A DNA stretch of 64,000 bases from Gemmatimonadaceae bacterium (GTDB lineage Bacteria > Gemmatimonadota > Gemmatimonadetes > Gemmatimonadales > Gemmatimonadaceae). The notes below the pieces were generated by a model that ran no database searches, was not told the DNA's origin, and was given only the letters and a program-made list of their open reading frames with translations. Shown here piece after piece: positions 1 to 64,000 of this stretch. A program made the translations under genes and the position numbers. Position 1 is the stretch's first letter. Every line of letters begins with the position of its first letter. The stretch is from the NCBI GenBank assembly GCA_014379205.1, contig JACMME010000157.1, forward strand, positions 1-64,000, in the 5' to 3' direction.

Positions 1-857
1 GGAAGGGCGACGCGGGCCTCGGGCAGCGGGGGGCTGCCCACGCGCTTCCCACACCCCACCCCCCATCCCCACCCCCCCACCCACCCATTCCCGATCCCCC
101 ATTCCCGATTCCCACTCCCCAATCTCCCGTCGTCCGTCTCGGTCTTCGGCTCGTTCGCGGCCTGGGCGCCAAGGCTCGAGAAAAGCTCGAGCGTGCGCTG
201 CAGAACGGTCGTTTTCGCTCTATTGGAGACGTTGTCACACGCTCGGAGCTCGACCGGCGCTCGCTTCGCTTTCTCGCCGAGGCGGGTGCGTTCGACAGCA
301 TGGTTCCCGATGAGCCCGACGCGCGGCGCCGGCGCGCGGCTATCTGGCGAATGCTCGAGGAGTTTCGCGGAGACGCTGGGCCACTTGCCCCGGCACCGGT
401 ACGGCTCGAAGTACCGCCGCCGATTCCGGCGATGTCTCCGCTGGAGATCACCGCCGCGGATTACAGAATGACCGGCGTTTCATTGAACGGTCATCCCATG
501 AAGCATCTTCGTGACGTTCTCGCGCCAAACGGCATCAAGAGCGCACGTGAAGTGCTCGAAATGCGTGATGGCGAGCGCAATGTCGCTACAGCCGGTCTGG
601 TCATCTGCCGGCAGCGCCCAGGAACAGCGAAGGGCTTTGTCTTCCTGACGCTCGAGGATGAAACGGGACTGGTGAACGTGGTCGTGACGCCGAAGCGCTT
701 CGAGCGGCAAGCTCTCATGCTGTCTACAGCCAGGCTGCTGCTGGTGCGAGGTACGCTGCAGGTGGAGCAGAGCGTGGTGAATCTGAGAGGCGAAGTGTTT
801 AGGGAGCTGAAAGCTGGAGCAGGTGAAGACGGCGCAAGAGGACATGACTTCCACTAA
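1..857 (+). CDS. dnaE2: Error-prone DNA polymerase DnaE2 (ImuC), C-terminal part
   Basis: The 5' end is cut by the window; the frame is open from base 3 to the TAA at 855-857, about 284 residues. It belongs to the alternative C-family polymerase used in damage-induced translesion synthesis. Seen: the helix-hairpin-helix region (RLGLRLVRGLG), then the OB-fold with the family signatures RQRPGTAKG and FLTLEDETG, and a C-terminus ending GHDFH, close to the usual SRDFH. Odd: just before RLGLRLVRGLG the frame crosses a run of C-rich heptamers (46-127) that adds a Pro-rich stretch of roughly 25 residues not expected in the family. The polymerase core is outside the window. The next gene is convergent. 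Confidence 0.9.
   Translation, partial: KGDAGLGQRGAAHALPTPHPPSPPPHPPIPDPPFPIPTPQSPVVRLGLRLVRGLGAKAREKLERALQNGRFRSIGDVVTRSELDRRSLRFLAEAGAFDSMVPDEPDARRRRAAIWRMLEEFRGDAGPLAPAPVRLEVPPPIPAMSPLEITAADYRMTGVSLNGHPMKHLRDVLAPNGIKSAREVLEMRDGERNVATAGLVICRQRPGTAKGFVFLTLEDETGLVNVVVTPKRFERQALMLSTARLLLVRGTLQVEQSVVNLRGEVFRELKAGAGEDGARGHDFH
46..127. repeat. C-rich heptamer repeat inside dnaE2
   Basis: Degenerate units of the type CCCACTC, CCCGATT and CCCCATT run in tandem for about 80 bp within the dnaE2 frame and stay in frame, encoding mainly Pro, His and Ile. The same words occur intergenically at 26366-26475 and 30835-30923 and at the end of the aconitase gene (54470-54592). A facing G-rich arm is not visible here; it could lie upstream of the window. 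Confidence 0.75.
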
Positions 858-1018
858 AGGGTCGTCGCGCCATGACACGAGCAAGTACCGGCCTTACCTG
901 GCCATGACATGGTTTACGATGGCAACACGAGCATGATCCAACACTACAACATACTGGCACTGCGGAACGGCAGAACTCCGCGATGCACGAAAGCGCCATT
1001 CATCCGGCACAAACTGCA

Positions 1019-2170
1019 CTAGTTCGCCGCTTTTCCTGGGCGTGCACGACGCCGTTTTCTTTGTTGCTGAGCAGGCCGCGCCGACTCTTTCGGCCGACGC
1101 TTCGTCGTGCGCGCCGAGCGTTCCAGCGAGAGATTGGGGGAGCGGACCGCAACTGCCCGCGCGGGTGCGCGAAAGGATCGTCCAGCCCATACCGCGTCGA
1201 GCATGAGACCGCTTGCGCGCACCAGCTCTGCGGACCACACCTGCAACAGCTCGTCACCGAAGCGCGACCGACCTGTAACGAGGCCCGTGTGGTGTTGAAA
1301 ATGCCACCACTCACACGAGAGATAGTTGGTTTTCCAGTCTTTTCGCGCGGGTATGGGAAGCCAGCCTTGTGCGGCGAGCAGATCGGTAAGGCAGAAATAT
1401 GTCGCACGGCGCCTCACCGTGGCGTACCCCGTACCCTTCTCCCAGATGGCGCAGTCCAGCTCTCCTTCCTCAATCAGCTCTGCCTGGTAGAGCGGATCGT
1501 TGACGAGCGGCGCAATGGCTACACAGTACAGCTTCCATTCGGGATTACTGTCTGTGCCACCGCTTCGAGTTACCATGTACCGATCCAGGGCGCCCTGCAT
1601 TCCGGTGTTGATGAATAGATCGATTGCTCGCCCAGTGTAGTGCAGGCTGGTCTTGCTCCGTCCAGGGGTTGCAGGCTCTTTCAGGGAACGCAGGGCACCG
1701 CTCGACGTGAGAACGCCGCCAAGTGCCTTGACCTCCGCATGCACCGTTGCGTATGACTCTGCGAGATCGGCGCGAAGAGTGAAATTCCCATACCCCTGTC
1801 CCATCTTGTCTGCAGCCACGGTGGTGAAGCCAACGAAGGGCACAGGCAGGAGCGCTCGCCCACGTGAGCGCCGGCGACTTGGCGCCGATTCTCCGATCTC
1901 CGGTTCGATCCTCACCAGCGGCCGCGCGATCCCGTCGTCGGTCGAGCTTGTCCGTACGGTTATCACGACTTCCCCATCGCGCACGACTATTCGGACGGAA
2001 TCATCGCCAGCAGAACGAGGGAAGCCTCGAGCGCCGTTCACATTTTGGATGATCGGGCTCGCTCCGTTCCGGCGCGTGCTGACCGTGATCGTTACCTCGG
2101 GCTCATCTTCGTCAACCGGAAATTGCGCGATTCCGCACGCGTCTGAATTGTCCTTACGTCTTCCAGGCAT
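1019..2170 (-). CDS. M15-family metallopeptidase (D-Ala-D-Ala carboxypeptidase-like)
   Basis: A 383-residue protein. The zinc-peptidase core sits in the middle: SLHYTGRAIDL carries the His and Asp ligands, and SCEWWHFQH carries the catalytic Glu-x-x-His-type site of the VanY/M15 family, whose members cut peptidoglycan peptide bonds. The N-terminal 100 residues are charged and not recognised; the C-terminal 50 are rich in Arg and Lys. No clear signal peptide is visible, which is unusual for a cell-wall enzyme, so a phage-type or unknown substrate is possible. A good ribosome site (GGAGGA, complement of about 2179-2184) supports the ATG at 2170. It is convergent with dnaE2. Confidence 0.75.
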   Translation of the reverse strand: MPGRRKDNSDACGIAQFPVDEDEPEVTITVSTRRNGASPIIQNVNGARGFPRSAGDDSVRIVVRDGEVVITVRTSSTDDGIARPLVRIEPEIGESAPSRRRSRGRALLPVPFVGFTTVAADKMGQGYGNFTLRADLAESYATVHAEVKALGGVLTSSGALRSLKEPATPGRSKTSLHYTGRAIDLFINTGMQGALDRYMVTRSGGTDSNPEWKLYCVAIAPLVNDPLYQAELIEEGELDCAIWEKGTGYATVRRRATYFCLTDLLAAQGWLPIPARKDWKTNYLSCEWWHFQHHTGLVTGRSRFGDELLQVWSAELVRASGLMLDAVWAGRSFRAPARAVAVRSPNLSLERSARTTKRRPKESARPAQQQRKRRRARPGKAAN

Positions 2171-2527
2171 CGCTTAAGTCCTCCGCCAAGTCAGACCTGC
2201 ATTCATCCGTGATAATTCGCGCTAGGATCACGGGTCCGGACTAATTCGCGGCGCTCGGTTCTGTTGCGACGCAACGGTCGGGCAATCAGCAGTCGGCTCC
2301 ACCACAACGCGCGTTGCGGCCGCGCAACACCAAGCCGGTATTTTGCGTCGGATGACGCTCGTTGCGAGACGCCAACGGGGCACAGGCCTTGCCTTTCCCG
2401 ACGCTGTACACGGTGCGCTAACCGGTGGACTTCGGGAAGGGGCATGTCATACAACCCGCTCTGTTCCAGCTCCTAATTACTGCCACGACATGCAATCACC
2501 GATTACGCACTACTCTCAAGACTGCCA
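2171..2527. promoter_or_regulatory. Divergent intergenic region with GTTGCG inverted repeats
   Basis: This 357-bp stretch separates the M15 gene (leftward) from the prenyltransferase gene (rightward) and must hold both promoters. Several inverted repeats share the half-site GTTGCG: GTTGCGACGCAAC at 2263-2275, CAACGCGCGTTG at 2305-2316, GTTGCG-N4-CGCAAC at 2313-2328, and an imperfect copy near 2361-2376. Repeated dyads with one half-site look like operators for a dimeric regulator. No confident -35/-10 pair or coding sequence was found. Confidence 0.4.
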
Positions 2528-3499
2528 ATGTCGCTGATCCAGGTGACTGCACCGGAAAAGCCAGATCCAGCGGTAAAGCCCTTCCCGGCCATGCAAGGTA
2601 GAGCAGCTGTGACGGGGACCGGTGAACCAGCGTTCAGCATTGCGGACTGGATACAGCTGGTCCGCGTGCCTCAGTGGATCAAGAACTTCTTCGTTCTGGC
2701 TCCGCTGCTGTTCTCCGGAGAAGCCACCCGGCTTACCGAGGTCGCGCGCGCGTTTGCCGCCTTCACGATGTTCTGCCTTTTGGCCAGCGCCATCTATTTG
2801 TGGAACGACGCCGCGGACGCGGCCGCCGATCGCGCGCATCCAACAAAACGTGATCGTCCGATCGCAGCCGGACGTATCGCTCCTCGCCACGCGAGGACTG
2901 TGGGAGCGGTTCTGGCAGCAGCGGCGCTCGTCTTTGCCTGGCTGATCGCTCCGCCGCTCGCGCTGATCGCCCTCACGTATCTGGGGCTGAACGTACTGTA
3001 CACGGTTCGCCTCAAGGAAATGGTGCTGCTGGACGTTTTTGCCCTTGCCGCGTTTTTCATTCTGCGTTTGTTGGCTGGTGCGACCGCCATCGGCGTACGG
3101 CCATCGATATGGTTGTTGCTGTGCGGCGGGCTTCTCGCCCTTTACCTGGGTTTTACGAAACGGCGGCATGAGCTGTCCACCATGGGCTCGGGCTCGGCCG
3201 AGCATCGAAGTGTTCTGTCGCATTACAGCCCCGCATTTCTCGATCAAATGTCGGGTGTGCTGCTCTCGGTAACGGTAGTCTCCTACATCCTGTACACGGT
3301 CAGCTCGGAAACCGCCAGGAACGCAGGCGACGACCTCCTTACATACAGCACCGTCTTCGTGCTCTACGGGGTTTTCAGGTACCTGTATCTCGTGCATCTG
3401 CGAGATGGCGGCAGCCCAACCAGGACACTCCTCACCGATCGGGCGTTGATGGTGAACGTAATACTGTGGGTGGCTTACTGCGCGTGGGTGATTTACTAG
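2528..3499 (+). CDS. UbiA-type prenyl-phosphate phosphoribosyltransferase
   Basis: A 323-residue polytopic membrane protein. After a cytosolic N-terminus, RVPQWIKNFFVLAPLLFS begins the first membrane segment, and the loop NDAADAAADRAHPTKRDRP (residues about 93-111) is the Asp-rich diphosphate-binding site. This pattern is that of the decaprenyl-phosphate 5-phosphoribosyltransferase family (Rv3806c type), which moves phosphoribose from PRPP to a polyprenyl phosphate for later conversion to arabinosyl donors. The usual DprE1/DprE2 partners are not in the window, so the final sugar donor is unknown. It opens the rightward glycan gene run; the next start lies 35 bp after its stop. Confidence 0.82.
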   Translation: MSLIQVTAPEKPDPAVKPFPAMQGRAAVTGTGEPAFSIADWIQLVRVPQWIKNFFVLAPLLFSGEATRLTEVARAFAAFTMFCLLASAIYLWNDAADAAADRAHPTKRDRPIAAGRIAPRHARTVGAVLAAAALVFAWLIAPPLALIALTYLGLNVLYTVRLKEMVLLDVFALAAFFILRLLAGATAIGVRPSIWLLLCGGLLALYLGFTKRRHELSTMGSGSAEHRSVLSHYSPAFLDQMSGVLLSVTVVSYILYTVSSETARNAGDDLLTYSTVFVLYGVFRYLYLVHLRDGGSPTRTLLTDRALMVNVILWVAYCAWVIY

Positions 3500-3534
3500 C
3501 AGGTGTTTTTCGTTCGTTATCGGCATCACGTAGC

Positions 3535-4365
3535 ATGCATCAAGTACCGGAGCTTCATGTGACTAAAAACCTCACGCAACAACCGAACATCTCGATCGTA
3601 ATGCCGGCGTACAACGAGGAGGAAATCGTGGCGTACACGGTACGTCGACTCGTGCACGCTTTCGAAAACGCCGGTTACCGGCTCCAGCTGGTAGTAGTGG
3701 ACAACGGCTCGCGCGATCGGACGGGGCAGATCATCAAGGAGCTGGCGGCGGAGATGCCGGCTGTCATCCCGCATCGGATCGACGTGAATCAGGGATACGG
3801 TTACGGCGTCACGAGTGGATTTCCCCTGTGTACCGCGCGCTGGATCGGCTGGATACCCGCGGACGGGCAAGTCGACGCGGAGGATGTGGTGCGCCTGTAC
3901 GAGGCGATCGCGAACACGGACGGCAAAGCTCTCGCCAAGGTTCGCCGGCGCTTTCGGATGGACGGACTGGTGCGAAAAATCGTCTCCGTCGGCTACAACG
4001 CCTTTGCCTGGATGCTCTGGCCAAACCTCGATTCACTCGACCTGAACGGAGTGCCGAAGATCCTCCCCCGGGAAGTGCTGCAGGAAATGCGGGTAACATC
4101 CAAGCAGTGGTTTCTCGATCCCGAGACAATCATCAAGGCGCATTACATGGGCATTCGGATCGTCGAGTTGAATGTTTTTGCCCGCATTCGTGGTGGCGGC
4201 CTTTCGCACGTACGGGCAAGTACTTGCTGGGATTTCTTCCGCAACCTTCTTATCTTCCGCTTCTCGCCAAGCCTCAGGGCCCCGCATCTGAGAAGTGGGC
4301 AGCGCACCGCCTTTAACCAGTTCAGAACTCCCAGTGAATCGTTGAATGGCTTTCGGCTTCCATGA
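3535..4365 (+). CDS. Family 2 glycosyltransferase
   Basis: A GT-A fold enzyme of about 276 residues from the ATG at 3535 (an in-frame GTG at 3559 is an alternative). SIVMPAYNEEE near residue 20 opens the nucleotide-sugar domain, VVVDNGSRDRT follows, and IPADGQVD supplies the metal-binding acidic motif. It resembles dolichol-phosphate mannose synthase-like transferases that load a polyprenyl phosphate or act on a lipid-linked glycan. No transmembrane tail is visible. An in-frame ATG at 3466 would overlap the preceding gene and adds unconserved sequence, so it was not chosen. Substrate cannot be read from sequence. Confidence 0.8.
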   Translation: MHQVPELHVTKNLTQQPNISIVMPAYNEEEIVAYTVRRLVHAFENAGYRLQLVVVDNGSRDRTGQIIKELAAEMPAVIPHRIDVNQGYGYGVTSGFPLCTARWIGWIPADGQVDAEDVVRLYEAIANTDGKALAKVRRRFRMDGLVRKIVSVGYNAFAWMLWPNLDSLDLNGVPKILPREVLQEMRVTSKQWFLDPETIIKAHYMGIRIVELNVFARIRGGGLSHVRASTCWDFFRNLLIFRFSPSLRAPHLRSGQRTAFNQFRTPSESLNGFRLP

Positions 4366-4476
4366 TCCACAGGCTGGCCAATAACGCGCAAACGGCACGC
4401 GCACTGGTAACCAGTGCAGCCGCTGGCGTAGCCGTTTTCAACTGTCCTCTCAAAATCCACCGAGCTCCTGCCTCTC

Positions 4477-5751
4477 TTGCATTTCAGCACATTGACCGAT
4501 CGCTCCGCCCAACCGGTTCACCATCTCCGCGCCGACTGTCGCGCCTGCGGGTCCACGAAGCTGCGGAAGTTTCTGGAGCTGGGCCCGCAGCCCCTGGCCA
4601 ATTCCTTTCTTCGGTCGGAAGGCGAGTTCGGCGCTGAAGAGCGTTACCCACTCGACGTCTACTTCTGTGAGGGATGTTCTCTCGTCCAGCTCCTGGACGT
4701 CATTGATCCAGAGGCGCTTTTCCGCGACTACATATATCTGACCGGCACATCGGACACGATAGCCGCGCACAACGCCAAGTACGCGCAAACCGTCGTCGAG
4801 CTTCTCGGGCTGACACAGGAAGATCTCGTCGTTGAGATCGCAAGCAACGATGGAAGCCTTCTGAGCTGCTTCCAGGATCACGGCGTGCGCACTCTGGGCA
4901 TCGAGCCCGCAACGAACATTGCGGAGATTGCCAGCGCGCGCGGGATCGAGACGGTCAACCGCTTTTTTGGCACCGACGTGGCGCCCGACATTCGCGCATC
5001 TTTTGGCAGCGCCAAGGCGGTCATAGGCAACAACGTCTTCGCTCACGTCGATGACTCGCGTGGCTTTCTGCGCGGGTGCCGCGACCTGCTCGATGACGAT
5101 GGCCTCGTCATCATAGAGGTCCCCTATCTGCGCGAGATGATAGAAAAGCTCGAGTACGACACGGTGTACCACGAGCACCTATGCTATTTCTCCGTTGCGG
5201 CGTTGCTTGCGCTCTGCGAAAGCGCCGATCTCTGCCTCATCCGCGCCGACCGAGTACCCGTCCACGGTGGCTCCATCAGGATGTACGCCGGCCGCCGGGA
5301 GCATTACGGCGATCATGCGCCCGCTGTCGTAGCAATGATCGGGGAGGAGCGGGATCTGGGCCTTACCAGCTTCGCTCGCTTCGAGCGATTCGCCGCTGAC
5401 GTGGAGTCCAATCGCCGTGACATTCTCGATCTTCTCACTTCGATCGCTCGAAGCGGTAACAGCATTGCTGGTTACGGTGCACCGGCCAAGGGAAACACGC
5501 TTCTGAACTACTGCGACATCGGCGTCAACGTTCTTCCCTACACTGTGGACAAGAGCTCGCTCAAGATCGGAAAGTACACACCGGGAATGCACCTGCCGGT
5601 GCGGCCAACCGGGACGCTTCTGGACGATCAGCCCGACTACGTGATGATCCTCGCGTGGAATTTTGCCGACGAGATCATGCGGCAGCAGCAGGAGTACGCC
5701 AGCCGCGGGGGGCGCTTCATAATCCCGATCCCGACGCCGAGGATTGTTTGA
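4477..5751 (+). CDS. NDP-hexose C-methyltransferase (SAM-dependent)
   Basis: A 424-residue protein with the three-part layout of sugar C-methyltransferases: an N-terminal zinc-binding module (CRACGS... CEGCSLVQ, Cys pairs at about residues 21/24 and 63/66), a central Rossmann SAM domain (VVEIASNDGSLL), and a C-terminal domain with YGAPAKGNTLLNY. The family methylates C3 of nucleotide-linked 4-keto-6-deoxyhexoses to make branched sugars. Neighbouring rfbF and rfbG make CDP-4-keto-6-deoxyglucose, so that is the likely substrate family. Its TGA overlaps the TTG start of rfbF. Confidence 0.85.
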   Translation: MHFSTLTDRSAQPVHHLRADCRACGSTKLRKFLELGPQPLANSFLRSEGEFGAEERYPLDVYFCEGCSLVQLLDVIDPEALFRDYIYLTGTSDTIAAHNAKYAQTVVELLGLTQEDLVVEIASNDGSLLSCFQDHGVRTLGIEPATNIAEIASARGIETVNRFFGTDVAPDIRASFGSAKAVIGNNVFAHVDDSRGFLRGCRDLLDDDGLVIIEVPYLREMIEKLEYDTVYHEHLCYFSVAALLALCESADLCLIRADRVPVHGGSIRMYAGRREHYGDHAPAVVAMIGEERDLGLTSFARFERFAADVESNRRDILDLLTSIARSGNSIAGYGAPAKGNTLLNYCDIGVNVLPYTVDKSSLKIGKYTPGMHLPVRPTGTLLDDQPDYVMILAWNFADEIMRQQQEYASRGGRFIIPIPTPRIV

Positions 5752-6521
5752 CAAAGGTCATCATCCTCGCCGGGGGCCGCGGGACGCGGCTCGCGGAGGA
5801 AACGGGAACCCGCCCCAAACCAATGGTCGAGATCGGCGGCAAGCCCATGATCTGGCATATCATGAGCATCTACGCTGCGCACGGGTTCAACGAGTTCCTT
5901 GTAGCCTGCGGCTACAAGGGTGAGCTCATCAAGGAATACTTCCGCAATGTTTTCGTACACAGCACTGATTTCATCATTGATTTGCGCGATGGAGCGCTCA
6001 CCGTGCTCAACGGTAGTCCGATCGATTGGAAGATCGGGCTCGTGGATACCGGTCTCGACACCATGACCGGCGGTCGCATCCGTCGTCTGAGAAAATGGAT
6101 CGGTGACGAGACTTTCATGGCGACTTACGGCGACGGATTGGGAAGTATTGACGTTCGCGCCCTGATGGAGTTCCACCGGAAACATGGCAAGCTCGCGACC
6201 GTGACCGCTGTACGTCCGCCTGCGCGTTTCGGTGGGCTTCTGCTCGACAAGGACTCGGTGTGTGATTTCGCGGAGAAGCCGCAGACTGGCGAAGGGTGGA
6301 TCAACGGCGGGTTCTTTGTCTTCGAGCCACGTGTGTTCGACTATCTTGCTGACGACGACACCAGCCTCGAGCGCGATCCGCTGGAGCGACTCGCGGCAGA
6401 GGGCGAATTAATGGCGTTCCGGCACGAAGGCTTCTGGCAACCCATGGACACGATCAGGGAGAAGGACCTGCTGGAGTCGCTCTGGGCAACCGGAAAGGCG
6501 CCCTGGAAAACATGGAAATGA
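5748..6521 (+). CDS. rfbF: Glucose-1-phosphate cytidylyltransferase
   Basis: Makes CDP-glucose from CTP and glucose-1-phosphate. Seen: the nucleotidyltransferase signature LAGGRGTRLAEETGTRPKP at the N-terminus, IGGKPMIWHIM, TYGDGLG, and RPPARFGGL, all typical of RfbF; 257 residues is the usual length. The start is the TTG at 5748, whose TTGA overlaps the previous stop; upstream in-frame codons would encode a tail unrelated to the family. It ends 10 bp inside rfbG, so the three genes are translationally coupled. Confidence 0.93.
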   Translation: MTKVIILAGGRGTRLAEETGTRPKPMVEIGGKPMIWHIMSIYAAHGFNEFLVACGYKGELIKEYFRNVFVHSTDFIIDLRDGALTVLNGSPIDWKIGLVDTGLDTMTGGRIRRLRKWIGDETFMATYGDGLGSIDVRALMEFHRKHGKLATVTAVRPPARFGGLLLDKDSVCDFAEKPQTGEGWINGGFFVFEPRVFDYLADDDTSLERDPLERLAAEGELMAFRHEGFWQPMDTIREKDLLESLWATGKAPWKTWK

Positions 6522-7540
6522 ATTCATTTTGGGAAGGGCGAAACGTATTTGTCACGGGCGCATCCGGTTTGCTTGGCTCGTGGTTAACCGAGGAATTGGT
6601 GCGCCGCGGCGCGCGCGTAACCTGCCTCGTGCGCGATTGGGTTCCGGATAGCCGGCTCATGGAACCGGCCTCGCTCGCACGCGTGCGGATGGTTCGCGGA
6701 GAGCTCGAAGACTACGCGTGCTTGCTTCGCGCGCTCAATGAATACGAGATCGACACCGTTTTCCACCTCGGTGCGCAGACGATCGTCGGCACCGCCGCAC
6801 GCTCCGCGCTTTCCACCTTCGAGTCGAACATCCGCGGCACGTGGAATTTGCTCGAGGCGTGCAAGGCATGCGGCAAACTCATACAGCGCGTAATTGTCGC
6901 TTCGAGCGACAAGGCATATGGATCGCACGACATTCTTCCGTATACTGAAGACGCACCGCTTCAGGGACGCTTTCCGTACGACGTGTCGAAGAGCTGCACC
7001 GATCTCATCTCCTTCTCGTATTTCCACACCTACCGGCTGCCGGTTGCCGTCACGCGATGCGGAAATCTCTTCGGGGGAGGAGATCTGAATTTCAATCGCC
7101 TCATACCCGGCACCATCAAGTCTGCGCTGCTGAATGAGAAGCCTGTTATTCGCAGCGACGGTACGTTCATCCGCGACTACTTCTACGTGAGAGACGCCGT
7201 GGATGCTTACCTGCAGCTCGCCGAGCGATTACCCGGAGAGCAATTCGTGGGACAGGCGTTCAACTTCGGTACAGAAACTCCTGTGTCGGTGCTCGACCTT
7301 GTCGGCCGGATCCTGGCGCTCATGGGCAAAACGCATCTCGAGCCCCGGATATTAAACGAAGCCAACCACGAAATTCCGAAGCAGTATCTGGACTGCAGCA
7401 AGGCCCGGCGGATGATGGCATGGCAGCCATCGTTCACGATGGACGACGGATTGCTCGAGGCGGCCGAGTGGTACCAGGAGTGGCTGACGCGAAGCGGGGC
7501 GCACAAGGCGAGCCTTGGAGGCTTGTCCGTGATGCGGTAG
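6512..7540 (+). CDS. rfbG: CDP-glucose 4,6-dehydratase
   Basis: A short-chain dehydrogenase/reductase of 342 residues that converts CDP-glucose to CDP-4-keto-6-deoxyglucose with bound NAD. Seen: VFVTGASGLLGSWL (NAD-binding Gly motif), the SSDKAYG active-site segment, and PYDVSKS with the catalytic Tyr-x3-Lys. LEPRILNEANHEIPKQYLDCSKA is the family's C-terminal signature region. No rfbH (3-dehydrase) is present, so the pathway probably does not go to 3,6-dideoxy sugars; the adjacent C-methyltransferase suggests a branched 6-deoxyhexose. Confidence 0.93.
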   Translation: MEMNSFWEGRNVFVTGASGLLGSWLTEELVRRGARVTCLVRDWVPDSRLMEPASLARVRMVRGELEDYACLLRALNEYEIDTVFHLGAQTIVGTAARSALSTFESNIRGTWNLLEACKACGKLIQRVIVASSDKAYGSHDILPYTEDAPLQGRFPYDVSKSCTDLISFSYFHTYRLPVAVTRCGNLFGGGDLNFNRLIPGTIKSALLNEKPVIRSDGTFIRDYFYVRDAVDAYLQLAERLPGEQFVGQAFNFGTETPVSVLDLVGRILALMGKTHLEPRILNEANHEIPKQYLDCSKARRMMAWQPSFTMDDGLLEAAEWYQEWLTRSGAHKASLGGLSVMR

Positions 7541-7584
7541 CTCGCCGACCACGTCGGTTCCGCGATCGAGCACGTGGCGGGCGG

Positions 7585-8565
7585 CTAGACAGTTCCCGAA
7601 AGTCGAGCGGTGTCCTCGATCCCCTCAGTTAGCGACGTCGACGGCACCCACTCCAGCATCGTCCGCAGCTTTTTTACCGACACGGGATCGTGCTGCATCT
7701 CCTCCGCCCGCGTAGGAAGAGCGCCAAACTCCAGCCGAGCAGGCGCGATCCCGAATATGCGTGCTGCTTCCTCGACGAATCCCCGCACTGACGTCAATCG
7801 CCCCGTTGCCAGATTCACGATTTCACCGGGCGCGGCAGATCCAGCCAAACCCAGGCGAAGCATGCCCTCCGCCACATCAGCGACATAGGTGAAGTCGCGT
7901 AGCTGGTCACCAGCGCTCAAGGGAATTTGCCTGTCGTTGCCAGACGCTTCGATCAAAGTCGGTAACAGCCGCTGCGCATGTTCGCCGTCTCCATACACTG
8001 TGAAAAGACGGGCAGTGACCGCGCGAACACCAAGCGCTGCGCATGTGCGCTCTACCGCTAGCGTACCCGCGAGCTTGGATTGGCCGTAAAGCGTTGTTGG
8101 ATTCGGTGCGCAGCTCTCCGAGAGATCGCCCGCAATCTCTCCATATTCCAATGCCGAGCCTGCGTGGACCAGCTGCTGGCCGTGCCACGATGAATCGCGC
8201 CGTTCAGCCAGGGCTTCAACGATACGCACGGGAAGTTCCGCATTTATGGCGTAAGCGTCGCGTTCCTCGCGTTCGGCGCGGTCGACGCCGTATCCGGCGA
8301 GGTTGAATACGATCGCTGGGCGTAACTTCGCGACAACCTCGAAGGCTGAGTTCTCGCGCGACAAGTCAGCCTTGATGACCGAGCCTTGGGCTTCGTCACC
8401 AAAGCCCAGATCTGACAGCGACAGATCTCCACGCACCACCAACACCACTCTTGCGCCGCAATCCACTAGAGCGCGTGCAACCCACCTGCCGATAAAGCCC
8501 GACGCTCCGAAAACAACCGCCGTGACGCCACGGTACGAGCGAGTCAGGTTACTTTGCTCCCCCAC
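7585..8565 (-). CDS. NAD(P)-dependent sugar epimerase/reductase (SDR)
   Basis: An extended SDR of 326 residues: VVFGASGFIGRWVA at the N-terminus, the active-site Ser region VHAGSALEYG, YGQSKLAG with Tyr-x3-Lys, and RLFTVYGDGE. It likely reduces or epimerises the 4-keto sugar made by the convergent rfbF/rfbG genes. The GTG at 8565 was chosen: it has a GGAGAAGG ribosome site just upstream and overlaps the end of the preceding membrane gene by 17 bp, whereas the ATG at 8598 adds sequence that is only the other frame of that gene. Exact product unknown. Confidence 0.8.
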   Translation of the reverse strand: MGEQSNLTRSYRGVTAVVFGASGFIGRWVARALVDCGARVVLVVRGDLSLSDLGFGDEAQGSVIKADLSRENSAFEVVAKLRPAIVFNLAGYGVDRAEREERDAYAINAELPVRIVEALAERRDSSWHGQQLVHAGSALEYGEIAGDLSESCAPNPTTLYGQSKLAGTLAVERTCAALGVRAVTARLFTVYGDGEHAQRLLPTLIEASGNDRQIPLSAGDQLRDFTYVADVAEGMLRLGLAGSAAPGEIVNLATGRLTSVRGFVEEAARIFGIAPARLEFGALPTRAEEMQHDPVSVKKLRTMLEWVPSTSLTEGIEDTARLSGTV

Positions 8566-10672
8566 TCGCCTTCTCCGTGGTATCGGCCTTCCATGCAATT
8601 GCGTCCACAGCCGACAGGGGACCCGCTGCGATCTTGAATCCGTCGCCGCTTACAGTCGGCCCGTTGACGATCCAGACAGGGCGATCCGGATACGCCTCGA
8701 GTGCCGCAACCCGTACTGAATCGCTCCGGTCCCACACATACACGGGCCGCGCCGCCTGAAGATCCATCGGATTGTACACGCCAGCCGACATGTAATCAGG
8801 GTGTCGTCTTCCACGCACCAGCACGAGACTTCGTCCGAAGGAGTTTTCGCCCGCAAGGCGCTCTACTCCGGGTTCCATGCGCCGGTAGTGGTAATACTTG
8901 TCGACCGCCCGCCAAGGCATGAAGACAACGACGGAAATCGCGCAAAGCGCGAGTGCGCTGAGGGTGACACGATAATCCCGGGAGCCGGCGTGCGGTGCCC
9001 TATTCGAAATCGCTGGGTGTGGGACCCCAGGCGACGCGAACATCTCCTCCAACGTCTCAATTCCGCGCGAAGCGAGCGCTATGCACGGTACTATGATCAG
9101 ATACCAGTAGCGCGCGCCGAAATCAGGGCCTCCACTGAACCAGTAGAAGCTGTGCAGACCAGCTACGACCGCCGTGGCCGCGACCATCCACCAATCCTCT
9201 CGGCGCATACGACGCGAAAACAGGAGCAGCCCGATCACCAGCAGTGAACCGAAGCTCCATCCAAGCAGCTCGACATTCAACTGAAATCCATTCAGGGCCG
9301 CATTGATTACAACGTCAACCGGTCCATGGCCCGGCAAGGGATCCAGGCCAGGCCAACCAATTCCCTGCCTGGGTCCGAAACCCATGTCGTTGGAGCCTTC
9401 GCCATGTACCACGTCGTTGTACGCCATGATCGGGAAGTTGGTCGAGCTTCCCGTTATCATCTTGTTGTAGGGCAGCACCGCCGCGCCGACGATCATGCTG
9501 ACCACGGCCATAACTGCCACTGGAGCAAACCGAAACCATTTGCTTCGTGCGGGAAGAGCCCAGAGTCCCAGCAGCATTGCGACGGCCAAACCCTCGAGCG
9601 GTCGGATAATGCTCACGATACCGATTCCGATGCCCCCCAGCACCGCCCATTTGATACTTCCACCCCGCCGCAAGCGGGCGACCGAGAGTGCTGCGAGCAA
9701 AGTACAAATCAGCGAAAGCGTATGCGTCATGAAATTCATCCCCATGAAGACGAACCATGGAGAGGTCGCGAGCAGTATCCCGGCCCAACGTGCCGTTCGA
9801 CGCCCATACATATCGCGTATTATGACGTACACCAGCAGCACGTTCAGGCCGTTCAAAATCGGGTTCACGAGCCAGGGTATTCCGGCGAGATAGCCCAGTG
9901 CGAGCACGGCTGGCCAGCCAGGTGGAACCGGCGAGTACCACCGCGAAGGCTCATACGACATGAGATCCAGATCGAAGGCCGCCTGAACCGGTGGCGGTGC
10001 CATGGCGAGCAAGCCCTCGGCGAAGTATCGGGCCTGGTAGATATACGATACCTCGTCTGGAACGTGCGGATGACGCTGGTACGACAGAACTGCCAACAGC
10101 GCGCAGGCAATCGTGACCCACGCGGCGACCACGAGCGCGAAGCGGTCGACGCCGCCTCGCGGGTTTCCCTCCTCCTCCGGGAGCAGCCGACGGACGCGCT
10201 CGGTAATCGTCGCGACCGCACCTGCGGGCAAAGCGGCCGCTGCCAGAACAATGGTCGCCAGAGCAATTACCTGGATGATCGCCGCCATTACCAGCTCGAC
10301 GGCGAAAACCACCGGGCTCTTGGACAGCGTTGCAGCGAACACAGCGAAGAGCGCTAGCGCCGCAACGGCGCGCCACCCAGGGTACGCCGTTCCCATCCAA
10401 TCGCGTATTCGCGGCCAGAGTCGAGCGATGCCCACGATCGCGAGCAGCCCCTGAAGCGCGACGATGATCGTCGCGACTGGAGCTTCACTGAACAGTTCGC
10501 CCACCTTCTTATAGTGCTGATAGGATACCAGCGGTCCGGCGTCTATTAGCTGCAAACGAGCGATCTCGCCGACGATAGCGAGCCCCAACCATCCCAGGGA
10601 GGGTGCCAGGCCGTGAAGCATGCGTCGTTCAGTCAGTGACTTGTCCTGCCGCTCTATCGCAAGTGCCGTCAC
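8549..10672 (-). CDS. Polytopic GT-C-type glycosyltransferase (GT39/ArnT-like)
   Basis: A 707-residue membrane protein with about a dozen hydrophobic segments. The extracytoplasmic loop HPHVPDEVSYIYQAR carries the acidic Asp-Glu motif seen in GT-C enzymes that use polyprenyl-phosphate sugars, followed by a large luminal region and a soluble C-terminal domain. It probably transfers a sugar from a lipid carrier on the outer face of the membrane. Co-oriented with the SDR downstream. Donor and acceptor cannot be assigned. Confidence 0.7.
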   Translation of the reverse strand: MTALAIERQDKSLTERRMLHGLAPSLGWLGLAIVGEIARLQLIDAGPLVSYQHYKKVGELFSEAPVATIIVALQGLLAIVGIARLWPRIRDWMGTAYPGWRAVAALALFAVFAATLSKSPVVFAVELVMAAIIQVIALATIVLAAAALPAGAVATITERVRRLLPEEEGNPRGGVDRFALVVAAWVTIACALLAVLSYQRHPHVPDEVSYIYQARYFAEGLLAMAPPPVQAAFDLDLMSYEPSRWYSPVPPGWPAVLALGYLAGIPWLVNPILNGLNVLLVYVIIRDMYGRRTARWAGILLATSPWFVFMGMNFMTHTLSLICTLLAALSVARLRRGGSIKWAVLGGIGIGIVSIIRPLEGLAVAMLLGLWALPARSKWFRFAPVAVMAVVSMIVGAAVLPYNKMITGSSTNFPIMAYNDVVHGEGSNDMGFGPRQGIGWPGLDPLPGHGPVDVVINAALNGFQLNVELLGWSFGSLLVIGLLLFSRRMRREDWWMVAATAVVAGLHSFYWFSGGPDFGARYWYLIIVPCIALASRGIETLEEMFASPGVPHPAISNRAPHAGSRDYRVTLSALALCAISVVVFMPWRAVDKYYHYRRMEPGVERLAGENSFGRSLVLVRGRRHPDYMSAGVYNPMDLQAARPVYVWDRSDSVRVAALEAYPDRPVWIVNGPTVSGDGFKIAAGPLSAVDAIAWKADTTEKASGGAK

Positions 10673-11343
10673 TGGGCTGCTCCGGAGCTCGGGCGGCTCA
10701 CAGCTTTCTCGTACACCGTGATTGCCGCTGAGTCATAAATTCTCGCAAAGAGTTCTTCTCCTGCGGCTATGACAGATAACGCGCTAACATTGTTTAACGA
10801 CATAGCCCGGGACTATGCACGAATCGTCCCGCACGCTGTTAGGGAGCTTTGGACAGTTGTGTGCCCTGTATACAACAACTTCTGCGACCTCTGTGTCGAG
10901 CAGACGCCACAGGTTTCGCATCATCGAGTTTTCCAGCAACTAGCTTGAATTGCGCGTCACTTTTGGGTTATCCAGCATTCTGACAATATCTTACGGCATG
11001 CCGCAATTCAGACCCATTATCGGCACCGTGCTTGCCCTTGGCCATGCCGGTGACGCACTCACACCTAACGACCTCGACCTTCGTCCGCGCCACGGTCCAA
11101 GCCGATTTATCGAAGGAACGCGTCGGAAGACCTGCGTCTTGCGCATTCCCGACTCGATTATCCCTTTGGGGCCGGAGAGCGTAAGCGTATGGCAGACAAT
11201 CACGCGCTGGCTCCCCGATTTCCGGTTAGGGTTGGCGATGGCGCAATAGTCGTTAAAGTCTTAGAGAGCCATGGTCGGAAGCTCGGCGTTAGCAGTCTGC
11301 TAGGCCGGGCTGTGCAAAGGAATTTACCGGGAAATGGTGTCGA
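10673..11343. other. Intergenic region, no supported gene
   Basis: 671 bp between a leftward membrane protein and a rightward glycosyltransferase, so both promoters should lie here. The segment near 10730-10800 is less GC-rich than its surroundings. A 99-codon frame at 10950-11249 exists but shows no family features, signal peptide or ribosome site. I see no RNA gene, repeat or convincing promoter pair. Confidence 0.5.
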
Positions 11344-12276
11344 ATGATGGGAACGCAGATTGAGCAGATTGGAACGATCGAAGACATTGTCGAAGTGAAC
11401 GACCGTGTGCTCGACGAAGCGGTATCGGTGGTTATTCCAGCGTTCAACGAAGCCGCGCACGTGGCCGAGCAAATCGTCGCGGTACGCCGGGTCATGGAAG
11501 AATCCGGCTGGGAGTTCGAGATCATCGTGGTGGACGATGGATCGGCTGACGGGACTGCAGAGCGCGCTGTTGACGTAGGCGGAGTCCGCGTGTTGCGGCA
11601 CCGGAAGAATCGCGGATATGGTGCGGCGCTCAAGCAGGGAATCAGAGCCGCGCGCTACGACTGGATTCTCATAACAGACGCGGACGGGACTTATCCCGTG
11701 GAGTCCATACCAAAGCTGCTCGCTCTCAGCAGCCGCAATTCGATGGTGGTTGGCGCGCGCACAGGTGAAACCGTCGAAATTCCCCTGATTCGGCGGCCGG
11801 CCAAGGCTTTCCTCCGCTGGCTCGCGAGCTATCTAGCCGGACAATCACTCCCCGACATCAACTCCGGGCTCCGGCTCATGCGGAAGGACCTGATCGAGCG
11901 GTACGTCCACATTCTTCCTTCCGGCTTTTCTTTCACCACCACAATAACGCTGGCGTCTGTCACCAACGATCACCCCGTGGAGTACGTGCCCATCGACTAT
12001 CTCGCGCGGCTTGGCGAGTCCAAGATTCGCCCAAGGCACGCCTACGACTTCACGATCCTGATACTGCGGACAATCGTGTTCTTCAATCCTCTCAAGGTCT
12101 TCATTCCGCTCGGAGGATATCTGGCGCTCGCCGGTATTGTAAAGTTCATCTACGACATCTACAGGGACAACCTGTCCGAGAGCGCGGTACTGGCACTGCT
12201 CGGCGCGCTGATAATCTGGGCGGTGGGGTTGCTGGCCGATCAGAACTCTCGAATCGCGATGCACCGCAGATCATGA
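11344..12276 (+). CDS. Family 2 glycosyltransferase with C-terminal membrane segments
   Basis: Residues 25-240 form a GT-A domain: VSVVIPAFNEAAHV, EIIVVDDGSADGT and ITDADGTYP (the DxD-type metal site). Two hydrophobic segments near the C-terminus (around HPLEY... and ALLGALIIWAVGLLADQ) anchor it, as in polyisoprenyl-phosphate glycosyltransferases. It heads a tightly packed set: the next gene starts inside its stop (ATGA at 12273). Likely role: loading a polyprenyl phosphate or extending a lipid-linked glycan. Confidence 0.8.
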   Translation: MMGTQIEQIGTIEDIVEVNDRVLDEAVSVVIPAFNEAAHVAEQIVAVRRVMEESGWEFEIIVVDDGSADGTAERAVDVGGVRVLRHRKNRGYGAALKQGIRAARYDWILITDADGTYPVESIPKLLALSSRNSMVVGARTGETVEIPLIRRPAKAFLRWLASYLAGQSLPDINSGLRLMRKDLIERYVHILPSGFSFTTTITLASVTNDHPVEYVPIDYLARLGESKIRPRHAYDFTILILRTIVFFNPLKVFIPLGGYLALAGIVKFIYDIYRDNLSESAVLALLGALIIWAVGLLADQNSRIAMHRRS

Positions 12277-13292
12277 GCGCTTCGCTGCGAGACGAACCTG
12301 AGCGTAGACGGCGAAAGTTTCTCCTGAAGTTGGCGGTAAGCGGGGGCCTCCTTGCCCTCCTTTTCATAGTGCTTCCGTGGACGGAGGTCCGTGATGCTGC
12401 TGCGCGCCTTTCGCCCAGCGTCTGGCTCACGGTTTTCGCCCTCTTTGTAATCGGGCATCAGATTGGCGTCATCAAGTGGCGCGCGCTCGTCAATGCGTCC
12501 AATGCGAAGCTCGGCGTCACGGATGCAACACGCGCATACTTCGCGGGGTTGTTCGCCAATCTGTACCTGCCAAGTATTGTCGGCGGCGACGTTCTGCGGG
12601 GTACGATCGTGGGTCGGGCGACTGGGCGCCCGGAAGCGGCGATCTTTGGTGGAATCGCAGACCGGGTTCTCGACATCGCCACAATGGGAATGCTCATCGC
12701 CGGCGGGGCTGTCGCTTTGCGTGGCGCGCTGCCGGGATGGGGTTCCCAGGTGCTGACGATCCTGCTCATCGCTGGCTTGCTCGCCGCCGCGATTTTTCTT
12801 CCGCTGCTGCTCCGTCGGCCATTGGCTCGGTGGCCGAAGCGAGTTCGCCGTCCAATCGCCCGGAGCCTCGTGTCGCTACGCAGGCTGGCCGGCAGCCCGG
12901 GAAGCGCGGCGCTCGCGCTTACTCTGTCACTGGTGATACAGAGTCTCTTTGTCGTGTTGAACGCCTGGATGGGCCGTGAAATTGGCGTCGAGGTTCCGCT
13001 CGCTGTCTGGTTTGTCGTGTGGCCGCTGGCCAAGGTTGCCGGACTGATGCCGATAAGCCTCGGAGGTATTGCGGTTCGGGACGCGGCTCTCGCGGGACTG
13101 CTTGCGCCATTCGGTGTCGCGCTGTCAGTGGGTGCGGTCGCGGGTCTGCTCTGGCAGACCATCAACATGGCTGGCGGACTCTTCGGCGGCCTGGTCTGGT
13201 GGGTGATGAGCCGCCGAACCGAACGCACTTCGGGTCAGAGCCGCATGCCGGAAGTCTACGCTCCCTCGCAGCCGGTCAGGCGGCGTGTCTGA
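12273..13292 (+). CDS. Flippase-like membrane protein (LPG synthase TM / UPF0104 family)
   Basis: A 339-residue protein with about eight hydrophobic segments. NLYLPSIVGGDVLRG and the C-terminal PISLGGIAVRDAALAG match the conserved stretches of the lysylphosphatidylglycerol synthase transmembrane-region family, often found beside glycosyltransferases and thought to act in lipid or glycolipid translocation. Start overlaps the previous stop by 4 bp. Function is inferred from family and context only. Confidence 0.78.
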   Translation: MSASLRDEPERRRRKFLLKLAVSGGLLALLFIVLPWTEVRDAAARLSPSVWLTVFALFVIGHQIGVIKWRALVNASNAKLGVTDATRAYFAGLFANLYLPSIVGGDVLRGTIVGRATGRPEAAIFGGIADRVLDIATMGMLIAGGAVALRGALPGWGSQVLTILLIAGLLAAAIFLPLLLRRPLARWPKRVRRPIARSLVSLRRLAGSPGSAALALTLSLVIQSLFVVLNAWMGREIGVEVPLAVWFVVWPLAKVAGLMPISLGGIAVRDAALAGLLAPFGVALSVGAVAGLLWQTINMAGGLFGGLVWWVMSRRTERTSGQSRMPEVYAPSQPVRRRV

Positions 13293-14709
13293 GCCGCGCG
13301 TCGTCATTCTTGGCGCCGGGCCCGCCGGGCTCGGCGCGGCTTACCGGTTGCGTCTGGAAGGCCGAGCTAGCGTTACGGTTGTCGAGCAAAGTCTGGCCGT
13401 GGGTGGAAACTCGGGAAGCTTCGAGGCCGGCGGCCAGTATCTCGACTACGGTAGCCATCGCCTGCATCCGGCCTGCAATGCCGAGATCCTCGCCGACATT
13501 CGCCGGCTGCTTGGCGGCGATCTTCTCGATCGGCCGCGACACGGGCGCATACACCTTCGCGGAAAGCTCATACACTTTCCGCTGAAGCCTGGCGACCTGC
13601 TTCTACGTCTGGACAAGGGCTTTGCGCTCGGCACCCTGCGCGACATGACGGCGAAGGTGCTGAAAAAACGCGAGGAAGGCGACAGCTTTGCATCCGTGCT
13701 GATGGCGAATCTCGGACCCACCATCTGCCGCGACTTCTACTTCCCCTACGCTGCGAAAATCTGGGGGCGTGCGGCGAACGAGCTCTCGGCAATCCAGGCT
13801 CGCCGTCGCGTCTCGGCGGGTTCGTTCTCAAAGCTGGTGAAGAAGGTGGTGACGGCACTACCGGGACTCAAGCCTCCAGGGTCGGGCCGATTTTTCTATC
13901 CGCGTAAGGGGTTTGGTCAGATCAGCGAAGCTTACGCCAGCGCAGCACGCGGGTCGGGCGCGGAATTGATGCTCGGGTGGACGGTCAAGTCCCTCACTCG
14001 TGCTTCGGCTAATGGCGACGGGGGATGGACCGTTGGTATCGAGAAAGATGGTGAGCGGCGCACCCTCGATGCCGACTATGTGTGGTCGACGGTTCCCATC
14101 AGCCTTTTGGCTCGAATGATGGTTCCCGCGGCGCCATCGCCCGTGCTGAAGGCGGCGTCGCAAATAGAGTATCGCGCCATGCTTCTGATATACCTTCAGC
14201 TCGATGTGAATCAGTTCACGGAGTACGACGCTCATTATTTCCCCAGCTCGGGCATAGCGATCACACGACTCTCGGAGCCGAAGAACTATTCAGCATCCGA
14301 TGAGCCTGCTGGCTCCACGACACTATGTGCCGAGCTCCCGTGCGAGCCGGAAGACCGATACTGGCGCATGAGCGATGAGGAGCTCGGCAAGCAGGTCGAG
14401 GCCGATCTCTCCCGGGCAGGTATTCCACTGCGACGCCCGCCCGTGGCAGTTCGCGTGCGACGTCTAAGGCACGCCTACCCGATTTACAAGCAAGGGTATG
14501 AGAAGCACTTCCAGGTCCTGGACCAATGGACGGAAGGCTTGCAGCGGCTGCTGACTTACGGGCGACAGGGACTTTTCGCGCACGACAACACCCACCACGC
14601 GCTGTACATGGCGTACCGTGCGGCAGACTGCCTTCGCCCCGACGGCTTCGACCACGCTCAGTGGGCAGAGCACCGTAAAGTGTTCGAGACCCATGTTGTG
14701 GAAGACTAG
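13285..14709 (+). CDS. FAD-dependent oxidoreductase (amine oxidase / UGM-like)
   Basis: 474 residues from a GTG at 13285 that overlaps the preceding gene by 8 bp. The N-terminus VVILGAGPAGLGAAYRL is the Rossmann FAD site, VVEQSLAVGGNSGSF is the second dinucleotide segment, and DYGSHRLH resembles the region seen in UDP-galactopyranose mutase and protoporphyrinogen-oxidase-like proteins. The C-terminal HDNTHHALYMAYRAAD region would close the FAD pocket. Located among glycosyltransferases, it may act on a nucleotide or lipid-linked sugar, but that is inference. Confidence 0.72.
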   Translation: MSEPRVVILGAGPAGLGAAYRLRLEGRASVTVVEQSLAVGGNSGSFEAGGQYLDYGSHRLHPACNAEILADIRRLLGGDLLDRPRHGRIHLRGKLIHFPLKPGDLLLRLDKGFALGTLRDMTAKVLKKREEGDSFASVLMANLGPTICRDFYFPYAAKIWGRAANELSAIQARRRVSAGSFSKLVKKVVTALPGLKPPGSGRFFYPRKGFGQISEAYASAARGSGAELMLGWTVKSLTRASANGDGGWTVGIEKDGERRTLDADYVWSTVPISLLARMMVPAAPSPVLKAASQIEYRAMLLIYLQLDVNQFTEYDAHYFPSSGIAITRLSEPKNYSASDEPAGSTTLCAELPCEPEDRYWRMSDEELGKQVEADLSRAGIPLRRPPVAVRVRRLRHAYPIYKQGYEKHFQVLDQWTEGLQRLLTYGRQGLFAHDNTHHALYMAYRAADCLRPDGFDHAQWAEHRKVFETHVVED

Positions 14710-14731
14710 GAGGCGGGATGCGGAGAACGGA

Positions 14732-16264
14732 ATGCGGGAAGCGCTGACTCCCGACGCCGACAAGTCACCGACACTCGTTAAGGTCCCCCGTTACCCGCGT
14801 ACCGCCTCACGGCTTTTTCTCACCGTCTTTGTCGTGTACGTCGCGCACTTCGCGTCCAACGTTGTTCGCGAGACGTATCTCGCGATAACCCTGGGAGAGC
14901 GGTTGTCGGTGCGGGTGGATGAATATCTCGGGCTGCATCCGGACCTCTTCGCGATTCCCGGACGAGGCGCCTACATCAACAACAACCCGGGCGCTTCGAT
15001 GCTCGGCGCAGTTCCGTACGCGGTGGCGCGTCCATTCATTGCGGGACTACTCCGTATAAAGCCCGAGTTGGCGCGTCCGAAACCCGTGGCGGTCTACAAT
15101 GACCCGCGGCCGAATCGGAACAGGTTCATGAACGAGGCGCGTGCGCGCGGGCTCGACATCAAGCTCGCCCTTGCGGCCGCCAGCATGCAGGCAGGGCTGA
15201 TGGCTCCGCTGGGCGGACTCGCCGCGGTTGTGATGTTTTTCTTCCTGCGCGGGCGCCTGAAGGACGAACGCGCGGCTCTCTGGCTTGCTCTGCTGTACGC
15301 CTTCGGCACGCCAGTGTTCTTTCGCTCTGCCTTTCTCAACCAGAACGTCCTGGTAGCGCATTGCGTGCTCGTTGGATTCGTGCTTCTGCAGGCGTACGGA
15401 AGAGCAACCGTGGCCGGGTCCGAACGAAATGGGAACAGGATGCTCGGCTTCGCCGGAGCGCTTGCGGGCACGGCGGTACTCATCGACTACAGTGGAGCGC
15501 CTCTCCTCCTCGCTTTCGGGATATGGGCGCTCGGGGAGGGTTGGGCGCGCGGCGGGCCGATCATGGCGATTCGCTCGGGGGCGTGGTTCACGCTCGGAGC
15601 GGCAGTGCCGCTGGCAATGCTTCTTGGCTATCAGTGGGCCGCGTTCGGCGATCCACTGTTTCCCGCTCAACGGTACATGCCACCTACCAGGTACAGCGTT
15701 CGAGGGTGGAATGGGCTATCCGCACCGACGATGGAGCTCCTGCTTCGAAATCTGTTCGATCCGCGCTACGGGCTTTTCGCCTTCTGTCCGATGCTCATCG
15801 CCGCCCTCGCGGCGCCGTTCGTAAAGCGTGACTTCTGGAATCCGGGACGCCGGGAGCTCGCATTCATCTTTGGCGCATCCGGAGCGGTGTATCTCTTCAA
15901 TAGCGCGAACCAGTTTGCGTTGCTGCAGTGGAACACCGGTGTTCGGTACATGGTGCCGCTGGTGCCGCTGCTCTTCATCGCGCTCGTACCGGTACTGCTA
16001 TGTTCCCCGCGGTGGCTGCTTGCGGTGCTCGTCATTCCGACCCTGGCGATCTCCTGGAGCGTATCGATGGCAAGGGAGAGTGTGCCTGAGTCGTTGGCGC
16101 GCATTCTCAACGGCGGACTCGAGCTGCCCTGGTTGACCGTACTGGAGAAGACCGCCGACGCGTATGCGCCTTTCCTGGCGGGCGGCGCATCCGCGCTCCC
16201 CTTCTTTGCCCTCCTCGCCGCGCTCCTCTGGGTGATCTGGCGGCGTGGATCCGTCAGCGTCTGA
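14732..16264 (+). CDS. Polytopic membrane protein, glycosyltransferase-like
   Basis: About 510 residues with ten or more hydrophobic segments from the ATG at 14732, which follows the previous stop by 22 bp; earlier in-frame starts lie inside the upstream gene. The segment PGRGAYINNNPGASMLGAVPY resembles the first periplasmic loop of GT-C-like proteins, but no clear catalytic acidic pair was recognised. Last gene of the rightward glycan run. I do not recognise a specific family beyond this architecture. Confidence 0.65.
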   Translation: MREALTPDADKSPTLVKVPRYPRTASRLFLTVFVVYVAHFASNVVRETYLAITLGERLSVRVDEYLGLHPDLFAIPGRGAYINNNPGASMLGAVPYAVARPFIAGLLRIKPELARPKPVAVYNDPRPNRNRFMNEARARGLDIKLALAAASMQAGLMAPLGGLAAVVMFFFLRGRLKDERAALWLALLYAFGTPVFFRSAFLNQNVLVAHCVLVGFVLLQAYGRATVAGSERNGNRMLGFAGALAGTAVLIDYSGAPLLLAFGIWALGEGWARGGPIMAIRSGAWFTLGAAVPLAMLLGYQWAAFGDPLFPAQRYMPPTRYSVRGWNGLSAPTMELLLRNLFDPRYGLFAFCPMLIAALAAPFVKRDFWNPGRRELAFIFGASGAVYLFNSANQFALLQWNTGVRYMVPLVPLLFIALVPVLLCSPRWLLAVLVIPTLAISWSVSMARESVPESLARILNGGLELPWLTVLEKTADAYAPFLAGGASALPFFALLAALLWVIWRRGSVSV

Positions 16265-16317
16265 GTGCTGCGAGGCGTCCTAGCGGCAGCGCACGCGAGC
16301 CGGCTTGGTCAGCCCTG

Positions 16318-18105
16318 TCACCGCCCGCTCCTGGTCGGTACAAGCGAGTCAAGCGACGCACCGTAACGTGCGACATACTCACGCCACGCGGCATCGCCCG
16401 CGAGATTCCTCTGCTCGAGCGGATCCGCGATGACGTCGTACAGCTCGGCGCGACCATCTCCGTTGCGGATGAAATGATGCCGCGCGTTCAGTAGAGAGGC
16501 CATGTCCCCGGCGCTCGTGGGAAGCCAGGGCTCACGTCCAGGATTGTGCCTTACCTGGGATGTAATTCTCTCTTCCGGGAACGCTTCCTCTCCCGCGGTC
16601 CAGTAGCGCGCGAGCGATCGGCCGGGAAGTGACTGCCGAGACTTTTCTCCCAGAAGCTGCAGCACGGTCGCCGGCACATCGCGAGTGCTCACCGGTACCC
16701 GGATGGCGTTGCCGGCAGGCACGCGTCCGGGAAAGACAATCACCAGAGGCACATGCAGGACGGGCATGTACAAGCTCTTGCCATGGTCCAGCAATCCGTG
16801 CTCACCAAATTCTTCCCCATGATCAGAAGTCAGTATGAGCAGGGTATTTCGCAACTTGCCTCGCGCATCGAGCGAGTCGATCAGGTCACCGATTTGCGCG
16901 TCCAGAAACGCCAGCGCACCGTCGTACGCATCCAGCTCTGGCTGAGCGTTCTGCGTCGAAATCGGCTTCTCATTCAGGAGAAATGGATTGCGCGGCAGCT
17001 CGGTGGAGCGAAAGCGTGTATCGAATGGTGCCGGCGGATCGTACGCCGCATGCGCGTCGAAGTAGTTCACAAACGCGAAGAATGGCCGGTCGCCGCGCTT
17101 CGACAGCCATCTCAGAAGATCGCGATTGGCGCGGGGGGCATCCTTCGCTCCTGGATTGCGCAAATATCCCGTACGCTCCCGCAACCAGGTCCACGCGACC
17201 AGGCGCCGTGCGAGACCTGAAGCGCTGAGTATCGCCGCGGGCGTGGTTGCAAAATCCTCGTAGTGCGTGAAGCCGCGATGCAGCCCCGACTCCCGGCTCA
17301 CGTAGAAGTAATTCGCCACGAAGCCGCCGGTAGCGTATCCCCGGGCGCGCAACACCTCCGCCAGGGTTGGATGGTCAGCACCGAACGGCGTGCGCCAACT
17401 TGCGCTCATCTCGTGAGGTAGGCGTCCCGTGAACATGCTCGCGTGGGATGGCAGCGTCCACGGAGCAGGACTCAGTGCCTGTGTGAAGTGAACGCCGTGC
17501 CCGGCGATGCTGTCGATTCGTGGCGTGGTCGCGCGCGTGTTGCCATAGAGACTCAACCGCGAGGCTCGCACCGTGTCGAGGATGAGGAGGATGACGTTTG
17601 GAGCGTCCGGCTGCGCCGCAGGCAGGGACGCATGCTCCCGGCGCTCAGCGATCGCGCGCGTGGCATTCAGCGAAATAGCCAGCACACAAACTACACCCAC
17701 CATCGGCCACACTGTCACCCGCACCAGTCGTGAGAAAACTGCTGCGTGAGCGCGCGCCGACCTTCCTGCTTGTACCGCGATTCCGAGGGCAAGGGCTACA
17801 CTCGCCATAATGTGCAGTTTCGGGAAAGCCAGCAGGAGTGCGAACGCTCCCAGAAATCCAAACACCGTGATGGCTGCCTGGATCCGCGCCTCTTCAGTGC
17901 GATTTCGCATCAGAAAGATCAGGATCATCGCGGGAATGACGAACAACGCGGCCATGGAAATGGCCGACATCCAGATGAACTGCGGATTCTGATGCGTATA
18001 TCTGTGTAGAACGAGCGATGCGACGCCGAAAAACGCCGCCTCGCCTAGCCCGACGAGCAGAGCAACCCAGGCGGCTGCCTGCGGAATTCCCACGACACTC
18101 TTCAT
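16318..18105 (-). CDS. Membrane-anchored sulfatase-fold enzyme (Thr type)
   Basis: 595 residues: about five hydrophobic segments in the first 150, then an alkaline-phosphatase superfamily domain starting NVILLILDTVRASRLS. The nucleophile region reads APWTLPSHASMFTG, where classical sulfatases have Cys/Ser-x-Pro-x-Arg; here a Thr is in the nucleophile place and His replaces Arg, as in phospho- or phosphoethanolamine transfer enzymes rather than formylglycine sulfatases. TSDHGEEFGEHG supplies metal ligands. Last gene of the leftward set; its paralogue is immediately upstream (120 bp apart). Confidence 0.8.
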   Translation of the reverse strand: MKSVVGIPQAAAWVALLVGLGEAAFFGVASLVLHRYTHQNPQFIWMSAISMAALFVIPAMILIFLMRNRTEEARIQAAITVFGFLGAFALLLAFPKLHIMASVALALGIAVQAGRSARAHAAVFSRLVRVTVWPMVGVVCVLAISLNATRAIAERREHASLPAAQPDAPNVILLILDTVRASRLSLYGNTRATTPRIDSIAGHGVHFTQALSPAPWTLPSHASMFTGRLPHEMSASWRTPFGADHPTLAEVLRARGYATGGFVANYFYVSRESGLHRGFTHYEDFATTPAAILSASGLARRLVAWTWLRERTGYLRNPGAKDAPRANRDLLRWLSKRGDRPFFAFVNYFDAHAAYDPPAPFDTRFRSTELPRNPFLLNEKPISTQNAQPELDAYDGALAFLDAQIGDLIDSLDARGKLRNTLLILTSDHGEEFGEHGLLDHGKSLYMPVLHVPLVIVFPGRVPAGNAIRVPVSTRDVPATVLQLLGEKSRQSLPGRSLARYWTAGEEAFPEERITSQVRHNPGREPWLPTSAGDMASLLNARHHFIRNGDGRAELYDVIADPLEQRNLAGDAAWREYVARYGASLDSLVPTRSGR

Positions 18106-18225
18106 ACGGACGACACTATTGGCGAGGAAGCGAATGACCCTGGCGCGCCTGGAGTAATGAGGCGAGCTCGAACCCTGAGCGCATCTATTTGCGCCTCAGT
18201 GGCGACTTTCGGGTAGTGACGATTC

Positions 18226-20073
18226 TCAGGGCGTCGCCGATACAGCCAGCGGATGCGCGCCCGCGCCAGCGGCCGGTCGGTCCGACCCGCTCGCCGAGGC
18301 CTTCAGGAAATTCCGCGCACGCTCCAGAGCAGCCGCATTCTCTCCACGCGGAGCCAGATCACTTAGCTCGTAGGGATCCGCGCGAAGGTCGTACAATTCC
18401 TCCCGCCCATCTCCGTTGCGGATATAGTGCATCGCTTCGGTGACGATGGAGATCATGTCACCCTTGGCGATCGGATGATGCTGCGGCTCGTTGATTCCCT
18501 TGCGGATCCCCGATACAAGCGGATCCAGAGCTGTGGGCGTTCCATTCCATAAGTTGGCGAGCGACGTCCCGGGAAGCTGGGAAGGCTGTGCGCCGACCAG
18601 ATCGAGCACCGTAGATGGAAGCGACCTGAGCGTCACGCCTTCAGCGATTCGGCGTCCACCCGCTGGCAGGCGGCCAGGGAAAGACATGACCAGCGGAACA
18701 TGGAGCAACGGCATGTAGAGGCTGTTCGCATGCTCGAACAACCCGTGCTCTCCGAGGAGCTCGCCATGATCGGATGTGATAATTACGAGCGTGTTCCTCA
18801 GCTCGCCTCTCCGCTCCAGCTCCTCGAAAAGCAGGCCGACATGATGATCCAGATAGGCGATCGACGCGTCGTATATCCGGAGGTCATAGCTCGAATCGCG
18901 TTCCACGGAGCAGCCGCGCGACAACCCCTCGCGTGGCGTCGTGGCACCAAAAGCGATCCGGAACTCCTCGTCGGGTATGTAGGGACAGTGAGCGTCCATG
19001 TAATTGAGGAACGCAAAGTAGGGCCGGTTCCCCTTGCCCGAGAGCCAGTCGAGAAAGTTGGCATTGACGTGCGGCGCTTTCTTGCGGCCGAGATACTGGT
19101 AGTTTCCCAGCATGCGCCGGAGGATATTGCTGCCGAACCCCGCCCGCCCATCGAATATCAGAAAGCCCAGCGACGAAGAGTTCAGTACCTGCCCAAGGGT
19201 AATTCTGTAATCCTCGTAGTGCGTGAATCCACGGTCCAGGCCGTGCTCGTAGCTGGCGTAGAAAGTGTTTGCGGCGAAGCCGGCGGTCAGGTAGCCTCGC
19301 TCGGTAAGTATCTCGCTAAGCGTCCGCGTTGAGTCGTCCAGTGGTACTCGCCAGTTCGCGGACAACTCGTGCGCAAACTTGCCGGTGAACATGCTCGCAT
19401 GCGACGACAGCGTCCACGGCGCCGTAGACACTGCGTTATCGAACACAATTCCATTTTTGGCTATGCGCTCGAGATTCGGCGTCGTGGGGCGCTGATGCCC
19501 GTACAGGCTCATACTTGCCGCTCGCACGGTGTCGAGGATGATCAGCAGCACGTTTGGCGCGTTGGGCGTCGGCGCGGCGAGTGCCGCAACTGCCTGCCTC
19601 TCCCTCCACCAACCGGATGCTCCAACTGCGATACCCATCACCGCGATCAGCGCTGCCATCGCCACTGAGCTGGCCGTCGCGAGACGTCTGAATTGAATCG
19701 GGCGCGCGGCGATCATGCGGGCGACCTGGACCGCCACTCCCGCCGCAAGGAAGAGCCTCGCGGCGCTGTGCAGCCGCGGATACATGTGCAGCGCTCCAAG
19801 CCCGCCGAGGAATGCGAAAACACCGGAGACACGCGGAATAGTGACAAATGCCGGCCATCGTCGTGCGGCCAGAACGAGTACAGCCGCCGGAATGGCGTAG
19901 ATGATCAAACCCCCCAGCGGTGTCATCCACAAATAATGACGGCTGAGACCGATTGCGTGCCCGAGCGCCAGCTGCCGGAGGGTGAGTAGCGCTACTTCAG
20001 CGAGACCTGCAATGAGAGCAAACCACACCGCGCAGATCCATATGTCCCGCGCTCTTGCCTGCCCTTCAATCAC
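18226..20073 (-). CDS. Membrane-anchored sulfatase-fold enzyme (Thr type), paralogue
   Basis: 615 residues, same architecture as the 16318 gene: four to five membrane segments, then NVLLIILDTVRAASMS, the nucleophile region APWTLSSHASMFTG (Thr again, and Ser where the family has Pro), and TSDHGELLGEHG. Long parallel stretches between the two proteins indicate an old tandem duplication. Its ATG overlaps the stop of the upstream phosphodiesterase gene (20070-20073), so it is translationally coupled. Likely acts on a surface or periplasmic glycolipid; whether it hydrolyses or transfers a phospho- or sulfo-group is open. Confidence 0.8.
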   Translation of the reverse strand: MIEGQARARDIWICAVWFALIAGLAEVALLTLRQLALGHAIGLSRHYLWMTPLGGLIIYAIPAAVLVLAARRWPAFVTIPRVSGVFAFLGGLGALHMYPRLHSAARLFLAAGVAVQVARMIAARPIQFRRLATASSVAMAALIAVMGIAVGASGWWRERQAVAALAAPTPNAPNVLLIILDTVRAASMSLYGHQRPTTPNLERIAKNGIVFDNAVSTAPWTLSSHASMFTGKFAHELSANWRVPLDDSTRTLSEILTERGYLTAGFAANTFYASYEHGLDRGFTHYEDYRITLGQVLNSSSLGFLIFDGRAGFGSNILRRMLGNYQYLGRKKAPHVNANFLDWLSGKGNRPYFAFLNYMDAHCPYIPDEEFRIAFGATTPREGLSRGCSVERDSSYDLRIYDASIAYLDHHVGLLFEELERRGELRNTLVIITSDHGELLGEHGLFEHANSLYMPLLHVPLVMSFPGRLPAGGRRIAEGVTLRSLPSTVLDLVGAQPSQLPGTSLANLWNGTPTALDPLVSGIRKGINEPQHHPIAKGDMISIVTEAMHYIRNGDGREELYDLRADPYELSDLAPRGENAAALERARNFLKASASGSDRPAAGAGAHPLAVSATP

Positions 20074-21536
20074 GATATATACCCCAGCCCGCTCAGCCGC
20101 TGACGAATGATCTCTTCCCCCTCCGCTGTCATTCCGCTGTCCGGCGGACCGGTAAGCCCGCGCCCGCCGATCAGGGATCGCCCTTGCATCGTTGGTGCTA
20201 CGTCATAGCCGCCGAGCTCCAGCAGCGTGGGTGCGATGTCGAGGAGATGCGCACCCTTTATCTCCCCCTGCAATGGACTATTGGAAGCCGCCAGTATGAA
20301 CGCCCCGATCTGCGCGTGATTGCAGTCATCAGGGCCAGTGTCGTTCTCCTGGATGTGCAACGTCGAGTAGCCGACACCGCCAATCGATCGCCACGCGAGT
20401 GCACCGAAATGAACGATCAGGTCGGGGGCGACATTTCGCACCGTCTTGTATACCTCTTCCGGCTTGAAGACGAGCGTGCCGAGCAGCTTTCCATGTTCGT
20501 CGGCCGTCTGCTCGAACATCGCCTTGACCTCGTCTCGAAAACGCTCGTACTCACCACGCTCTATCACGCCTTTCGGTTCGCGTCCCTTGACGTTGAAGAA
20601 GACGCGTGCATAGTAGCCGCCCTCGCTCCAGACCTTCGTTTTCTCCCAATTCACGTCGAGCTCGCCAAATGGTGTCACTTCCCTGGGATACGAGTTGAGC
20701 ACCAGCAAGCCTTGTTGAACCAGCCACTCATTGACGCAGAAACCGCCGTCGAGTGCCCGTGCTCCGTGATCGGATACGACGAGAATAGCCGTATCCTCGT
20801 CGAGCACTTCGAAGATCCTTCCCAGCTCATGATCCAGGTATAAGTAGTATTCGCTGATCACATCCTGGTACGGATTTCCCGGCACATACTGAACGTGCCT
20901 GGGATCGCAATACTTCCAGAATCCGTGATGCATCCGATCGAGTCCGATCTCCACGAACTGGAAATAGTCCCACTCGGTGTTTTGCAGGTAGTGGCGGATG
21001 ACCTCGAAGTGCTTCCGCGTCATCTCGTAGATCTCGTCCTTGAGCCAGTCCTTGTTGGGAGTGCGAAAACCCTTCACATCGACTGGATAGTCGCCCACCA
21101 GCCGCTCGATCTCTTCCTTGATGCCCGCTGGATGGGTGTACATGTCGGTGGCGGTATTCGGCGTGAGGAAACAGCCAACCGATATCCCGTTCACTTTCCT
21201 TGGAGGGTAGGACGGCGGTACGCCGATGATGACGGAGCGCTTTCCCTCCATCGCCACCTGATCCCACATTGCGACCGCACGAATAGACTTGGAATTGACG
21301 GTCGACAGGGCATCGTAGGAATGATCGGCACGGTTCCGAAAACCGTATACTCCAAGGGAACCCGGATCCTGACTCGTCGACATGCACATCCACGCAGGAA
21401 CGGTAATTGGCGGGATGATGCTCTCCAAACCCCCGTAACATCCTCCTTCCATCAAGCGCCGAAAGTTTACGAGGCGCTCATCTGTGAAAAGAAGCTCGGG
21501 TGCCGCGCAGTCCAGGCCGATTACCAATGTTTTCAT
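20070..21536 (-). CDS. Type I phosphodiesterase / nucleotide pyrophosphatase-like enzyme
   Basis: 488 residues, no signal peptide or membrane segment. Alkaline-phosphatase superfamily ligands are all visible: TLVIGLDCA (Asp), IPPITVPAW (Thr nucleophile), GLDRMHHGFW (Asp and His), VVSDHGA (Asp-His) and a late NHAQ (His). The ATG at 21536 was preferred over 21548 because an AGGAG sits 12 bp upstream of it but directly abuts the other. The protein ends RQRLSGLGYIS, a tail repeated on the atypical CysC at 28880. Substrate unknown; context points to sulfated or phosphorylated glycan metabolism. Confidence 0.82.
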   Translation of the reverse strand: MKTLVIGLDCAAPELLFTDERLVNFRRLMEGGCYGGLESIIPPITVPAWMCMSTSQDPGSLGVYGFRNRADHSYDALSTVNSKSIRAVAMWDQVAMEGKRSVIIGVPPSYPPRKVNGISVGCFLTPNTATDMYTHPAGIKEEIERLVGDYPVDVKGFRTPNKDWLKDEIYEMTRKHFEVIRHYLQNTEWDYFQFVEIGLDRMHHGFWKYCDPRHVQYVPGNPYQDVISEYYLYLDHELGRIFEVLDEDTAILVVSDHGARALDGGFCVNEWLVQQGLLVLNSYPREVTPFGELDVNWEKTKVWSEGGYYARVFFNVKGREPKGVIERGEYERFRDEVKAMFEQTADEHGKLLGTLVFKPEEVYKTVRNVAPDLIVHFGALAWRSIGGVGYSTLHIQENDTGPDDCNHAQIGAFILAASNSPLQGEIKGAHLLDIAPTLLELGGYDVAPTMQGRSLIGGRGLTGPPDSGMTAEGEEIIRQRLSGLGYIS

Positions 21537-21684
21537 ACTTCGAACCATCTCCTGTGATCAGCCATTTCGATGGGGCGCCTTCATGGGTTGCGGGGCCTCC
21601 TCGTGTCTCGCTGTTTGATTCCCGCAATTCGGCCTGATAACCAGCGTAATTCGCGCGAACGTCCTCTAGTCGCACGCATGCAGG

Positions 21685-23544
21685 TCACGTCAAAAGCGAG
21701 GCGCCTTCCATCGCGTCACCTTTTCGAACTCCGAGCGCAGCGAGAATAGTCGGAGCCATATCGATCAGACCGGGTGCACGTTCCGTGCTGAAGGCGCGGT
21801 TCATGAACAACACGCCGGGCACCAGGGCAGGATCGATTATATGGTCACCCCCCCACCGCTTGACGTTGTCCTCGAAATGACCTAGCGGCATCCCCCCCAG
21901 CGCCGTTGCCCAGCTCACCCGATATCCGCCCGCGAAGTTCACCACCATGTCGGGTGATTCCGCGGCGTACGCGCCGGAATACACCTGGTCTCTGGTGACC
22001 ACGCCTTGAATCGCTTCAACGCCGCGAACCGGGTCCCTGAGCCCCGTGAGGGCCGATGCAATATCCCTTGTCACCTGCGCTGAATCACCCGGCGCCACAA
22101 TTCCCTGCGCTTCGCGTCCCCGCAAATTCAGGTACATGCTGCCCAGCCCGAGCGCGTACGCTCTCGTGCGACTCCAATCCACATGCTTGAAAAAATCGCC
22201 GGCGTCCTCCCCGGTTGTTGCGCCCGGCTTGAGGGCGAGAAATCCGTTGTCGTGCAACCACGTGTTGAGGTGGACACCTCTCTGGAAGCTGTTGAAGCCG
22301 TGATCGCTCAACACCATGAGCAGCGTATCCGCGTCCGCATGCGCGATTACCTTACCGACGATTGCATCGCATTTCCGGTAGTGCTCCTCTATGACTCGCA
22401 CGAACTCGGCGGAATTCTCATCGGCGCCATTGGCTGGATGCCCGGGTTCACGAAAGCGCCAGAACATGTGCTGCAGCCTGTCCGGCGTGTCGAATAGACA
22501 GAAGAAAAACCCCTCGCTCATACGGCCGAGCTCGTACAGCATCATCCGCTCGCGCTCCCTCAGCACCTGCTCACACTGATCGAGATACGCGCTCTCGTCG
22601 ATTCGTCCGTTAGCGAGGCCGGTATGGTCCTCCACCATCCCTGTGGTATAAAACGTTCCGACCTCGCGCTGCAATTCCGCGCCATACTCCCACGGCGACG
22701 AGATTGGGAACAGCGGTGTCACGGGGTCGAAATTCAGGGGAGATGCGTACAACTCGAGGGCTGGCGATGAACGCACCAGGATGAACCGGAGCATTCCGCT
22801 CACGGACTGCAGCATCCCCGTCTTGAACTTCACCTTGAGCCATTCGCTCCACTTTCCTTCGTGGACCTCCAGCGCCCTTGGCTGACCGTCGGATTTGACA
22901 ACGACCGTCCGCTTCGCGACGTCGAAATCGAGCGTGACATCGAGGTGAACGTCCGCGTTTGTCTTGGGATTTCGGGGGCCGATGAGGTGGGTCTTTACAG
23001 AGCCTCGTGAATCCGGCTTGATCGCGACGACATTCTCGCTTTCTCCTGGCTTCACAACGTCCGCCGAGCTGTAGAACGTGGCAGTGCCCAGGCCGCCGCG
23101 GAGATCCGGCACGCCCATGCCCGACAGAAGCCGGCCCTTTACGTTGTCCGGCGGGTACGTGCACGGACATCGCACCACTACCGATGGAATGCCTGCCGCG
23201 GAAAGCAGCTCCCACACGGGCGTGCCGCGGCGGAGATTTACCGCCTTCGGTGGCAGGAAGGCGCTTTTTTGCTCGTACCGATTTAGTGCCAGATCAGGAA
23301 GATAGGTGCGCGGATCCCTGCGAATAAAGTCGAAAATACCGTGACCGCCGGGATTCACTCCGGTTGCGAACGTGGACCAGGCCACGGGCGTCTGCGCAGG
23401 AAAGGTCGTACGGCATCGGGAATAGCCACCGGATGCACGCAAACGCGCCAGGTTAGGAAGCTCCCCTTGTGCAAGCATGGGCTCGACGATTTTCGGTTCG
23501 AGCCCATCCAGTCCAATCACGATGACTTTTTTGACGACAGCCAT
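21685..23544 (-). CDS. Type I phosphodiesterase-like enzyme, larger paralogue
   Basis: 619 residues from the ATG at 23544; an ATG at 23628 would prepend 28 residues not typical of the fold. Ligands: KVIVIGLDGLEP (Asp), PAQTPVAWSTFATG (Thr nucleophile), DTPDRLQHMFW (Asp/His), VLSDHGF and a late His region. A beta-rich insert of about 150 residues lies between the nucleophile and the second metal site. No secretion signal. Followed after 136 bp by the second phosphodiesterase gene on the same strand, consistent with co-transcription. Confidence 0.8.
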   Translation of the reverse strand: MAVVKKVIVIGLDGLEPKIVEPMLAQGELPNLARLRASGGYSRCRTTFPAQTPVAWSTFATGVNPGGHGIFDFIRRDPRTYLPDLALNRYEQKSAFLPPKAVNLRRGTPVWELLSAAGIPSVVVRCPCTYPPDNVKGRLLSGMGVPDLRGGLGTATFYSSADVVKPGESENVVAIKPDSRGSVKTHLIGPRNPKTNADVHLDVTLDFDVAKRTVVVKSDGQPRALEVHEGKWSEWLKVKFKTGMLQSVSGMLRFILVRSSPALELYASPLNFDPVTPLFPISSPWEYGAELQREVGTFYTTGMVEDHTGLANGRIDESAYLDQCEQVLRERERMMLYELGRMSEGFFFCLFDTPDRLQHMFWRFREPGHPANGADENSAEFVRVIEEHYRKCDAIVGKVIAHADADTLLMVLSDHGFNSFQRGVHLNTWLHDNGFLALKPGATTGEDAGDFFKHVDWSRTRAYALGLGSMYLNLRGREAQGIVAPGDSAQVTRDIASALTGLRDPVRGVEAIQGVVTRDQVYSGAYAAESPDMVVNFAGGYRVSWATALGGMPLGHFEDNVKRWGGDHIIDPALVPGVLFMNRAFSTERAPGLIDMAPTILAALGVRKGDAMEGASLLT

Positions 23545-23722
23545 GAAAGCGGAACTCAGTTGAGCGACAAGCCAGAGAGTGATGAGATGGGGGCTGAACC
23601 GAGGACGCGCCTGCAGCGCGTCGTGCAAGGGAAAACCCTGGAATTTCTAATGTATCGACGAGTGGCCTGATCTCTGGATATGCCGCCGAGCAGGCACTCA
23701 ACCAACATCTCTGCTCACTCCA

Positions 23723-23866
23723 TTACCGCTTGCTGAAGCGTTGCGCGAGAACTTGCACTGTCGTGCGGAGCGCAGCGACAGTTCGCCGCCCGAACATCAA
23801 TGCAACTCCCGCAATCGCGGCGAAAGCCGAGGCGACGGGCATTAGGGTATCGGGTCCTATGTACAT
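23723..23866 (-). CDS. Small membrane protein A (MYIGPDTLMP family)
   Basis: A 47-residue protein read directly from the minus strand. It starts MYIGPDTLMPVASA, has one hydrophobic segment (AFAAIAGVALMF), then a basic tail with GRR and ends QRFSKR. It is a clear paralogue of the protein encoded 112 bp upstream (23978-24136): the first 14 residues are identical. Conservation of two copies through synonymous changes (for example ATA/ATC-type and third-base differences in the shared start) argues for selection at protein level. Function unknown; probably a single-pass inner-membrane partner of the enzymes downstream. Confidence 0.75.
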   Translation of the reverse strand: MYIGPDTLMPVASAFAAIAGVALMFGRRTVAALRTTVQVLAQRFSKR

Positions 23867-23977
23867 CCTTGGAACTCCTGAGGCTGAGAGGGGGGAAGTA
23901 ATCGTTCAGTGGAAATGTCAGAGCGGCAAGTCCGATCGCCTGCGCACTCTGTTTGGCCAGATGAGCCTGACGTCGGC

Positions 23978-24136
23978 TTACACCTGCTTGCCGCGCAGTT
24001 TGGAGATCCTTTGTCCGAGAAGCTGAGCTCCCAGCCGAAGCATCCCTACCGTGCGCCGCCAGAACATTAACAGCACGCCAGCTATGGCTGCCAGGGCCGA
24101 TGCCACCGGCATGAGAGTATCGGGGCCGATATACAT
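23978..24136 (-). CDS. Small membrane protein B (MYIGPDTLMP family)
   Basis: A 52-residue protein on the minus strand beginning MYIGPDTLMPVASALAAIAG, with one hydrophobic segment followed by RR and a basic amphipathic tail ending KLRGKQV. It is the tandem paralogue of the 23723-23866 gene and is first in the leftward set that continues with two phosphodiesterases and two sulfatase-fold proteins. No database family can be named from sequence alone. Confidence 0.78.
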   Translation of the reverse strand: MYIGPDTLMPVASALAAIAGVLLMFWRRTVGMLRLGAQLLGQRISKLRGKQV

Positions 24137-24617
24137 ATTTCTTCGAGACGCCTCCGCTTCAACTGCTGAAAATATAGACTGTTTGGAAAAACCTGATCGC
24201 GGCAGATGCAGCTTTCTCTAATCAAGGACGAGGCCGTAACAACGCGGCCGTTGCGTGCATTCTAAGTCTTGTCAGGACATATTGATGCGCATCTCTGGGA
24301 ACGCGCCGAAGAGGGCGCCACGTACGGCCCTGTAGCGCCCTCTTTGTGGCGTTATCGCCACAATATGGTTTAATGTTAGTACGTCCGGCAACTTTTGCTG
24401 TACCCTCGCCCACATATAAGGATCGTATTTCGGCCCTGGACAGCGGGCGCCGCTCTCCGACGAGGCGTAGAAATTGCCCGACCCACCACCGCGAGGGGTT
24501 TTTTCGGCCTTCGGCGCCGCAGTTCAGCAATCCAGTATTCCGGTATTGCCGGCACATCGGATGTATCGCATGCAACGAGCGACGGTTTCAAACCATGACT
24601 CAGGTTCAGGACACTAA
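24137..24617. promoter_or_regulatory. Divergent control region with two adjacent hairpins
   Basis: 481 bp separating the leftward phosphodiesterase/sulfatase set from the rightward sulfate-activation operon. Two perfect inverted repeats stand back to back: AAGAGGGCGC at 24309-24318 with its complement at 24335-24344, and TTGTGGCG at 24344-24351 with its complement at 24356-24363 around a TTAT loop. A TATAAG hexamer at about 24415-24420 could be a -10 for the rightward operon but its -35 is weak. No match to a known sulfur riboswitch (SAM type) was seen. No gene supported inside. Confidence 0.45.
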
Positions 24618-26366
24618 ATGACAAAAGGCGTGACCCTTTGGTTCACCGGACTATCGGGCTCCGGAAAAACGACAATCGCCAAGCGTGTCGAAGCGATGCT
24701 TCACGAACGCGGCGTACATGCCGAACGGCTGGACGGCGACGTCGTACGCCAGAGTCTCACTCGCGACCTCGGATTCTCCAAGGAAGACCGGGACAAGAAC
24801 ATCGAGCGTGTCACATTCGTTGCCAAGCTCCTGACGCGAAATGATGTCGTCGTCCTTTCCTCTTTTATCTCGCCCTACCGCGCGCAGCGCGATGCCAGCA
24901 GGCGCGAGATTGGCGAATTCCTTGAAGTCTACGTTCGCGCTCCCCTGGACGTCCTGGTGGAACGCGATCTCAAGGGACTGTACAAGAAGGCCATGGCGGG
25001 AGAGCTCAAGGGTTTTACGGGCGTAAATGACCCGTACGAAGAACCTGAGAAGGCCGACCTCATCTGCGACACAGACAAGGAGTCGGTGGAAGAGAGCTCG
25101 GCGAAAGTGATCGCTCTCCTGGAGGGTCGTGGCTATATCGCGGGTGCCGGATCGGAAGGTACACACGCAAAGCGGGGGCAGCGGGCGAAAACCCCCGGAC
25201 CCAGTACTCCCCACGGAGGCACACTCGTAGATCGGGAACTCACGGGAAAAGCTCGTGAGGAAGCGAAAAAGCGGGCCGCAACGCTGACCAAGGTACAGCT
25301 CGGCGAGCGCGAGCTGAGCGATCTGGAGATGATTGGCGTAGGGGCGCTCAGTCCGCTTACCGGCTTTATGCGAAAGCTGGACTACGAGTGCGTTGTCGAC
25401 AGTATGCGCCTCTCCGACGGTCTGGTTTGGGCGCTGCCCGTGACGCTATCCGTCTCTACGGAAAGGGCCGCCGGCATAAAGGAAGGTGAGGAGATCGCGC
25501 TGGCCGATGCAGCGGGAAATGCTGTGGGGATCATGCAGGTTACGGAGAAGTACGCATACGACAAAAAGCGCGAAGCTCAGAACTGCTTCGGAACGACCGA
25601 TGCCGCGCATCCGGGAGTAGCGCGTGTGTACGATCAGGGCGAGGTGTTGCTGGGTGGACCCGTTTGGGTGATCGACCGGCCTGCTCAGCAGGACTTCACC
25701 GAATTCCGCATGACTCCGTTGGAACTGCGTAAGCGTTTCGATGAGTTGGGCTGGAAAACCGTGGTCGCCTTCCAGACACGTAATCCGGTGCACCGCGCTC
25801 ACGAGTACTTGCAGAAAGTCGCGATGGAGGGAGTCGACGGTCTGCTTCTGCACCCGCTGGTTGGCGCGACCAAGAGTGATGACGTCCCCGCCGATGTGCG
25901 CATGCGAACATACGAGGAGATTCTCGGCTCGTACTACCCCAAGAATCGGGCGATGCTCAGCGTTTTCCCTGCAGCGATGCGATACGCTGGCCCGCGTGAA
26001 GCCGTTTGGCACGCAATCTGTCGCAAGAACTACGGCTGCACGCATTTCATTGTGGGACGCGATCACGCCGGCGTCGGAAATTACTACGGCACCTATGACG
26101 CGCAGGAGATGATCGACCGCTTCTCCTTCGAAGAGTTGGGCATCACGCCACTCAAGTTCGAGCACTCGTTTTTCTGCAGCACGTGTGGAAGCATGGCCAC
26201 GGCCAAGACATGCCCGCACGGCAAGGAGAGCCACGTGCAACTGAGCGGAACCAGGGTTCGCGAGATGTTGACGAATGGCGAATTGCCGCCACCCGAGTTC
26301 ACCCGCCCCGAAGTCGCCAGGATTCTGATTGAGGCGTACCAGGGCCAGGAAGTGGGCGTCAAATAG
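24618..26366 (+). CDS. cysC-sat: Bifunctional PAPS synthase: APS kinase fused to ATP sulfurylase
   Basis: 582 residues. N-terminal APS kinase (1-180): P-loop GLSGSGKT at 11-18, LDGDVVR with the conserved Asp-Gly-Asp, and KGFTGVNDPYE. C-terminal ATP sulfurylase: QTRNPVHRAHE, HPLVGATK and VGRDHAGVG are the ATP/sulfate-site motifs, and CSTCGSMATAKTCPHG is the zinc site found in many bacterial forms. Together they convert sulfate and ATP to APS and then PAPS, the donor for sulfotransferases. Kinase-first order matches animal PAPS synthases. It is the first gene of the operon. Confidence 0.94.
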   Translation: MTKGVTLWFTGLSGSGKTTIAKRVEAMLHERGVHAERLDGDVVRQSLTRDLGFSKEDRDKNIERVTFVAKLLTRNDVVVLSSFISPYRAQRDASRREIGEFLEVYVRAPLDVLVERDLKGLYKKAMAGELKGFTGVNDPYEEPEKADLICDTDKESVEESSAKVIALLEGRGYIAGAGSEGTHAKRGQRAKTPGPSTPHGGTLVDRELTGKAREEAKKRAATLTKVQLGERELSDLEMIGVGALSPLTGFMRKLDYECVVDSMRLSDGLVWALPVTLSVSTERAAGIKEGEEIALADAAGNAVGIMQVTEKYAYDKKREAQNCFGTTDAAHPGVARVYDQGEVLLGGPVWVIDRPAQQDFTEFRMTPLELRKRFDELGWKTVVAFQTRNPVHRAHEYLQKVAMEGVDGLLLHPLVGATKSDDVPADVRMRTYEEILGSYYPKNRAMLSVFPAAMRYAGPREAVWHAICRKNYGCTHFIVGRDHAGVGNYYGTYDAQEMIDRFSFEELGITPLKFEHSFFCSTCGSMATAKTCPHGKESHVQLSGTRVREMLTNGELPPPEFTRPEVARILIEAYQGQEVGVK

Positions 26367-26475
26367 GGAGTGGGGGGGTGGGGGATCGGGAGTGAGGTTT
26401 ACCTCGCTGAGTCTCCCATACCCCACTCCCATCCACCGCTTTTTCCCACTCCCAATCCCCCATCCCCCACTCCTC
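26366..26475. repeat. Heptamer inverted repeat between cysC-sat and the PHP gene
   Basis: A G-rich arm of GGGAGTG-type units (26366-26397, beginning in the stop codon of cysC-sat) faces a C-rich arm (26413-26475) with CCCACTC, CCCAATC and CCCCATC units. The arms can pair into a long imperfect hairpin. It lies within an apparent operon, so it may act on message processing or partial termination rather than as a simple end. Confidence 0.8.
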
Positions 26476-26481
26476 ATTTCA

Positions 26482-27363
26482 TTGTCTCGCATAGCCGATC
26501 TTCACCTGCATTCCACCGCTTCCGACGGATCCGATCCGCCGGCAACCGTCGTGCGTCGCGCCGCACGCGCAGGCTTCGCCGCGATGGCGCTCGCGGATCA
26601 TGATACGATGGACGGAGTCACCGAGGCGCTGGCGGAAGCTGCGATAGTTGGCATCGAGATGATCCCGGGTGTCGAGTACTCCACATTGGATGGGGAACGC
26701 GAGATTCACATGCTCGGCTATGGACTGGATCCGGCCGATCCGGCACTAAAACGCGAGTTGGCCCGACTCTGTGCAGGACGGTTTAACCGGGCTCAGCTGA
26801 TGGTCGAAAAGCTGAATGAGCTGGGTATCCAGGTGAGCTGGGAACGCGTGCGGGAGATAGCCGGCGACGAGAACGTAGGCCGCCCGCATGTTGCCCGCGC
26901 CATGCAGGAAGCGGGTTACATCAAGACGATCAAGGATGCATTCACTCCGGATTATATCGCGTCCGGCGGGCGCGCATACGTCGAGCGCGTTAAAATCACC
27001 CCTGAAGAATCCATAGCGCAGATTCGGGCGGCCGGCGGTGTGGCGGTTCTTGCGCATCCCGGTCGTTTTCGCGGAGACGACGATCAAATAGGTGATGATA
27101 CGATCGAGCGGTACATCGCCGCGGGACTGGAGGGAATCGAAGTTTTCTATTCCCGGCATACGGCGGAGATGGTCAAGCACTACAGCGAGATGGCTGCACG
27201 GTACAGCCTGGTTATTACAGGCGGCTCGGACGATCACGGAGTCAACGCGGAAAGCCTGATGGGGCGTGTCCACCTACCGTACGAGTACGTAGAGCAACTC
27301 GCGGATGCGATATCCGCATCGAGGGAGCGACGGGTGACATGTGTCGGTAATTCCCAGGGATAA
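26482..27363 (+). CDS. PHP-domain phosphatase (YciV/RNase AM, 3',5'-nucleotide bisphosphatase family)
   Basis: 293 residues from a TTG at 26482; upstream in-frame sequence is only repeat. Metal ligands of the PHP fold: ADLHLHS, ALADHDT, IPGVE, REIHML, RPHVAR, LAHPGR and SDDHG. The family includes enzymes that remove the 3'-phosphate of 3',5'-nucleotide bisphosphates such as PAP, and E. coli RNase AM. In an operon that makes PAPS, PAP removal is the natural job: PAP is the by-product of sulfotransfer and inhibits it. The next gene overlaps its end by 23 bp. Confidence 0.85.
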   Translation: MSRIADLHLHSTASDGSDPPATVVRRAARAGFAAMALADHDTMDGVTEALAEAAIVGIEMIPGVEYSTLDGEREIHMLGYGLDPADPALKRELARLCAGRFNRAQLMVEKLNELGIQVSWERVREIAGDENVGRPHVARAMQEAGYIKTIKDAFTPDYIASGGRAYVERVKITPEESIAQIRAAGGVAVLAHPGRFRGDDDQIGDDTIERYIAAGLEGIEVFYSRHTAEMVKHYSEMAARYSLVITGGSDDHGVNAESLMGRVHLPYEYVEQLADAISASRERRVTCVGNSQG

Positions 27364-28873
27364 ATCCTCGCAGGACACGCCGCTTCCGCCAGGGCCGCCA
27401 GCCGAACCGGGGTTTCTCTGGCCTGAGGATCGCCCCGCTGAAGGAGAAGGCGAAAGACTCCTCGCCCGTGCGCCGCGCACCTGGCAGGAATGGGTCACCA
27501 TGGCCCTGGTGGTACTGGGCCTGGCAGCGTCGCTGTTGATCTACCTGCTACCGCTCCCATCCGGACTCACTCACGCTGGCAAGACCGCGTGCGCCGTTTT
27601 TCTGCTTTGCACCATGCTCTGGGTTACGAACGTCCTCCCCATCGGCATAACTGGTCTCCTGGCGGTCGCGCTTCTCGGTCTGGGCGGAGCCATGACGCCC
27701 AGCGACGCCTTTGCCGCGTTCGGAAACTCGGCTGTGTTTTTCATTCTTGGGGTCTTTATCATCGCGGCCGCGTTGGTAAAGTCCGGGCTGAGTAAGCGCT
27801 GGGCACTTCTTTTTCTCATTCGCTTCGGCCGGTCCCCTTACGTGTTCGCTACCGGAATGATGCTGACCTCGGCGATCGCCACCGTTTTCATGCCGGCACA
27901 GGCGACGACCGCAATGCTCTTTCCAATCGCGTTCGAGGTGGCTCGCGCGATGAAGCTGCGTCAGGGTGTGAGCCCTTATGGAAAGGTGCTCTTTCTGTCA
28001 CTCGCGTGGGGCGCAATGGTCGGATCGAATGCGAGCTTTCTGGGAAGCACGCGCGCTGCTCTCGCACTTGGAATGCTGTTCAAGGCGCACGGGATCACGG
28101 TCACCTTCGCACAATGGATGGTCGCATCGGTCCCGCTGGTCGTGCTGGGCGTCATTGCCATTCCGCTGATTCTGCGCGTGTCGTTCCCACGCGAAGACGT
28201 GGATTTTCAGGGAGCGCGCAAGGTTCTGGAGTCGGCCGTTACCAGCTTGGGTGGCATGCAATGGCCGCAGATAAAGGTGGGGGGCCTCATGCTTCTCACC
28301 ATCTTTGCATGGGTCTTCCTGGCAGGGAGAGTTGAGCTCGCCATCATAGCTCTGTTGTCAGCTACCGCGATGTTCGCCGTCGGCGCGCTCAAATGGGAGG
28401 ACCTCGAGGGACGCATTTATTGGAGCGTCATTCTCATGTACGGCGGAGCCATCGCGCTCGGAGTGGCGCTCGACAGAACGGGTGCTGCACAGTGGGTGGT
28501 TACTCGCGGGCTGGGCGAGATTCGCATTTCGCCATTTTTTGCGATTGCAGGCATTGCCGTGGCGGCGCTCATCGTCTCGGAGTTCATGAGTAACGCGGCC
28601 GCTGTGGCGGTAATGCTTCCACTGGGATTCACTTTTGGTGAACAGCTGGGGGCCTCCCCGGTCGCAATCATGCTGGCGACCTCATTCGGAGCCGGACTCG
28701 ACTTCGCGCTTCCCATAAGCTCCGCACCGAATACGATTGCGTTCGCAAGCGGCTACATTAGGATGACGGACTTTCTGAGAGCCGGCGCGATGATGACACT
28801 CGTGTCAATCGCGATCATGCTGCTGGTTGCGAAGGTCTGGTGGCCGCTGATTGGTTTGGTAACCGTTCCCTGA
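27341..28873 (+). CDS. SLC13/DASS-family permease, probable sulfate transporter
   Basis: 510 residues from a GTG at 27341, with a 50-residue cytosolic N-terminus and about eleven hydrophobic segments. FGNSAVFFILGVFIIAAAL and the late SFGAGLDFALPISSAPNTIA are the paired substrate/sodium-binding hairpin regions of the divalent anion:Na+ symporter family, including the Ser-Asn-Thr-type motifs. The family carries dicarboxylates or sulfate; its place between PAPS synthase, PAP phosphatase and a second CysC argues for sulfate. No TrkA-C (RCK) domains are present. Confidence 0.82.
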   Translation: MSVIPRDKSSQDTPLPPGPPAEPGFLWPEDRPAEGEGERLLARAPRTWQEWVTMALVVLGLAASLLIYLLPLPSGLTHAGKTACAVFLLCTMLWVTNVLPIGITGLLAVALLGLGGAMTPSDAFAAFGNSAVFFILGVFIIAAALVKSGLSKRWALLFLIRFGRSPYVFATGMMLTSAIATVFMPAQATTAMLFPIAFEVARAMKLRQGVSPYGKVLFLSLAWGAMVGSNASFLGSTRAALALGMLFKAHGITVTFAQWMVASVPLVVLGVIAIPLILRVSFPREDVDFQGARKVLESAVTSLGGMQWPQIKVGGLMLLTIFAWVFLAGRVELAIIALLSATAMFAVGALKWEDLEGRIYWSVILMYGGAIALGVALDRTGAAQWVVTRGLGEIRISPFFAIAGIAVAALIVSEFMSNAAAVAVMLPLGFTFGEQLGASPVAIMLATSFGAGLDFALPISSAPNTIAFASGYIRMTDFLRAGAMMTLVSIAIMLLVAKVWWPLIGLVTVP

Positions 28874-28879
28874 ACTCTG

Positions 28880-29485
28880 ATGTCCGTCGGCGCTACACTG
28901 TGGTTCACAGGACTCCCATCCTCGGGTAAGTCCACGATTGCGCGCGAAGTCGAGGCCATCCTGCTGAGACGCGATCTTGCCGTCGAGCTTCTGGACGGGC
29001 CCGAAGTGCGCCAGAGCCTGTCGCGCGGACTCGGCTTTTCGCGCGACGACCGCGAAGAGAATCTGCGCCGCATAGGTTACGTGGCGAAACTGCTTTCCCG
29101 TAATGGAGTTATTGCCATATGCGCATCAGTGTCGCCGTATCGCGCGACCCGAAACGAGATTCGAGAGCGGGTTACGAACTTCATCGAGATTTTCGTGGAT
29201 GTAAGTCCCGAGGTCGCAGAGCGTCGTGACAGTGAAGGACTCTACGCTCGTGCGCGCAACGGCGAGATCGAGGAATTCACAGGTGTCACGGCGCCGTACG
29301 AGCCCCCTGAGAATCCCGAAGTACACATTCAGTCTGATCGAGAGAGCGTCGAGGGCGCTGCGAGCACGGTCGTAAAGACCCTGGAGCTCATAGGAATCAT
29401 TCCGGTGGCAGAGGGACACGACCGGCTCAATGTTGCTGACGAGGACGAAGTCAGACGGCGGCTGGCGGGGCTGGGCTACATCTAG
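28880..29485 (+). CDS. CysC-like kinase, atypical (APS kinase paralogue)
   Basis: 201 residues, starting 6 bp after the permease. P-loop GLPSSGKS at 11-18 and the body follow APS kinase (GLGFSRDDREENLRR, EEFTGVTAPYEPPENP). The substrate motif that is LDGDVVR in the fused kinase reads LDGPEVR here: the second Asp of Asp-Gly-Asp is Pro. The C-terminus carries an extra 25 residues ending VRRRLAGLGYI, nearly the same as the tail of the phosphodiesterase at 20070-21536. It may therefore phosphorylate something other than APS, or be regulatory. Confidence 0.82.
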   Translation: MSVGATLWFTGLPSSGKSTIAREVEAILLRRDLAVELLDGPEVRQSLSRGLGFSRDDREENLRRIGYVAKLLSRNGVIAICASVSPYRATRNEIRERVTNFIEIFVDVSPEVAERRDSEGLYARARNGEIEEFTGVTAPYEPPENPEVHIQSDRESVEGAASTVVKTLELIGIIPVAEGHDRLNVADEDEVRRRLAGLGYI

Positions 29486-29538
29486 CGAAGTGATGCCGGT
29501 TCAGGGATAAGACGCCGCCATTCTGCCAGCCGCGCTCG

Positions 29539-30804
29539 CTACTCGACGCCAGCTTCCCTGGAGATTTCCTGCACCGGGACTTCCCAGGCGGCGGCTTCTC
29601 CAACAGTCACGCCGCGCGTAGCGAAAATCCGTGCTACGGATTCACCGATCTTGTTGTTGGGAGTGCTGGCGCCAGCGGTAATGCCTACGATTATTGGACG
29701 GTCTTCCGGCAGCCAGTCCGACTCCTCTATCTCAGCTGCTTGTCCGGTCGGTTTGTGCCTTATGGTGCCACGCTCGGCGTCGATGCACGTTGCGTCCTCA
29801 ACGTGATATGTGGCAACACGTTCGGAGCACATAGCCGCAAGGGATAGAGTATTGCTCGAGTTGTAGCCGCCTACTACCACCATCACATCCAGGGGCTCCG
29901 CCAGGAGTGCCTGAACGGCATCCTGTCGCTCCTGTGTAGCGCTGCAAATGGTATCGAACGAACGGAAATTTGACGCACGCCCCTCCAGGCCGGACGCGCG
30001 CTCGATGGCGTTCCCAACCTCCGCGGCGATGGAAAGCGACTCGCTCGCAAGCATGGTGGTCTGGTTCGCGACACCAATCCTTCGCAAATGCGTGGAAGGG
30101 TCGAAGCCCGGTGATGCGCCGCGGCCAAGCCGCTCCATAAGCATGACGGAGTCCAGCTTCCCTTCGATGTAATCGCACACGAGGCGCGCCTCCGCCATGT
30201 CGCGTACCACGAGGTAGTGCCGGTCAGGGTAGCGGTGCACCTGCGACGCCGTTGCGCGCGTTTCCTCGTGATAATACTTCCCGTGGATGAGGGCCGTGTA
30301 TCCCTCACGCGCATAACTCTCCACGCGCTTCCATACGTTCAGCACCGAGCCGCAGGTCGTATCTACGACAACGCAGCCGATCTCGCGCAGGATCTGGAAG
30401 TCACGTATGGCGACGCCAAATGCGGGGATGATGACCACGTCTTCCGGTGTCACGACGGAATAGTCGAAGCTGCCGTTTGTAGGCTCCAGTATGTTGACGC
30501 CCAGGGCCCGAAGCTTCGTGTTGATATGCGGGTTGTGGATGATCTCGCCTACCAGAACTATGCGCCGGTCCGGAAATTTGCTGCGCGCCTGGTAGGCGTA
30601 CTCGACGGCGCGTTCTACTCCATAGCAGAATCCGAATTCACGCGCCAACCGCACGGTGACATCCCCGGCAGTAAGGACGTAGTCGCGTTCACGCAGGAGA
30701 TCGACGAGATGGCCGGAATAGTCCGCGTTCAGCGTTCCCTGGACCTCGGTCTTGAGACCGAAACCCTTCCGGAAGTAAGTCGACTCAATGGGAGAAGGCG
30801 TCAT
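29539..30804 (-). CDS. ispH: 4-Hydroxy-3-methylbut-2-enyl diphosphate reductase (IspH), long type
   Basis: The [4Fe-4S] enzyme that ends the MEP isoprenoid pathway, giving IPP and DMAPP. 421 residues, well over the roughly 310 of the E. coli type; the extra N-terminal and internal segments resemble the plant/cyanobacterial form. Cluster cysteines are in GFCYGVERAV, VDTTCGSV and TICSATQERQ; the substrate-binding GGYNSSNT and TAGASTPN follow. Monocistronic, divergent from the carboxypeptidase gene across a heptamer hairpin. Confidence 0.93.
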   Translation of the reverse strand: MTPSPIESTYFRKGFGLKTEVQGTLNADYSGHLVDLLRERDYVLTAGDVTVRLAREFGFCYGVERAVEYAYQARSKFPDRRIVLVGEIIHNPHINTKLRALGVNILEPTNGSFDYSVVTPEDVVIIPAFGVAIRDFQILREIGCVVVDTTCGSVLNVWKRVESYAREGYTALIHGKYYHEETRATASQVHRYPDRHYLVVRDMAEARLVCDYIEGKLDSVMLMERLGRGASPGFDPSTHLRRIGVANQTTMLASESLSIAAEVGNAIERASGLEGRASNFRSFDTICSATQERQDAVQALLAEPLDVMVVVGGYNSSNTLSLAAMCSERVATYHVEDATCIDAERGTIRHKPTGQAAEIEESDWLPEDRPIIVGITAGASTPNNKIGESVARIFATRGVTVGEAAAWEVPVQEISREAGVE

Positions 30805-30834
30805 AAGCCTTTAATCTAGCGTAGGATGCGGTTA

Positions 30835-30923
30835 ACCGCTGGGAGTGGGAACGCGGGGTTGTGGGGTAGATTCGCCGAACCCACTCCCTGTTCCCCACTC
30901 CCCACTCCCCGTCCTCAGCGGTA
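30835..30923. repeat. Heptamer inverted repeat in the ispH/S66 divergent region
   Basis: Outer arms ACCGCTG (30835-30841) and CAGCGGT (30916-30922) are perfect complements and enclose GGGAGTG-type units on the left (30841-30867) and CCCACTC-type units on the right (30880-30911). The whole region between two divergent starts is occupied by this structure, so it overlaps the promoters. Same heptamer word as at 46-127, 26366-26475 and 54470-54592. Confidence 0.8.
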
Positions 30924-30933
30924 GTCTACAGCA

Positions 30934-31929
30934 ATGAGTCCCGAAAGCGGCGAAAGCGCCGCACCGCTGTTGCGTCCGCCTCCCCTTGTCAAAGGGGATG
31001 CGATTGGAATCGTTGCACCCTCTTATGCTCCCAGACTTGGATGGCTATGGCGTGGCGTAAAAGCGCTGGAGCACGCCGGCTACTCGGTCGTTCTGGACCC
31101 CGAGATCGAGCAGTCCCGGCTGTTCAAGAGAGCTGAGGACGAGCGCCGCGCCGAAAACTTCATGGGGGTTTGGCTCGAACCGAGGGTGAAGGCTGTGATC
31201 GGGTGTACGGGAGGCTATGGCGCTGTTCGGATGCTGCCGTACCTCGAGCCGGAAATCTTTCGGCGCAACCCGAAAGCGTTCGTGGGCTACTCCGATATTA
31301 CAGCCCTGCATCTCTGGCTCATGCGGCGTGCAGGCTTACGTGTCTTTCACGGACCTACCGTGGACGATCTCATTCCCAGCACGCGGGATCCCACGATGGC
31401 ATCGCTGCTCGCATCACTGACGACGCCGCGGCCGGCCGCGAAGATCGGCAAGGGCATCGCACGCGTCGTGCGGCCAGGACGTGTGACTGGCAGGCTCATG
31501 GGCGGCAACCTCAGCCTGGTACAGCAAACCATAGGTACGCCGTACGAAATCGACACGCGTGACGCGATCCTGTTCATTGAGGAAACGCGCGACCCGATGT
31601 CCGTTGCCGATGAGCGGCTCGTGCACCTGCGCGCCGCGGGGCTGCTTCGGGGTATTCGCGGCATAGTATTCGGCCAGCTATCTCTCGACAGGTCGGAGGA
31701 AGATGAGTTTGAGGATTTTCTGCTGGATCTGGTGTCGGACCTCAACATCCCGATCCTCACGGAATTTCCAGCCGGTCATGAAGTACCTAACCTTACGCTA
31801 CCGCTGGGCACGGAGGTCGAATTGGTTGCAGAAGATACGACGGGATGGATCGCCTATCGCGAGGATGCCCTCGAATCCATCACGGTTGCTTCCGAGCCGG
31901 CGGCCGATCCGGTGCTGGTTCAGACATGA
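30934..31929 (+). CDS. ldcA: LD-carboxypeptidase (peptidase S66)
   Basis: 331 residues. The family cuts the terminal D-Ala from L,D-linked tetrapeptides during peptidoglycan recycling. Seen: GCTGGYGAVRMLPYL, the nucleophile segment FVGYSDITALH (Ser), GGNLSLV, FIEE (Glu) and FPAGHEVPNLTLPLG (His), which give the Ser-Glu-His triad. No signal peptide, fitting the cytoplasmic role. Its TGA overlaps the ATG of the deacylase gene, suggesting joint work on cell-wall or D-amino-acid peptides. Confidence 0.9.
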   Translation: MSPESGESAAPLLRPPPLVKGDAIGIVAPSYAPRLGWLWRGVKALEHAGYSVVLDPEIEQSRLFKRAEDERRAENFMGVWLEPRVKAVIGCTGGYGAVRMLPYLEPEIFRRNPKAFVGYSDITALHLWLMRRAGLRVFHGPTVDDLIPSTRDPTMASLLASLTTPRPAAKIGKGIARVVRPGRVTGRLMGGNLSLVQQTIGTPYEIDTRDAILFIEETRDPMSVADERLVHLRAAGLLRGIRGIVFGQLSLDRSEEDEFEDFLLDLVSDLNIPILTEFPAGHEVPNLTLPLGTEVELVAEDTTGWIAYREDALESITVASEPAADPVLVQT

Positions 31930-33587
31930 CGGTAACCCGGCGCGAGTTCCTGGCCGCTACCAGCGCGGCGCTGGCGGCCGTTGGCTGTGCGCCTTCCATC
32001 GCACTGCCAGCGCGTAAGCGATACGATGTCCTCATATCGAACGGAACGGTGTTCGATGGATCCGGCAATGCGCCGCTTGTCGCGGATGTCGCACTTCTCG
32101 AAGGCCGGATTGCGGCTGTCGGGCCTGGGCTTGGCGACAATGCCAGGTTGGTAATCGATGCGCGCGACTTGGCGGTCGCGCCTGGCTTTGTCGACATTCA
32201 TTCGCACGCTGATGGTTCGCTTTTCGAGGATCCGCGTGCCGAATCGGTGATCCGGCAGGGAATTACCACCGTAGTCGTCGGAAAGGATGGAGGGTCGCGC
32301 GGCCCGTCCCTTGTACCGCAAGGCGCAACGCAGCCGTCGCGCACTCCCGGACGCTTCGGCACGATCGGCGCCTTCCTCGAAGCAGTGGACGCGCTGCCCA
32401 GCGCCATCAACCTGGCCTCCATGGTCGGCCTTGGCACCGTTCGGGGACTCGTGATCGGTGCGGCGGACCGGCCTGCGACGGCGAGCGAGCTTCAGCGGAT
32501 GCAATCGTACGTGGCGGACGCACTCGCGCAGGGCGCGTGCGGCGCATCTTCCGGTCTGGAGTATCCACCCGGTGCCTTTGCGTCACGAGAAGAGCTCATT
32601 GAATTGTGCAGGCCGCTCGCGCCGCGCGGCCTCCCCTACGCCACGCACATGCGCAACGAAGATGACCACGTTCTGGAGGCAGTGAGTGAAGCCATCGCCA
32701 TTGCGGAGGGAGCCCGGTGCCCGCTCCAGATTTCCCATCTCAAGACGGACGGCCCACGCAACTGGAAAAAAATTGATGCCGTGCTGGCCCGCATTGACAC
32801 CGCGCGCTCCGGCGGGCTCGACGTCGCATTCGACCGATATCCTTACGCCGCGTACGCCACCGGCCTCACCCTGATCTTCCCGGTCCGGACGCTGGACGGC
32901 GGAACCTCCGCGTTCCTGTCTCGAATAGCTGATCCCGCACGGCGCGATTCCCTCCGGGATGGCGTTCTTAAAAAGGTGCTGGAGACCATTGGAGGATGGG
33001 ACAACATCATGATCGCCGGCGTCGCGCACGACGGGGATCGAAACGCCGAAGGCAAACGACTCGGCTCATATGCCGCGAGCCTGGGAGCAGATCCGTACGA
33101 CACCGCGGTCGCCCTGTTGACGCGGAGCAAGGGAGATGTTGGTATGGTGGGGTTCTCCATGAGCGAGGAGAATGCAGCACGATTCCTTGCCCACCCTTTA
33201 GCCATGGCGTGTACCGACGGCGGCGCCTTCGCGCTAGAGGGTCCCGCGCGCAGGGGCCATCCTCACCCGCGAGGGCTTGGGTCGTTTCCGCGGGTGCTGG
33301 GACATTACGTGCGTGAGCGCAAAGCCCTTACTCTGACTCAGGCAATTCACAAGATGACAGCTTTTCCCGCCTCGCGGGTAAAGCTGTCAGACCGCGGCCG
33401 GCTCGGCACCGGTCTGGCCGGTGATGTAGTTGTTTTCGATCCGGCCACGGTACGAGACCGGGCAACGTTCACGGAGCCTTTCCAGTATCCGGAAGGGATC
33501 AGACTTGTCGTCGTTAACGGTCAGGTGGCGCTGCGCGACGGAATCAGGACCGAGGCGCGAAGCGGGCGAGCTCTCAGGGCGTCCTAA
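31926..33587 (+). CDS. Exported N-acyl-D-amino-acid deacylase-like amidohydrolase
   Basis: 553 residues from the ATG at 31926 (ATGA overlap with the previous gene). The N-terminus TRREFLAATSAALAAVGC combines a twin-arginine motif with a lipobox Cys, so it is probably a Tat-exported lipoprotein. The amidohydrolase fold follows: GFVDIHSHAD (metal His-x-His), YATHMRNEDDHV, QISHLKT and ACTDGGAF (final Asp region). This is the D-aminoacylase family; acting with LdcA on D-amino-acid products is plausible. It ends at the start of a long inverted repeat. Confidence 0.85.
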   Translation: MTVTRREFLAATSAALAAVGCAPSIALPARKRYDVLISNGTVFDGSGNAPLVADVALLEGRIAAVGPGLGDNARLVIDARDLAVAPGFVDIHSHADGSLFEDPRAESVIRQGITTVVVGKDGGSRGPSLVPQGATQPSRTPGRFGTIGAFLEAVDALPSAINLASMVGLGTVRGLVIGAADRPATASELQRMQSYVADALAQGACGASSGLEYPPGAFASREELIELCRPLAPRGLPYATHMRNEDDHVLEAVSEAIAIAEGARCPLQISHLKTDGPRNWKKIDAVLARIDTARSGGLDVAFDRYPYAAYATGLTLIFPVRTLDGGTSAFLSRIADPARRDSLRDGVLKKVLETIGGWDNIMIAGVAHDGDRNAEGKRLGSYAASLGADPYDTAVALLTRSKGDVGMVGFSMSEENAARFLAHPLAMACTDGGAFALEGPARRGHPHPRGLGSFPRVLGHYVRERKALTLTQAIHKMTAFPASRVKLSDRGRLGTGLAGDVVVFDPATVRDRATFTEPFQYPEGIRLVVVNGQVALRDGIRTEARSGRALRAS

Positions 33588-33759
33588 ACAAGGGTTCTCC
33601 TCGCAACGAGTGAGGTGCTCGGTGCCCGGTTGGCAAAGCGCGGGGATCGGCGCCCCGGTAACCGTCAACCGCGTACTACCAACCGGGCACCGGGCACCGC
33701 GTACTACCAACCGGGCACCGGGCACCAGGCACTTCACTCGTTGCGGGCAGAACCCTTGT
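33588..33759. repeat. Long inverted repeat with a 28-bp tandem duplication
   Basis: The left arm (33588-33633, starting ACAAGGGTTCT) pairs with the right arm (33707-33759, ending AGAACCCTTGT) over about 45 bp, including the shared CGCAACGAGTGA. Inside, a 28-bp unit is duplicated exactly at 33671-33698 and 33699-33726, each carrying two GGGCACC-type heptamers. It lies between convergent genes and runs into the 3' end of the thioesterase gene. A relative of its right arm lies at 62736-62807. Confidence 0.88.
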
Positions 33760-34174
33760 CTAGCGCACAAAAAGGCTCAAGCGCCGCCACCAACTCAACT
33801 GGCAAAGCCTGCTTGCTCATCGTTTTTCGGGCAACGCATACTAGCACTTGATGGGCAGTCGCGTGTTGCTTGCCGCTCTCGGCGCTCATGACGTCAAAAT
33901 TGATGATCAGGGATGTACGGCCGATGAGAGAAAAATACGTCGCTACGTTGAGTTGCTCATCGAGCACGGCGGGCGAGAAAAACTCAGTGTGCATGAGCTT
34001 TCGAGGTAGCCAGATGTCGAACCGCTCGAAAACCTCTCCGTACGGAAGTCCGGCTGCGCGAAATATCTCCGTTTCCGCAAGCTCGAAGAACCGGAGATAC
34101 GCGCTGTAACGGATAATACCGGCGAGGTCGATGTCGCCCCAGCGCACGTACTCCGAGATGACGAAGGGCCGCAT
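33734..34174 (-). CDS. Acyl-CoA thioesterase, YbgC/4-hydroxybenzoyl-CoA type
   Basis: 146 residues with the hotdog fold start VRWGDIDLAGIIRYSAYLRF, where the Asp is the family's catalytic residue (usually D-x-D/M-G-H-V). IWLPRKLMHTEFFSPA follows. The usual Gly-His after the Asp is changed (DIDLAGII), so activity or substrate may differ. The C-terminal residues LDKGSARNE are written by the arm of the inverted repeat. Single gene, convergent with the deacylase. Confidence 0.78.
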   Translation of the reverse strand: MRPFVISEYVRWGDIDLAGIIRYSAYLRFFELAETEIFRAAGLPYGEVFERFDIWLPRKLMHTEFFSPAVLDEQLNVATYFSLIGRTSLIINFDVMSAESGKQHATAHQVLVCVARKTMSKQALPVELVAALEPFCALDKGSARNE

Positions 34175-34270
34175 ACAGAGTCAGTGAGCTGTGATAGGCG
34201 AACGATGATTACTGCTTGAATAGCGTCCGTGAATACCGTTCACCGTTCACCCATCATACCGGGCGCTGCT

Positions 34271-34936
34271 TCAGCCTTTGACCCTGAACGGCACGGAATA
34301 CTGCGTCGTTTCCCACATGAGTTTGATGACGCCCCTGTCGGCGCCCGCGGCAACGATGCTGATCTCGAATTGCTCGACGGGCGTGTTGAGCTTGCACGTT
34401 CCCATCGGGATGCGGGCGAGATCCATTCCCTCGTGATATTCGGTGCCCCATTGACCAGTCTGCTTGCTGATGATCAAACGCGGCATCTCTTCCGGGCGGG
34501 CCAGGGCGACATCCACATTGGTATCGCAGGATGGCGCCGCAGTCGCTTTCGGAAGCGTGTATAGCGTGTAGCTGCCCGCGGGAACGGTTACGCCGTCGAA
34601 CATGAGATCGCGGCTGGTTGAAAAAGCGGTGGCGTTGTTGGCCCCCGTACGCCATACCTCATCGAACGGAACCAGCTCGCCAAAGATCGTGCGGCCGCGC
34701 ATGGAAGGGCGGCTGTAAGCCACGGTTATGTTGGCTCCGCCGATGGTGGCGTTCGCCGTCCCGGGGGGCGAGAGCATCGGACGAGCTGATTCGGATGGCT
34801 GAGCTGGTGTCGGCTCGGCCACCGGGGGTGGGGCCGCGGCCGGTGTCGCACTGGGTGATGGTTCATCTGTGGCACGGGGTGACTGAGCACAGCCAAGCGC
34901 GAGGAAAGAGAATGAGAGCAGTGTTATGAGGCGCAT
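34271..34936 (-). CDS. DUF2911 lipoprotein
   Basis: 221 residues from the ATG at 34936: MRLITLLSFSFLALGC is a lipoprotein signal ending in the lipobox Cys, followed by a Pro/Ala/Ser-rich linker of 40 residues and the DUF2911 domain (SRPSMRGRTIFGELVPFDEVWRTGANNATAF is the region that marks the family; only described here by position, residues about 65-95). Function of the domain is not established. Longer in-frame starts would hide the signal peptide and were rejected. Confidence 0.85.
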   Translation of the reverse strand: MRLITLLSFSFLALGCAQSPRATDEPSPSATPAAAPPPVAEPTPAQPSESARPMLSPPGTANATIGGANITVAYSRPSMRGRTIFGELVPFDEVWRTGANNATAFSTSRDLMFDGVTVPAGSYTLYTLPKATAAPSCDTNVDVALARPEEMPRLIISKQTGQWGTEYHEGMDLARIPMGTCKLNTPVEQFEISIVAAGADRGVIKLMWETTQYSVPFRVKG

Positions 34937-35106
34937 GAAAAAAATGGTTTGGGAATATGGAAACACTGAATGCGTTCGCGGATCGCATACGGCCGGAGCC
35001 GGAGCCAGGTGATCAATCTTAGCCCCTGCGCGAAGGACTGTCACCGTCTTGCGACCGCCAAAATGGCTCCGTACAATTTTCATTCCCTTCATGAGCCGTA
35101 AGCCGA

Positions 35107-35766
35107 ATGCACGAGTCGCGCTACCCACCAGCCAGCAACCAGCAATTCGCTTTTGTTGGGGAGCGCTTGTGGCTCGACTTCGTTAACACGGACGAAACAC
35201 GGAAGGGAGCGCGCCTCGACATGCTCGCCGATTTCGAATCGCTCGTGAAATGGCTGAATGCCGCTGCCGTGCTTGATTCAGAGCGGAGTGCTTCGATCCG
35301 CCGCCGGGCTCAGCAGCAACCAGCAGGCGCTACCGCTGCACTCACCGACGCCAGGCGAATTCGCTCGGCCCTCCGCCTCCTGGCGGAGCGAGGCGCGATG
35401 TCGTCAGAGGTAAGTTCCAACACCGTGGTCGAGATAAACCGCGTACTCGGTCGTAGCGCTGGAACCCGGAGGCTGGAAGGACGCGCAGATGGAGCATTTG
35501 TACGGAGCTTCGTTCCCGTTGGAGATGCGTTCGCGGGCCTCATGATTCCGGTAGTTGAATCCGCTGCCGATGCCCTGGTCTTTGGCGAGCTGCCGCGTGT
35601 CCGGAGTTGTGGCGATCCTCGTTGTCACCGTGTCTTCTTTGACAACACCAAGAATCGACGCCGGCGCTGGTGCGACATGGCTACCTGCGGCAACCGTGCA
35701 AAGGCTGCCAGGCATCGTGAGAGAGCCAAGGTCACGACGCTGAGTCACACTCGCACTCCGGCATGA
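35107..35766 (+). CDS. CGNR zinc-finger regulator with ABATE domain
   Basis: 219 residues. The N-terminal ABATE domain begins FVGERLWLDFVNT and is thought to sense a stress or ligand; the C-terminal CGNR finger has the cysteines of CGDPRCHRVFFDN and WCDMATCGNRAKAARH, and likely binds DNA. It is translationally coupled (ATGA at 35763) to an acetyltransferase, so it may control that gene and itself. Confidence 0.88.
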   Translation: MHESRYPPASNQQFAFVGERLWLDFVNTDETRKGARLDMLADFESLVKWLNAAAVLDSERSASIRRRAQQQPAGATAALTDARRIRSALRLLAERGAMSSEVSSNTVVEINRVLGRSAGTRRLEGRADGAFVRSFVPVGDAFAGLMIPVVESAADALVFGELPRVRSCGDPRCHRVFFDNTKNRRRRWCDMATCGNRAKAARHRERAKVTTLSHTRTPA

Positions 35767-36281
35767 CTGAAGAGACCGAAGTCACACGCACGTACCTGGA
35801 GCTGAGCGACAGATCCGCTTTTCGATCCGCTCGCATGCACGACGCCGATATTCGGGTCGACAGGGCGGAACGCTGCACAGTGTCTTTTTATCGTTACCTG
35901 TACCGCGAGGTTGGCGCTCGGTATCACTGGCGGGACCGTTCTGACTGGGATGATGAGACGGTGCAACGGAACATCGACAATCCGCGCATCGCCGTCTGGG
36001 TGATGTATGTCGCAGGAGTGCCGGCGGGATACTTCGAGCTATCGCATGACGCGGATGGCTCGGTGGAAATCGTCCATTTCGGTCTGATTCCGGAATTTAT
36101 CGGGCATGGTCTTGGCAAGCATCTGCTGACTGTGGCGACAGAGCAAGCGTGGCGCGATGGCGCGAAACGCGTCTGGCTTCACACCTGTACTCTCGACGAC
36201 AAAGCCGCCTTGCCAAATTATCTCAAGCGCGGTTTCGTGCCCTTTCGAGAGGAGAAGTACAAGGTGTCGAAGAGTCCGTGA
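35763..36281 (+). CDS. GNAT-family N-acetyltransferase
   Basis: 172 residues. The acetyl-CoA-binding stretch VHFGLIPEFIGHGLGKHLL carries the Q/R-x-x-G-x-G/A-like motif (here I-G-H-G-L-G-K), preceded by the beta strands GYFELSHD and followed by VWLHTCTLDDKAALPNYLKRGF. Substrate unknown; pairing with a CGNR regulator suggests a self-regulated detoxifying or resistance unit. It ends next to a heptamer hairpin. Confidence 0.85.
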   Translation: MTEETEVTRTYLELSDRSAFRSARMHDADIRVDRAERCTVSFYRYLYREVGARYHWRDRSDWDDETVQRNIDNPRIAVWVMYVAGVPAGYFELSHDADGSVEIVHFGLIPEFIGHGLGKHLLTVATEQAWRDGAKRVWLHTCTLDDKAALPNYLKRGFVPFREEKYKVSKSP

Positions 36282-36284
36282 CAA

Positions 36285-36459
36285 GGATTGCGGATAAGCC
36301 GACTGCGGATTGCGGATTAACTGGCCGCGGATTGCCGAGAAACGACCTTGAGCGTTTGTCGGCACCAATCACGAAACAAGAACCGAACGGCTACGCAGGC
36401 GGATATGAGTTACGCTACGAACCGCAATCCGCAATCCGCAGTCCGCAATCCGCCGTTCA
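36285..36459. repeat. Heptamer inverted repeat (GCGGATT type) between convergent genes
   Basis: Left arm 36285-36334 has GGATTGC/GCGGATT units; right arm 36418-36459 has GCAATCC units (four in a row with one base change). The arms are complementary and separated by about 85 bp. It lies between the acetyltransferase and the helicase, which converge, and touches the helicase stop codon. Confidence 0.85.
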
Positions 36460-39189
36460 CCTGCGTCGCCGAGGTTTGTTACTGCCACCGCGCTTGACGG
36501 AGCCGCGATTCCCCCTCCGGCTACCACGATCCTCTCCAGCCGAACGTTCCCCGGAATCTGAGCCGCGCACACGCCGAGTATTCCTTCCGGAATTCTGGCC
36601 GCGGTCGGCAGGTCGTCTTTCATCACTGCCGCGCTGGCCGTCCTCCATAAGCTCATGAGCTGTCCAGGGCATATCCAGCGTGTCCTGGAGTTCGTCCAGC
36701 GTCCGAGCGCGTACGCTCCCTCGCTGCCCTCGCATGACCGCGAATCGCAACGGTCTGTCGAGCACCGGCAGCTCCTCTTCGCTCAGCGTTCGCGCAAGCT
36801 TTTCCGGAAGCTTTAGACGTGCCACCCCGACCGTGTTGTCTTCGACATCGTACTGAATTTCCACCTCGCGGCCACGCACCTCGACACTCCCCGGAAGCGC
36901 CAGATACCGTTCCCGCACCTCATGCGGCACGATTTCGTCTGCATCGATCGATAGATCCGCTGCGCGAAAGTCGTCCAGTGATTGTACGCCTGCGAGCCGG
37001 TCCTCGTATATACTCGTTAGCTCCGGAACACCCAACCTGGGTGTAAGGCCGCCCGAGCGCCGATACACCTCGCGCAGCTCCTCAATGGGTGCACGATTTC
37101 GCTTGACTGCGTGATGCCGCGCCTCCCAGCGTGCCACCGATTCAGCGAGCACGTGACGCGCCCGTTGCGCGAGCTCAGCGGGCCATTCGTCTACCGCTTC
37201 TACCTCGCGCTCGAGCTCGAAACCGAAAAATTCGACCGTCCGGCGAAGCGCGAGCGGCGAGCGCTTTCGTTCCGGTTCGTACGTGAGCTCGGGAGCTCCG
37301 CGTTGCGCATATTTGCGGATCACGTTGTAGGGAATCTCTGTGCCTTCAATGGAAGCACGCGGCACCCCGGATCGATCGGCGAAGTAGCGCAGCTCACCGG
37401 AGATTGCGCCATACCGACCACACACACTGGTTTTCGATACTCGAGCTTCAGCTCCGTCGCGCAGCTGCTCGTCGATTACAAGCTCGAAAGGCATGAACCG
37501 CGCAAGCAGCTCGGCGAACGCCCGCAAAGTTGACTCGTTCGCGAGTCGGAGCTTCGCAGGCAGCGGCAGGCCAAGCGCGCGATATACGCTTGCCATGCCA
37601 AGCGCCGCGTCCTCTATGGCCTTGATGAGTGCTCCGCGCTCCTCCGCCCATGTTTCCATGATTTCGGCATCGAAGAGATGCCGCGGAAGCCCATAAACCT
37701 CGCCGATGTAGCCGGCCCTTGAGTACGCCTCGGCGTACAGATTATAGGCGGTAAGGTGATCGCTGCCGGGCAGTATCAGACCGTCGAGCATGCGGTCCTC
37801 ACGGGTCATTCGGTGCAATGACTCGATGCCGCACATGATGGCGACGAATGGGACCAGCGCATCATCCGAATGCACGAGCAGCTCGGCCCACGCACGTTCG
37901 GTGGGCAGCGCTTCCACCGCCTTGCCGTAAGAAGACAGGCGGCCATTCTCGATTATCCCGCGCTGCTCCAGAAGCGTCACCGCGTTACGGTACGCTGTCT
38001 TGTCGAGCGGCACCGGGAGATCCAACTCATCGGCTCTCACGCCCAGTGCGGCACAGGTTATCGCAACACGTTCGGAATCGCCCGCAAGCTGGAACTCGGG
38101 TTCGGTCGGCCTGAGAGAGCTGAACACAATATTACGGTCCGACAGGATGTAAACGCGTCCTCCTTCCACGCGACCATGCACACGACCCGCCATCTGAAGA
38201 ATTTCGTTCGACCCGAGGTGCAGCCTTGTCAGTACGTTCTTGCCACCCTCGATGATGTTGGAGAAGCGCTTATCATCGATCACGACCGTATCGAGTCCGC
38301 GCACGTTGAGCGCGCTTTGACCGGCAGCGGTCATTGCCAGCAGGTACGGTTTTTTTACATCGTCCTCGAGAAATGGCCGTATTACGCGGATCGGCTCCCC
38401 GCCGTGGTAGAAAGCCGTTTCGATTCGCGGCGCGCGGAGACGTACATCAGCGGCAACCTGCTCCACTCCCGCTCGGGTAGGGAGAAATGCTCCCACACCC
38501 CGCCGTTGGCGGTACACGTCTCTCAGGAAGTGTTCATCGAGGAACTCGCGCGGCTCCTTGGGAACCACGTACACCTTTGCCGCCTTGGTCGGATCGAACG
38601 CCGTGGTCTCCAGCACGGCTGCCGATCCCAGATACCGCGCATAAAACGCCGGATCGACAGTGGCTGAGAGCCAGACGAACCTGCAACCAACGCGCTTCCC
38701 AAGTGCGAGGCACAGCTCCAGCTCCGCGGACGTTTGATGAATCTCGTCGACAACGAGCGTGTCCCGAGGGAGCAGGTCTCCGTCCTCGAACCATCTGCGC
38801 GCTATTCCGGTCGTGATGATCACCACATTCCAGCTCGGGGTCTCAGGCGTTGCTTCGCGCTCGCGGTTGACGACACCGACCTTGAGCTCCGTCGTTCCGA
38901 GAATGGTCTCGGCAATAGGCCGGACTGCCAGCGTTTTTCCCGTACCCGTGCCTGCGACGATTCCGAATCCCTTACCCGCGGCGGCGAGAGCGCGAATCTC
39001 GGCACCGTGTTCGCGCTCGAGCAGAGTGTCGACATGTAGCCCCATCGCGAGCTCGATGGTCTCGCACGCGGCGCGCGTAGGGGCAATTACCACTACACGT
39101 CCGGTAGGCGGCTCGGCCGCCAGGAACGCGTCGTGATCAGGCGGGAGGTATTTGTCCTGGACGGAACGCATCAGGGGCGGAGAGTGCAA
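36457..39189 (-). CDS. Divergent DEAH-box helicase
   Basis: 910 residues. Superfamily 2 motifs: I GIVAGTGTGKT (about residue 75), II LVVDEIHQ, III WLSATVD, and a motif VI reading QMAGRVHGRV instead of the usual Q-R-x-G-R-x-G-R. Downstream is a long all-helical region with faint likeness to HrpA-type helicases, and the last 60 residues are rich in Arg, Gly and Ser, a likely RNA-binding tail. Probably an RNA helicase; partner and target unknown. Stands in the same orientation as lspA, which is upstream across a heptamer repeat. Confidence 0.75.
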   Translation of the reverse strand: MHSPPLMRSVQDKYLPPDHDAFLAAEPPTGRVVVIAPTRAACETIELAMGLHVDTLLEREHGAEIRALAAAGKGFGIVAGTGTGKTLAVRPIAETILGTTELKVGVVNREREATPETPSWNVVIITTGIARRWFEDGDLLPRDTLVVDEIHQTSAELELCLALGKRVGCRFVWLSATVDPAFYARYLGSAAVLETTAFDPTKAAKVYVVPKEPREFLDEHFLRDVYRQRRGVGAFLPTRAGVEQVAADVRLRAPRIETAFYHGGEPIRVIRPFLEDDVKKPYLLAMTAAGQSALNVRGLDTVVIDDKRFSNIIEGGKNVLTRLHLGSNEILQMAGRVHGRVEGGRVYILSDRNIVFSSLRPTEPEFQLAGDSERVAITCAALGVRADELDLPVPLDKTAYRNAVTLLEQRGIIENGRLSSYGKAVEALPTERAWAELLVHSDDALVPFVAIMCGIESLHRMTREDRMLDGLILPGSDHLTAYNLYAEAYSRAGYIGEVYGLPRHLFDAEIMETWAEERGALIKAIEDAALGMASVYRALGLPLPAKLRLANESTLRAFAELLARFMPFELVIDEQLRDGAEARVSKTSVCGRYGAISGELRYFADRSGVPRASIEGTEIPYNVIRKYAQRGAPELTYEPERKRSPLALRRTVEFFGFELEREVEAVDEWPAELAQRARHVLAESVARWEARHHAVKRNRAPIEELREVYRRSGGLTPRLGVPELTSIYEDRLAGVQSLDDFRAADLSIDADEIVPHEVRERYLALPGSVEVRGREVEIQYDVEDNTVGVARLKLPEKLARTLSEEELPVLDRPLRFAVMRGQRGSVRARTLDELQDTLDMPWTAHELMEDGQRGSDERRPADRGQNSGRNTRRVRGSDSGERSAGEDRGSRRGNRGSVKRGGSNKPRRRR

Positions 39190-39247
39190 GACCGGAGCCG
39201 GGACGGGACGGCGAGAGCAAGCTCGCGCAGATAGTGATCGCTATGGT

Positions 39248-39403
39248 GATGGCAGATGACAGATGGCTGATGGCTGATGGCGGATTGTCAACTGCGGACC
39301 AGCCGATGACAAATGGCGGAAATCTCGTCGGATCACGCAATCCGGAATCATTACTCAGCCTCAGCCTCAGCCATCCGCTATCTGCTATCTGCTATCCAAC
39401 ACC
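39248..39403. repeat. Heptamer inverted repeat (GGCTGAT/GATAGCA type)
   Basis: Left arm 39248-39298 holds GATGGCT units; right arm 39357-39403 holds CAGCCT and ATCTGCT units. The right arm covers the last codons and the stop of lspA (39385-39387 lies within an ATCTGCT unit), so the final residues of LspA are repeat-encoded. Complementary arms could form a hairpin at the end of the lspA message. Confidence 0.78.
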
Positions 39404-39918
39404 TGCCGCGACTCTCCCTTCTTTCCCTCGCGCCAGAACGACCACGCCAGCAAGAGCGCGCCTATGCTCACCCCCATGTCCGCGACATTGAACGTGTACC
39501 AGCGCGCGGAACCTATGCCGATGTCTATGAAGTCGATGACTCCAAGCTCGGATCGAAGCCGGTCGATCACGTTTCCTACGGCGCCTCCGCATACGAGACC
39601 CAGCGCCAGAGCGCGCAACCTGTCGGCCGCATCCGTCTCACGATAGGTGTGCGCAAGAAAAATAAGAACCAGAATGGCAACCACGGTGAAAACCCAGCGT
39701 GACCATTCGCCGACATCGGTGCCAAAGGCGGCGCCGCGGTTGTAGGCGAGCGTGAAACGCAACACATCGCCGATTACCGGGCGCGGTACATACATCGCGG
39801 GAAGCATTCTCACCGCGAGATACTTCGTGACGATATCGAGTACGAGCACCGCACCGAACGCCGGCCAGAACATTTGTGCCTTCGTGACGCCCTGCGCTAC
39901 GTGGGACGATTGACTCAT
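39385..39918 (-). CDS. lspA: Lipoprotein signal peptidase II
   Basis: 177 residues from the ATG at 39918, which overlaps the preceding glycosyltransferase stop. Four membrane segments, with the two catalytic Asp in GGAVGNVIDRL and FNVADMGVS. It removes signal peptides of prolipoproteins such as the several lipoproteins in this window. The longer in-frame start at 39978 would add the other frame of the upstream gene. C-terminus is written by a heptamer repeat. Confidence 0.93.
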   Translation of the reverse strand: MSQSSHVAQGVTKAQMFWPAFGAVLVLDIVTKYLAVRMLPAMYVPRPVIGDVLRFTLAYNRGAAFGTDVGEWSRWVFTVVAILVLIFLAHTYRETDAADRLRALALGLVCGGAVGNVIDRLRSELGVIDFIDIGIGSARWYTFNVADMGVSIGALLLAWSFWREGKKGESRQVLDSR

Positions 39919-40643
39919 GTTGCTGAGTTGGTGGAGGAAGGGTTCGATCCCTGGGGTCTGTACCGCGCAGCAATCCATTCCGGCGGCGCGCCAAGCAAGT
40001 ACGCCGCAAGCAGCAAGGAGTTTCGCACCGTTCGAGGAAAAACACCTTCGCGCTGCCAGCGTCGAGGAGAAACCAGCAGAGCCGGCTCGAGAATCGTAAC
40101 CGAGGTGAGTCGCCCCAGTGCCTGTACGAGCCTGACGTCCTCCATGATTGGAATGGCCGGATAACCACCTGCGGCCTCGTAATCGGCGCGCGCGACGAGT
40201 AGGCTCTGGTCTCCGTACGGCAGACTAAACCAGCGCGACCGCAAGTTGGCAAGCCATTCCAGAATACGGAACGACGAGCCAGGTGAATCGATCGCGAGCC
40301 GAAAGGCGAAAGCTCCGGAAGCACCACTCTCTGCGATACGGTCGACCGCGAGCAACACATCCGCGCTGGCGTGCACGTCCGCGTGTACGAACCAGAGCAG
40401 CCTGCCGAAACCGGCGGCCGCTCCCGCGGAAAGCTGCAAGCCGCGCCCGGCAGGAGCCAGAACGACGCGCGCGCCACATTCAGTCGCGACAGCGATGGTT
40501 GCGTCGCTGCTTCCGCCGTCGACCACAATGATCTCATGGGAGATACGGAGACCCCGCACATCCGACAGAATACGGCGTATTGTGTCAGCTTCATTGAGAG
40601 CTGGAACCACAACGGACAGCAGCGTGTTGGTACTCAATTGCAC
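39915..40643 (-). CDS. Arsenosugar-cluster glycosyltransferase, TIGR04283 type
   Basis: 242 residues, GT-A fold: LSVVVPALNEADTI, IIVVDGGSSDAT, and FVHADVHASADV with the DxD-like metal site; PYGDQSLLVAR and PIMEDVRLVQALGR are typical of the TIGR04283 group (rSAM/selenodomain-associated transferase 2). These travel with ArsS and are thought to act in arsenosugar formation. Its partner group TIGR04282 is at 45259-45897 and ArsS at 41278. Oriented away from the cluster and coupled to lspA. Confidence 0.85.
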   Translation of the reverse strand: MQLSTNTLLSVVVPALNEADTIRRILSDVRGLRISHEIIVVDGGSSDATIAVATECGARVVLAPAGRGLQLSAGAAAGFGRLLWFVHADVHASADVLLAVDRIAESGASGAFAFRLAIDSPGSSFRILEWLANLRSRWFSLPYGDQSLLVARADYEAAGGYPAIPIMEDVRLVQALGRLTSVTILEPALLVSPRRWQREGVFPRTVRNSLLLAAYLLGAPPEWIAARYRPQGSNPSSTNSAT

Positions 40644-40929
40644 TAACCGTGGTGCGCGGTGATGCCGCTGCTAACCATTGCTTCCGCTTGAAGCACTGGG
40701 CCCCGCACCGTCGCTGGGCCGCCGCTCTTGAGCCCTGTCATACACGGGGTCCGGCGCGGTACCGGTGCAAATGCCAGTCAGCGAAGCTGTAGCAAGTGAC
40801 ATTTTCAGTGGGTCAGTGATCAGTAAAGTGCGATGCAGCGGCGTTGTGCGGACATATGGTATCTTACGAATGCGATACGAAGTTGTCTCTCCCTGACGTA
40901 CGCAACGCCTCCCAAGCCTTCGGCCCTTC

Positions 40930-41271
40930 ATGCCGCACCGAACCAACTATTACGATGACGCCGATCTCGCCCGGTTCGGCGAAATTGCGCGTGGCGCGCC
41001 GGACCTCGCGAAAAAGTTCTTTGATTATTATGGCGCCGTTTTCGCCGAGGGTGCGCTCACGACGCGCGAGAAATCCCTGATTGCACTTGCGGTGGCGCAC
41101 GCCCTCCAGTGCCCGTACTGCATAGACGCGTATAGCAAGGACGCCCTGGAGAAGGGCTCCAACATCGATCAAATGACGGAAGCGGTTCACGTCGCCTGCG
41201 CCATTCGCGGCGGCTCATCGCTCGTGCATGGCGTGCAGATGCTCAATCACGCCGACAGCCTCGGCATGTAG
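40930..41271 (+). CDS. Peroxidase-like protein of arsenosugar clusters (AhpD/CMD fold)
   Basis: 113 residues. The carboxymuconolactone-decarboxylase/AhpD fold with the redox pair in ALQCPYCIDAYS (Cys-x-x-Cys). ALTTREKSLIALAVAHAL precedes it, as in the selenodomain-associated group (TIGR04169). It starts a rightward operon; arsS follows 6 bp later. The precise reaction is not established. Confidence 0.88.
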   Translation: MPHRTNYYDDADLARFGEIARGAPDLAKKFFDYYGAVFAEGALTTREKSLIALAVAHALQCPYCIDAYSKDALEKGSNIDQMTEAVHVACAIRGGSSLVHGVQMLNHADSLGM

Positions 41272-41277
41272 GAGCTG

Positions 41278-42321
41278 ATGTCTCGTATCCTGGCAACGCT
41301 CGAAAAGCGACACGCATTACTTGCGGGCGGGAGAGCGCAACGGGAGCGCCTCGCGCGCGTGCAACTCGCTCGCACCTTCGAGGATGCGCTCTCGTCATCC
41401 GGCCTGCTACCACTGCTCGCTACGGGTGTCGAAATACTCCAGATCAACGTCGGTAAACGTTGCAACCAGACCTGCAGGCACTGCCACGTTGATGCGGGTC
41501 CCGACCGGAAGGAAGTCATGCCTCGTGCGGTACTGGAAGCCTGCCTCTCCTTTCTCGAGCGGTACCGTGTTCCGACTCTGGATATCACTGGTGGCGCGCC
41601 AGAGTTGCACCCCGACTTTCGCGAGATTGTCGGACGCGCGGCTGATGCCGGCGCACACGTGATTCATCGTTGCAATCTTACGGCAATCCTGCTTCCCAAC
41701 TACTCCGACATTCCCGCGTTGCTCGCTTCGCGCGCCGTCGAGATCGTCGCCTCGCTCCCGTACTTCCAGGCGCGTGAAACCGACACTCAGCGCGGGGAAG
41801 GCGTTTTTGCCGAGTCCATCGAAGCACTCCACCTTCTGAATAGCCTTGGCTACGGCACAGGGGGTGATCTGAGGCTCAATCTCGTGACCAATCCAGTCGG
41901 TACGTTCCTGCCCGGTAACCAACGCGAGCTGGAGGCTCACTGGAAGCACGAGATGCTGCGTCGTTACGGCGTGGTGTTCGACAATCTCTACACGATTACG
42001 AACATGCCGATAAGCCGTTTCCTGGACTTCCTCGACGAGCGTGAGCGCACCGAGGAGTATCTGACACGGCTCGCCAATGCGTACAATCCGGCCGCCGCTG
42101 CCGGCGTGATGTGCCGTAACACGCTTTCAGTGGGTTACGACGGAACTCTGTATGACTGCGATTTCAATCAAATGCTGGATTTGCCAGTCGAGTCCGCGGT
42201 CACGCGCACGATCTTCGACGCATCCATGCAGCAGCTCGCTTATCGGGCGATAGCAACCGGTCCACACTGCTTCGGATGCACAGCGGGCGCTGGCAGCTCC
42301 TGCGGAGGAAGCGTTGCCTAG
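41278..42321 (+). CDS. arsS: Arsenosugar biosynthesis radical SAM protein ArsS
   Basis: 347 residues. The radical SAM cluster site is CNQTCRHCHVDAG (Cys-x3-Cys-x2-Cys). The C-terminal DUF3641 part has MCRNTLSVGYDGTLYDCDFNQ and HCFGCTAGAGSSCGG, Cys-rich as in the family; some homologues use selenocysteine at one such position, here Cys codons are present. Family members transfer the 5'-deoxyadenosyl group to methylated arsenic. No arsM methyltransferase is in the window. Confidence 0.9.
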   Translation: MSRILATLEKRHALLAGGRAQRERLARVQLARTFEDALSSSGLLPLLATGVEILQINVGKRCNQTCRHCHVDAGPDRKEVMPRAVLEACLSFLERYRVPTLDITGGAPELHPDFREIVGRAADAGAHVIHRCNLTAILLPNYSDIPALLASRAVEIVASLPYFQARETDTQRGEGVFAESIEALHLLNSLGYGTGGDLRLNLVTNPVGTFLPGNQRELEAHWKHEMLRRYGVVFDNLYTITNMPISRFLDFLDERERTEEYLTRLANAYNPAAAAGVMCRNTLSVGYDGTLYDCDFNQMLDLPVESAVTRTIFDASMQQLAYRAIATGPHCFGCTAGAGSSCGGSVA

Positions 42322-42336
42322 TGCGGTAAGCCGGCA

Positions 42337-43575
42337 ATGCTGACAGCATCGCGAACTCATTCCGCGTCACACGCAGCGCTGCTCAAGCTGGCGGCTCTTG
42401 CTGTAATAATCGCGCTGGCGTTCTTCGCAGCCTGGAAGACGGGCTTGCTCGAATACACGGACCTGTCGAAAGCGGCCACAGCGGTGCGCGACCTGAGAGA
42501 CGTGCGCTTCATCATTCCGCTCTTCGTTCTGGCGTACGCATTGGCGGCAACATTCGGATTGCCCGGTTCCATCCTGACGCTGGTGGGTGGCGCTATGTTC
42601 GGCTTCGGACTCGGCACCCTCCTGAACTGGTTCGGAGCTACGGCGGGAGCGATCGGCGCGTACACCCTTGCACGCACGCTGGGACGCGACGCTTTTCGCG
42701 GAGTGCTGGGGAAGTATCGTGACAAGCTCGAGACTCTTGCCGAGCATCAGGGCTTTCTCGCTATTCTCCGTTTGAGACTGATTCCGGTCGTGCCGTTCAA
42801 TGTGCTCAACTTCGCCTCCGGTCTCGCCGGGGTTCCCGCGCGTTCCTACATCACCGCAACCGCGCTCGGCATAATCCCCGGATCCGCGGTATACACCTAC
42901 TTCGCCGACGCTCTGCTGGCCGGCGCCGAAGGTGCTCAGGAGAAGGCGTTACTCCGTCTGGGCATCGCAGGTGCGCTGCTCGTCCTGCTTTCATTTATCC
43001 CAGCTATCGCGCGCAAGTTTGGCCTTGGCGTGGCATCTGCCGCGGTTATAACAGCAATCGCGTTCGCACCAGGGAGGAGCGCCGCTCAAAGCGTCACAGT
43101 GGACCACTCCAGCTTCGATGCGCTTTTGCGAGCCAACGTCGTCGACGGACTAGTTGAAAATCGGCTGCCCTCCGCTACGCCTGGGAGGCCACACAGCCGA
43201 TCGGCTGGAAGCGCAGCTCGAGGATCAGGGCGTTATGTTTCAGCGAAAGTCGCCTGGCGAAAATCGCGTCGACGTCGAGAATGCACAGTGCACGTGAGCA
43301 TGATTTTCACGTACTACAAGGCGGACTTTAGCGGCAACGCGAATATAGGGCGGTTCATCGCGCGCTGGTACGAGGACGATCCGGAGAGACAGCTCCTGAA
43401 CAGCGGAAAATTCAGGTTGAGCAAGACAGCCTACAACTGGTCACTCAGCAGCCAGGCGCGCGATACAGGAGCGACTTCTCAAATCGGTAAGCGCAGTGAG
43501 CAGCGGGCAATTTCAGCAAAGGACCGCGTGCTACTGAACGCTTCCCGTTTCCTGAAAGGGGGAGCTGGGTGGTAG
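42337..43575 (+). CDS. TVP38/TMEM64-family membrane protein running into a decayed DUF547 domain
   Basis: The first 235 residues are a TVP38/SNARE-associated (DedA-like) membrane protein: FGLPGSILTLVGGAMFGFG, ARTLGRDAF, and LRLIPVVPFNVLNFASGLAG. After the last membrane segment the frame passes through AIAFAPGRSAAQS, which looks like a signal peptide, then into DUF547 remains (see 43093-43575). Either the two were a natural fusion or the DUF547 gene has been joined by loss of its start and a stop. TVP38 and DUF547 genes commonly sit in arsenosugar clusters. Starts 15 bp after arsS. Confidence 0.8.
   Translation: MLTASRTHSASHAALLKLAALAVIIALAFFAAWKTGLLEYTDLSKAATAVRDLRDVRFIIPLFVLAYALAATFGLPGSILTLVGGAMFGFGLGTLLNWFGATAGAIGAYTLARTLGRDAFRGVLGKYRDKLETLAEHQGFLAILRLRLIPVVPFNVLNFASGLAGVPARSYITATALGIIPGSAVYTYFADALLAGAEGAQEKALLRLGIAGALLVLLSFIPAIARKFGLGVASAAVITAIAFAPGRSAAQSVTVDHSSFDALLRANVVDGLVENRLPSATPGRPHSRSAGSAARGSGRYVSAKVAWRKSRRRRECTVHVSMIFTYYKADFSGNANIGRFIARWYEDDPERQLLNSGKFRLSKTAYNWSLSSQARDTGATSQIGKRSEQRAISAKDRVLLNASRFLKGGAGW
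43093..43575 (+). pseudogene. DUF547 domain, internally deleted and frameshifted
   Basis: Three pieces of DUF547 can be read. Frame 1: FDALLRANVVDGLV (43093-43150), the domain start. Frame 2: CPPLRLGGHTADRLEAQLED and onward (from 43166), the domain middle, ending in a TGA at 43295-43297. Frame 1 again: IFTYYKADF and FRLSKTAYNWSLSSQ, the domain end. About 80 residues between the first two pieces are missing, and one base is lost near 43288 (a G after CAG would restore the frame). The domain cannot be made as a whole. Confidence 0.75.
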
Positions 43576-43935
43576 CACCGCAGGCCGAATGGGTTTTACC
43601 GAGTCTCGATCCTCTTTTTCGCGATTAGGCTTTAGCTTTTTTTCCGGAATGTTCGGTTTCGCGCGCTCCCTGGGCTTGTCGCGGTCAGCTGGACGAAGAT
43701 CGCGAGACGGCTGTTCGCCGAAGATAACGCGCGCGTTTGGCGGGCGACGCCTGATCGCGGTCGGGCAATCGGTCGGTTCCGGCTGCCGCGTCGGCGGCAC
43801 GTCGTTCAGCCAAATGCGACACATGCCTGGCGGCGGGCGATAGCTATCCGGAACTCGCTGGGTTCCCTGCGCGGATACGCTCGTCCCGGTCGCTATTAAT
43901 GCACAAACGGCAACAACACTAAATGACTTCAACAT
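43531..43935 (-). CDS. Small secreted Pro-rich protein
   Basis: 134 residues: signal peptide MLKSFSVVAVCALIATGTSVSA, then YRPPPGMCRIWLNDVPPTRQ and PEPTDCPTAIRRRPPNARVI, a short two-Cys motif, and a charged Arg/Lys/Glu/Pro-rich tail. I recall similar short PPGMCRIW-type secreted proteins in related soil bacteria but cannot name a function. Its 3' end overlaps the end of the DUF547 remnant by 45 bp on the other strand. Confidence 0.7.
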   Translation of the reverse strand: MLKSFSVVAVCALIATGTSVSAQGTQRVPDSYRPPPGMCRIWLNDVPPTRQPEPTDCPTAIRRRPPNARVIFGEQPSRDLRPADRDKPRERAKPNIPEKKLKPNREKEDRDSVKPIRPAVLPPSSPFQETGSVQ

Positions 43936-44213
43936 TCCTCCCTATATTTGCTGAACGATCGCGGCTCTGCATGTACTGATAAGCATGGTCAGTGCCATGA
44001 AAAGAGAAATCTCGGTATCTTGCAAGTGGTTGGGAGAAATGGACTTGGAATTGCTGCATGAAATCTGGTCAGTCCTGTTGTCCTGGATCGAGGACGATGA
44101 GAGACGTCACTGTGGAATTGCGGCGGCAGCTTCGTAAAGAAATGTTACGGTCGGCGGGTCATTCGCCGGACCGCTGGCGTATGCCAGCTGTCTGAGCGGA
44201 CTCAGCGCGCCCA

Positions 44214-45230
44214 ATGCATCATACTCCGCTCACGAACATTGGGTCGCGTTCCTACCGCGATCCGGCTGTTCAGCTTGCTGTGCTTCATCGTATCACCAAA
44301 CAGCTTGCGGAACGATCCACGTCTTCCGCAGTAGAGGTTGATGTCACCGCCGAACTCCACGATGTATTTGATGCTCGGTACGTTGCGATATACCGCTCGC
44401 AACCCGATGGAACGCTGCTGCGCTCTGCGCTGGCGGGCGATAGCTCAGATGCCCCCTCAGAACGCATCGATGGCGAAAGTTCAAATTTGCACAGTTCTCC
44501 CAGCATACCCGAAGGATCTCTGGCACTCGCGGGCTTGAGGGAAGTTTTTGGCGGTCAGACGCTACTTGCGCCAATATCCCATCATGGAGAGAAGGTAGGG
44601 ATCGTAGTTGTAAACGCAACGGCCACGACTGATCCCCTGGACTCTCACGATGCGAAATTCCTGGACCTCGTGGTACGGATCGTCGCCCCGCACCTCTTTT
44701 ACCTGGATTCACGCGAAGGCGACAGGAGCGCGGCTTTAACCGATTCTATAACAGGACTGGGGAATCGACGTGCGTTCGAGGAGCGCCTTGGTGAGGAGCT
44801 GGCGAGATCCAACCGCTCGGGGCAGCAAGTCGCCCTGCTGGTCTGTGCCATCGATGCCTCAGGCCGCCAGGCACCCGACCCAGGCGACGACGCTCTCCGG
44901 ACAGTCGTCGACGCGCTCAAGCAATCGGTTCGCCTTTCCGATCCCGCTTTCAGGACCGGCGAGAGACAGTTGTCCGCATTGTTGACACGCTCGGGAGTTG
45001 AAGGCGCTCTGGTTGTAGCAAAGCGGCTCATGGCGGCCGTCGATGGACTTACGGGCGTCGCAGGACAACTTTTGACGCTGAGCATCGGCGTGGCCGCTCT
45101 CAAGGCAGGGGTGAAGCATACCCCGCTGGATCTGGCCGCAGTCGCGCTGACGCGCAAAGCGGAGGATGCGCTCCATAGCGCAATGGCATCCGGAGGGAAG
45201 CGCACGGTTTCGGCCGAGTCTCTTCGCTAG
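44214..45230 (+). CDS. GAF-like sensor with degenerate GGDEF domain
   Basis: 338 residues. Residues 20-170 resemble a GAF-type sensor domain; residues 180-335 follow diguanylate cyclases in the start (DSITGLGNRRAFEERLGEEL) and in overall spacing, but where the active-site Gly-Gly-Asp/Glu-Glu-Phe should be the sequence is FRTGERQLSALLT, so cyclase activity is unlikely. It may bind nucleotide or act as a signal-transducing scaffold. Neighbours do not reveal its partner. Confidence 0.72.
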   Translation: MHHTPLTNIGSRSYRDPAVQLAVLHRITKQLAERSTSSAVEVDVTAELHDVFDARYVAIYRSQPDGTLLRSALAGDSSDAPSERIDGESSNLHSSPSIPEGSLALAGLREVFGGQTLLAPISHHGEKVGIVVVNATATTDPLDSHDAKFLDLVVRIVAPHLFYLDSREGDRSAALTDSITGLGNRRAFEERLGEELARSNRSGQQVALLVCAIDASGRQAPDPGDDALRTVVDALKQSVRLSDPAFRTGERQLSALLTRSGVEGALVVAKRLMAAVDGLTGVAGQLLTLSIGVAALKAGVKHTPLDLAAVALTRKAEDALHSAMASGGKRTVSAESLR

Positions 45231-45258
45231 TAGAGCTGCTGGAAATGCCGCGCCTCAG

Positions 45259-45897
45259 TCATTCGGGTAACCAGTCCGGCGTTGTGCGCGTCATCAGCCA
45301 GTTCCGCCAATCCTCGGCAGTGTCAATGTCGGACAGCCGCCGAAGAAGGTGTACCGACAAACCCGCCCCTCGTGCAGCCGCTATCGAACGAGCCAGGGTG
45401 TCCGCCTGGCTCCAAGAGACATTCTCGAATAGCGCAGGTTGTGGCGCCCTCAGACCGATAGCGTAGTAGCCGCCGTCGAGCGCGGGCCCAAAAACCACGT
45501 CATGATCGCTTAGCGCCGAAAGACCTTCCTCCAGCATTCGACCATCGATCTCGGGAGCGTCAGTCCCAACCAGTAGCACACGTTCGGCATTTTCCTCGAA
45601 ACGACGGTCGAATGCGTGCGCCATACGCGCACCCAGGTCCCCGTCGCACTGTGCTTCATAGGAGAATCCGGCGCCGAGCCAGTCCCGCGTACGGACGCCG
45701 GCGTCGCTGGGAGTATACGCGATGACTCGATCGCACTCGGGAAGCGACGCAACCGCACGAACGGTGTTTTCCGCCAGCAACATGTAGATAGCCAGCGCCT
45801 CCCGCTCCCCCACCTTCGCCGCGAGCCGGGTCTTCACGTTCCCGAGATCTGGCGCACGCGCAAATACTACGACCGCCCGGCGGCACTCTTCCGTCAC
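45259..45897 (-). CDS. Arsenosugar-cluster transferase, TIGR04282 (DUF2064/CofC-like)
   Basis: 212 residues with a nucleotidyltransferase-like fold: VVVFARAPDLGNVKTRLA, LLVGTDAPEID and VFGPALDGGYYAIGL are the marks of the DUF2064/TIGR04282 group (rSAM/selenodomain-associated transferase 1). It is the partner of the TIGR04283 enzyme at 39915-40643. Here the two are 4.6 kb apart and on the outer borders of the ArsS operon rather than adjacent. Confidence 0.87.
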   Translation of the reverse strand: MTEECRRAVVVFARAPDLGNVKTRLAAKVGEREALAIYMLLAENTVRAVASLPECDRVIAYTPSDAGVRTRDWLGAGFSYEAQCDGDLGARMAHAFDRRFEENAERVLLVGTDAPEIDGRMLEEGLSALSDHDVVFGPALDGGYYAIGLRAPQPALFENVSWSQADTLARSIAAARGAGLSVHLLRRLSDIDTAEDWRNWLMTRTTPDWLPE

Positions 45898-45979
45898 AAC
45901 TCAATTATGAAGTGTGTTGAGCCCTTGGTTCTGATTCGAAACCAGTTCTGTTCTGTGCCCGCCTGAACCCCTGGCCTTA

Positions 45980-47059
45980 CTAATCCCCGAAGCTGATTCC
46001 CAGGGACCGCGCCGTCTGGACGACGTCATGCATGGGATCGACACGCTTGGGTTCCCGGAGAACGTCGATTATCGGAACCGTCACGAGGTGCGGAGATTGA
46101 AGCGCGACCATATGACCCCACTTACCCTCTTCTACGGCGCGCACAGCCGCACCGCCGAATCGAGCCGCCAGCAGCCGGTCGTAGCCGGTCGGAACACCAC
46201 CCCGCTGAAGATGGCCGAGCACGAGCGAGCGGCACTCCTTGCCCGTTCGCGACTGTATCTCCCGTGCGAGACCATCAGCTATGCCTCCAACTCGCTTCGC
46301 CTGCCCTGGCAGCGACTCGCCGATCATGTGCACTTCCCCCCCATCAGGAAATGCTCCCTCGGCAACGACAACAATGGAAAAATGACGGCCGACCCTGTCG
46401 CGGGCCATGATCTTCTCGCACACCTTGTCGATGTGGAAGGGAATCTCCGGCATGAGGATTACATCGGCCGATCCAGCCACTCCCGAATGCAGCGCGATAA
46501 AACCGGAATTGCGTCCCATTACCTCGAGGACAAGAACCCGGTCGTGACTTTCCGCGGTGGTGTGGAGCTTGTCAATCGCCTCAATCGCCGTGGTTACCGC
46601 CGTATCGAACCCGAACGTCGTTATGGTGCCATTGACGTCGTTGTCGATCGTTTTTGGGACACCAATTATCTGCATACCCTTTTCGAACAACCGCTGGGCG
46701 ATCGCAAGGGAGCCGTCTCCACCAATCGTGATTATGGCACTGATGCCGCGCTCTCGGGCGTTGTCGATGACTTCATCCGAGCGGTCAACCTCGTCGACCG
46801 TTCCGTCTGTTCGGCGCCGGGGATAGCAGAACGGGTTCCCCCGATTGGTTGTCCGGAGAATCGTGCCTCCCTGATGGCCGATTCCGCGAACAGTCTCCTT
46901 CGTCATGGGGATGACTTCGTCCGCCCCCAACAAGCCGGCGAAGCCACGCTTGATTCCCAGGACCTCCCAGCCTCGGTTGATTGCCGAGAGGACGGCAGCA
47001 CGGATTACGGCATTCAATCCCGGGGCATCACCACCTCCGGTAGAGATTGCTATGCGCAT
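45980..47059 (-). CDS. pfkA: 6-Phosphofructokinase, mixed-signature (group III) type
   Basis: 359 residues. MRIAISTGGGDAPGLNAVIR opens the fold; IGGDGSLAIA has Gly at the position that is Gly in ATP enzymes and Asp in PPi enzymes, while GVPKTIDNDV has Lys at the second diagnostic position, as in PPi enzymes. The Gly/Lys mix is that of group III PFKs, many ATP-dependent. MGRNSGFIALHSG and the R-rich fructose-6-phosphate site follow. Its start is 12 bp after the stop of the selenoprotein gene, so both are probably on one message. Confidence 0.93.
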   Translation of the reverse strand: MRIAISTGGGDAPGLNAVIRAAVLSAINRGWEVLGIKRGFAGLLGADEVIPMTKETVRGIGHQGGTILRTTNRGNPFCYPRRRTDGTVDEVDRSDEVIDNARERGISAIITIGGDGSLAIAQRLFEKGMQIIGVPKTIDNDVNGTITTFGFDTAVTTAIEAIDKLHTTAESHDRVLVLEVMGRNSGFIALHSGVAGSADVILMPEIPFHIDKVCEKIMARDRVGRHFSIVVVAEGAFPDGGEVHMIGESLPGQAKRVGGIADGLAREIQSRTGKECRSLVLGHLQRGGVPTGYDRLLAARFGGAAVRAVEEGKWGHMVALQSPHLVTVPIIDVLREPKRVDPMHDVVQTARSLGISFGD

Positions 47060-47071
47060 GCGATTGAGATG

Positions 47072-47299
47072 TTACCTGGATTTTTCGAACAGTCGGAGAA
47101 TCTCACCGGGCTTGGCATGTCGTCCAATCTTCGATTTCTGAAAAATTGGCTTGCCGTCGATTGAGACCTCAAAGCGGCCACCGCTCGAGGGAATAAGCTC
47201 GACTTGAGCATCAGGATACCGATCTCCAAGCTCGGCCGCCAAACTGGTGGCCCGCGGTTCGTAGTCTCAAACGGTACAATACTCGATTGTAACTTTCAT
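47072..47299 (-). CDS. SelW-like (Rdx family) selenoprotein with in-frame UGA
   Basis: A 75-residue thioredoxin-like redox protein read on the minus strand from the ATG at 47299 to TAA at 47072-47074, with one TGA at codon 11 (47267-47269). The product starts MKVTIEYCTV-U-DYEPRA, where U is selenocysteine in the Cys-x-x-Sec motif typical of SelT/W/H proteins; Cys is residue 8. SSGGRFEVSIDGKPIFQKSK and a basic tail complete the family fold. The frame after the TGA is fully conserved in character, which argues against decay. A small hairpin follows the UGA. Upstream of pfkA on the same strand. Confidence 0.85.
47234..47252 (-). promoter_or_regulatory. Candidate bacterial SECIS hairpin
   Basis: In the message, 14 nt after the UGA, GGCCACC can pair with GGCGGCC (six pairs, one A-C mismatch) around an AGUUU loop that includes a G. 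Bacterial SECIS elements lie directly downstream of the UGA with the apical loop about 16-37 nt away; here the loop starts 21 nt after. Position and size fit, but the stem is short. Confidence 0.5.
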
Positions 47300-47467
47300 T
47301 GAAGGCCTGCTGTTCAAGCGGGAAGACTGCTGCGTCATCGCGATCTGCAATTTTGAGCGGTGCGGATACGAACGGAGCGAAATTGGTGCCGCATCGAACG
47401 AGACCGGCTGGAACCCGTTGGCGCCATGGTCAATCGGGCTGACACAGCGACGAGACGAACGCCAGTG

Positions 47468-47737
47468 TCACTGCGGTATGCCGGCCAGGTTCGCGACTCG
47501 CCTGACCACCGTGTCCTGGCGAGCGACATCCGCCCGAAGCGAGTCAATCTGCTCCTGCAGCTCCGCCTGACTCTGCTGCAGTGATGTAATCGCTTCGCTC
47601 ATCTCGAGAACCGTCGCTCCAATCGCCTCGTTCGAGCCCGACGGAGCCCCGGTACATGCCACCGACAACAGGCTGGCGACCAGAGCTGCAGAACTGAATG
47701 ACCTGGTGCACTTCGACCCGGCTGGCTGTCTGCCCAT
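47468..47737 (-). CDS. Small coiled-coil lipoprotein
   Basis: 89 residues from the ATG at 47737, which is preceded by a strong GGAGGGAG ribosome site (complement of about 47740-47747). The signal ends ASLLSVAC (lipobox Cys), then VLEMSEAITSLQQSQAELQE begins a 40-residue coiled coil with heptad spacing, ending at VANLAGIPQ. It resembles Lpp/YbgF-type trimerising segments. Function unknown; divergent from a prepilin gene. Confidence 0.78.
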   Translation of the reverse strand: MGRQPAGSKCTRSFSSAALVASLLSVACTGAPSGSNEAIGATVLEMSEAITSLQQSQAELQEQIDSLRADVARQDTVVRRVANLAGIPQ

Positions 47738-47847
47738 CTCTCCTCCCTCCTCGGAGTACAATTGCAATGCTATGCGCCAAAACGCACTTGTTTGGTTACA
47801 TAGCATTCCTCAAACGCCGTATATAGCCCGCACGTCCAGCAGGGGGA

Positions 47848-48273
47848 ATGGTGGTGCGAAAAGGCACAACGCTCATAGAGATGAGCATGGTATTGGCTGT
47901 GGTGGCGATACTGGTTCTGGTCGCGCTCCCCCAGGTCGGCCGGATTCGTGACCGCGTCTTCGTCCGAAGCGCAACAACCGACCTGCTTGCTGCTCTGACT
48001 CTCGCACGCCACTCCGCGATCATGCAGGGACAGACGGTCGCCGTGCATTTTGATACCGCTACGGGCAGGGTCGTGGTTGCCGCAGACACTCATGTCGTAA
48101 GCGTCCATCCCATGCATAGCACGTACGGCGTCTCCATCTGGACCAATCGGGATTCCATCGCCTATAACCCGCTTGGTCTGGGCTACGGCGCTGCAAATTT
48201 CAGCATCAGACTCACACGCGGTCTGGCTCAGGACACTGTGATTGTATCGCGCCTGGGAAGGGCTCGGCATTGA
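47848..48273 (+). CDS. Type IV pilin-like / GspH prepilin
   Basis: 141 residues. The prepilin peptidase site is KG-TTLIEMSMVLAVVAIL, with Gly before the cut, Glu at +5 and a hydrophobic N-helix. A beta-rich globular part follows, as in minor pseudopilins (GspH/FimT). No other pilus or secretion genes are next to it, so the system it serves is elsewhere. Confidence 0.82.
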   Translation: MVVRKGTTLIEMSMVLAVVAILVLVALPQVGRIRDRVFVRSATTDLLAALTLARHSAIMQGQTVAVHFDTATGRVVVAADTHVVSVHPMHSTYGVSIWTNRDSIAYNPLGLGYGAANFSIRLTRGLAQDTVIVSRLGRARH

Positions 48274-48515
48274 GCAGAAGTCACTCCCATCACGGACGCG
48301 ATGGACGGCATCGAGCCCGTCCTTCCCACCCGCCACACAGGATCGACTCGGCGCTTTCGCACAAACAGCGGGAGCTGGATGCACTGATACGCGCTGCAGT
48401 TGCGTGGACCAGCAAAGCTGGTGTTCGACCCGAGATTTCAAGAGGCAATCCGGTCGCGGTGCGCCAACTCACGCAAGGTTCGCCGGAAAAACCGATCCGA
48501 TCGCGCAAGCACTGA
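48270..48515 (+). CDS. Hypothetical short protein after the prepilin
   Basis: An 81-codon frame starting at a TTG whose TTGA overlaps the prepilin stop. The product is His/Arg-rich at the start and has a short helical stretch (HKQRELDALIRAAVAW). No family recognised and no ribosome site beyond coupling. Could equally be non-coding. Confidence 0.3.
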   Translation: MSRSHSHHGRDGRHRARPSHPPHRIDSALSHKQRELDALIRAAVAWTSKAGVRPEISRGNPVAVRQLTQGSPEKPIRSRKH

Positions 48516-48541
48516 CGGTTTCGGACGCCGATCAGTTACAC

Positions 48542-48943
48542 CTATTGGGGCGCTACTTCTTCCTGAGTGATTCCCCCAGCCAGGGCTGCCAGCTCGCCCC
48601 GCATGCACGCAACGCCGCCACGTTCGCACCGGCCCCAGTATTCCACCACCACCCGGGTGGAATCCCGCACGGGCATTGTGTAACGAAGCCTCACGCTCAT
48701 GGCGTCCACCGCGCGGTATCCCCAGGTCGAATCGGAGCCAAATCGCTTCGTCGTATACGCATACAGCGCAAGAGTGCGCGCCGCTTTGGCCGCGACCGTC
48801 AGCCGTACTCCAATAACCGTAAGCTCTTCGCTAAGAGCGGGTTCGGATGATGGTGGAGATGGCGCCTGCACTCGGGCACAGGTCGCTAGCAGAAACGAAA
48901 GAGAAGCCAGATACACGACCCGCGCAGTTCTTCCAGGCGTCAC
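48542..48943 (-). CDS. Hypothetical lipoprotein
   Basis: 133 residues with signal peptide and lipobox ending SFLLATC, then a beta-rich part with STWGYRAVDAMSVRLRYTMP and YWGRCERGGVAC (two Cys that may pair). Not recognised. Its start overlaps the stop of the RhlE-type helicase by 4 bp, so it is co-expressed with it. Confidence 0.65.
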   Translation of the reverse strand: MTPGRTARVVYLASLSFLLATCARVQAPSPPSSEPALSEELTVIGVRLTVAAKAARTLALYAYTTKRFGSDSTWGYRAVDAMSVRLRYTMPVRDSTRVVVEYWGRCERGGVACMRGELAALAGGITQEEVAPQ

Positions 48944-50103
48944 GATCCGACACTTCCGAAATCGTATCCCACAAGCGAAATCCTGGGAATAGGCTGGCCA
49001 AGCAGCCTCTCGATTGAGCGCACCATTGCAATCTCGTCGGGAGACATGAACGTGAACGCATCACCAGTGGCTGCTGCTCGTCCCGTCCTGCCGATGCGAT
49101 GCACGTAATCCTCCGCTTCCTGGGGCACGTCGTAATTCACGACATGGCTGATTCCAGCGATGTCCAGCCCGCGCTGCGCAATGTCGGTGGCGACAAGTAC
49201 GTTGATCGCTCCAGCCTTGAAGTCGGCCAGAGCCTGCATTCTCTCAGCCTGGGAGCGGTCGCCATGCATTACCGCCGCGGAGATACCGGCGCCATGCAGC
49301 TCCCGTAGTATACGATCGGCTCCTCCTTTCGTTCGCGCGAACACCAGTACCGAGTCAAGGACCTGGTCTCTCGTCAGCAACTCCAATAGCAGCGCCGTTT
49401 TACGCTGACGTGAAACGGGATATACAGCGTGCGTCACCGTGTGCGCGGCCTGCGACCTGCGACCCACCTGCACCACCACTGGCTTCCGCAAATACTTTCG
49501 CGCGAGCGCTTCCACTTCCGCCGGCATTGTGGCGCTAAACAGGAGCGTTTGCCTGTACGGTGGAACCTCCCGCACGATTCTGTTGATCTGCGGGGCAAAT
49601 CCCATGTCCAGCATCCGGTCCGCTTCGTCGAGCACGAGAATCTCGAGATCGTCAAAAACCACGTTCTGCCGTTCCATATGGTCGATCAACCGGCCGGGTG
49701 TCGCTATGACGATGTCCACCCCTAGTCTGAGCGCCTTTTCTTGCGGGCCGAGCGCGACCCCTCCAAATACCTCCACCGCTCGCAGATCGGTGTGTACTCC
49801 GTACTTTCGAAAGCTTTCCCGAACCTGCGCCGCTAACTCCCGCGTCGGCGTAAGGATGAGCGCTCGCACGCGGCGGGGACCACCAAGCAGCTGATTCAGG
49901 ATGGGAAGGGTAAACGCCGCTGTTTTCCCGGTTCCGGTCTGGGCCAGACCGATAATATCACGTCCCTTGAGCGCGACGGGGATTGCTTCGGCTTGAATCG
50001 GGGTTGGACGTTCGTACCCAGCTTCATGAACCGCCTGCAGCAACTCCGGCGCGAGGTCAAGGTCGTCGAATGTGAGGCCGCTTTCCGCTATGATGGTTTC
50101 CAT
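48940..50103 (-). CDS. rhlE: DEAD-box RNA helicase, RhlE type
   Basis: 387 residues. All motifs are present: Q motif (F-x17-PTPIQ), GLAQTGTGKTAAF (I), PTRELAAQV (Ia), ATPGRL (Ib), VLDEADRML (II), FSATMP (III), ATDIAQRGLDI (V) and HRIGRTGRAAATG (VI). There is almost no C-terminal extension after motif VI, as in short RhlE forms, so it lacks a dedicated RNA-binding tail. Probably acts in ribosome assembly or RNA turnover. Confidence 0.92.
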   Translation of the reverse strand: METIIAESGLTFDDLDLAPELLQAVHEAGYERPTPIQAEAIPVALKGRDIIGLAQTGTGKTAAFTLPILNQLLGGPRRVRALILTPTRELAAQVRESFRKYGVHTDLRAVEVFGGVALGPQEKALRLGVDIVIATPGRLIDHMERQNVVFDDLEILVLDEADRMLDMGFAPQINRIVREVPPYRQTLLFSATMPAEVEALARKYLRKPVVVQVGRRSQAAHTVTHAVYPVSRQRKTALLLELLTRDQVLDSVLVFARTKGGADRILRELHGAGISAAVMHGDRSQAERMQALADFKAGAINVLVATDIAQRGLDIAGISHVVNYDVPQEAEDYVHRIGRTGRAAATGDAFTFMSPDEIAMVRSIERLLGQPIPRISLVGYDFGSVGS

Positions 50104-50146
50104 TGCGATGAAAGCTAACTAAGTGTTGCCGAAGGGCCGATGCCGA

Positions 50147-51010
50147 CTAGCCTGGTTGCAGATTTGGCGCGGATAGGAAATCCACAATGGCCCTGTTCAC
50201 AGCTTCGGGTGCCTCCTCGGTCAACAAGTGGCCGGCGCGAGGTATCTTCGCCACGCGCAATCCAGGCACATCCTGTCTAAAGCGGTCCAGCACACTTAGC
50301 GGAACAATGGGATCCGAATCACCTCGAATCACCAGTAGAGGTACTCGAAGCGCGCGCAATCGCCCATCGTCGAATGAGCTCCAGTCGAAATGGTGGATAA
50401 GCCGGTGCAATGCTCGCACAAAATTGGGGTCGCTGGCAGGAGCAAAGTATTCATCAATGTCTCGCTCCGATGGCTTTATCAGGTCACCGTACATGGATTT
50501 CACGACAAGGTCGAACATCCATCGGGTGGCCAAGGCGGGAAGGTGGCGCGCCACGCCGAGGGGAGCCAAAACGCGAGCAATCGAAACGGGACGAATCGGA
50601 CCGTAGCCGACCGGAGCGAGAAGTACGAGCCTCTCTACCCGTTCAAAAGCGGTCAAGCTGATCTGGGCGGCGATGGGACCGGCCATGGATTGGCCTATGA
50701 GAGATGCTTTCTCCAGATGAAGGGCGTCCAGTACCTCCAGGACGTGCGCCACCATGCCATCCAGGGTGTAGTCATCTGTATCAAGTGGCTTGTCGCTTAC
50801 ACCATGCCCCTTCAAATCGATAGCAATGGCGCGAAAACCAGCGCTCGCGAGGGCAGGAATATTGTGTCGAAAGAGGTATTGCGACCCTCCCCAGCCCGGT
50901 AGGCATACTACAGCGGGCGCCCTGGTGCCTCCTTGCTGAGTTACTCCGACCCTGATCCCCGAAGGCAATTCGAGAATGGTGGTGGTAGGCCCTGCAGAGC
51001 TTGGCGGCAA
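50147..51010 (-). CDS. Alpha/beta hydrolase
   Basis: 287 residues. The fold and triad are visible: LPGWGGSQYLFRHNIPAL (oxyanion region), LIGQSMAGPIAAQ with the nucleophile Ser, VIRGDSDPIVPL with the Asp and RAGHLLTEEAP with the His. It follows the family of lipase/epoxide-hydrolase-like enzymes; substrate unknown. Followed on the same strand, 43 bp later, by the helicase gene. Confidence 0.85.
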   Translation of the reverse strand: MPPSSAGPTTTILELPSGIRVGVTQQGGTRAPAVVCLPGWGGSQYLFRHNIPALASAGFRAIAIDLKGHGVSDKPLDTDDYTLDGMVAHVLEVLDALHLEKASLIGQSMAGPIAAQISLTAFERVERLVLLAPVGYGPIRPVSIARVLAPLGVARHLPALATRWMFDLVVKSMYGDLIKPSERDIDEYFAPASDPNFVRALHRLIHHFDWSSFDDGRLRALRVPLLVIRGDSDPIVPLSVLDRFRQDVPGLRVAKIPRAGHLLTEEAPEAVNRAIVDFLSAPNLQPG

Positions 51011-51040
51011 CTACGATTTTCTATGGGTGTCCAGACTCAC

Positions 51041-52168
51041 TCAAATCAGGTTTACCTGCCGCCCGAGCAACCGCGCAATGAGTCCTAGCCGGAATGTAAC
51101 ATCCGTCCAGCGAGCCTCTCCTGTGAGGGAGGGCTCCAGGGGGAAGTTTGGCCACGCATATGGATTCGTCGATCGCGGGGCCACGGGGTTCTTGCGCGGG
51201 TGCCACACGCCGCGCTCGTCCCTGGAGTCAAGGAAGCGATCGAATATGCTCATCCACCCTTCGTTCTTGCGCAGAATGCCAAGCCTGGCAGCGAGCTCGA
51301 GCCAGGTCAGCGCCCAGGGAATATCTGCTTCCGCGGCGAACATGCTTGGAAGCGGGTTTCCCATGACAAGATGCGGCATGAGCACCGGGTCCTTTCCAGT
51401 CGCCACCGCTGGAGCGCTTCGAGGGGCGGGAGCCGCCAGATAGTCTGCCAGCCGGCCGATTACCTCATACCGCTCATTTCTAAAGAGGGGCATGTAGGCA
51501 AGCATGATCAGGGTATAAATGGACGGCGGCGACGCATCCGGTCGAAGAACCCACTGATTACCCGTGCGGACCAGCGGATCTGCAGCGATAGGGGAGGAAA
51601 GGAAAGTCAGGAGCCGCGCCCCTATTCTGGCTGCTGCACCTCGCAATCGAGGATCCTTCTCGTAACCCGCCTGGGCCAGGGTTGCCGCAGCTGCCTCTCT
51701 GAGGATGGTCCGCGCGCGCCTGCCGGCCCCGGGATCGGCCCCCCGTCTGGGTGTCAGCTCGAAAGCATACGCAGGATCGTCATCCTCAGCCAGCAGTCGA
51801 AACATGATGCGCCTGGCCCTGAGCAGGGGTGGCGACTCTCGATCCCAGCCATATTCAACCAGTCTGCGAACCGCGTTGATCGTACCCACACCGTGAAAGC
51901 GATCTCCGCGCGCGGATGGGACCGTCAGTATTGCGTGGTTCCAGACCCCATCGGCGGATTGTGAAAGGGCGAGCTCCAAAGCTGGCCCTACGCTATAAGG
52001 AAGTCCGTGGAAGCGGGAGGACTCGCCAATGGGAAGTCGGGCTACGTCTACTGTGGCTCTATACTGTATCGATTCTGTCGCATTATCAAGGAGCCAGTGC
52101 AATGGGAAATCAATTGCGCTCTCGGGTTCTTCAAATGCCGATGGCAGGACAGTCGCGGGTTGGGTCAC
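51041..52168 (-). CDS. Hypothetical alpha-helical protein, toroid-like
   Basis: 375 residues, no signal peptide. The N-terminus HWLLDNATESIQYRATVDVA and repeated helices with W/G-rich turns (GVWNHA, GWDRESP, GVWHPRKNP) resemble the alpha/alpha-toroid proteins related to prenyltransferase/squalene-cyclase repeats, but no catalytic Asp-rich motif was found. Not recognised as a named family. Upstream of the alpha/beta hydrolase with a 30-bp gap, likely an operon. Confidence 0.55.
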   Translation of the reverse strand: MTQPATVLPSAFEEPESAIDFPLHWLLDNATESIQYRATVDVARLPIGESSRFHGLPYSVGPALELALSQSADGVWNHAILTVPSARGDRFHGVGTINAVRRLVEYGWDRESPPLLRARRIMFRLLAEDDDPAYAFELTPRRGADPGAGRRARTILREAAAATLAQAGYEKDPRLRGAAARIGARLLTFLSSPIAADPLVRTGNQWVLRPDASPPSIYTLIMLAYMPLFRNERYEVIGRLADYLAAPAPRSAPAVATGKDPVLMPHLVMGNPLPSMFAAEADIPWALTWLELAARLGILRKNEGWMSIFDRFLDSRDERGVWHPRKNPVAPRSTNPYAWPNFPLEPSLTGEARWTDVTFRLGLIARLLGRQVNLI

Positions 52169-52422
52169 GGTTGGCGCTCGCGGGCAAGTCGTTGTCGGAT
52201 AATGCGGTCAAGCGGCGTTGCGAAGCGTGCGGCACATTGAAAATTGCGCATTTGCGCGGCGATTCGCTAGTGTCATCTCCAATTGCCGTGATGGAACTAA
52301 TACGAGGGAGCAGCGTGCTAACTTTGAGCTTCGGTGGATGAATCCGGCACCTGACCGGATTCCGATCCTTGTTGCCATGGAAGGCAATTAGCATCTTGCC
52401 AGCCTCCCTACCCGCACCCCGG

Positions 52423-54603
52423 ATGATCGCGAGCCTTCTTTCCAGATCTGTAAATACGCTGCCCAACCGCGTCCGCCTGGACGGACGCGTCCTTTTTCTT
52501 ACGGAAGAGGCTTCGTTGATTCGGCGTCAGCTGGCGGGGGAGGACCTCCAGTTCGACCCTGCGGCACCGGTGGGATCGCCACTGCGTCCTTCACTGCGTG
52601 ACAACATATCCACAGACGAGATCACACCAGCGTACATCTGCTACTACTTCGACGAGACACTTGGCGATTTCCCCTATCTGGGACTCAAGGCAAGCGATGA
52701 GTTTCCGATCGAGCGCGGCTCAGTCCGAAAGGGTGGCTTCGTGTGCAGCGTCTCCGGAAAGCGCCGGGGCAAGGGATCTTCCCGAGAGCAGTCCCCGTAC
52801 GCCGAGCTCATGGCGGGAATCAAGCTGGTCATCGCTGAGAATATCGAGCGGATATACAGGGAGAACTGCCAGAACCTCGGTGTCCTGACATCCACCGATT
52901 TCTCTCTCATCGAGCGTGTACGTGAAGGCGAAGAGATCCCGCTCTCGGTGTTTACCGAAGATGAGGGCGGCATCAGCAGAGGTATTATCGAACACGGCGG
53001 GCTGTTCAACTACAATGTCGCTCGGCTTCAGGGCAAAGCATTGGTGCCTGCCGTCGATACCCCTCCCCGCCCCATGACAATCGCGGAGAAGATTTTCGCG
53101 CGGCACTGGGTGACGGACGCCACTGCCGGTGAATCAGGTGTCGGCGCTGTTCGGCCAGGAGACCAGGGATTCGTTCGTACTGACATCCGATTCAGCCACG
53201 AGTATGTAACCCCCATGGCTGCCATTTTCTTCGATGAGCTTGTTGGCAGGAACGAGCCCGTCAACGATCCGTCGTCCATACTTTTCTTCCGGGACCATCT
53301 CACCTTTCTCGATCAGGTAATGCGCCCCGAGCACATCGAAATGGGACTACTCGATGTCGCCAATCAGCTGGAGGCCAAGCAGCGCGCCTTCGCGGCAGAC
53401 AAGGGCATCAAGTTGTATGGTGAGCTGGAAAAACGCGCTAACATCCATGGAGCGCTGGTATCGCAAGGCTCGGAGGCGATATGTCATTCAAAGATCCTCG
53501 AGGCGCACGCGCTTCCGGGTCAGGTAATAATCGGCTCTGATTCTCACACGCCACACGCCGGTGCGGTTGGGTGCGTCGCCTTCGGGGTTGGAACGACGGC
53601 AATTTTCAACTCCTGGATCACCAAAGACGTCCGGGTCGAGGTGCCCAAGTCGTTCAAGGTGAACGTGCGCGGGCAAAAGCCCTCCAACGTGACCGCCAAG
53701 GATTTCATGCTGGAGATGCTGCGTCACCCGTACATCAAGAATGGTGACGCTATCGGCCAGATCGTGGAATACGCCGGCGATGCCGTCTCCGGTCTCTCGG
53801 TTGACGAGCGCGCGACCATGACGAACATGGCGGCAGAAGTCGGAGCATTTACAGGGATCATCGCCCCCGATGAGCGAACTGTGGAGTACCTCGTGGCTCA
53901 GCGGGGGATGAGCGTCAAGGAAGCCAGGGCACTATGCGACGGTCTCTTTTCGGACCCCGGCGCGGATTACGTCAAAGTGATCGATATCGACGCCTCTGCA
54001 CTACGTCCCATGGTTGCTCTCCCGGGAGATCCCGGTAACGGCATGTACGTGGACGAGCTCGAGCACGAAGTCGCGGTTGATATTGCGTATGCGGGGAGCT
54101 GCACTGCCGGTAAGAAAGAGGACATGGACATGTACGCAAGCGTATTCCGCGAAGCCGCGGAGCTCGACCGAAAGGTCGCCGTCAGAACCTACATCCAGTG
54201 CGGTTCGAGAGATGTGTACCAATACTGTAAGGAACGCGGATATGACGAGATATTCCAGCGGGTTGGCGCGACGTTCATAGAGCCGTCCTGCGGCGCATGC
54301 ATCAACGCGGGTCCGGGCGTGTCGCGCACGAGAGAGGAAGTCACCATTTCCGCCATCAACCGAAACTTTCCGGGCCGCTCCGGTCCCGGGCAGCTATACC
54401 TCGCATCCCCGTACACTGTAGCGGCATCTGCACTCGCCGGCAGGATTGTCGAATGGAAAGCTGGAGGCGGTGGATCGGGAGTACCTCACCGCACACCCCC
54501 TGCCGAAGCCGCGATCTCTCCCGACTCCTCACCTGCAGCTTCGCGCACTCCCGCAGTCACTCCCTACCCCCCATCCCCTACTCCCCGCTCTGATGCGCGG
54601 TGA
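52423..54603 (+). CDS. Aconitase-family hydratase, swivel domain first
   Basis: About 726 residues from the first ATG (a TTG at 52369 is also in frame). The N-terminal 230 residues hold the swivel domain (SLRDNISTDEITPAY and GSSREQSPYAEL), and the [4Fe-4S] catalytic domains follow: IGSDSHTPHAGAVGC, AYAGSCTAGKKEDM and EPSCGACINAGPG, which supply the cluster Cys. The order swivel-catalytic is that of AcnB without its HEAT domain. Family members isomerise citrate or related tricarboxylates. The last 45 residues are Pro/Ser-rich and are encoded by a heptamer repeat. Confidence 0.85.
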   Translation: MIASLLSRSVNTLPNRVRLDGRVLFLTEEASLIRRQLAGEDLQFDPAAPVGSPLRPSLRDNISTDEITPAYICYYFDETLGDFPYLGLKASDEFPIERGSVRKGGFVCSVSGKRRGKGSSREQSPYAELMAGIKLVIAENIERIYRENCQNLGVLTSTDFSLIERVREGEEIPLSVFTEDEGGISRGIIEHGGLFNYNVARLQGKALVPAVDTPPRPMTIAEKIFARHWVTDATAGESGVGAVRPGDQGFVRTDIRFSHEYVTPMAAIFFDELVGRNEPVNDPSSILFFRDHLTFLDQVMRPEHIEMGLLDVANQLEAKQRAFAADKGIKLYGELEKRANIHGALVSQGSEAICHSKILEAHALPGQVIIGSDSHTPHAGAVGCVAFGVGTTAIFNSWITKDVRVEVPKSFKVNVRGQKPSNVTAKDFMLEMLRHPYIKNGDAIGQIVEYAGDAVSGLSVDERATMTNMAAEVGAFTGIIAPDERTVEYLVAQRGMSVKEARALCDGLFSDPGADYVKVIDIDASALRPMVALPGDPGNGMYVDELEHEVAVDIAYAGSCTAGKKEDMDMYASVFREAAELDRKVAVRTYIQCGSRDVYQYCKERGYDEIFQRVGATFIEPSCGACINAGPGVSRTREEVTISAINRNFPGRSGPGQLYLASPYTVAASALAGRIVEWKAGGGGSGVPHRTPPAEAAISPDSSPAASRTPAVTPYPPSPTPRSDAR
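54470..54592. repeat. Heptamer repeat at the aconitase 3' end
   Basis: A short G-rich left piece (GGATCGGGAGTACC near 54474) faces a C-rich arm with CACTCCC, CTACCCC and CCCATCC units (54546-54590). It matches the words at 26366-26475 and 46-127. It lies inside the aconitase frame and ends at the start codon of the hydrolase pseudogene. Confidence 0.7.
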
Positions 54604-55413
54604 GTTCGTCGATCTTGGCGGAGCGCGCCTGTATTACTATGCCGCCGGCACGCGAGGGTCTGGTGAGCCGCTCATCTTTCTGCACGGGTTCCCCACTTCT
54701 TCGCATGTTTGGCGCGACGTTGTACCGTTGGTGCCCGATGGCCATCGCGTCGTCGTCGTCGATCTTCTCGGCTTTGGCCGGAGTGACCAACCCCTCGGCA
54801 GAGATGTAAGCATCAAGGGGCACGCTGACCGGGTAGTTCAGCTTCTGGATTCTCTTCGTATTGAGCGAGCCGCAATCGTCGGGCACGATGTGGGTGGCGG
54901 CATTGCGCAACACCTGGCCATCCGGCATCCACGCGAACATCGAAAATATGTCTGATAAATTCGGTCGCATTCGCTAACTGGCCAACTAGAGACGTGAAGA
55001 TGGCGAAGGCGTCGCTTCCCCTGACGCGTCACCTGCCTTTCACGTGGATTCTGGGAATCTTGCGCGGCGATCTCCAACGGGGCTACGTCGAACACGAACG
55101 AGGACACCATTCCGTCGATCAATACGTGAAGCCCTTCGCTACACCAGAAGGGCGCGACGTTCTAGTGGAGCATCTTCTCGCGCTGGACCCATCTGAAACC
55201 GTTGCCCTCGGCGTCAGGCTCAAGGACATTGTTGCGCCCACCGCCATAGTGTGGGGCGCGCACGACCCTTTTCTCCCGACTTCCATCGCGCGGGAACTGC
55301 ATCAGGCAATTCCTGGATCCACGCTGGATATTGTACCGGACGTTCGGCACTTCACGCCCGAGGAAGCTCCTGAAACGGTTGGCGCAATCATCGAAAACTG
55401 GCTGGCCAGATAG
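54593..55413 (+). pseudogene. Alpha/beta hydrolase (haloalkane dehalogenase-like), one frameshift
   Basis: Two frames together give one protein. The first (54593-54955): GGARLYYYAAGTRG, FLHGFPTSSHVWRD, VVDLLGFGRSD, VGHDVGGGIAQHLA (nucleophile region with Asp), ending HRKYV at a TGA. The second resumes with LINSVAFANWPTRDVK and runs to 55413 with IVWGAHDPFLP and VRHFTPEEAPE (acid and His). A single base lost at 54952/54953 (GTCTGATA where GTCCTGATA would keep the frame) separates them. May be a real mutation or a sequencing error. Confidence 0.8.
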
Positions 55414-55620
55414 AGCGTGGCGAACAAGCGCAGCAGCGCCTGAGCGGAGAATACAAACGCATTTCACAGGGACCGGGTAGCGTTGGGCAGGGTGTGCCAA
55501 GTGACGCTGACCGGGTCTGGCGCGTCGTGCGAGCACGAACGTGTCACGAAGGATCCCCCGGTGCACGGACAGAATCCGCGCAATCCTGCTGATCGTTTCG
55601 CGACACTCCCTGGAGATACG

Positions 55621-56157
55621 ATGCACCCATACGAGCGACTCGGCCCGTTTCTACGACATGTGCTATCTGGCCGGCCCCCCAAGGCTCGCACGATTTGGGT
55701 GACGGTTCTGGCATCGATGGGGGCTTTGATGCTGGCTGCGTGCGCAACAGTGGGTGGGTCCGCGAGCGAAGGCACATCCTTTCGCACCGAGTTGCCCGCC
55801 GACTCCGCCATTCGGATCGCCACAACACAGCTACAGATTCACGGTTATACCATTGGCGTTCGGGGCAAGGACATGATAACGACTGCCCCGCGAGCGGTTC
55901 CGCAGGACCTTCGGGCAGCCAAAGCCAAGCGTCCTGTTCGTCGCTGGGTTCTGCGCGTTCATGCCTCGCGTGTTATGCTCGGTGGCACCGAGGTTCATGT
56001 CGCTGGCTTTCTTGTTCCCGACGGCGCAACCGGAAACGGGAATCCTCCGCAGGGCGCGACGCGCGTAGAACAGGAGGATCGCCAGCTATTCAGCGAGGTA
56101 CGAGCGGTGGCTGGATGGGTTCGCGACGCTGCTCAGCGGAAGGCGCGCGGCGCGTAG
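55621..56157 (+). CDS. Hypothetical lipoprotein
   Basis: 178 residues from the ATG at 55621. The signal RTIWVTVLASMGALMLAAC ends in a lipobox Cys; a basic n-region of about 23 residues precedes it. The mature part has an alpha/beta pattern with IRIATTQLQIHGYTIG. Not recognised. Its 3' end overlaps the convergent DUF4015 gene by 68 bp. Confidence 0.65.
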   Translation: MHPYERLGPFLRHVLSGRPPKARTIWVTVLASMGALMLAACATVGGSASEGTSFRTELPADSAIRIATTQLQIHGYTIGVRGKDMITTAPRAVPQDLRAAKAKRPVRRWVLRVHASRVMLGGTEVHVAGFLVPDGATGNGNPPQGATRVEQEDRQLFSEVRAVAGWVRDAAQRKARGA

Positions 56158-57346
56158 CGGACGTGTCGGCCGGTTCCCCGGCTGGATCCGATCGCAGTGC
56201 GGAAAGGGTGTACACACTGCGCGGATTCCAGAGAATCCAGCTCATTATATCGTTGTCGTAGCCGGCCTTGATCTGGGCGCGGATTTCAGCGGCGCCATAC
56301 CTCGGCTTGCCCAGCGTGAAATCCTGATACCACGGTACGATCTTCCCGGCCTTTGGTATTCCCTGGCTTCGCCGTTTTGCGTCTTTGACCCCGCGATCGA
56401 TTATGTCGTATGGGTTGGCGTTGGGGTGCGCGATACGATAGCTGCCCGGCGCGTAGTGCGATGGGTACATCATCGGCAGCACTGCGTCAGCCGCGTCCAC
56501 GAAGCTTTCCCACTTCTGCCCGATGCCCATGTCGGTGGTATCGCTGACCGTAAGACCGAAGACATCGACTGTAAATGGCACGCCTAGCGGACGAATCCAT
56601 TCGCGTGTTTTCATGATTTGGTCGCGGATAACCTGGGCTCTCGGCCGGCCGGCCGAGAGTGGGAAGGTAGCCTCGCGCCATAACCGCTTCTCGTCTGGAA
56701 ATCGTACATAATCGAGCTGCACTTCACTGAATCCAAGGTTCACCGCTTCGCAAGCAAGGTCCGCGGCGTACCGCCAAACGTCATCCTGATGGGGATCCAG
56801 CCACGGATTTCCATTCTTGTCCAACCACGGTTTGTCGGGGGCGTCCACTCGTTTTATCGACCAGCCGACCTTCTCCTCAGCGAGGAGCGGATCCTTCACA
56901 ACTACGATGCGGGCAATGGGATAGATGTTATGCGAGCGCATCGTGTCGAGTACCGCTCGCATTCGCTCGGCGCGCATTGGCATGAACGTGTCTGCTCCAA
57001 TCGCACGAGCGAGGGCTACACGCGATTTGTAAAGCACGTAACCACGATCATCTTTCACGTCTATGACGAGCGCGTTAATCTCCGTTGTTCGAGCGACCCC
57101 GATCAGCTGCCACATTTTCTGGCCCAGCGCGGCCCATCGATTCACATATAGACCGCGCACGGCAGGCGGACTCGGAACAAGCGGTGCTGCAGGGCGAAGG
57201 AGAGAGTCCGGCGAAGCACTTGAGTCCGCGGCGGCACCGCACGATGACGGCTCTCCGGCATGTGACGCGCCAGGCGCTGCCTGAGATTCCAGCTGGTGTG
57301 ACAGCATCACCAGCACCGCACTCGCTACAACCACGTTTCGAAGCAC
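56090..57346 (-). CDS. DUF4015 putative glycoside hydrolase, exported
   Basis: 418 residues from a GTG at 57346 (signal peptide LRNVVVASAVLVMLSHQLES). The body matches the DUF4015 barrel: RGLYVNRWAALG, INALVIDVKDDRGYVLY, EVQLDYVRFPDEK (acidic residues at a likely active site), VFGLTVSD and VLPMMYPSHYAPG. Family is thought to hydrolyse a bacterial polysaccharide. Longer upstream starts run through the C-terminal region of another gene, read in a different frame, so the downstream GTG was taken; the true start is not certain. Confidence 0.78.
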   Translation of the reverse strand: MLRNVVVASAVLVMLSHQLESQAAPGASHAGEPSSCGAAADSSASPDSLLRPAAPLVPSPPAVRGLYVNRWAALGQKMWQLIGVARTTEINALVIDVKDDRGYVLYKSRVALARAIGADTFMPMRAERMRAVLDTMRSHNIYPIARIVVVKDPLLAEEKVGWSIKRVDAPDKPWLDKNGNPWLDPHQDDVWRYAADLACEAVNLGFSEVQLDYVRFPDEKRLWREATFPLSAGRPRAQVIRDQIMKTREWIRPLGVPFTVDVFGLTVSDTTDMGIGQKWESFVDAADAVLPMMYPSHYAPGSYRIAHPNANPYDIIDRGVKDAKRRSQGIPKAGKIVPWYQDFTLGKPRYGAAEIRAQIKAGYDNDIMSWILWNPRSVYTLSALRSDPAGEPADTSATRRAPSAEQRREPIQPPLVPR

Positions 57347-57381
57347 GCGCGAAATGTAACTGGCTTGCCGGCGAACCTTGC

Positions 57382-58262
57382 TTAACGCGCCAACGAACCT
57401 TGATCGGTTGTTAACCGCCTCGAGGATCGTCCTCGCCGCCACAAGAAGAGGCACTTGCTCGCCACAAGGAGCCAAACCGCCAGAAGCACCTGACTGATCA
57501 CGGAGAATGCGGAAAGCTCCGTCGCGGAGCGACCCAGGGCCGTCTGGGCTGCGACAGCGAGAGTGCCTCCTAGCCACGCGATCCCGCTACGTGAACCATC
57601 GCTCTGCCGAACTAGGGGTTAATGAGGACCGGTTTAGCAGGAGGGCTATGAGCGGCACCGCCTGGAGGCCATGAAACCCAGGCGCGTGCAGTGGAAGAAT
57701 ATTCCCGCCTTCGCCGGTGAGCCGACTCTGAACCGCGCTCATCCACAGGCCAGCACCAAAGCCCAGCATCGTGGTCGCGGATCCATAGCGCATGCCAAAC
57801 AGAAGGAGCGGATCTCTTCCGGGCGCAGGGCCGCGGAACAGCTTCACGGCGAGTACGATGAACGTTACGATGAGACCCATGGCGGTCAGGAACAACAGGA
57901 TCCCAACCGCAACGTCAGTCAATGTGCCCCAACCGGGTGAAACGGGGATCGAGTCCGCGAAGCACCTGAATCGTCTCGGCGCCGTACGCATACAGCGTGA
58001 GGCCGATGGTCCATCCTCGCCAATGCGCGCTGCCGCGTGGCGAAAAGGAGGCCAGGGGCGCGTAAAGCGCCAGCGTCAACACGTAGATACCCACCGCCGC
58101 GTTGAATGTGATTGCCTTGGTGAGATCACCTTCCGGAGGAATGAAGGAGCTCCCACGCAACCACATCACAAGTGCGCAAACAGCGGACAGAAGTAGACCG
58201 AGAACGCCAACAGAGGCGAGCAAGCGCTCTGTTGCAGCTGCGCGGCCTAGTGTCTTTAGCAT
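57382..58262 (-). pseudogene. Multi-pass membrane protein, two frameshifts
   Basis: Start ATG at 58262 overlaps the stop of the ABA4-like gene. Frame one: MLKTLGRAAATERLL, ending GLDPRFTRLGHID at a TGA (57915-57917). Frame two resumes at DVAVGILLFLTAMG and runs to about 57600 (LHAPGFHGLQAVPLIALLL). A third frame then continues with GIAWLGGTLAVAAQTALG and VLLAVWLLVASKCLFLW to a TAA at 57382-57384. One inserted T near 57914-57918 explains the first break. In the pieces at least seven hydrophobic segments can be seen. Family not named. Confidence 0.65.
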
Positions 58263-58711
58263 CAGCTGCCCGCTTGCGTATCGGCGCGCGGGCGCATCAG
58301 GCGGAGGAGAAGGTACGTGAGAAATCCAACCGGCCCGAACATGAAGGTGAGGAACAGGATTACTCACTGCACCACGACTGGTACGTACCGGCTCTGCATG
58401 TTGTCACGATAGATCACCATTCCGACCACCTGATCGAACGCCAGAATGTGAATCCACGCCAGCATGGCAATGTCTTCGCGCGCCAGAATCCGCATCACGC
58501 CGTCCACGCTTCCGAATTCGCTTATGACTCCGAATCCGTGAGATGAAAGTGATGCAACGATCCCGACGACGTACAACAGAGCTAGAAATGCAGGAAAAAT
58601 CGCCGATCGCGCCACTCGACGCGTGACAGTCCAGTTCGGCAGGAAGATGAGAAGAAGCCAGCCCGGGATCGCGAAAGCAGCGATCTCGAACAGCGAGCGA
58701 TACAGACTCAC
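58262..58711 (-). pseudogene. ABA4-like (DUF4281) membrane protein with in-frame TGA
   Basis: Reads MSLYRSLFEIAAFAIPGWLL through AWIHILAFDQVVGMVIYRD, the ABA4 signature, to a TGA at 58364-58366 (codon 116). In the same frame it continues VILFLTFMFGPVGFLTYLLL, the typical last segment of the family, and stops at 58262-58264, one base over the next ATG. Only the single TGA separates the two parts. ABA4 proteins act in carotenoid (neoxanthin) formation in plants; the bacterial role is unknown. Selenocysteine here is unlikely; nonsense mutation or error is more likely. Confidence 0.72.
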
Positions 58712-60633
58712 AATCTTCGCACTTCGTCCGCCGCTTCCAGCACGTGACCGATTTCCTTTGACAGCGCCCGGGCTTCGCGCGTAGCGGTTGTCACGTCCTC
58801 GAGAACAGCACCCACTCCGGAAGAGCGCAGCCTCACGAGATCCAGCCGCAGGTTACCGAGGGTGATACCGGCGCTCTCCAGCTGGCTTGCGACAGAAGCT
58901 CTCCTCTGTGCCAGATCGTGCAAGGTTGCCCGCTGTCGCTCGAGCAATGACAAGCGTCTCTCGTGATCGGTCGCTTCCTCGGGCTCACGCTTGACGTCTG
59001 TAATCCTTGCATCGATCGCAGCTCGCATTCCAGGTGAGACGTCGGCATCGAGACGGTGAAGCATCTGTGCCAGCGATGCCACCCGGTCCACGAGCGCTTC
59101 GACGGTCGGCGCGATCTCCGGTATCAGGGCGCGATCTTCCTTCGAAAGCATCTCGATTATGCCGAGAATGGCGATGCGATCAGACACAGCACGGCGCACC
59201 GCGACGCCGTAGCCCCCCTGAAGCACTTCCAGTGGCACCAGCTTCTCAGCCTGCTCCTCTGGTGACGCAATCTGTCGCGCAGAATTTCCCGACACCGAAG
59301 GCCTGCCCCCCGCACCGATTCTCCTGGAGCCAAAGATGTCGTTCCAGCCCAATCCATCCGCCCATAGCGTTCCCCATTGCTTTACGACTCCAACACTCAT
59401 GCCGAGGCCGGGAAAGATGAACCACGGAAAGCCTGGGGACGTGATCATGTTGATAGCGAAAAGAAATCCCGTCGTCGCGCCCGTCGCTACGAGGTTGCGC
59501 CTAAACGCGCGAACCCTGTCATCCACGGGCCTGGCTGCGAACGTCTCGAGGCTGTTGTCCTTACCGTCGCGGTGACGTTTCATGTCCTTGCGCCACTGCT
59601 TCTCAAGCGAACGCTGTACGTGCCTGGGAACTCCGGGCGCCGGAACTGGATAAGGCGGCGGGAGAACCGCATTGTGATAGGAACGTCCCGAGGCAGCATG
59701 CGAGTTTTTCGGAGGTTCAGCTTCCGGCGCGCGCTCCATGTTGCGGCGAGCCGCGGGCTGCTGATCCCGGTATCCCGCCCCTGGGGCTGCCGTGGTCGCA
59801 CCCGAGACCGCATCCCTGAACGATCCCGCGTCGGGCCAGCGGTCGGCCGGCCGCTTTGAGAGCGATCGCTCGATAGTCGTCGCAAGTTCAGCCGGTGTCT
59901 CGGGACGAAGGTCCCGCATGGGACGCGGCCGTTCGCTCAGGTGCTTCATTAGCATGGCCGGCGTGTTCGACGCCTTGAAGGGTGTTTCTCCGGCAAGCAT
60001 GTGATACGCGACGATTCCGAGCGAGTATATATCGCTGCGACCGTCCAGCTCACGGTCGCCGGTCGCCTGCTCGGGACTCATGTACGCCGGAGTTCCAACG
60101 GCGACACCCGTCACAGTGAGCCGCGAATCAGCTTCCGCCGCACGCGCAATACCGAAGTCGGTGACCATCGGACGTCCGCCGTGCCGGTCGAGCAGGATGT
60201 TGTCGGGCTTGATATCGCGGTGCACGACGCCGCGTGAGTGCGCATATGCCAATGCATCCGCCACGTCGCGCAGGATTCGGCGCGTCTCATCGATGCCGAG
60301 TCTTCCCTCGCGTGCGATGCGCTGGCCCACACTCTCACCATCCACCAGCGCCATGACGAAGAAGACGATGCCCCCTCGCTCGTCCACCGAATAGATGGGC
60401 ACGATGTTGGGATGGTTCAGCTGCGCCGACGTCTCCGCCTCGCGCATGAAGCGCGCACGAACATCGGAACGGAACGCGAGATCCGGGGGCAGTACTTTCA
60501 CCGCAACTTCGCGACGGAGGCGCAGATCGGTTGCACGATAGACGACAGCCATCCCGCCTCTTCCAAGCTCGTCGCCGACGTCGTACAAATCGCCAATCGC
60601 TGCGACCACGCGATCGTGCATTGGATCGGTCAT
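58708..60633 (-). CDS. Ser/Thr protein kinase with 2TM region and coiled coil
   Basis: 641 residues from the ATG at 60633 (MTDPMHDRV). Hanks-type kinase in the first 290: LGRGGMAVVYRATD (Gly loop), AVKVL (Lys), HRDIKPDN, DFGIA and GTPAYMSPEQ. After a Pro-rich linker come two hydrophobic segments (ATGATTGFLFAINMI and FPWFIFPGLGMSVG) and a long C-terminal coiled coil. No extracytoplasmic sensor domain: the loop is very short. Tail-to-head with its paralogue at 60721, and coupled (ATGA) to the ABA4-like gene. Confidence 0.88.
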   Translation of the reverse strand: MTDPMHDRVVAAIGDLYDVGDELGRGGMAVVYRATDLRLRREVAVKVLPPDLAFRSDVRARFMREAETSAQLNHPNIVPIYSVDERGGIVFFVMALVDGESVGQRIAREGRLGIDETRRILRDVADALAYAHSRGVVHRDIKPDNILLDRHGGRPMVTDFGIARAAEADSRLTVTGVAVGTPAYMSPEQATGDRELDGRSDIYSLGIVAYHMLAGETPFKASNTPAMLMKHLSERPRPMRDLRPETPAELATTIERSLSKRPADRWPDAGSFRDAVSGATTAAPGAGYRDQQPAARRNMERAPEAEPPKNSHAASGRSYHNAVLPPPYPVPAPGVPRHVQRSLEKQWRKDMKRHRDGKDNSLETFAARPVDDRVRAFRRNLVATGATTGFLFAINMITSPGFPWFIFPGLGMSVGVVKQWGTLWADGLGWNDIFGSRRIGAGGRPSVSGNSARQIASPEEQAEKLVPLEVLQGGYGVAVRRAVSDRIAILGIIEMLSKEDRALIPEIAPTVEALVDRVASLAQMLHRLDADVSPGMRAAIDARITDVKREPEEATDHERRLSLLERQRATLHDLAQRRASVASQLESAGITLGNLRLDLVRLRSSGVGAVLEDVTTATREARALSKEIGHVLEAADEVRRL

Positions 60634-60720
60634 GCCGGAAGCGTGAGTCGGGCGCCGCGCAGCGCGTGACGGCACTCGGGCACGGATATGAGGGCCGTCA
60701 CCGCGAACTCGCGAGCGCGG

Positions 60721-62727
60721 TCATTGCTTCTGCCGCCTCCCACCTCCCACTTCCCGCCTCCCGCTGGTCAGTTTTCCGATCTCGTCCGCAGCGTAAACTG
60801 CCGCATCAACATCATCCGCCAGCAGGCGTGCGCGCTCCGTGAGCAAGGTGATCTGACCAACCGATTGCGACACACTTCCGGCTCGAAGCCGGAGGACATC
60901 GAGCCGCATGCTTCCCAGCGCGAGTGAGCAACTCTCAAGCTTGGACGCAGCATCTCCGCGTCGCCGTTCCTGGTCGGCGAGAGCACGACGCTGCCGCTTG
61001 AGAAGTGCGAGTCGTCGCACGCGGTCTTCGCTCGCAACCCGATCTAGCGGATTGGCCTGCGCCTCGAGTTCCCCTATCTGATCATCCATTTGCCTTGTCG
61101 CGTCGGGCACATTGGAGCGCTCCAACTCGGCAAGTGAAGACGCCAGCGATTGAATGCGTCGCATTAGCGCCTCCGCTGACGGCACGACATCCGTTACCAG
61201 GGACCGGTCATTCTTGGGAAGCGAGTCGACAATTCGCAGAATCTCGGCGCGATCACTTTCCGCCTTTCTGACGGTATGGGCGTGAGCGCCCAGGCGCGCC
61301 GTTTCTGCCGGCGGGGAAATCAGATTTCCGGCTGCGCGGCCGGCGGTCGGTAATGCATTTGCCCCCCCCAGGCGGCCACCGCTCGAGCGCTGACCCGGCT
61401 TCCGCTCCCTGTCGAAGACACCACGCACCTCCGCCACAGTCTCGTGCGCGACATCGACGAGCCGCCGGTCACGGTGCTGACGGAAAACATCCCGCCAGTC
61501 GTACCCGGAGCTCCACAGCTTGGCGTAATTCGCCGCCATGAACATGCCCCATATCACGGTAATGGAGAGAAATCCTCCTTCTCCGAAGATCGCTGCGAGC
61601 AGGATCACGGCGTTGACCGCCGCGAAGGTCGCAAATTTCTTGCGGTACTTCACGACGGGCTCCGCCAGCCAGCGAGCGAGATCGTCACCGGTTGGTGAGT
61701 ACGAGTCTTCCTCGGCAAGAGCCGGCGGCGCATACGCACCGGGGTACATCGGCGCGGACCCACCCTGCTGGTACCCAGGGCGGGTATCGCGAGAACGTTC
61801 GGCCGCGGGCATGTACGCTGGCCGTCCCACGTGGTCCGTCGACTGTAGCTGGGGGTACGCAACCACGTACTCGCCCTGGAGAGCGAGTGACAGCGCCCCC
61901 GCGCTGGGGAGACGCCGCTCTGGCTCCTTGGCAAGCAACGTCATGATTGTCGCGTCGAGGTCGGCCGGTACATCGGGCCGGCGCTCGCGAATGGATGTCG
62001 GCACTTCCGTAAGATGCTTCATCAGCATCGCGGGCGTGCTGGACGCGATAAAGGGTGGTTCTCCAACGAGCATCTGATACCCGAGCACGCCAAGCGAGTA
62101 GAGGTCACTTCGTCCGTCTATCACACGGTCACCTACCGCTTGCTCGGGACTCATGTAGGCGGGAGTTCCGATCGCCATTCCGGTCGCAGTGAGACGCGAG
62201 TCTCCACCTTCCTGGATGGCGCGCGCAATTCCGAAATCGGTGACCATCGACCGTCCGCTCTCGGCGTCCAGCAGAATATTGTCCGGCTTGATGTCGCGGT
62301 GGATTACTCCTCGTCCATGCGCGTAGGCGAGTGCGTCGCTTACTTCGCGCATGATCTTGCGCGTTTCATCGACGCTCAGCCGCCCGCATTCCTGCAGCCT
62401 GCCTCCTAGCGTCTTTCCCGTCACGCATGTCATGACGAAGAACACAAGACCGTCCCGCTCATCGACTGAGTAGATCGGTACGATGTGAGGATGGTTGAGC
62501 TGGGCCGCGGTTTCCGCTTCGCGGAGGAAACGAGTCTTTATCTCGCTCCGGAACGCGAGCTCGGGCGGCAGCAGCTTGATCGCCACGGTGCGCTTGAGGC
62601 GTTTGTCACGCGCACGGTAAACGATTCCCATGCCGCCGCGTCCGATCTCGTCTTCGAGATCGTAACTCTCCTTTAGCGCACGTTCGACGTGCGAACGCAG
62701 TTGGGTGTCGTCGGCGGCGCTCGACAA
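60721..62727 (-). CDS. Ser/Thr protein kinase, paralogue
   Basis: 668 residues from a TTG at 62727, preceded by GGGA at suitable spacing. Kinase motifs: IGRGGMGIVYRARD, AIKLL, HRDIKPDN, DFGIA, GTPAYMSPEQ. The same linker, two hydrophobic segments and a coiled coil follow as in the 58708 kinase. An open frame runs further upstream to 62913 but its sequence is tandem heptamers and is not kept. The last residues (RREVGGGRRQKQ) are also written by a C/G-rich heptamer repeat. Confidence 0.86.
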   Translation of the reverse strand: MSSAADDTQLRSHVERALKESYDLEDEIGRGGMGIVYRARDKRLKRTVAIKLLPPELAFRSEIKTRFLREAETAAQLNHPHIVPIYSVDERDGLVFFVMTCVTGKTLGGRLQECGRLSVDETRKIMREVSDALAYAHGRGVIHRDIKPDNILLDAESGRSMVTDFGIARAIQEGGDSRLTATGMAIGTPAYMSPEQAVGDRVIDGRSDLYSLGVLGYQMLVGEPPFIASSTPAMLMKHLTEVPTSIRERRPDVPADLDATIMTLLAKEPERRLPSAGALSLALQGEYVVAYPQLQSTDHVGRPAYMPAAERSRDTRPGYQQGGSAPMYPGAYAPPALAEEDSYSPTGDDLARWLAEPVVKYRKKFATFAAVNAVILLAAIFGEGGFLSITVIWGMFMAANYAKLWSSGYDWRDVFRQHRDRRLVDVAHETVAEVRGVFDRERKPGQRSSGGRLGGANALPTAGRAAGNLISPPAETARLGAHAHTVRKAESDRAEILRIVDSLPKNDRSLVTDVVPSAEALMRRIQSLASSLAELERSNVPDATRQMDDQIGELEAQANPLDRVASEDRVRRLALLKRQRRALADQERRRGDAASKLESCSLALGSMRLDVLRLRAGSVSQSVGQITLLTERARLLADDVDAAVYAADEIGKLTSGRREVGGGRRQKQ
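60732..60765. repeat. Heptamer repeat at the kinase 3' end
   Basis: Four to five units of CCTCCCA/CTTCCCG type in tandem inside the last codons of the 60721 kinase gene. No opposite arm was seen near it, unlike the other loci. Confidence 0.65.
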
Positions 62728-62735
62728 TATTACGT

Positions 62736-62807
62736 CCCGCAACGAGTGAGATGCCAGGTGCCGGGTGCCGGGTGCCGGTTTAACGGCGCGGTGCCCGGGT
62801 AGATAAC
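62736..62807. repeat. Heptamer repeat (GTGCCGG type) upstream of the kinase
   Basis: Three GTGCCGG-type units follow CCCGCAACGAGTGA; GGTGCCCGGG about 20 bp further is a partial return arm. The left part is close to the right arm of the inverted repeat at 33588-33759, including the 12-base CGCAACGAGTGA, so the two loci share one ancestor. Confidence 0.75.
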
Positions 62808-62858
62808 CTGCATAGTGTAGCATTAATCGCACTTGCTGAAAAGGAGACGAACACAATT

Positions 62859-63016
62859 GCGAACGGCAAACTGCCAACTGCGAACTGCGAACTGCGAACT
62901 GAGAGACTGCCATCTGTGCGGTACTACGCCAAAGCAGCGGTGAAAAGTTGCAAATGTGGCGGGAGACAGGGACGCAGATGTTGTTTCTCTTCGCAGTTCG
63001 CAGTTCGCAGTTGGCC
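62859..63016. repeat. Heptamer inverted repeat (GCGAACT/GCAGTTC) before lon
   Basis: Left arm 62859-62902 holds four to five GCGAACT-type units and a variant GCCAACT; right arm 62990-63016 holds three GCAGTTC units ending GCAGTTGG. They are complementary and separated by about 87 bp. The left arm is open in the upstream frame of the kinase but is unlikely to be translated. Confidence 0.85.
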
Positions 63017-63097
63017 TATCTTCTGGCTCAAGTCCTGCTTAGCACACTGTTTTGCACGCGTACGTGCGTGCGATGCCCCTACACTGAGTGATTGCAG

Positions 63098-64000
63098 ATG
63101 GCACAACGACAGACGCTTCCCGTCCTCCCATTGCGGGGTACGGTTATTTTCCCCGGCCTCACCGCTCCGATCGCGGCTGGTCGTCCAGGAACTTTGCGGG
63201 CGATCGAAAGCGCTCTAAAAGGTGACCGCCTTGTATTCGCGGTCGCACAGCGCGACAACACCGACGAGCCAACCGCGGAAATCCTTTATTCAATGGGAGT
63301 TATCGCGCGTATCCAGCAGGTACAGCGCGGGCTCGGTGGTATTCAGCTCCTGCTCGGGGGCGAACAGCGCGCCACTGCGCTCCAATACACTACAACCGAC
63401 AACTACCTCTCCGCCGTCATAGTGCCGGTGGAAGAAATGAATCCCCTGGATGATCACGACCCCGCCTTTGAGGCGCTCCACAAGGAAACGCGCGAGCGCG
63501 CCGGCGAGCTGGGCGAGCGGCGTGGTCTTCCCGAAGAGGTGGTGCATCAGGTGCTGGACTCCGTAACCGATCCCGGACGCTTCGCCGATCTGGTGGCGGG
63601 CTACATCGAGCTCAGCGTTCCCGAAAAGCAGGGCTTGCTGGAAACTTTGAGTGTCGAGGAACGGCTGCGCCGTGTTCTGGTGCACGTGCAGCGCCAGATC
63701 GGCCTCCTCGAGGCACAGGAAGACATCAAGAGCCAGGTGCAGGAAGAGTTGGGACAGCGGCAGCGCGAAATGTTTCTTCGCGAGCAGATGAAGGCTATCC
63801 AGAAGGAGCTCGGCGATGATGACCAGAGCCGGGAGATGTCAGAGCTTCGGGACAAGCTGGCCAAGCTGGAGCTTTCCAAGGTTGCGCGGCAGGAAGTGGA
63901 GCGCGAGCTGGGTCGGTTGGAGCGTGCGGGGCGCGAATCGATGGAAGCTCAGGTAATCCGCACCTATCTTGAATGGATCGCCGAGCTGCCGTGGAACAAG
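63098..64000 (+). CDS. lon: Lon protease, N-terminal part
   Basis: 301 residues are visible before the window ends. TLPVLPLRGTVIFPGLTAPI opens the substrate-binding LON domain, followed by a long helical region (VQEELGQRQREMFLREQMKA is the conserved coiled-coil hinge) up to IAELPWNK, which stands just before the AAA+ domain. The ATG at 63098 has no strong ribosome site; a TTG at 63093 is out of frame. The ATPase and Ser/Lys protease domains lie outside. Confidence 0.95.
   Translation, partial: MAQRQTLPVLPLRGTVIFPGLTAPIAAGRPGTLRAIESALKGDRLVFAVAQRDNTDEPTAEILYSMGVIARIQQVQRGLGGIQLLLGGEQRATALQYTTTDNYLSAVIVPVEEMNPLDDHDPAFEALHKETRERAGELGERRGLPEEVVHQVLDSVTDPGRFADLVAGYIELSVPEKQGLLETLSVEERLRRVLVHVQRQIGLLEAQEDIKSQVQEELGQRQREMFLREQMKAIQKELGDDDQSREMSELRDKLAKLELSKVARQEVERELGRLERAGRESMEAQVIRTYLEWIAELPWNK

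Follow-up and report, generated by a model that had tools for sequence, protein, structure and literature searches.

A SelW-like selenoprotein gene with a SECIS-type hairpin upstream of a phosphofructokinase gene in a Gemmatimonadaceae bacterium

In this work, we asked whether positions 47072 to 47299 of a Gemmatimonadaceae contig, lying within a window of 64,000 nucleotides (the whole stretch of DNA that was analysed), encode a selenoprotein whose reading frame is obscured by a UGA codon. An earlier note, which gave no strand, had claimed that codon 11 of a gene at this place is TGA, and this codon is indeed found on the minus strand, at 47269–47267. On the same strand the gene starts with an ATG at 47299–47297 and stops with a TAA at 47074–47072; when TGA is read as selenocysteine (U), the product has 75 residues, followed by the TAA, with the sequence MKVTIEYCTVUDYEPRATSLAAELGDRYPDAQVELIPSSGGRFEVSIDGKPIFQKSKIGRHAKPGEILRLFEKSR. 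The plus-strand reading of this interval gave no meaningful protein and was rejected, and no clear Shine–Dalgarno sequence was seen when the sequence before the ATG was inspected. With the standard code, the only open reading frame visible at the locus has 56 codons for amino acids and starts from a TTG located 3′ of the UGA, so that ordinary gene finders would truncate the gene, much as had been predicted when it was said that they would split or drop it. With a probability of about 97 %, we regard the segment from 47299 to 47072 as a genuine, functional-looking SelW-like selenoprotein gene with a SECIS element, in a Gemmatimonadaceae lineage that decodes selenocysteine.

The assignment of the product to the SelW-like (Rdx) family is based on the translation with TGA read as U. 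This protein matches the Pfam Rdx profile with 71.9 bits over residues 2–71 (E=5.2e-20, cut-off 22.6), and it also exceeds the cut-offs of two NCBIfam SelT/SelW/SelH models, SelTWH_Campy (95.9 bits, cut-off 88, 1e-27) and CXXU_selWTH (60.4 bits, cut-off 34.2). These matches are far beyond chance. The redox motif is located near the N terminus as C8-T-V-U11, and CxxU or CxxC is retained across all aligned relatives, which bears out the proposal that the frame reads as one conserved Rdx protein with a Cys-x-x-Sec motif. SelW-like proteins are among the most common and widespread selenoproteins of bacteria (PMC2398784, PMC1794560). Compared with these bacterial SelW-like selenoproteins (PF10262; TIGR02174, NF041051), the protein described here has the same size, Rdx profile and N-terminal C-x-x-U, and its gene has the same coding-region SECIS hairpin after the Sec codon; it differs only in its lineage, the Gemmatimonadota, and in its usual phosphofructokinase gene context. 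By sequence it belongs to the same Rdx family as Atu0228 (PDB 2fa8, E=1.2e-8), and it can also be placed with selenoprotein W (PDB 2npb), in this case with only E=0.086; such solved structures are of proteins from other organisms, whose sequences resemble the one studied here only distantly.

An in-frame TGA could in principle have arisen by nonsense mutation of an Rdx gene of the Cys type, which would leave a pseudogene and a 56-residue remnant starting from the downstream TTG, and the fact that standard gene finding shows this short open reading frame only would be in agreement with such a history. However, this TGA is a fixed feature of dozens of relatives, including some with no more than approximately 40–60 % identity. 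Among 51 relatives in other genomes, identified by a contig scan, the aligned codon is TGA in 48 and TGC in three, the latter all planctomycete, and the UGA is conserved across several phyla within this set; the SelW-like homologues thus show an alternation of Sec and Cys at this position. When 40 genomes were searched, each of 27 Rdx matches (our own gene and 26 kindred ones) contained exactly one in-frame TGA. A comparison with 17 close relatives gave differences at codon positions 1/2/3 of 0.23/0.12/0.62 before the UGA and of 0.31/0.15/0.51 after it. Since the differences concentrate at third codon positions on both sides, the part downstream of the UGA appears to be translated, and constraint at the protein level acts before as well as after this codon. 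Close homologues with an ordinary stop and no conservation downstream had been named beforehand as the observation that would speak against a selenoprotein; what was found instead is that the UGA and the protein encoded after it are both kept. The pseudogene reading is refuted by the fixed UGA together with the conservation that continues beyond it, and we consider it exceedingly unlikely. In one relative (L114, G030:C1:1104084), the SelW-like gene keeps CxxU and is without the middle of the protein, possibly through internal deletion or decay. A plasmid collection yielded only distant relatives, with less than 60 % identity.

It had further been claimed that a stem-loop is located just after the UGA, and a hairpin of the bacterial SECIS type could be placed at 47252–47234 on the minus strand. 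It has seven stacked positions, one of which is an A.C mismatch, and a 5-nt loop (AGUUU, 47245–47241); the distance from the UGA is approximately 14 nt to the start of the stem and 21 nt to the loop. According to published criteria, a bacterial SECIS element has a stem of at least 4 bp with an energy below −7.5 kcal/mol, and a loop of 3–9 nt, located 16–37 nt from the UGA, in which a G at the first or second position is followed by a U (PMC13188914). The hairpin described here agrees with this consensus in loop, stem, spacing and energy, the last being −9.9 to −11.5 kcal/mol, and it differs from it by the single A.C mismatch in its stem and by the lack of an Rfam match. The Rfam scan of the locus gave no match, and neither did a search of the genome with Rfam SECIS_1, which carries no information since its controls were equally silent.

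Because a 66-nt stretch folded as a single sequence was no more stable than shuffled sequences (z=−0.22), the hairpin was tested comparatively, with 40 Gemmatimonadota sequences aligned without gaps. Of the alignment cells at the seven stem positions, 93.6 % are paired, and the energy is −7.5 kcal/mol or lower in all 40 sequences. Cells in which both sides of a pair have changed number 18, compared with 4.1±1.6 in shuffles, and the stem covariation score of 0.259, reached by none of 500 shuffles, stands against 0.115 for shuffled and at most 0.104 for slid alignments. The outer pair, 30–48, is formed by the third positions of an Arg codon and an Ala codon, and it shows compensatory changes (GC in 24 sequences, AU in eight, CG in five, UG in one, with two exceptions). 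The codon in the loop is always RGT or RGG (AGT 22, GGT 15, AGG 2, GGG 1), such that the encoded residue varies between Ser, Gly and Arg while the base pattern of the loop, RGUYU, stays the same; AGT is the commonest loop codon although, of all Ser codons, the neighbouring genes use it least. Cys-type relatives are without the RGU loop. When codons were replaced at random by synonymous ones, the hairpin of our own gene stood out with P=0.00135, and over the 40 sequences the mean z was −2.7, with all 40 values below −1. The support for this predicted SECIS element is therefore of a comparative kind, and together these results uphold the stem-loop that had been proposed.

A functional selenoprotein gene implies a selenocysteine machinery, and the earlier note had accordingly expected selA, selB, selC and selD in the organism and regarded the absence of such a machinery as fatal to its claim. 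The closest relatives bearing a name belong to the Gemmatimonadaceae. The source bin (4.11 Mb, 339 contigs, 91.8 % complete) contains tRNA-Sec (selC; 73.5 bits, anticodon TCA), SelB (343.5 bits, cut-off 242) and SelD, so that three of the four components were recovered and the machinery is clearly not lacking. SelD is present as two contig pieces with an identical overlap of 141 bases (L066:1501-1974 and L085:1-678, on contigs C233 and C31); the joined protein itself contains selenocysteine, encoded by an in-frame TGA within a CAGU motif, and the tRNA-Sec gene follows directly after it. These findings also bear on the idea of an altered genetic code, in which UGA would generally be read as another amino acid and no selenocysteine would be involved. 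An in-frame TGA within a conserved gene would fit this idea, yet two neighbouring conserved genes, cofC-like and DEAD-box helicase, stop at TGA, which contradicts a general reassignment; in addition, the genome has SelB and a tRNA-Sec whose anticodon is TCA, and the residue that replaces U in relatives is Cys and not Trp or Gly. We attach practically no probability to this explanation, the least of all those considered.

A search for SelA in the bin was negative. It could be argued from this that selW is intact in a lineage that has lost selA and no longer decodes UGA as selenocysteine. However, in six relatives that were inspected selA is located between valS and purH; purH had no match in our bin and for valS only a paralogue with 32 % identity was matched. 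As both flanking genes are missing as well and valS is essential, it is very probably the bin, and not the organism, that lacks this segment. The tRNA-Sec, SelB and SelD are intact, as are both UGA-containing genes. The absence of selA thus very likely reflects a gap in assembly or binning, the organism presumably does carry selA, and its loss from the lineage is very improbable. The missing valS, purH and selA would amount to one segment of approximately 8–10 kb or more in this bin (G000). Within the 40 genomes searched, which comprise our own and its relatives, SelA exceeds the cut-off in 28. Some Sec machinery is present in 31 of these genomes, 27 of which have a SelW-like gene, whereas the gene is found in none of the nine genomes that lack such machinery (Fisher P=2.6e-6, a value that ignores the relatedness of the genomes). 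G001, G015, G031 and G035 have Sec machinery and no detectable SelW-like gene, and two of these are bins that are less than 90 % complete.

According to the selenoprotein model that we favour, the ribosome would initiate at the ATG at 47299 and meet the UGA at codon 11, where SelB, carrying Sec-tRNA(Sec), would bind the hairpin that begins approximately 14 nt downstream and deliver selenocysteine. Translation would then run on to the TAA, and the resulting Rdx protein of 75 residues would be thioredoxin-like, with C-x-x-U as its redox centre. We infer from the features described above that selenocysteine is inserted at codon 11 and that the protein is redox active.

The gene that follows, at 45980–47059 on the minus strand, encodes a 6-phosphofructokinase of the PFK_mixed type. 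It scores above the cut-off of the NCBIfam model PRK03202 and reaches 430.2 bits with TIGR02483 (cut-off 430.55), and the mixed signature is seen as GGDG with PKTIDND. This gene starts 12 nt after the selW stop, on the same strand, and the two genes likely share an operon. Of 41 further Gemmatimonadota loci, 32 likewise have selW directly upstream of a phosphofructokinase gene on the same strand, which points to an operon, and the arrangement was seen in none of the checked loci from other phyla. We came across no mention of this link when searching the literature, and it is apparently undescribed. It might be imagined that selW and pfkA form a selenium sensor for glycolysis, in which scarcity of Sec-tRNA would cause termination at codon 11 and, through polarity or lost translational coupling, less phosphofructokinase. 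We think this very unlikely. Any functional link is speculative, be it selenium-dependent expression of phosphofructokinase through termination at codon 11 or, in a weaker form of the idea, a role of SelW in protecting the enzyme or in regulating its redox state.

The SelW-like gene described here is an ordinary addition, from an uncultured bacterial lineage, to a known and widespread family, and its own interest is modest since few bacterial selenoproteins are as widespread as the SelW-like ones. In the open literature, of which our coverage is incomplete, we found no papers devoted to the selenoproteins of Gemmatimonadota. Our findings confirm that many Gemmatimonadota decode selenocysteine, and also that standard annotation is apt to truncate the SelW-like proteins of this phylum. 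Finally, the link with phosphofructokinase provides a cheap lead on the role of bacterial SelW.
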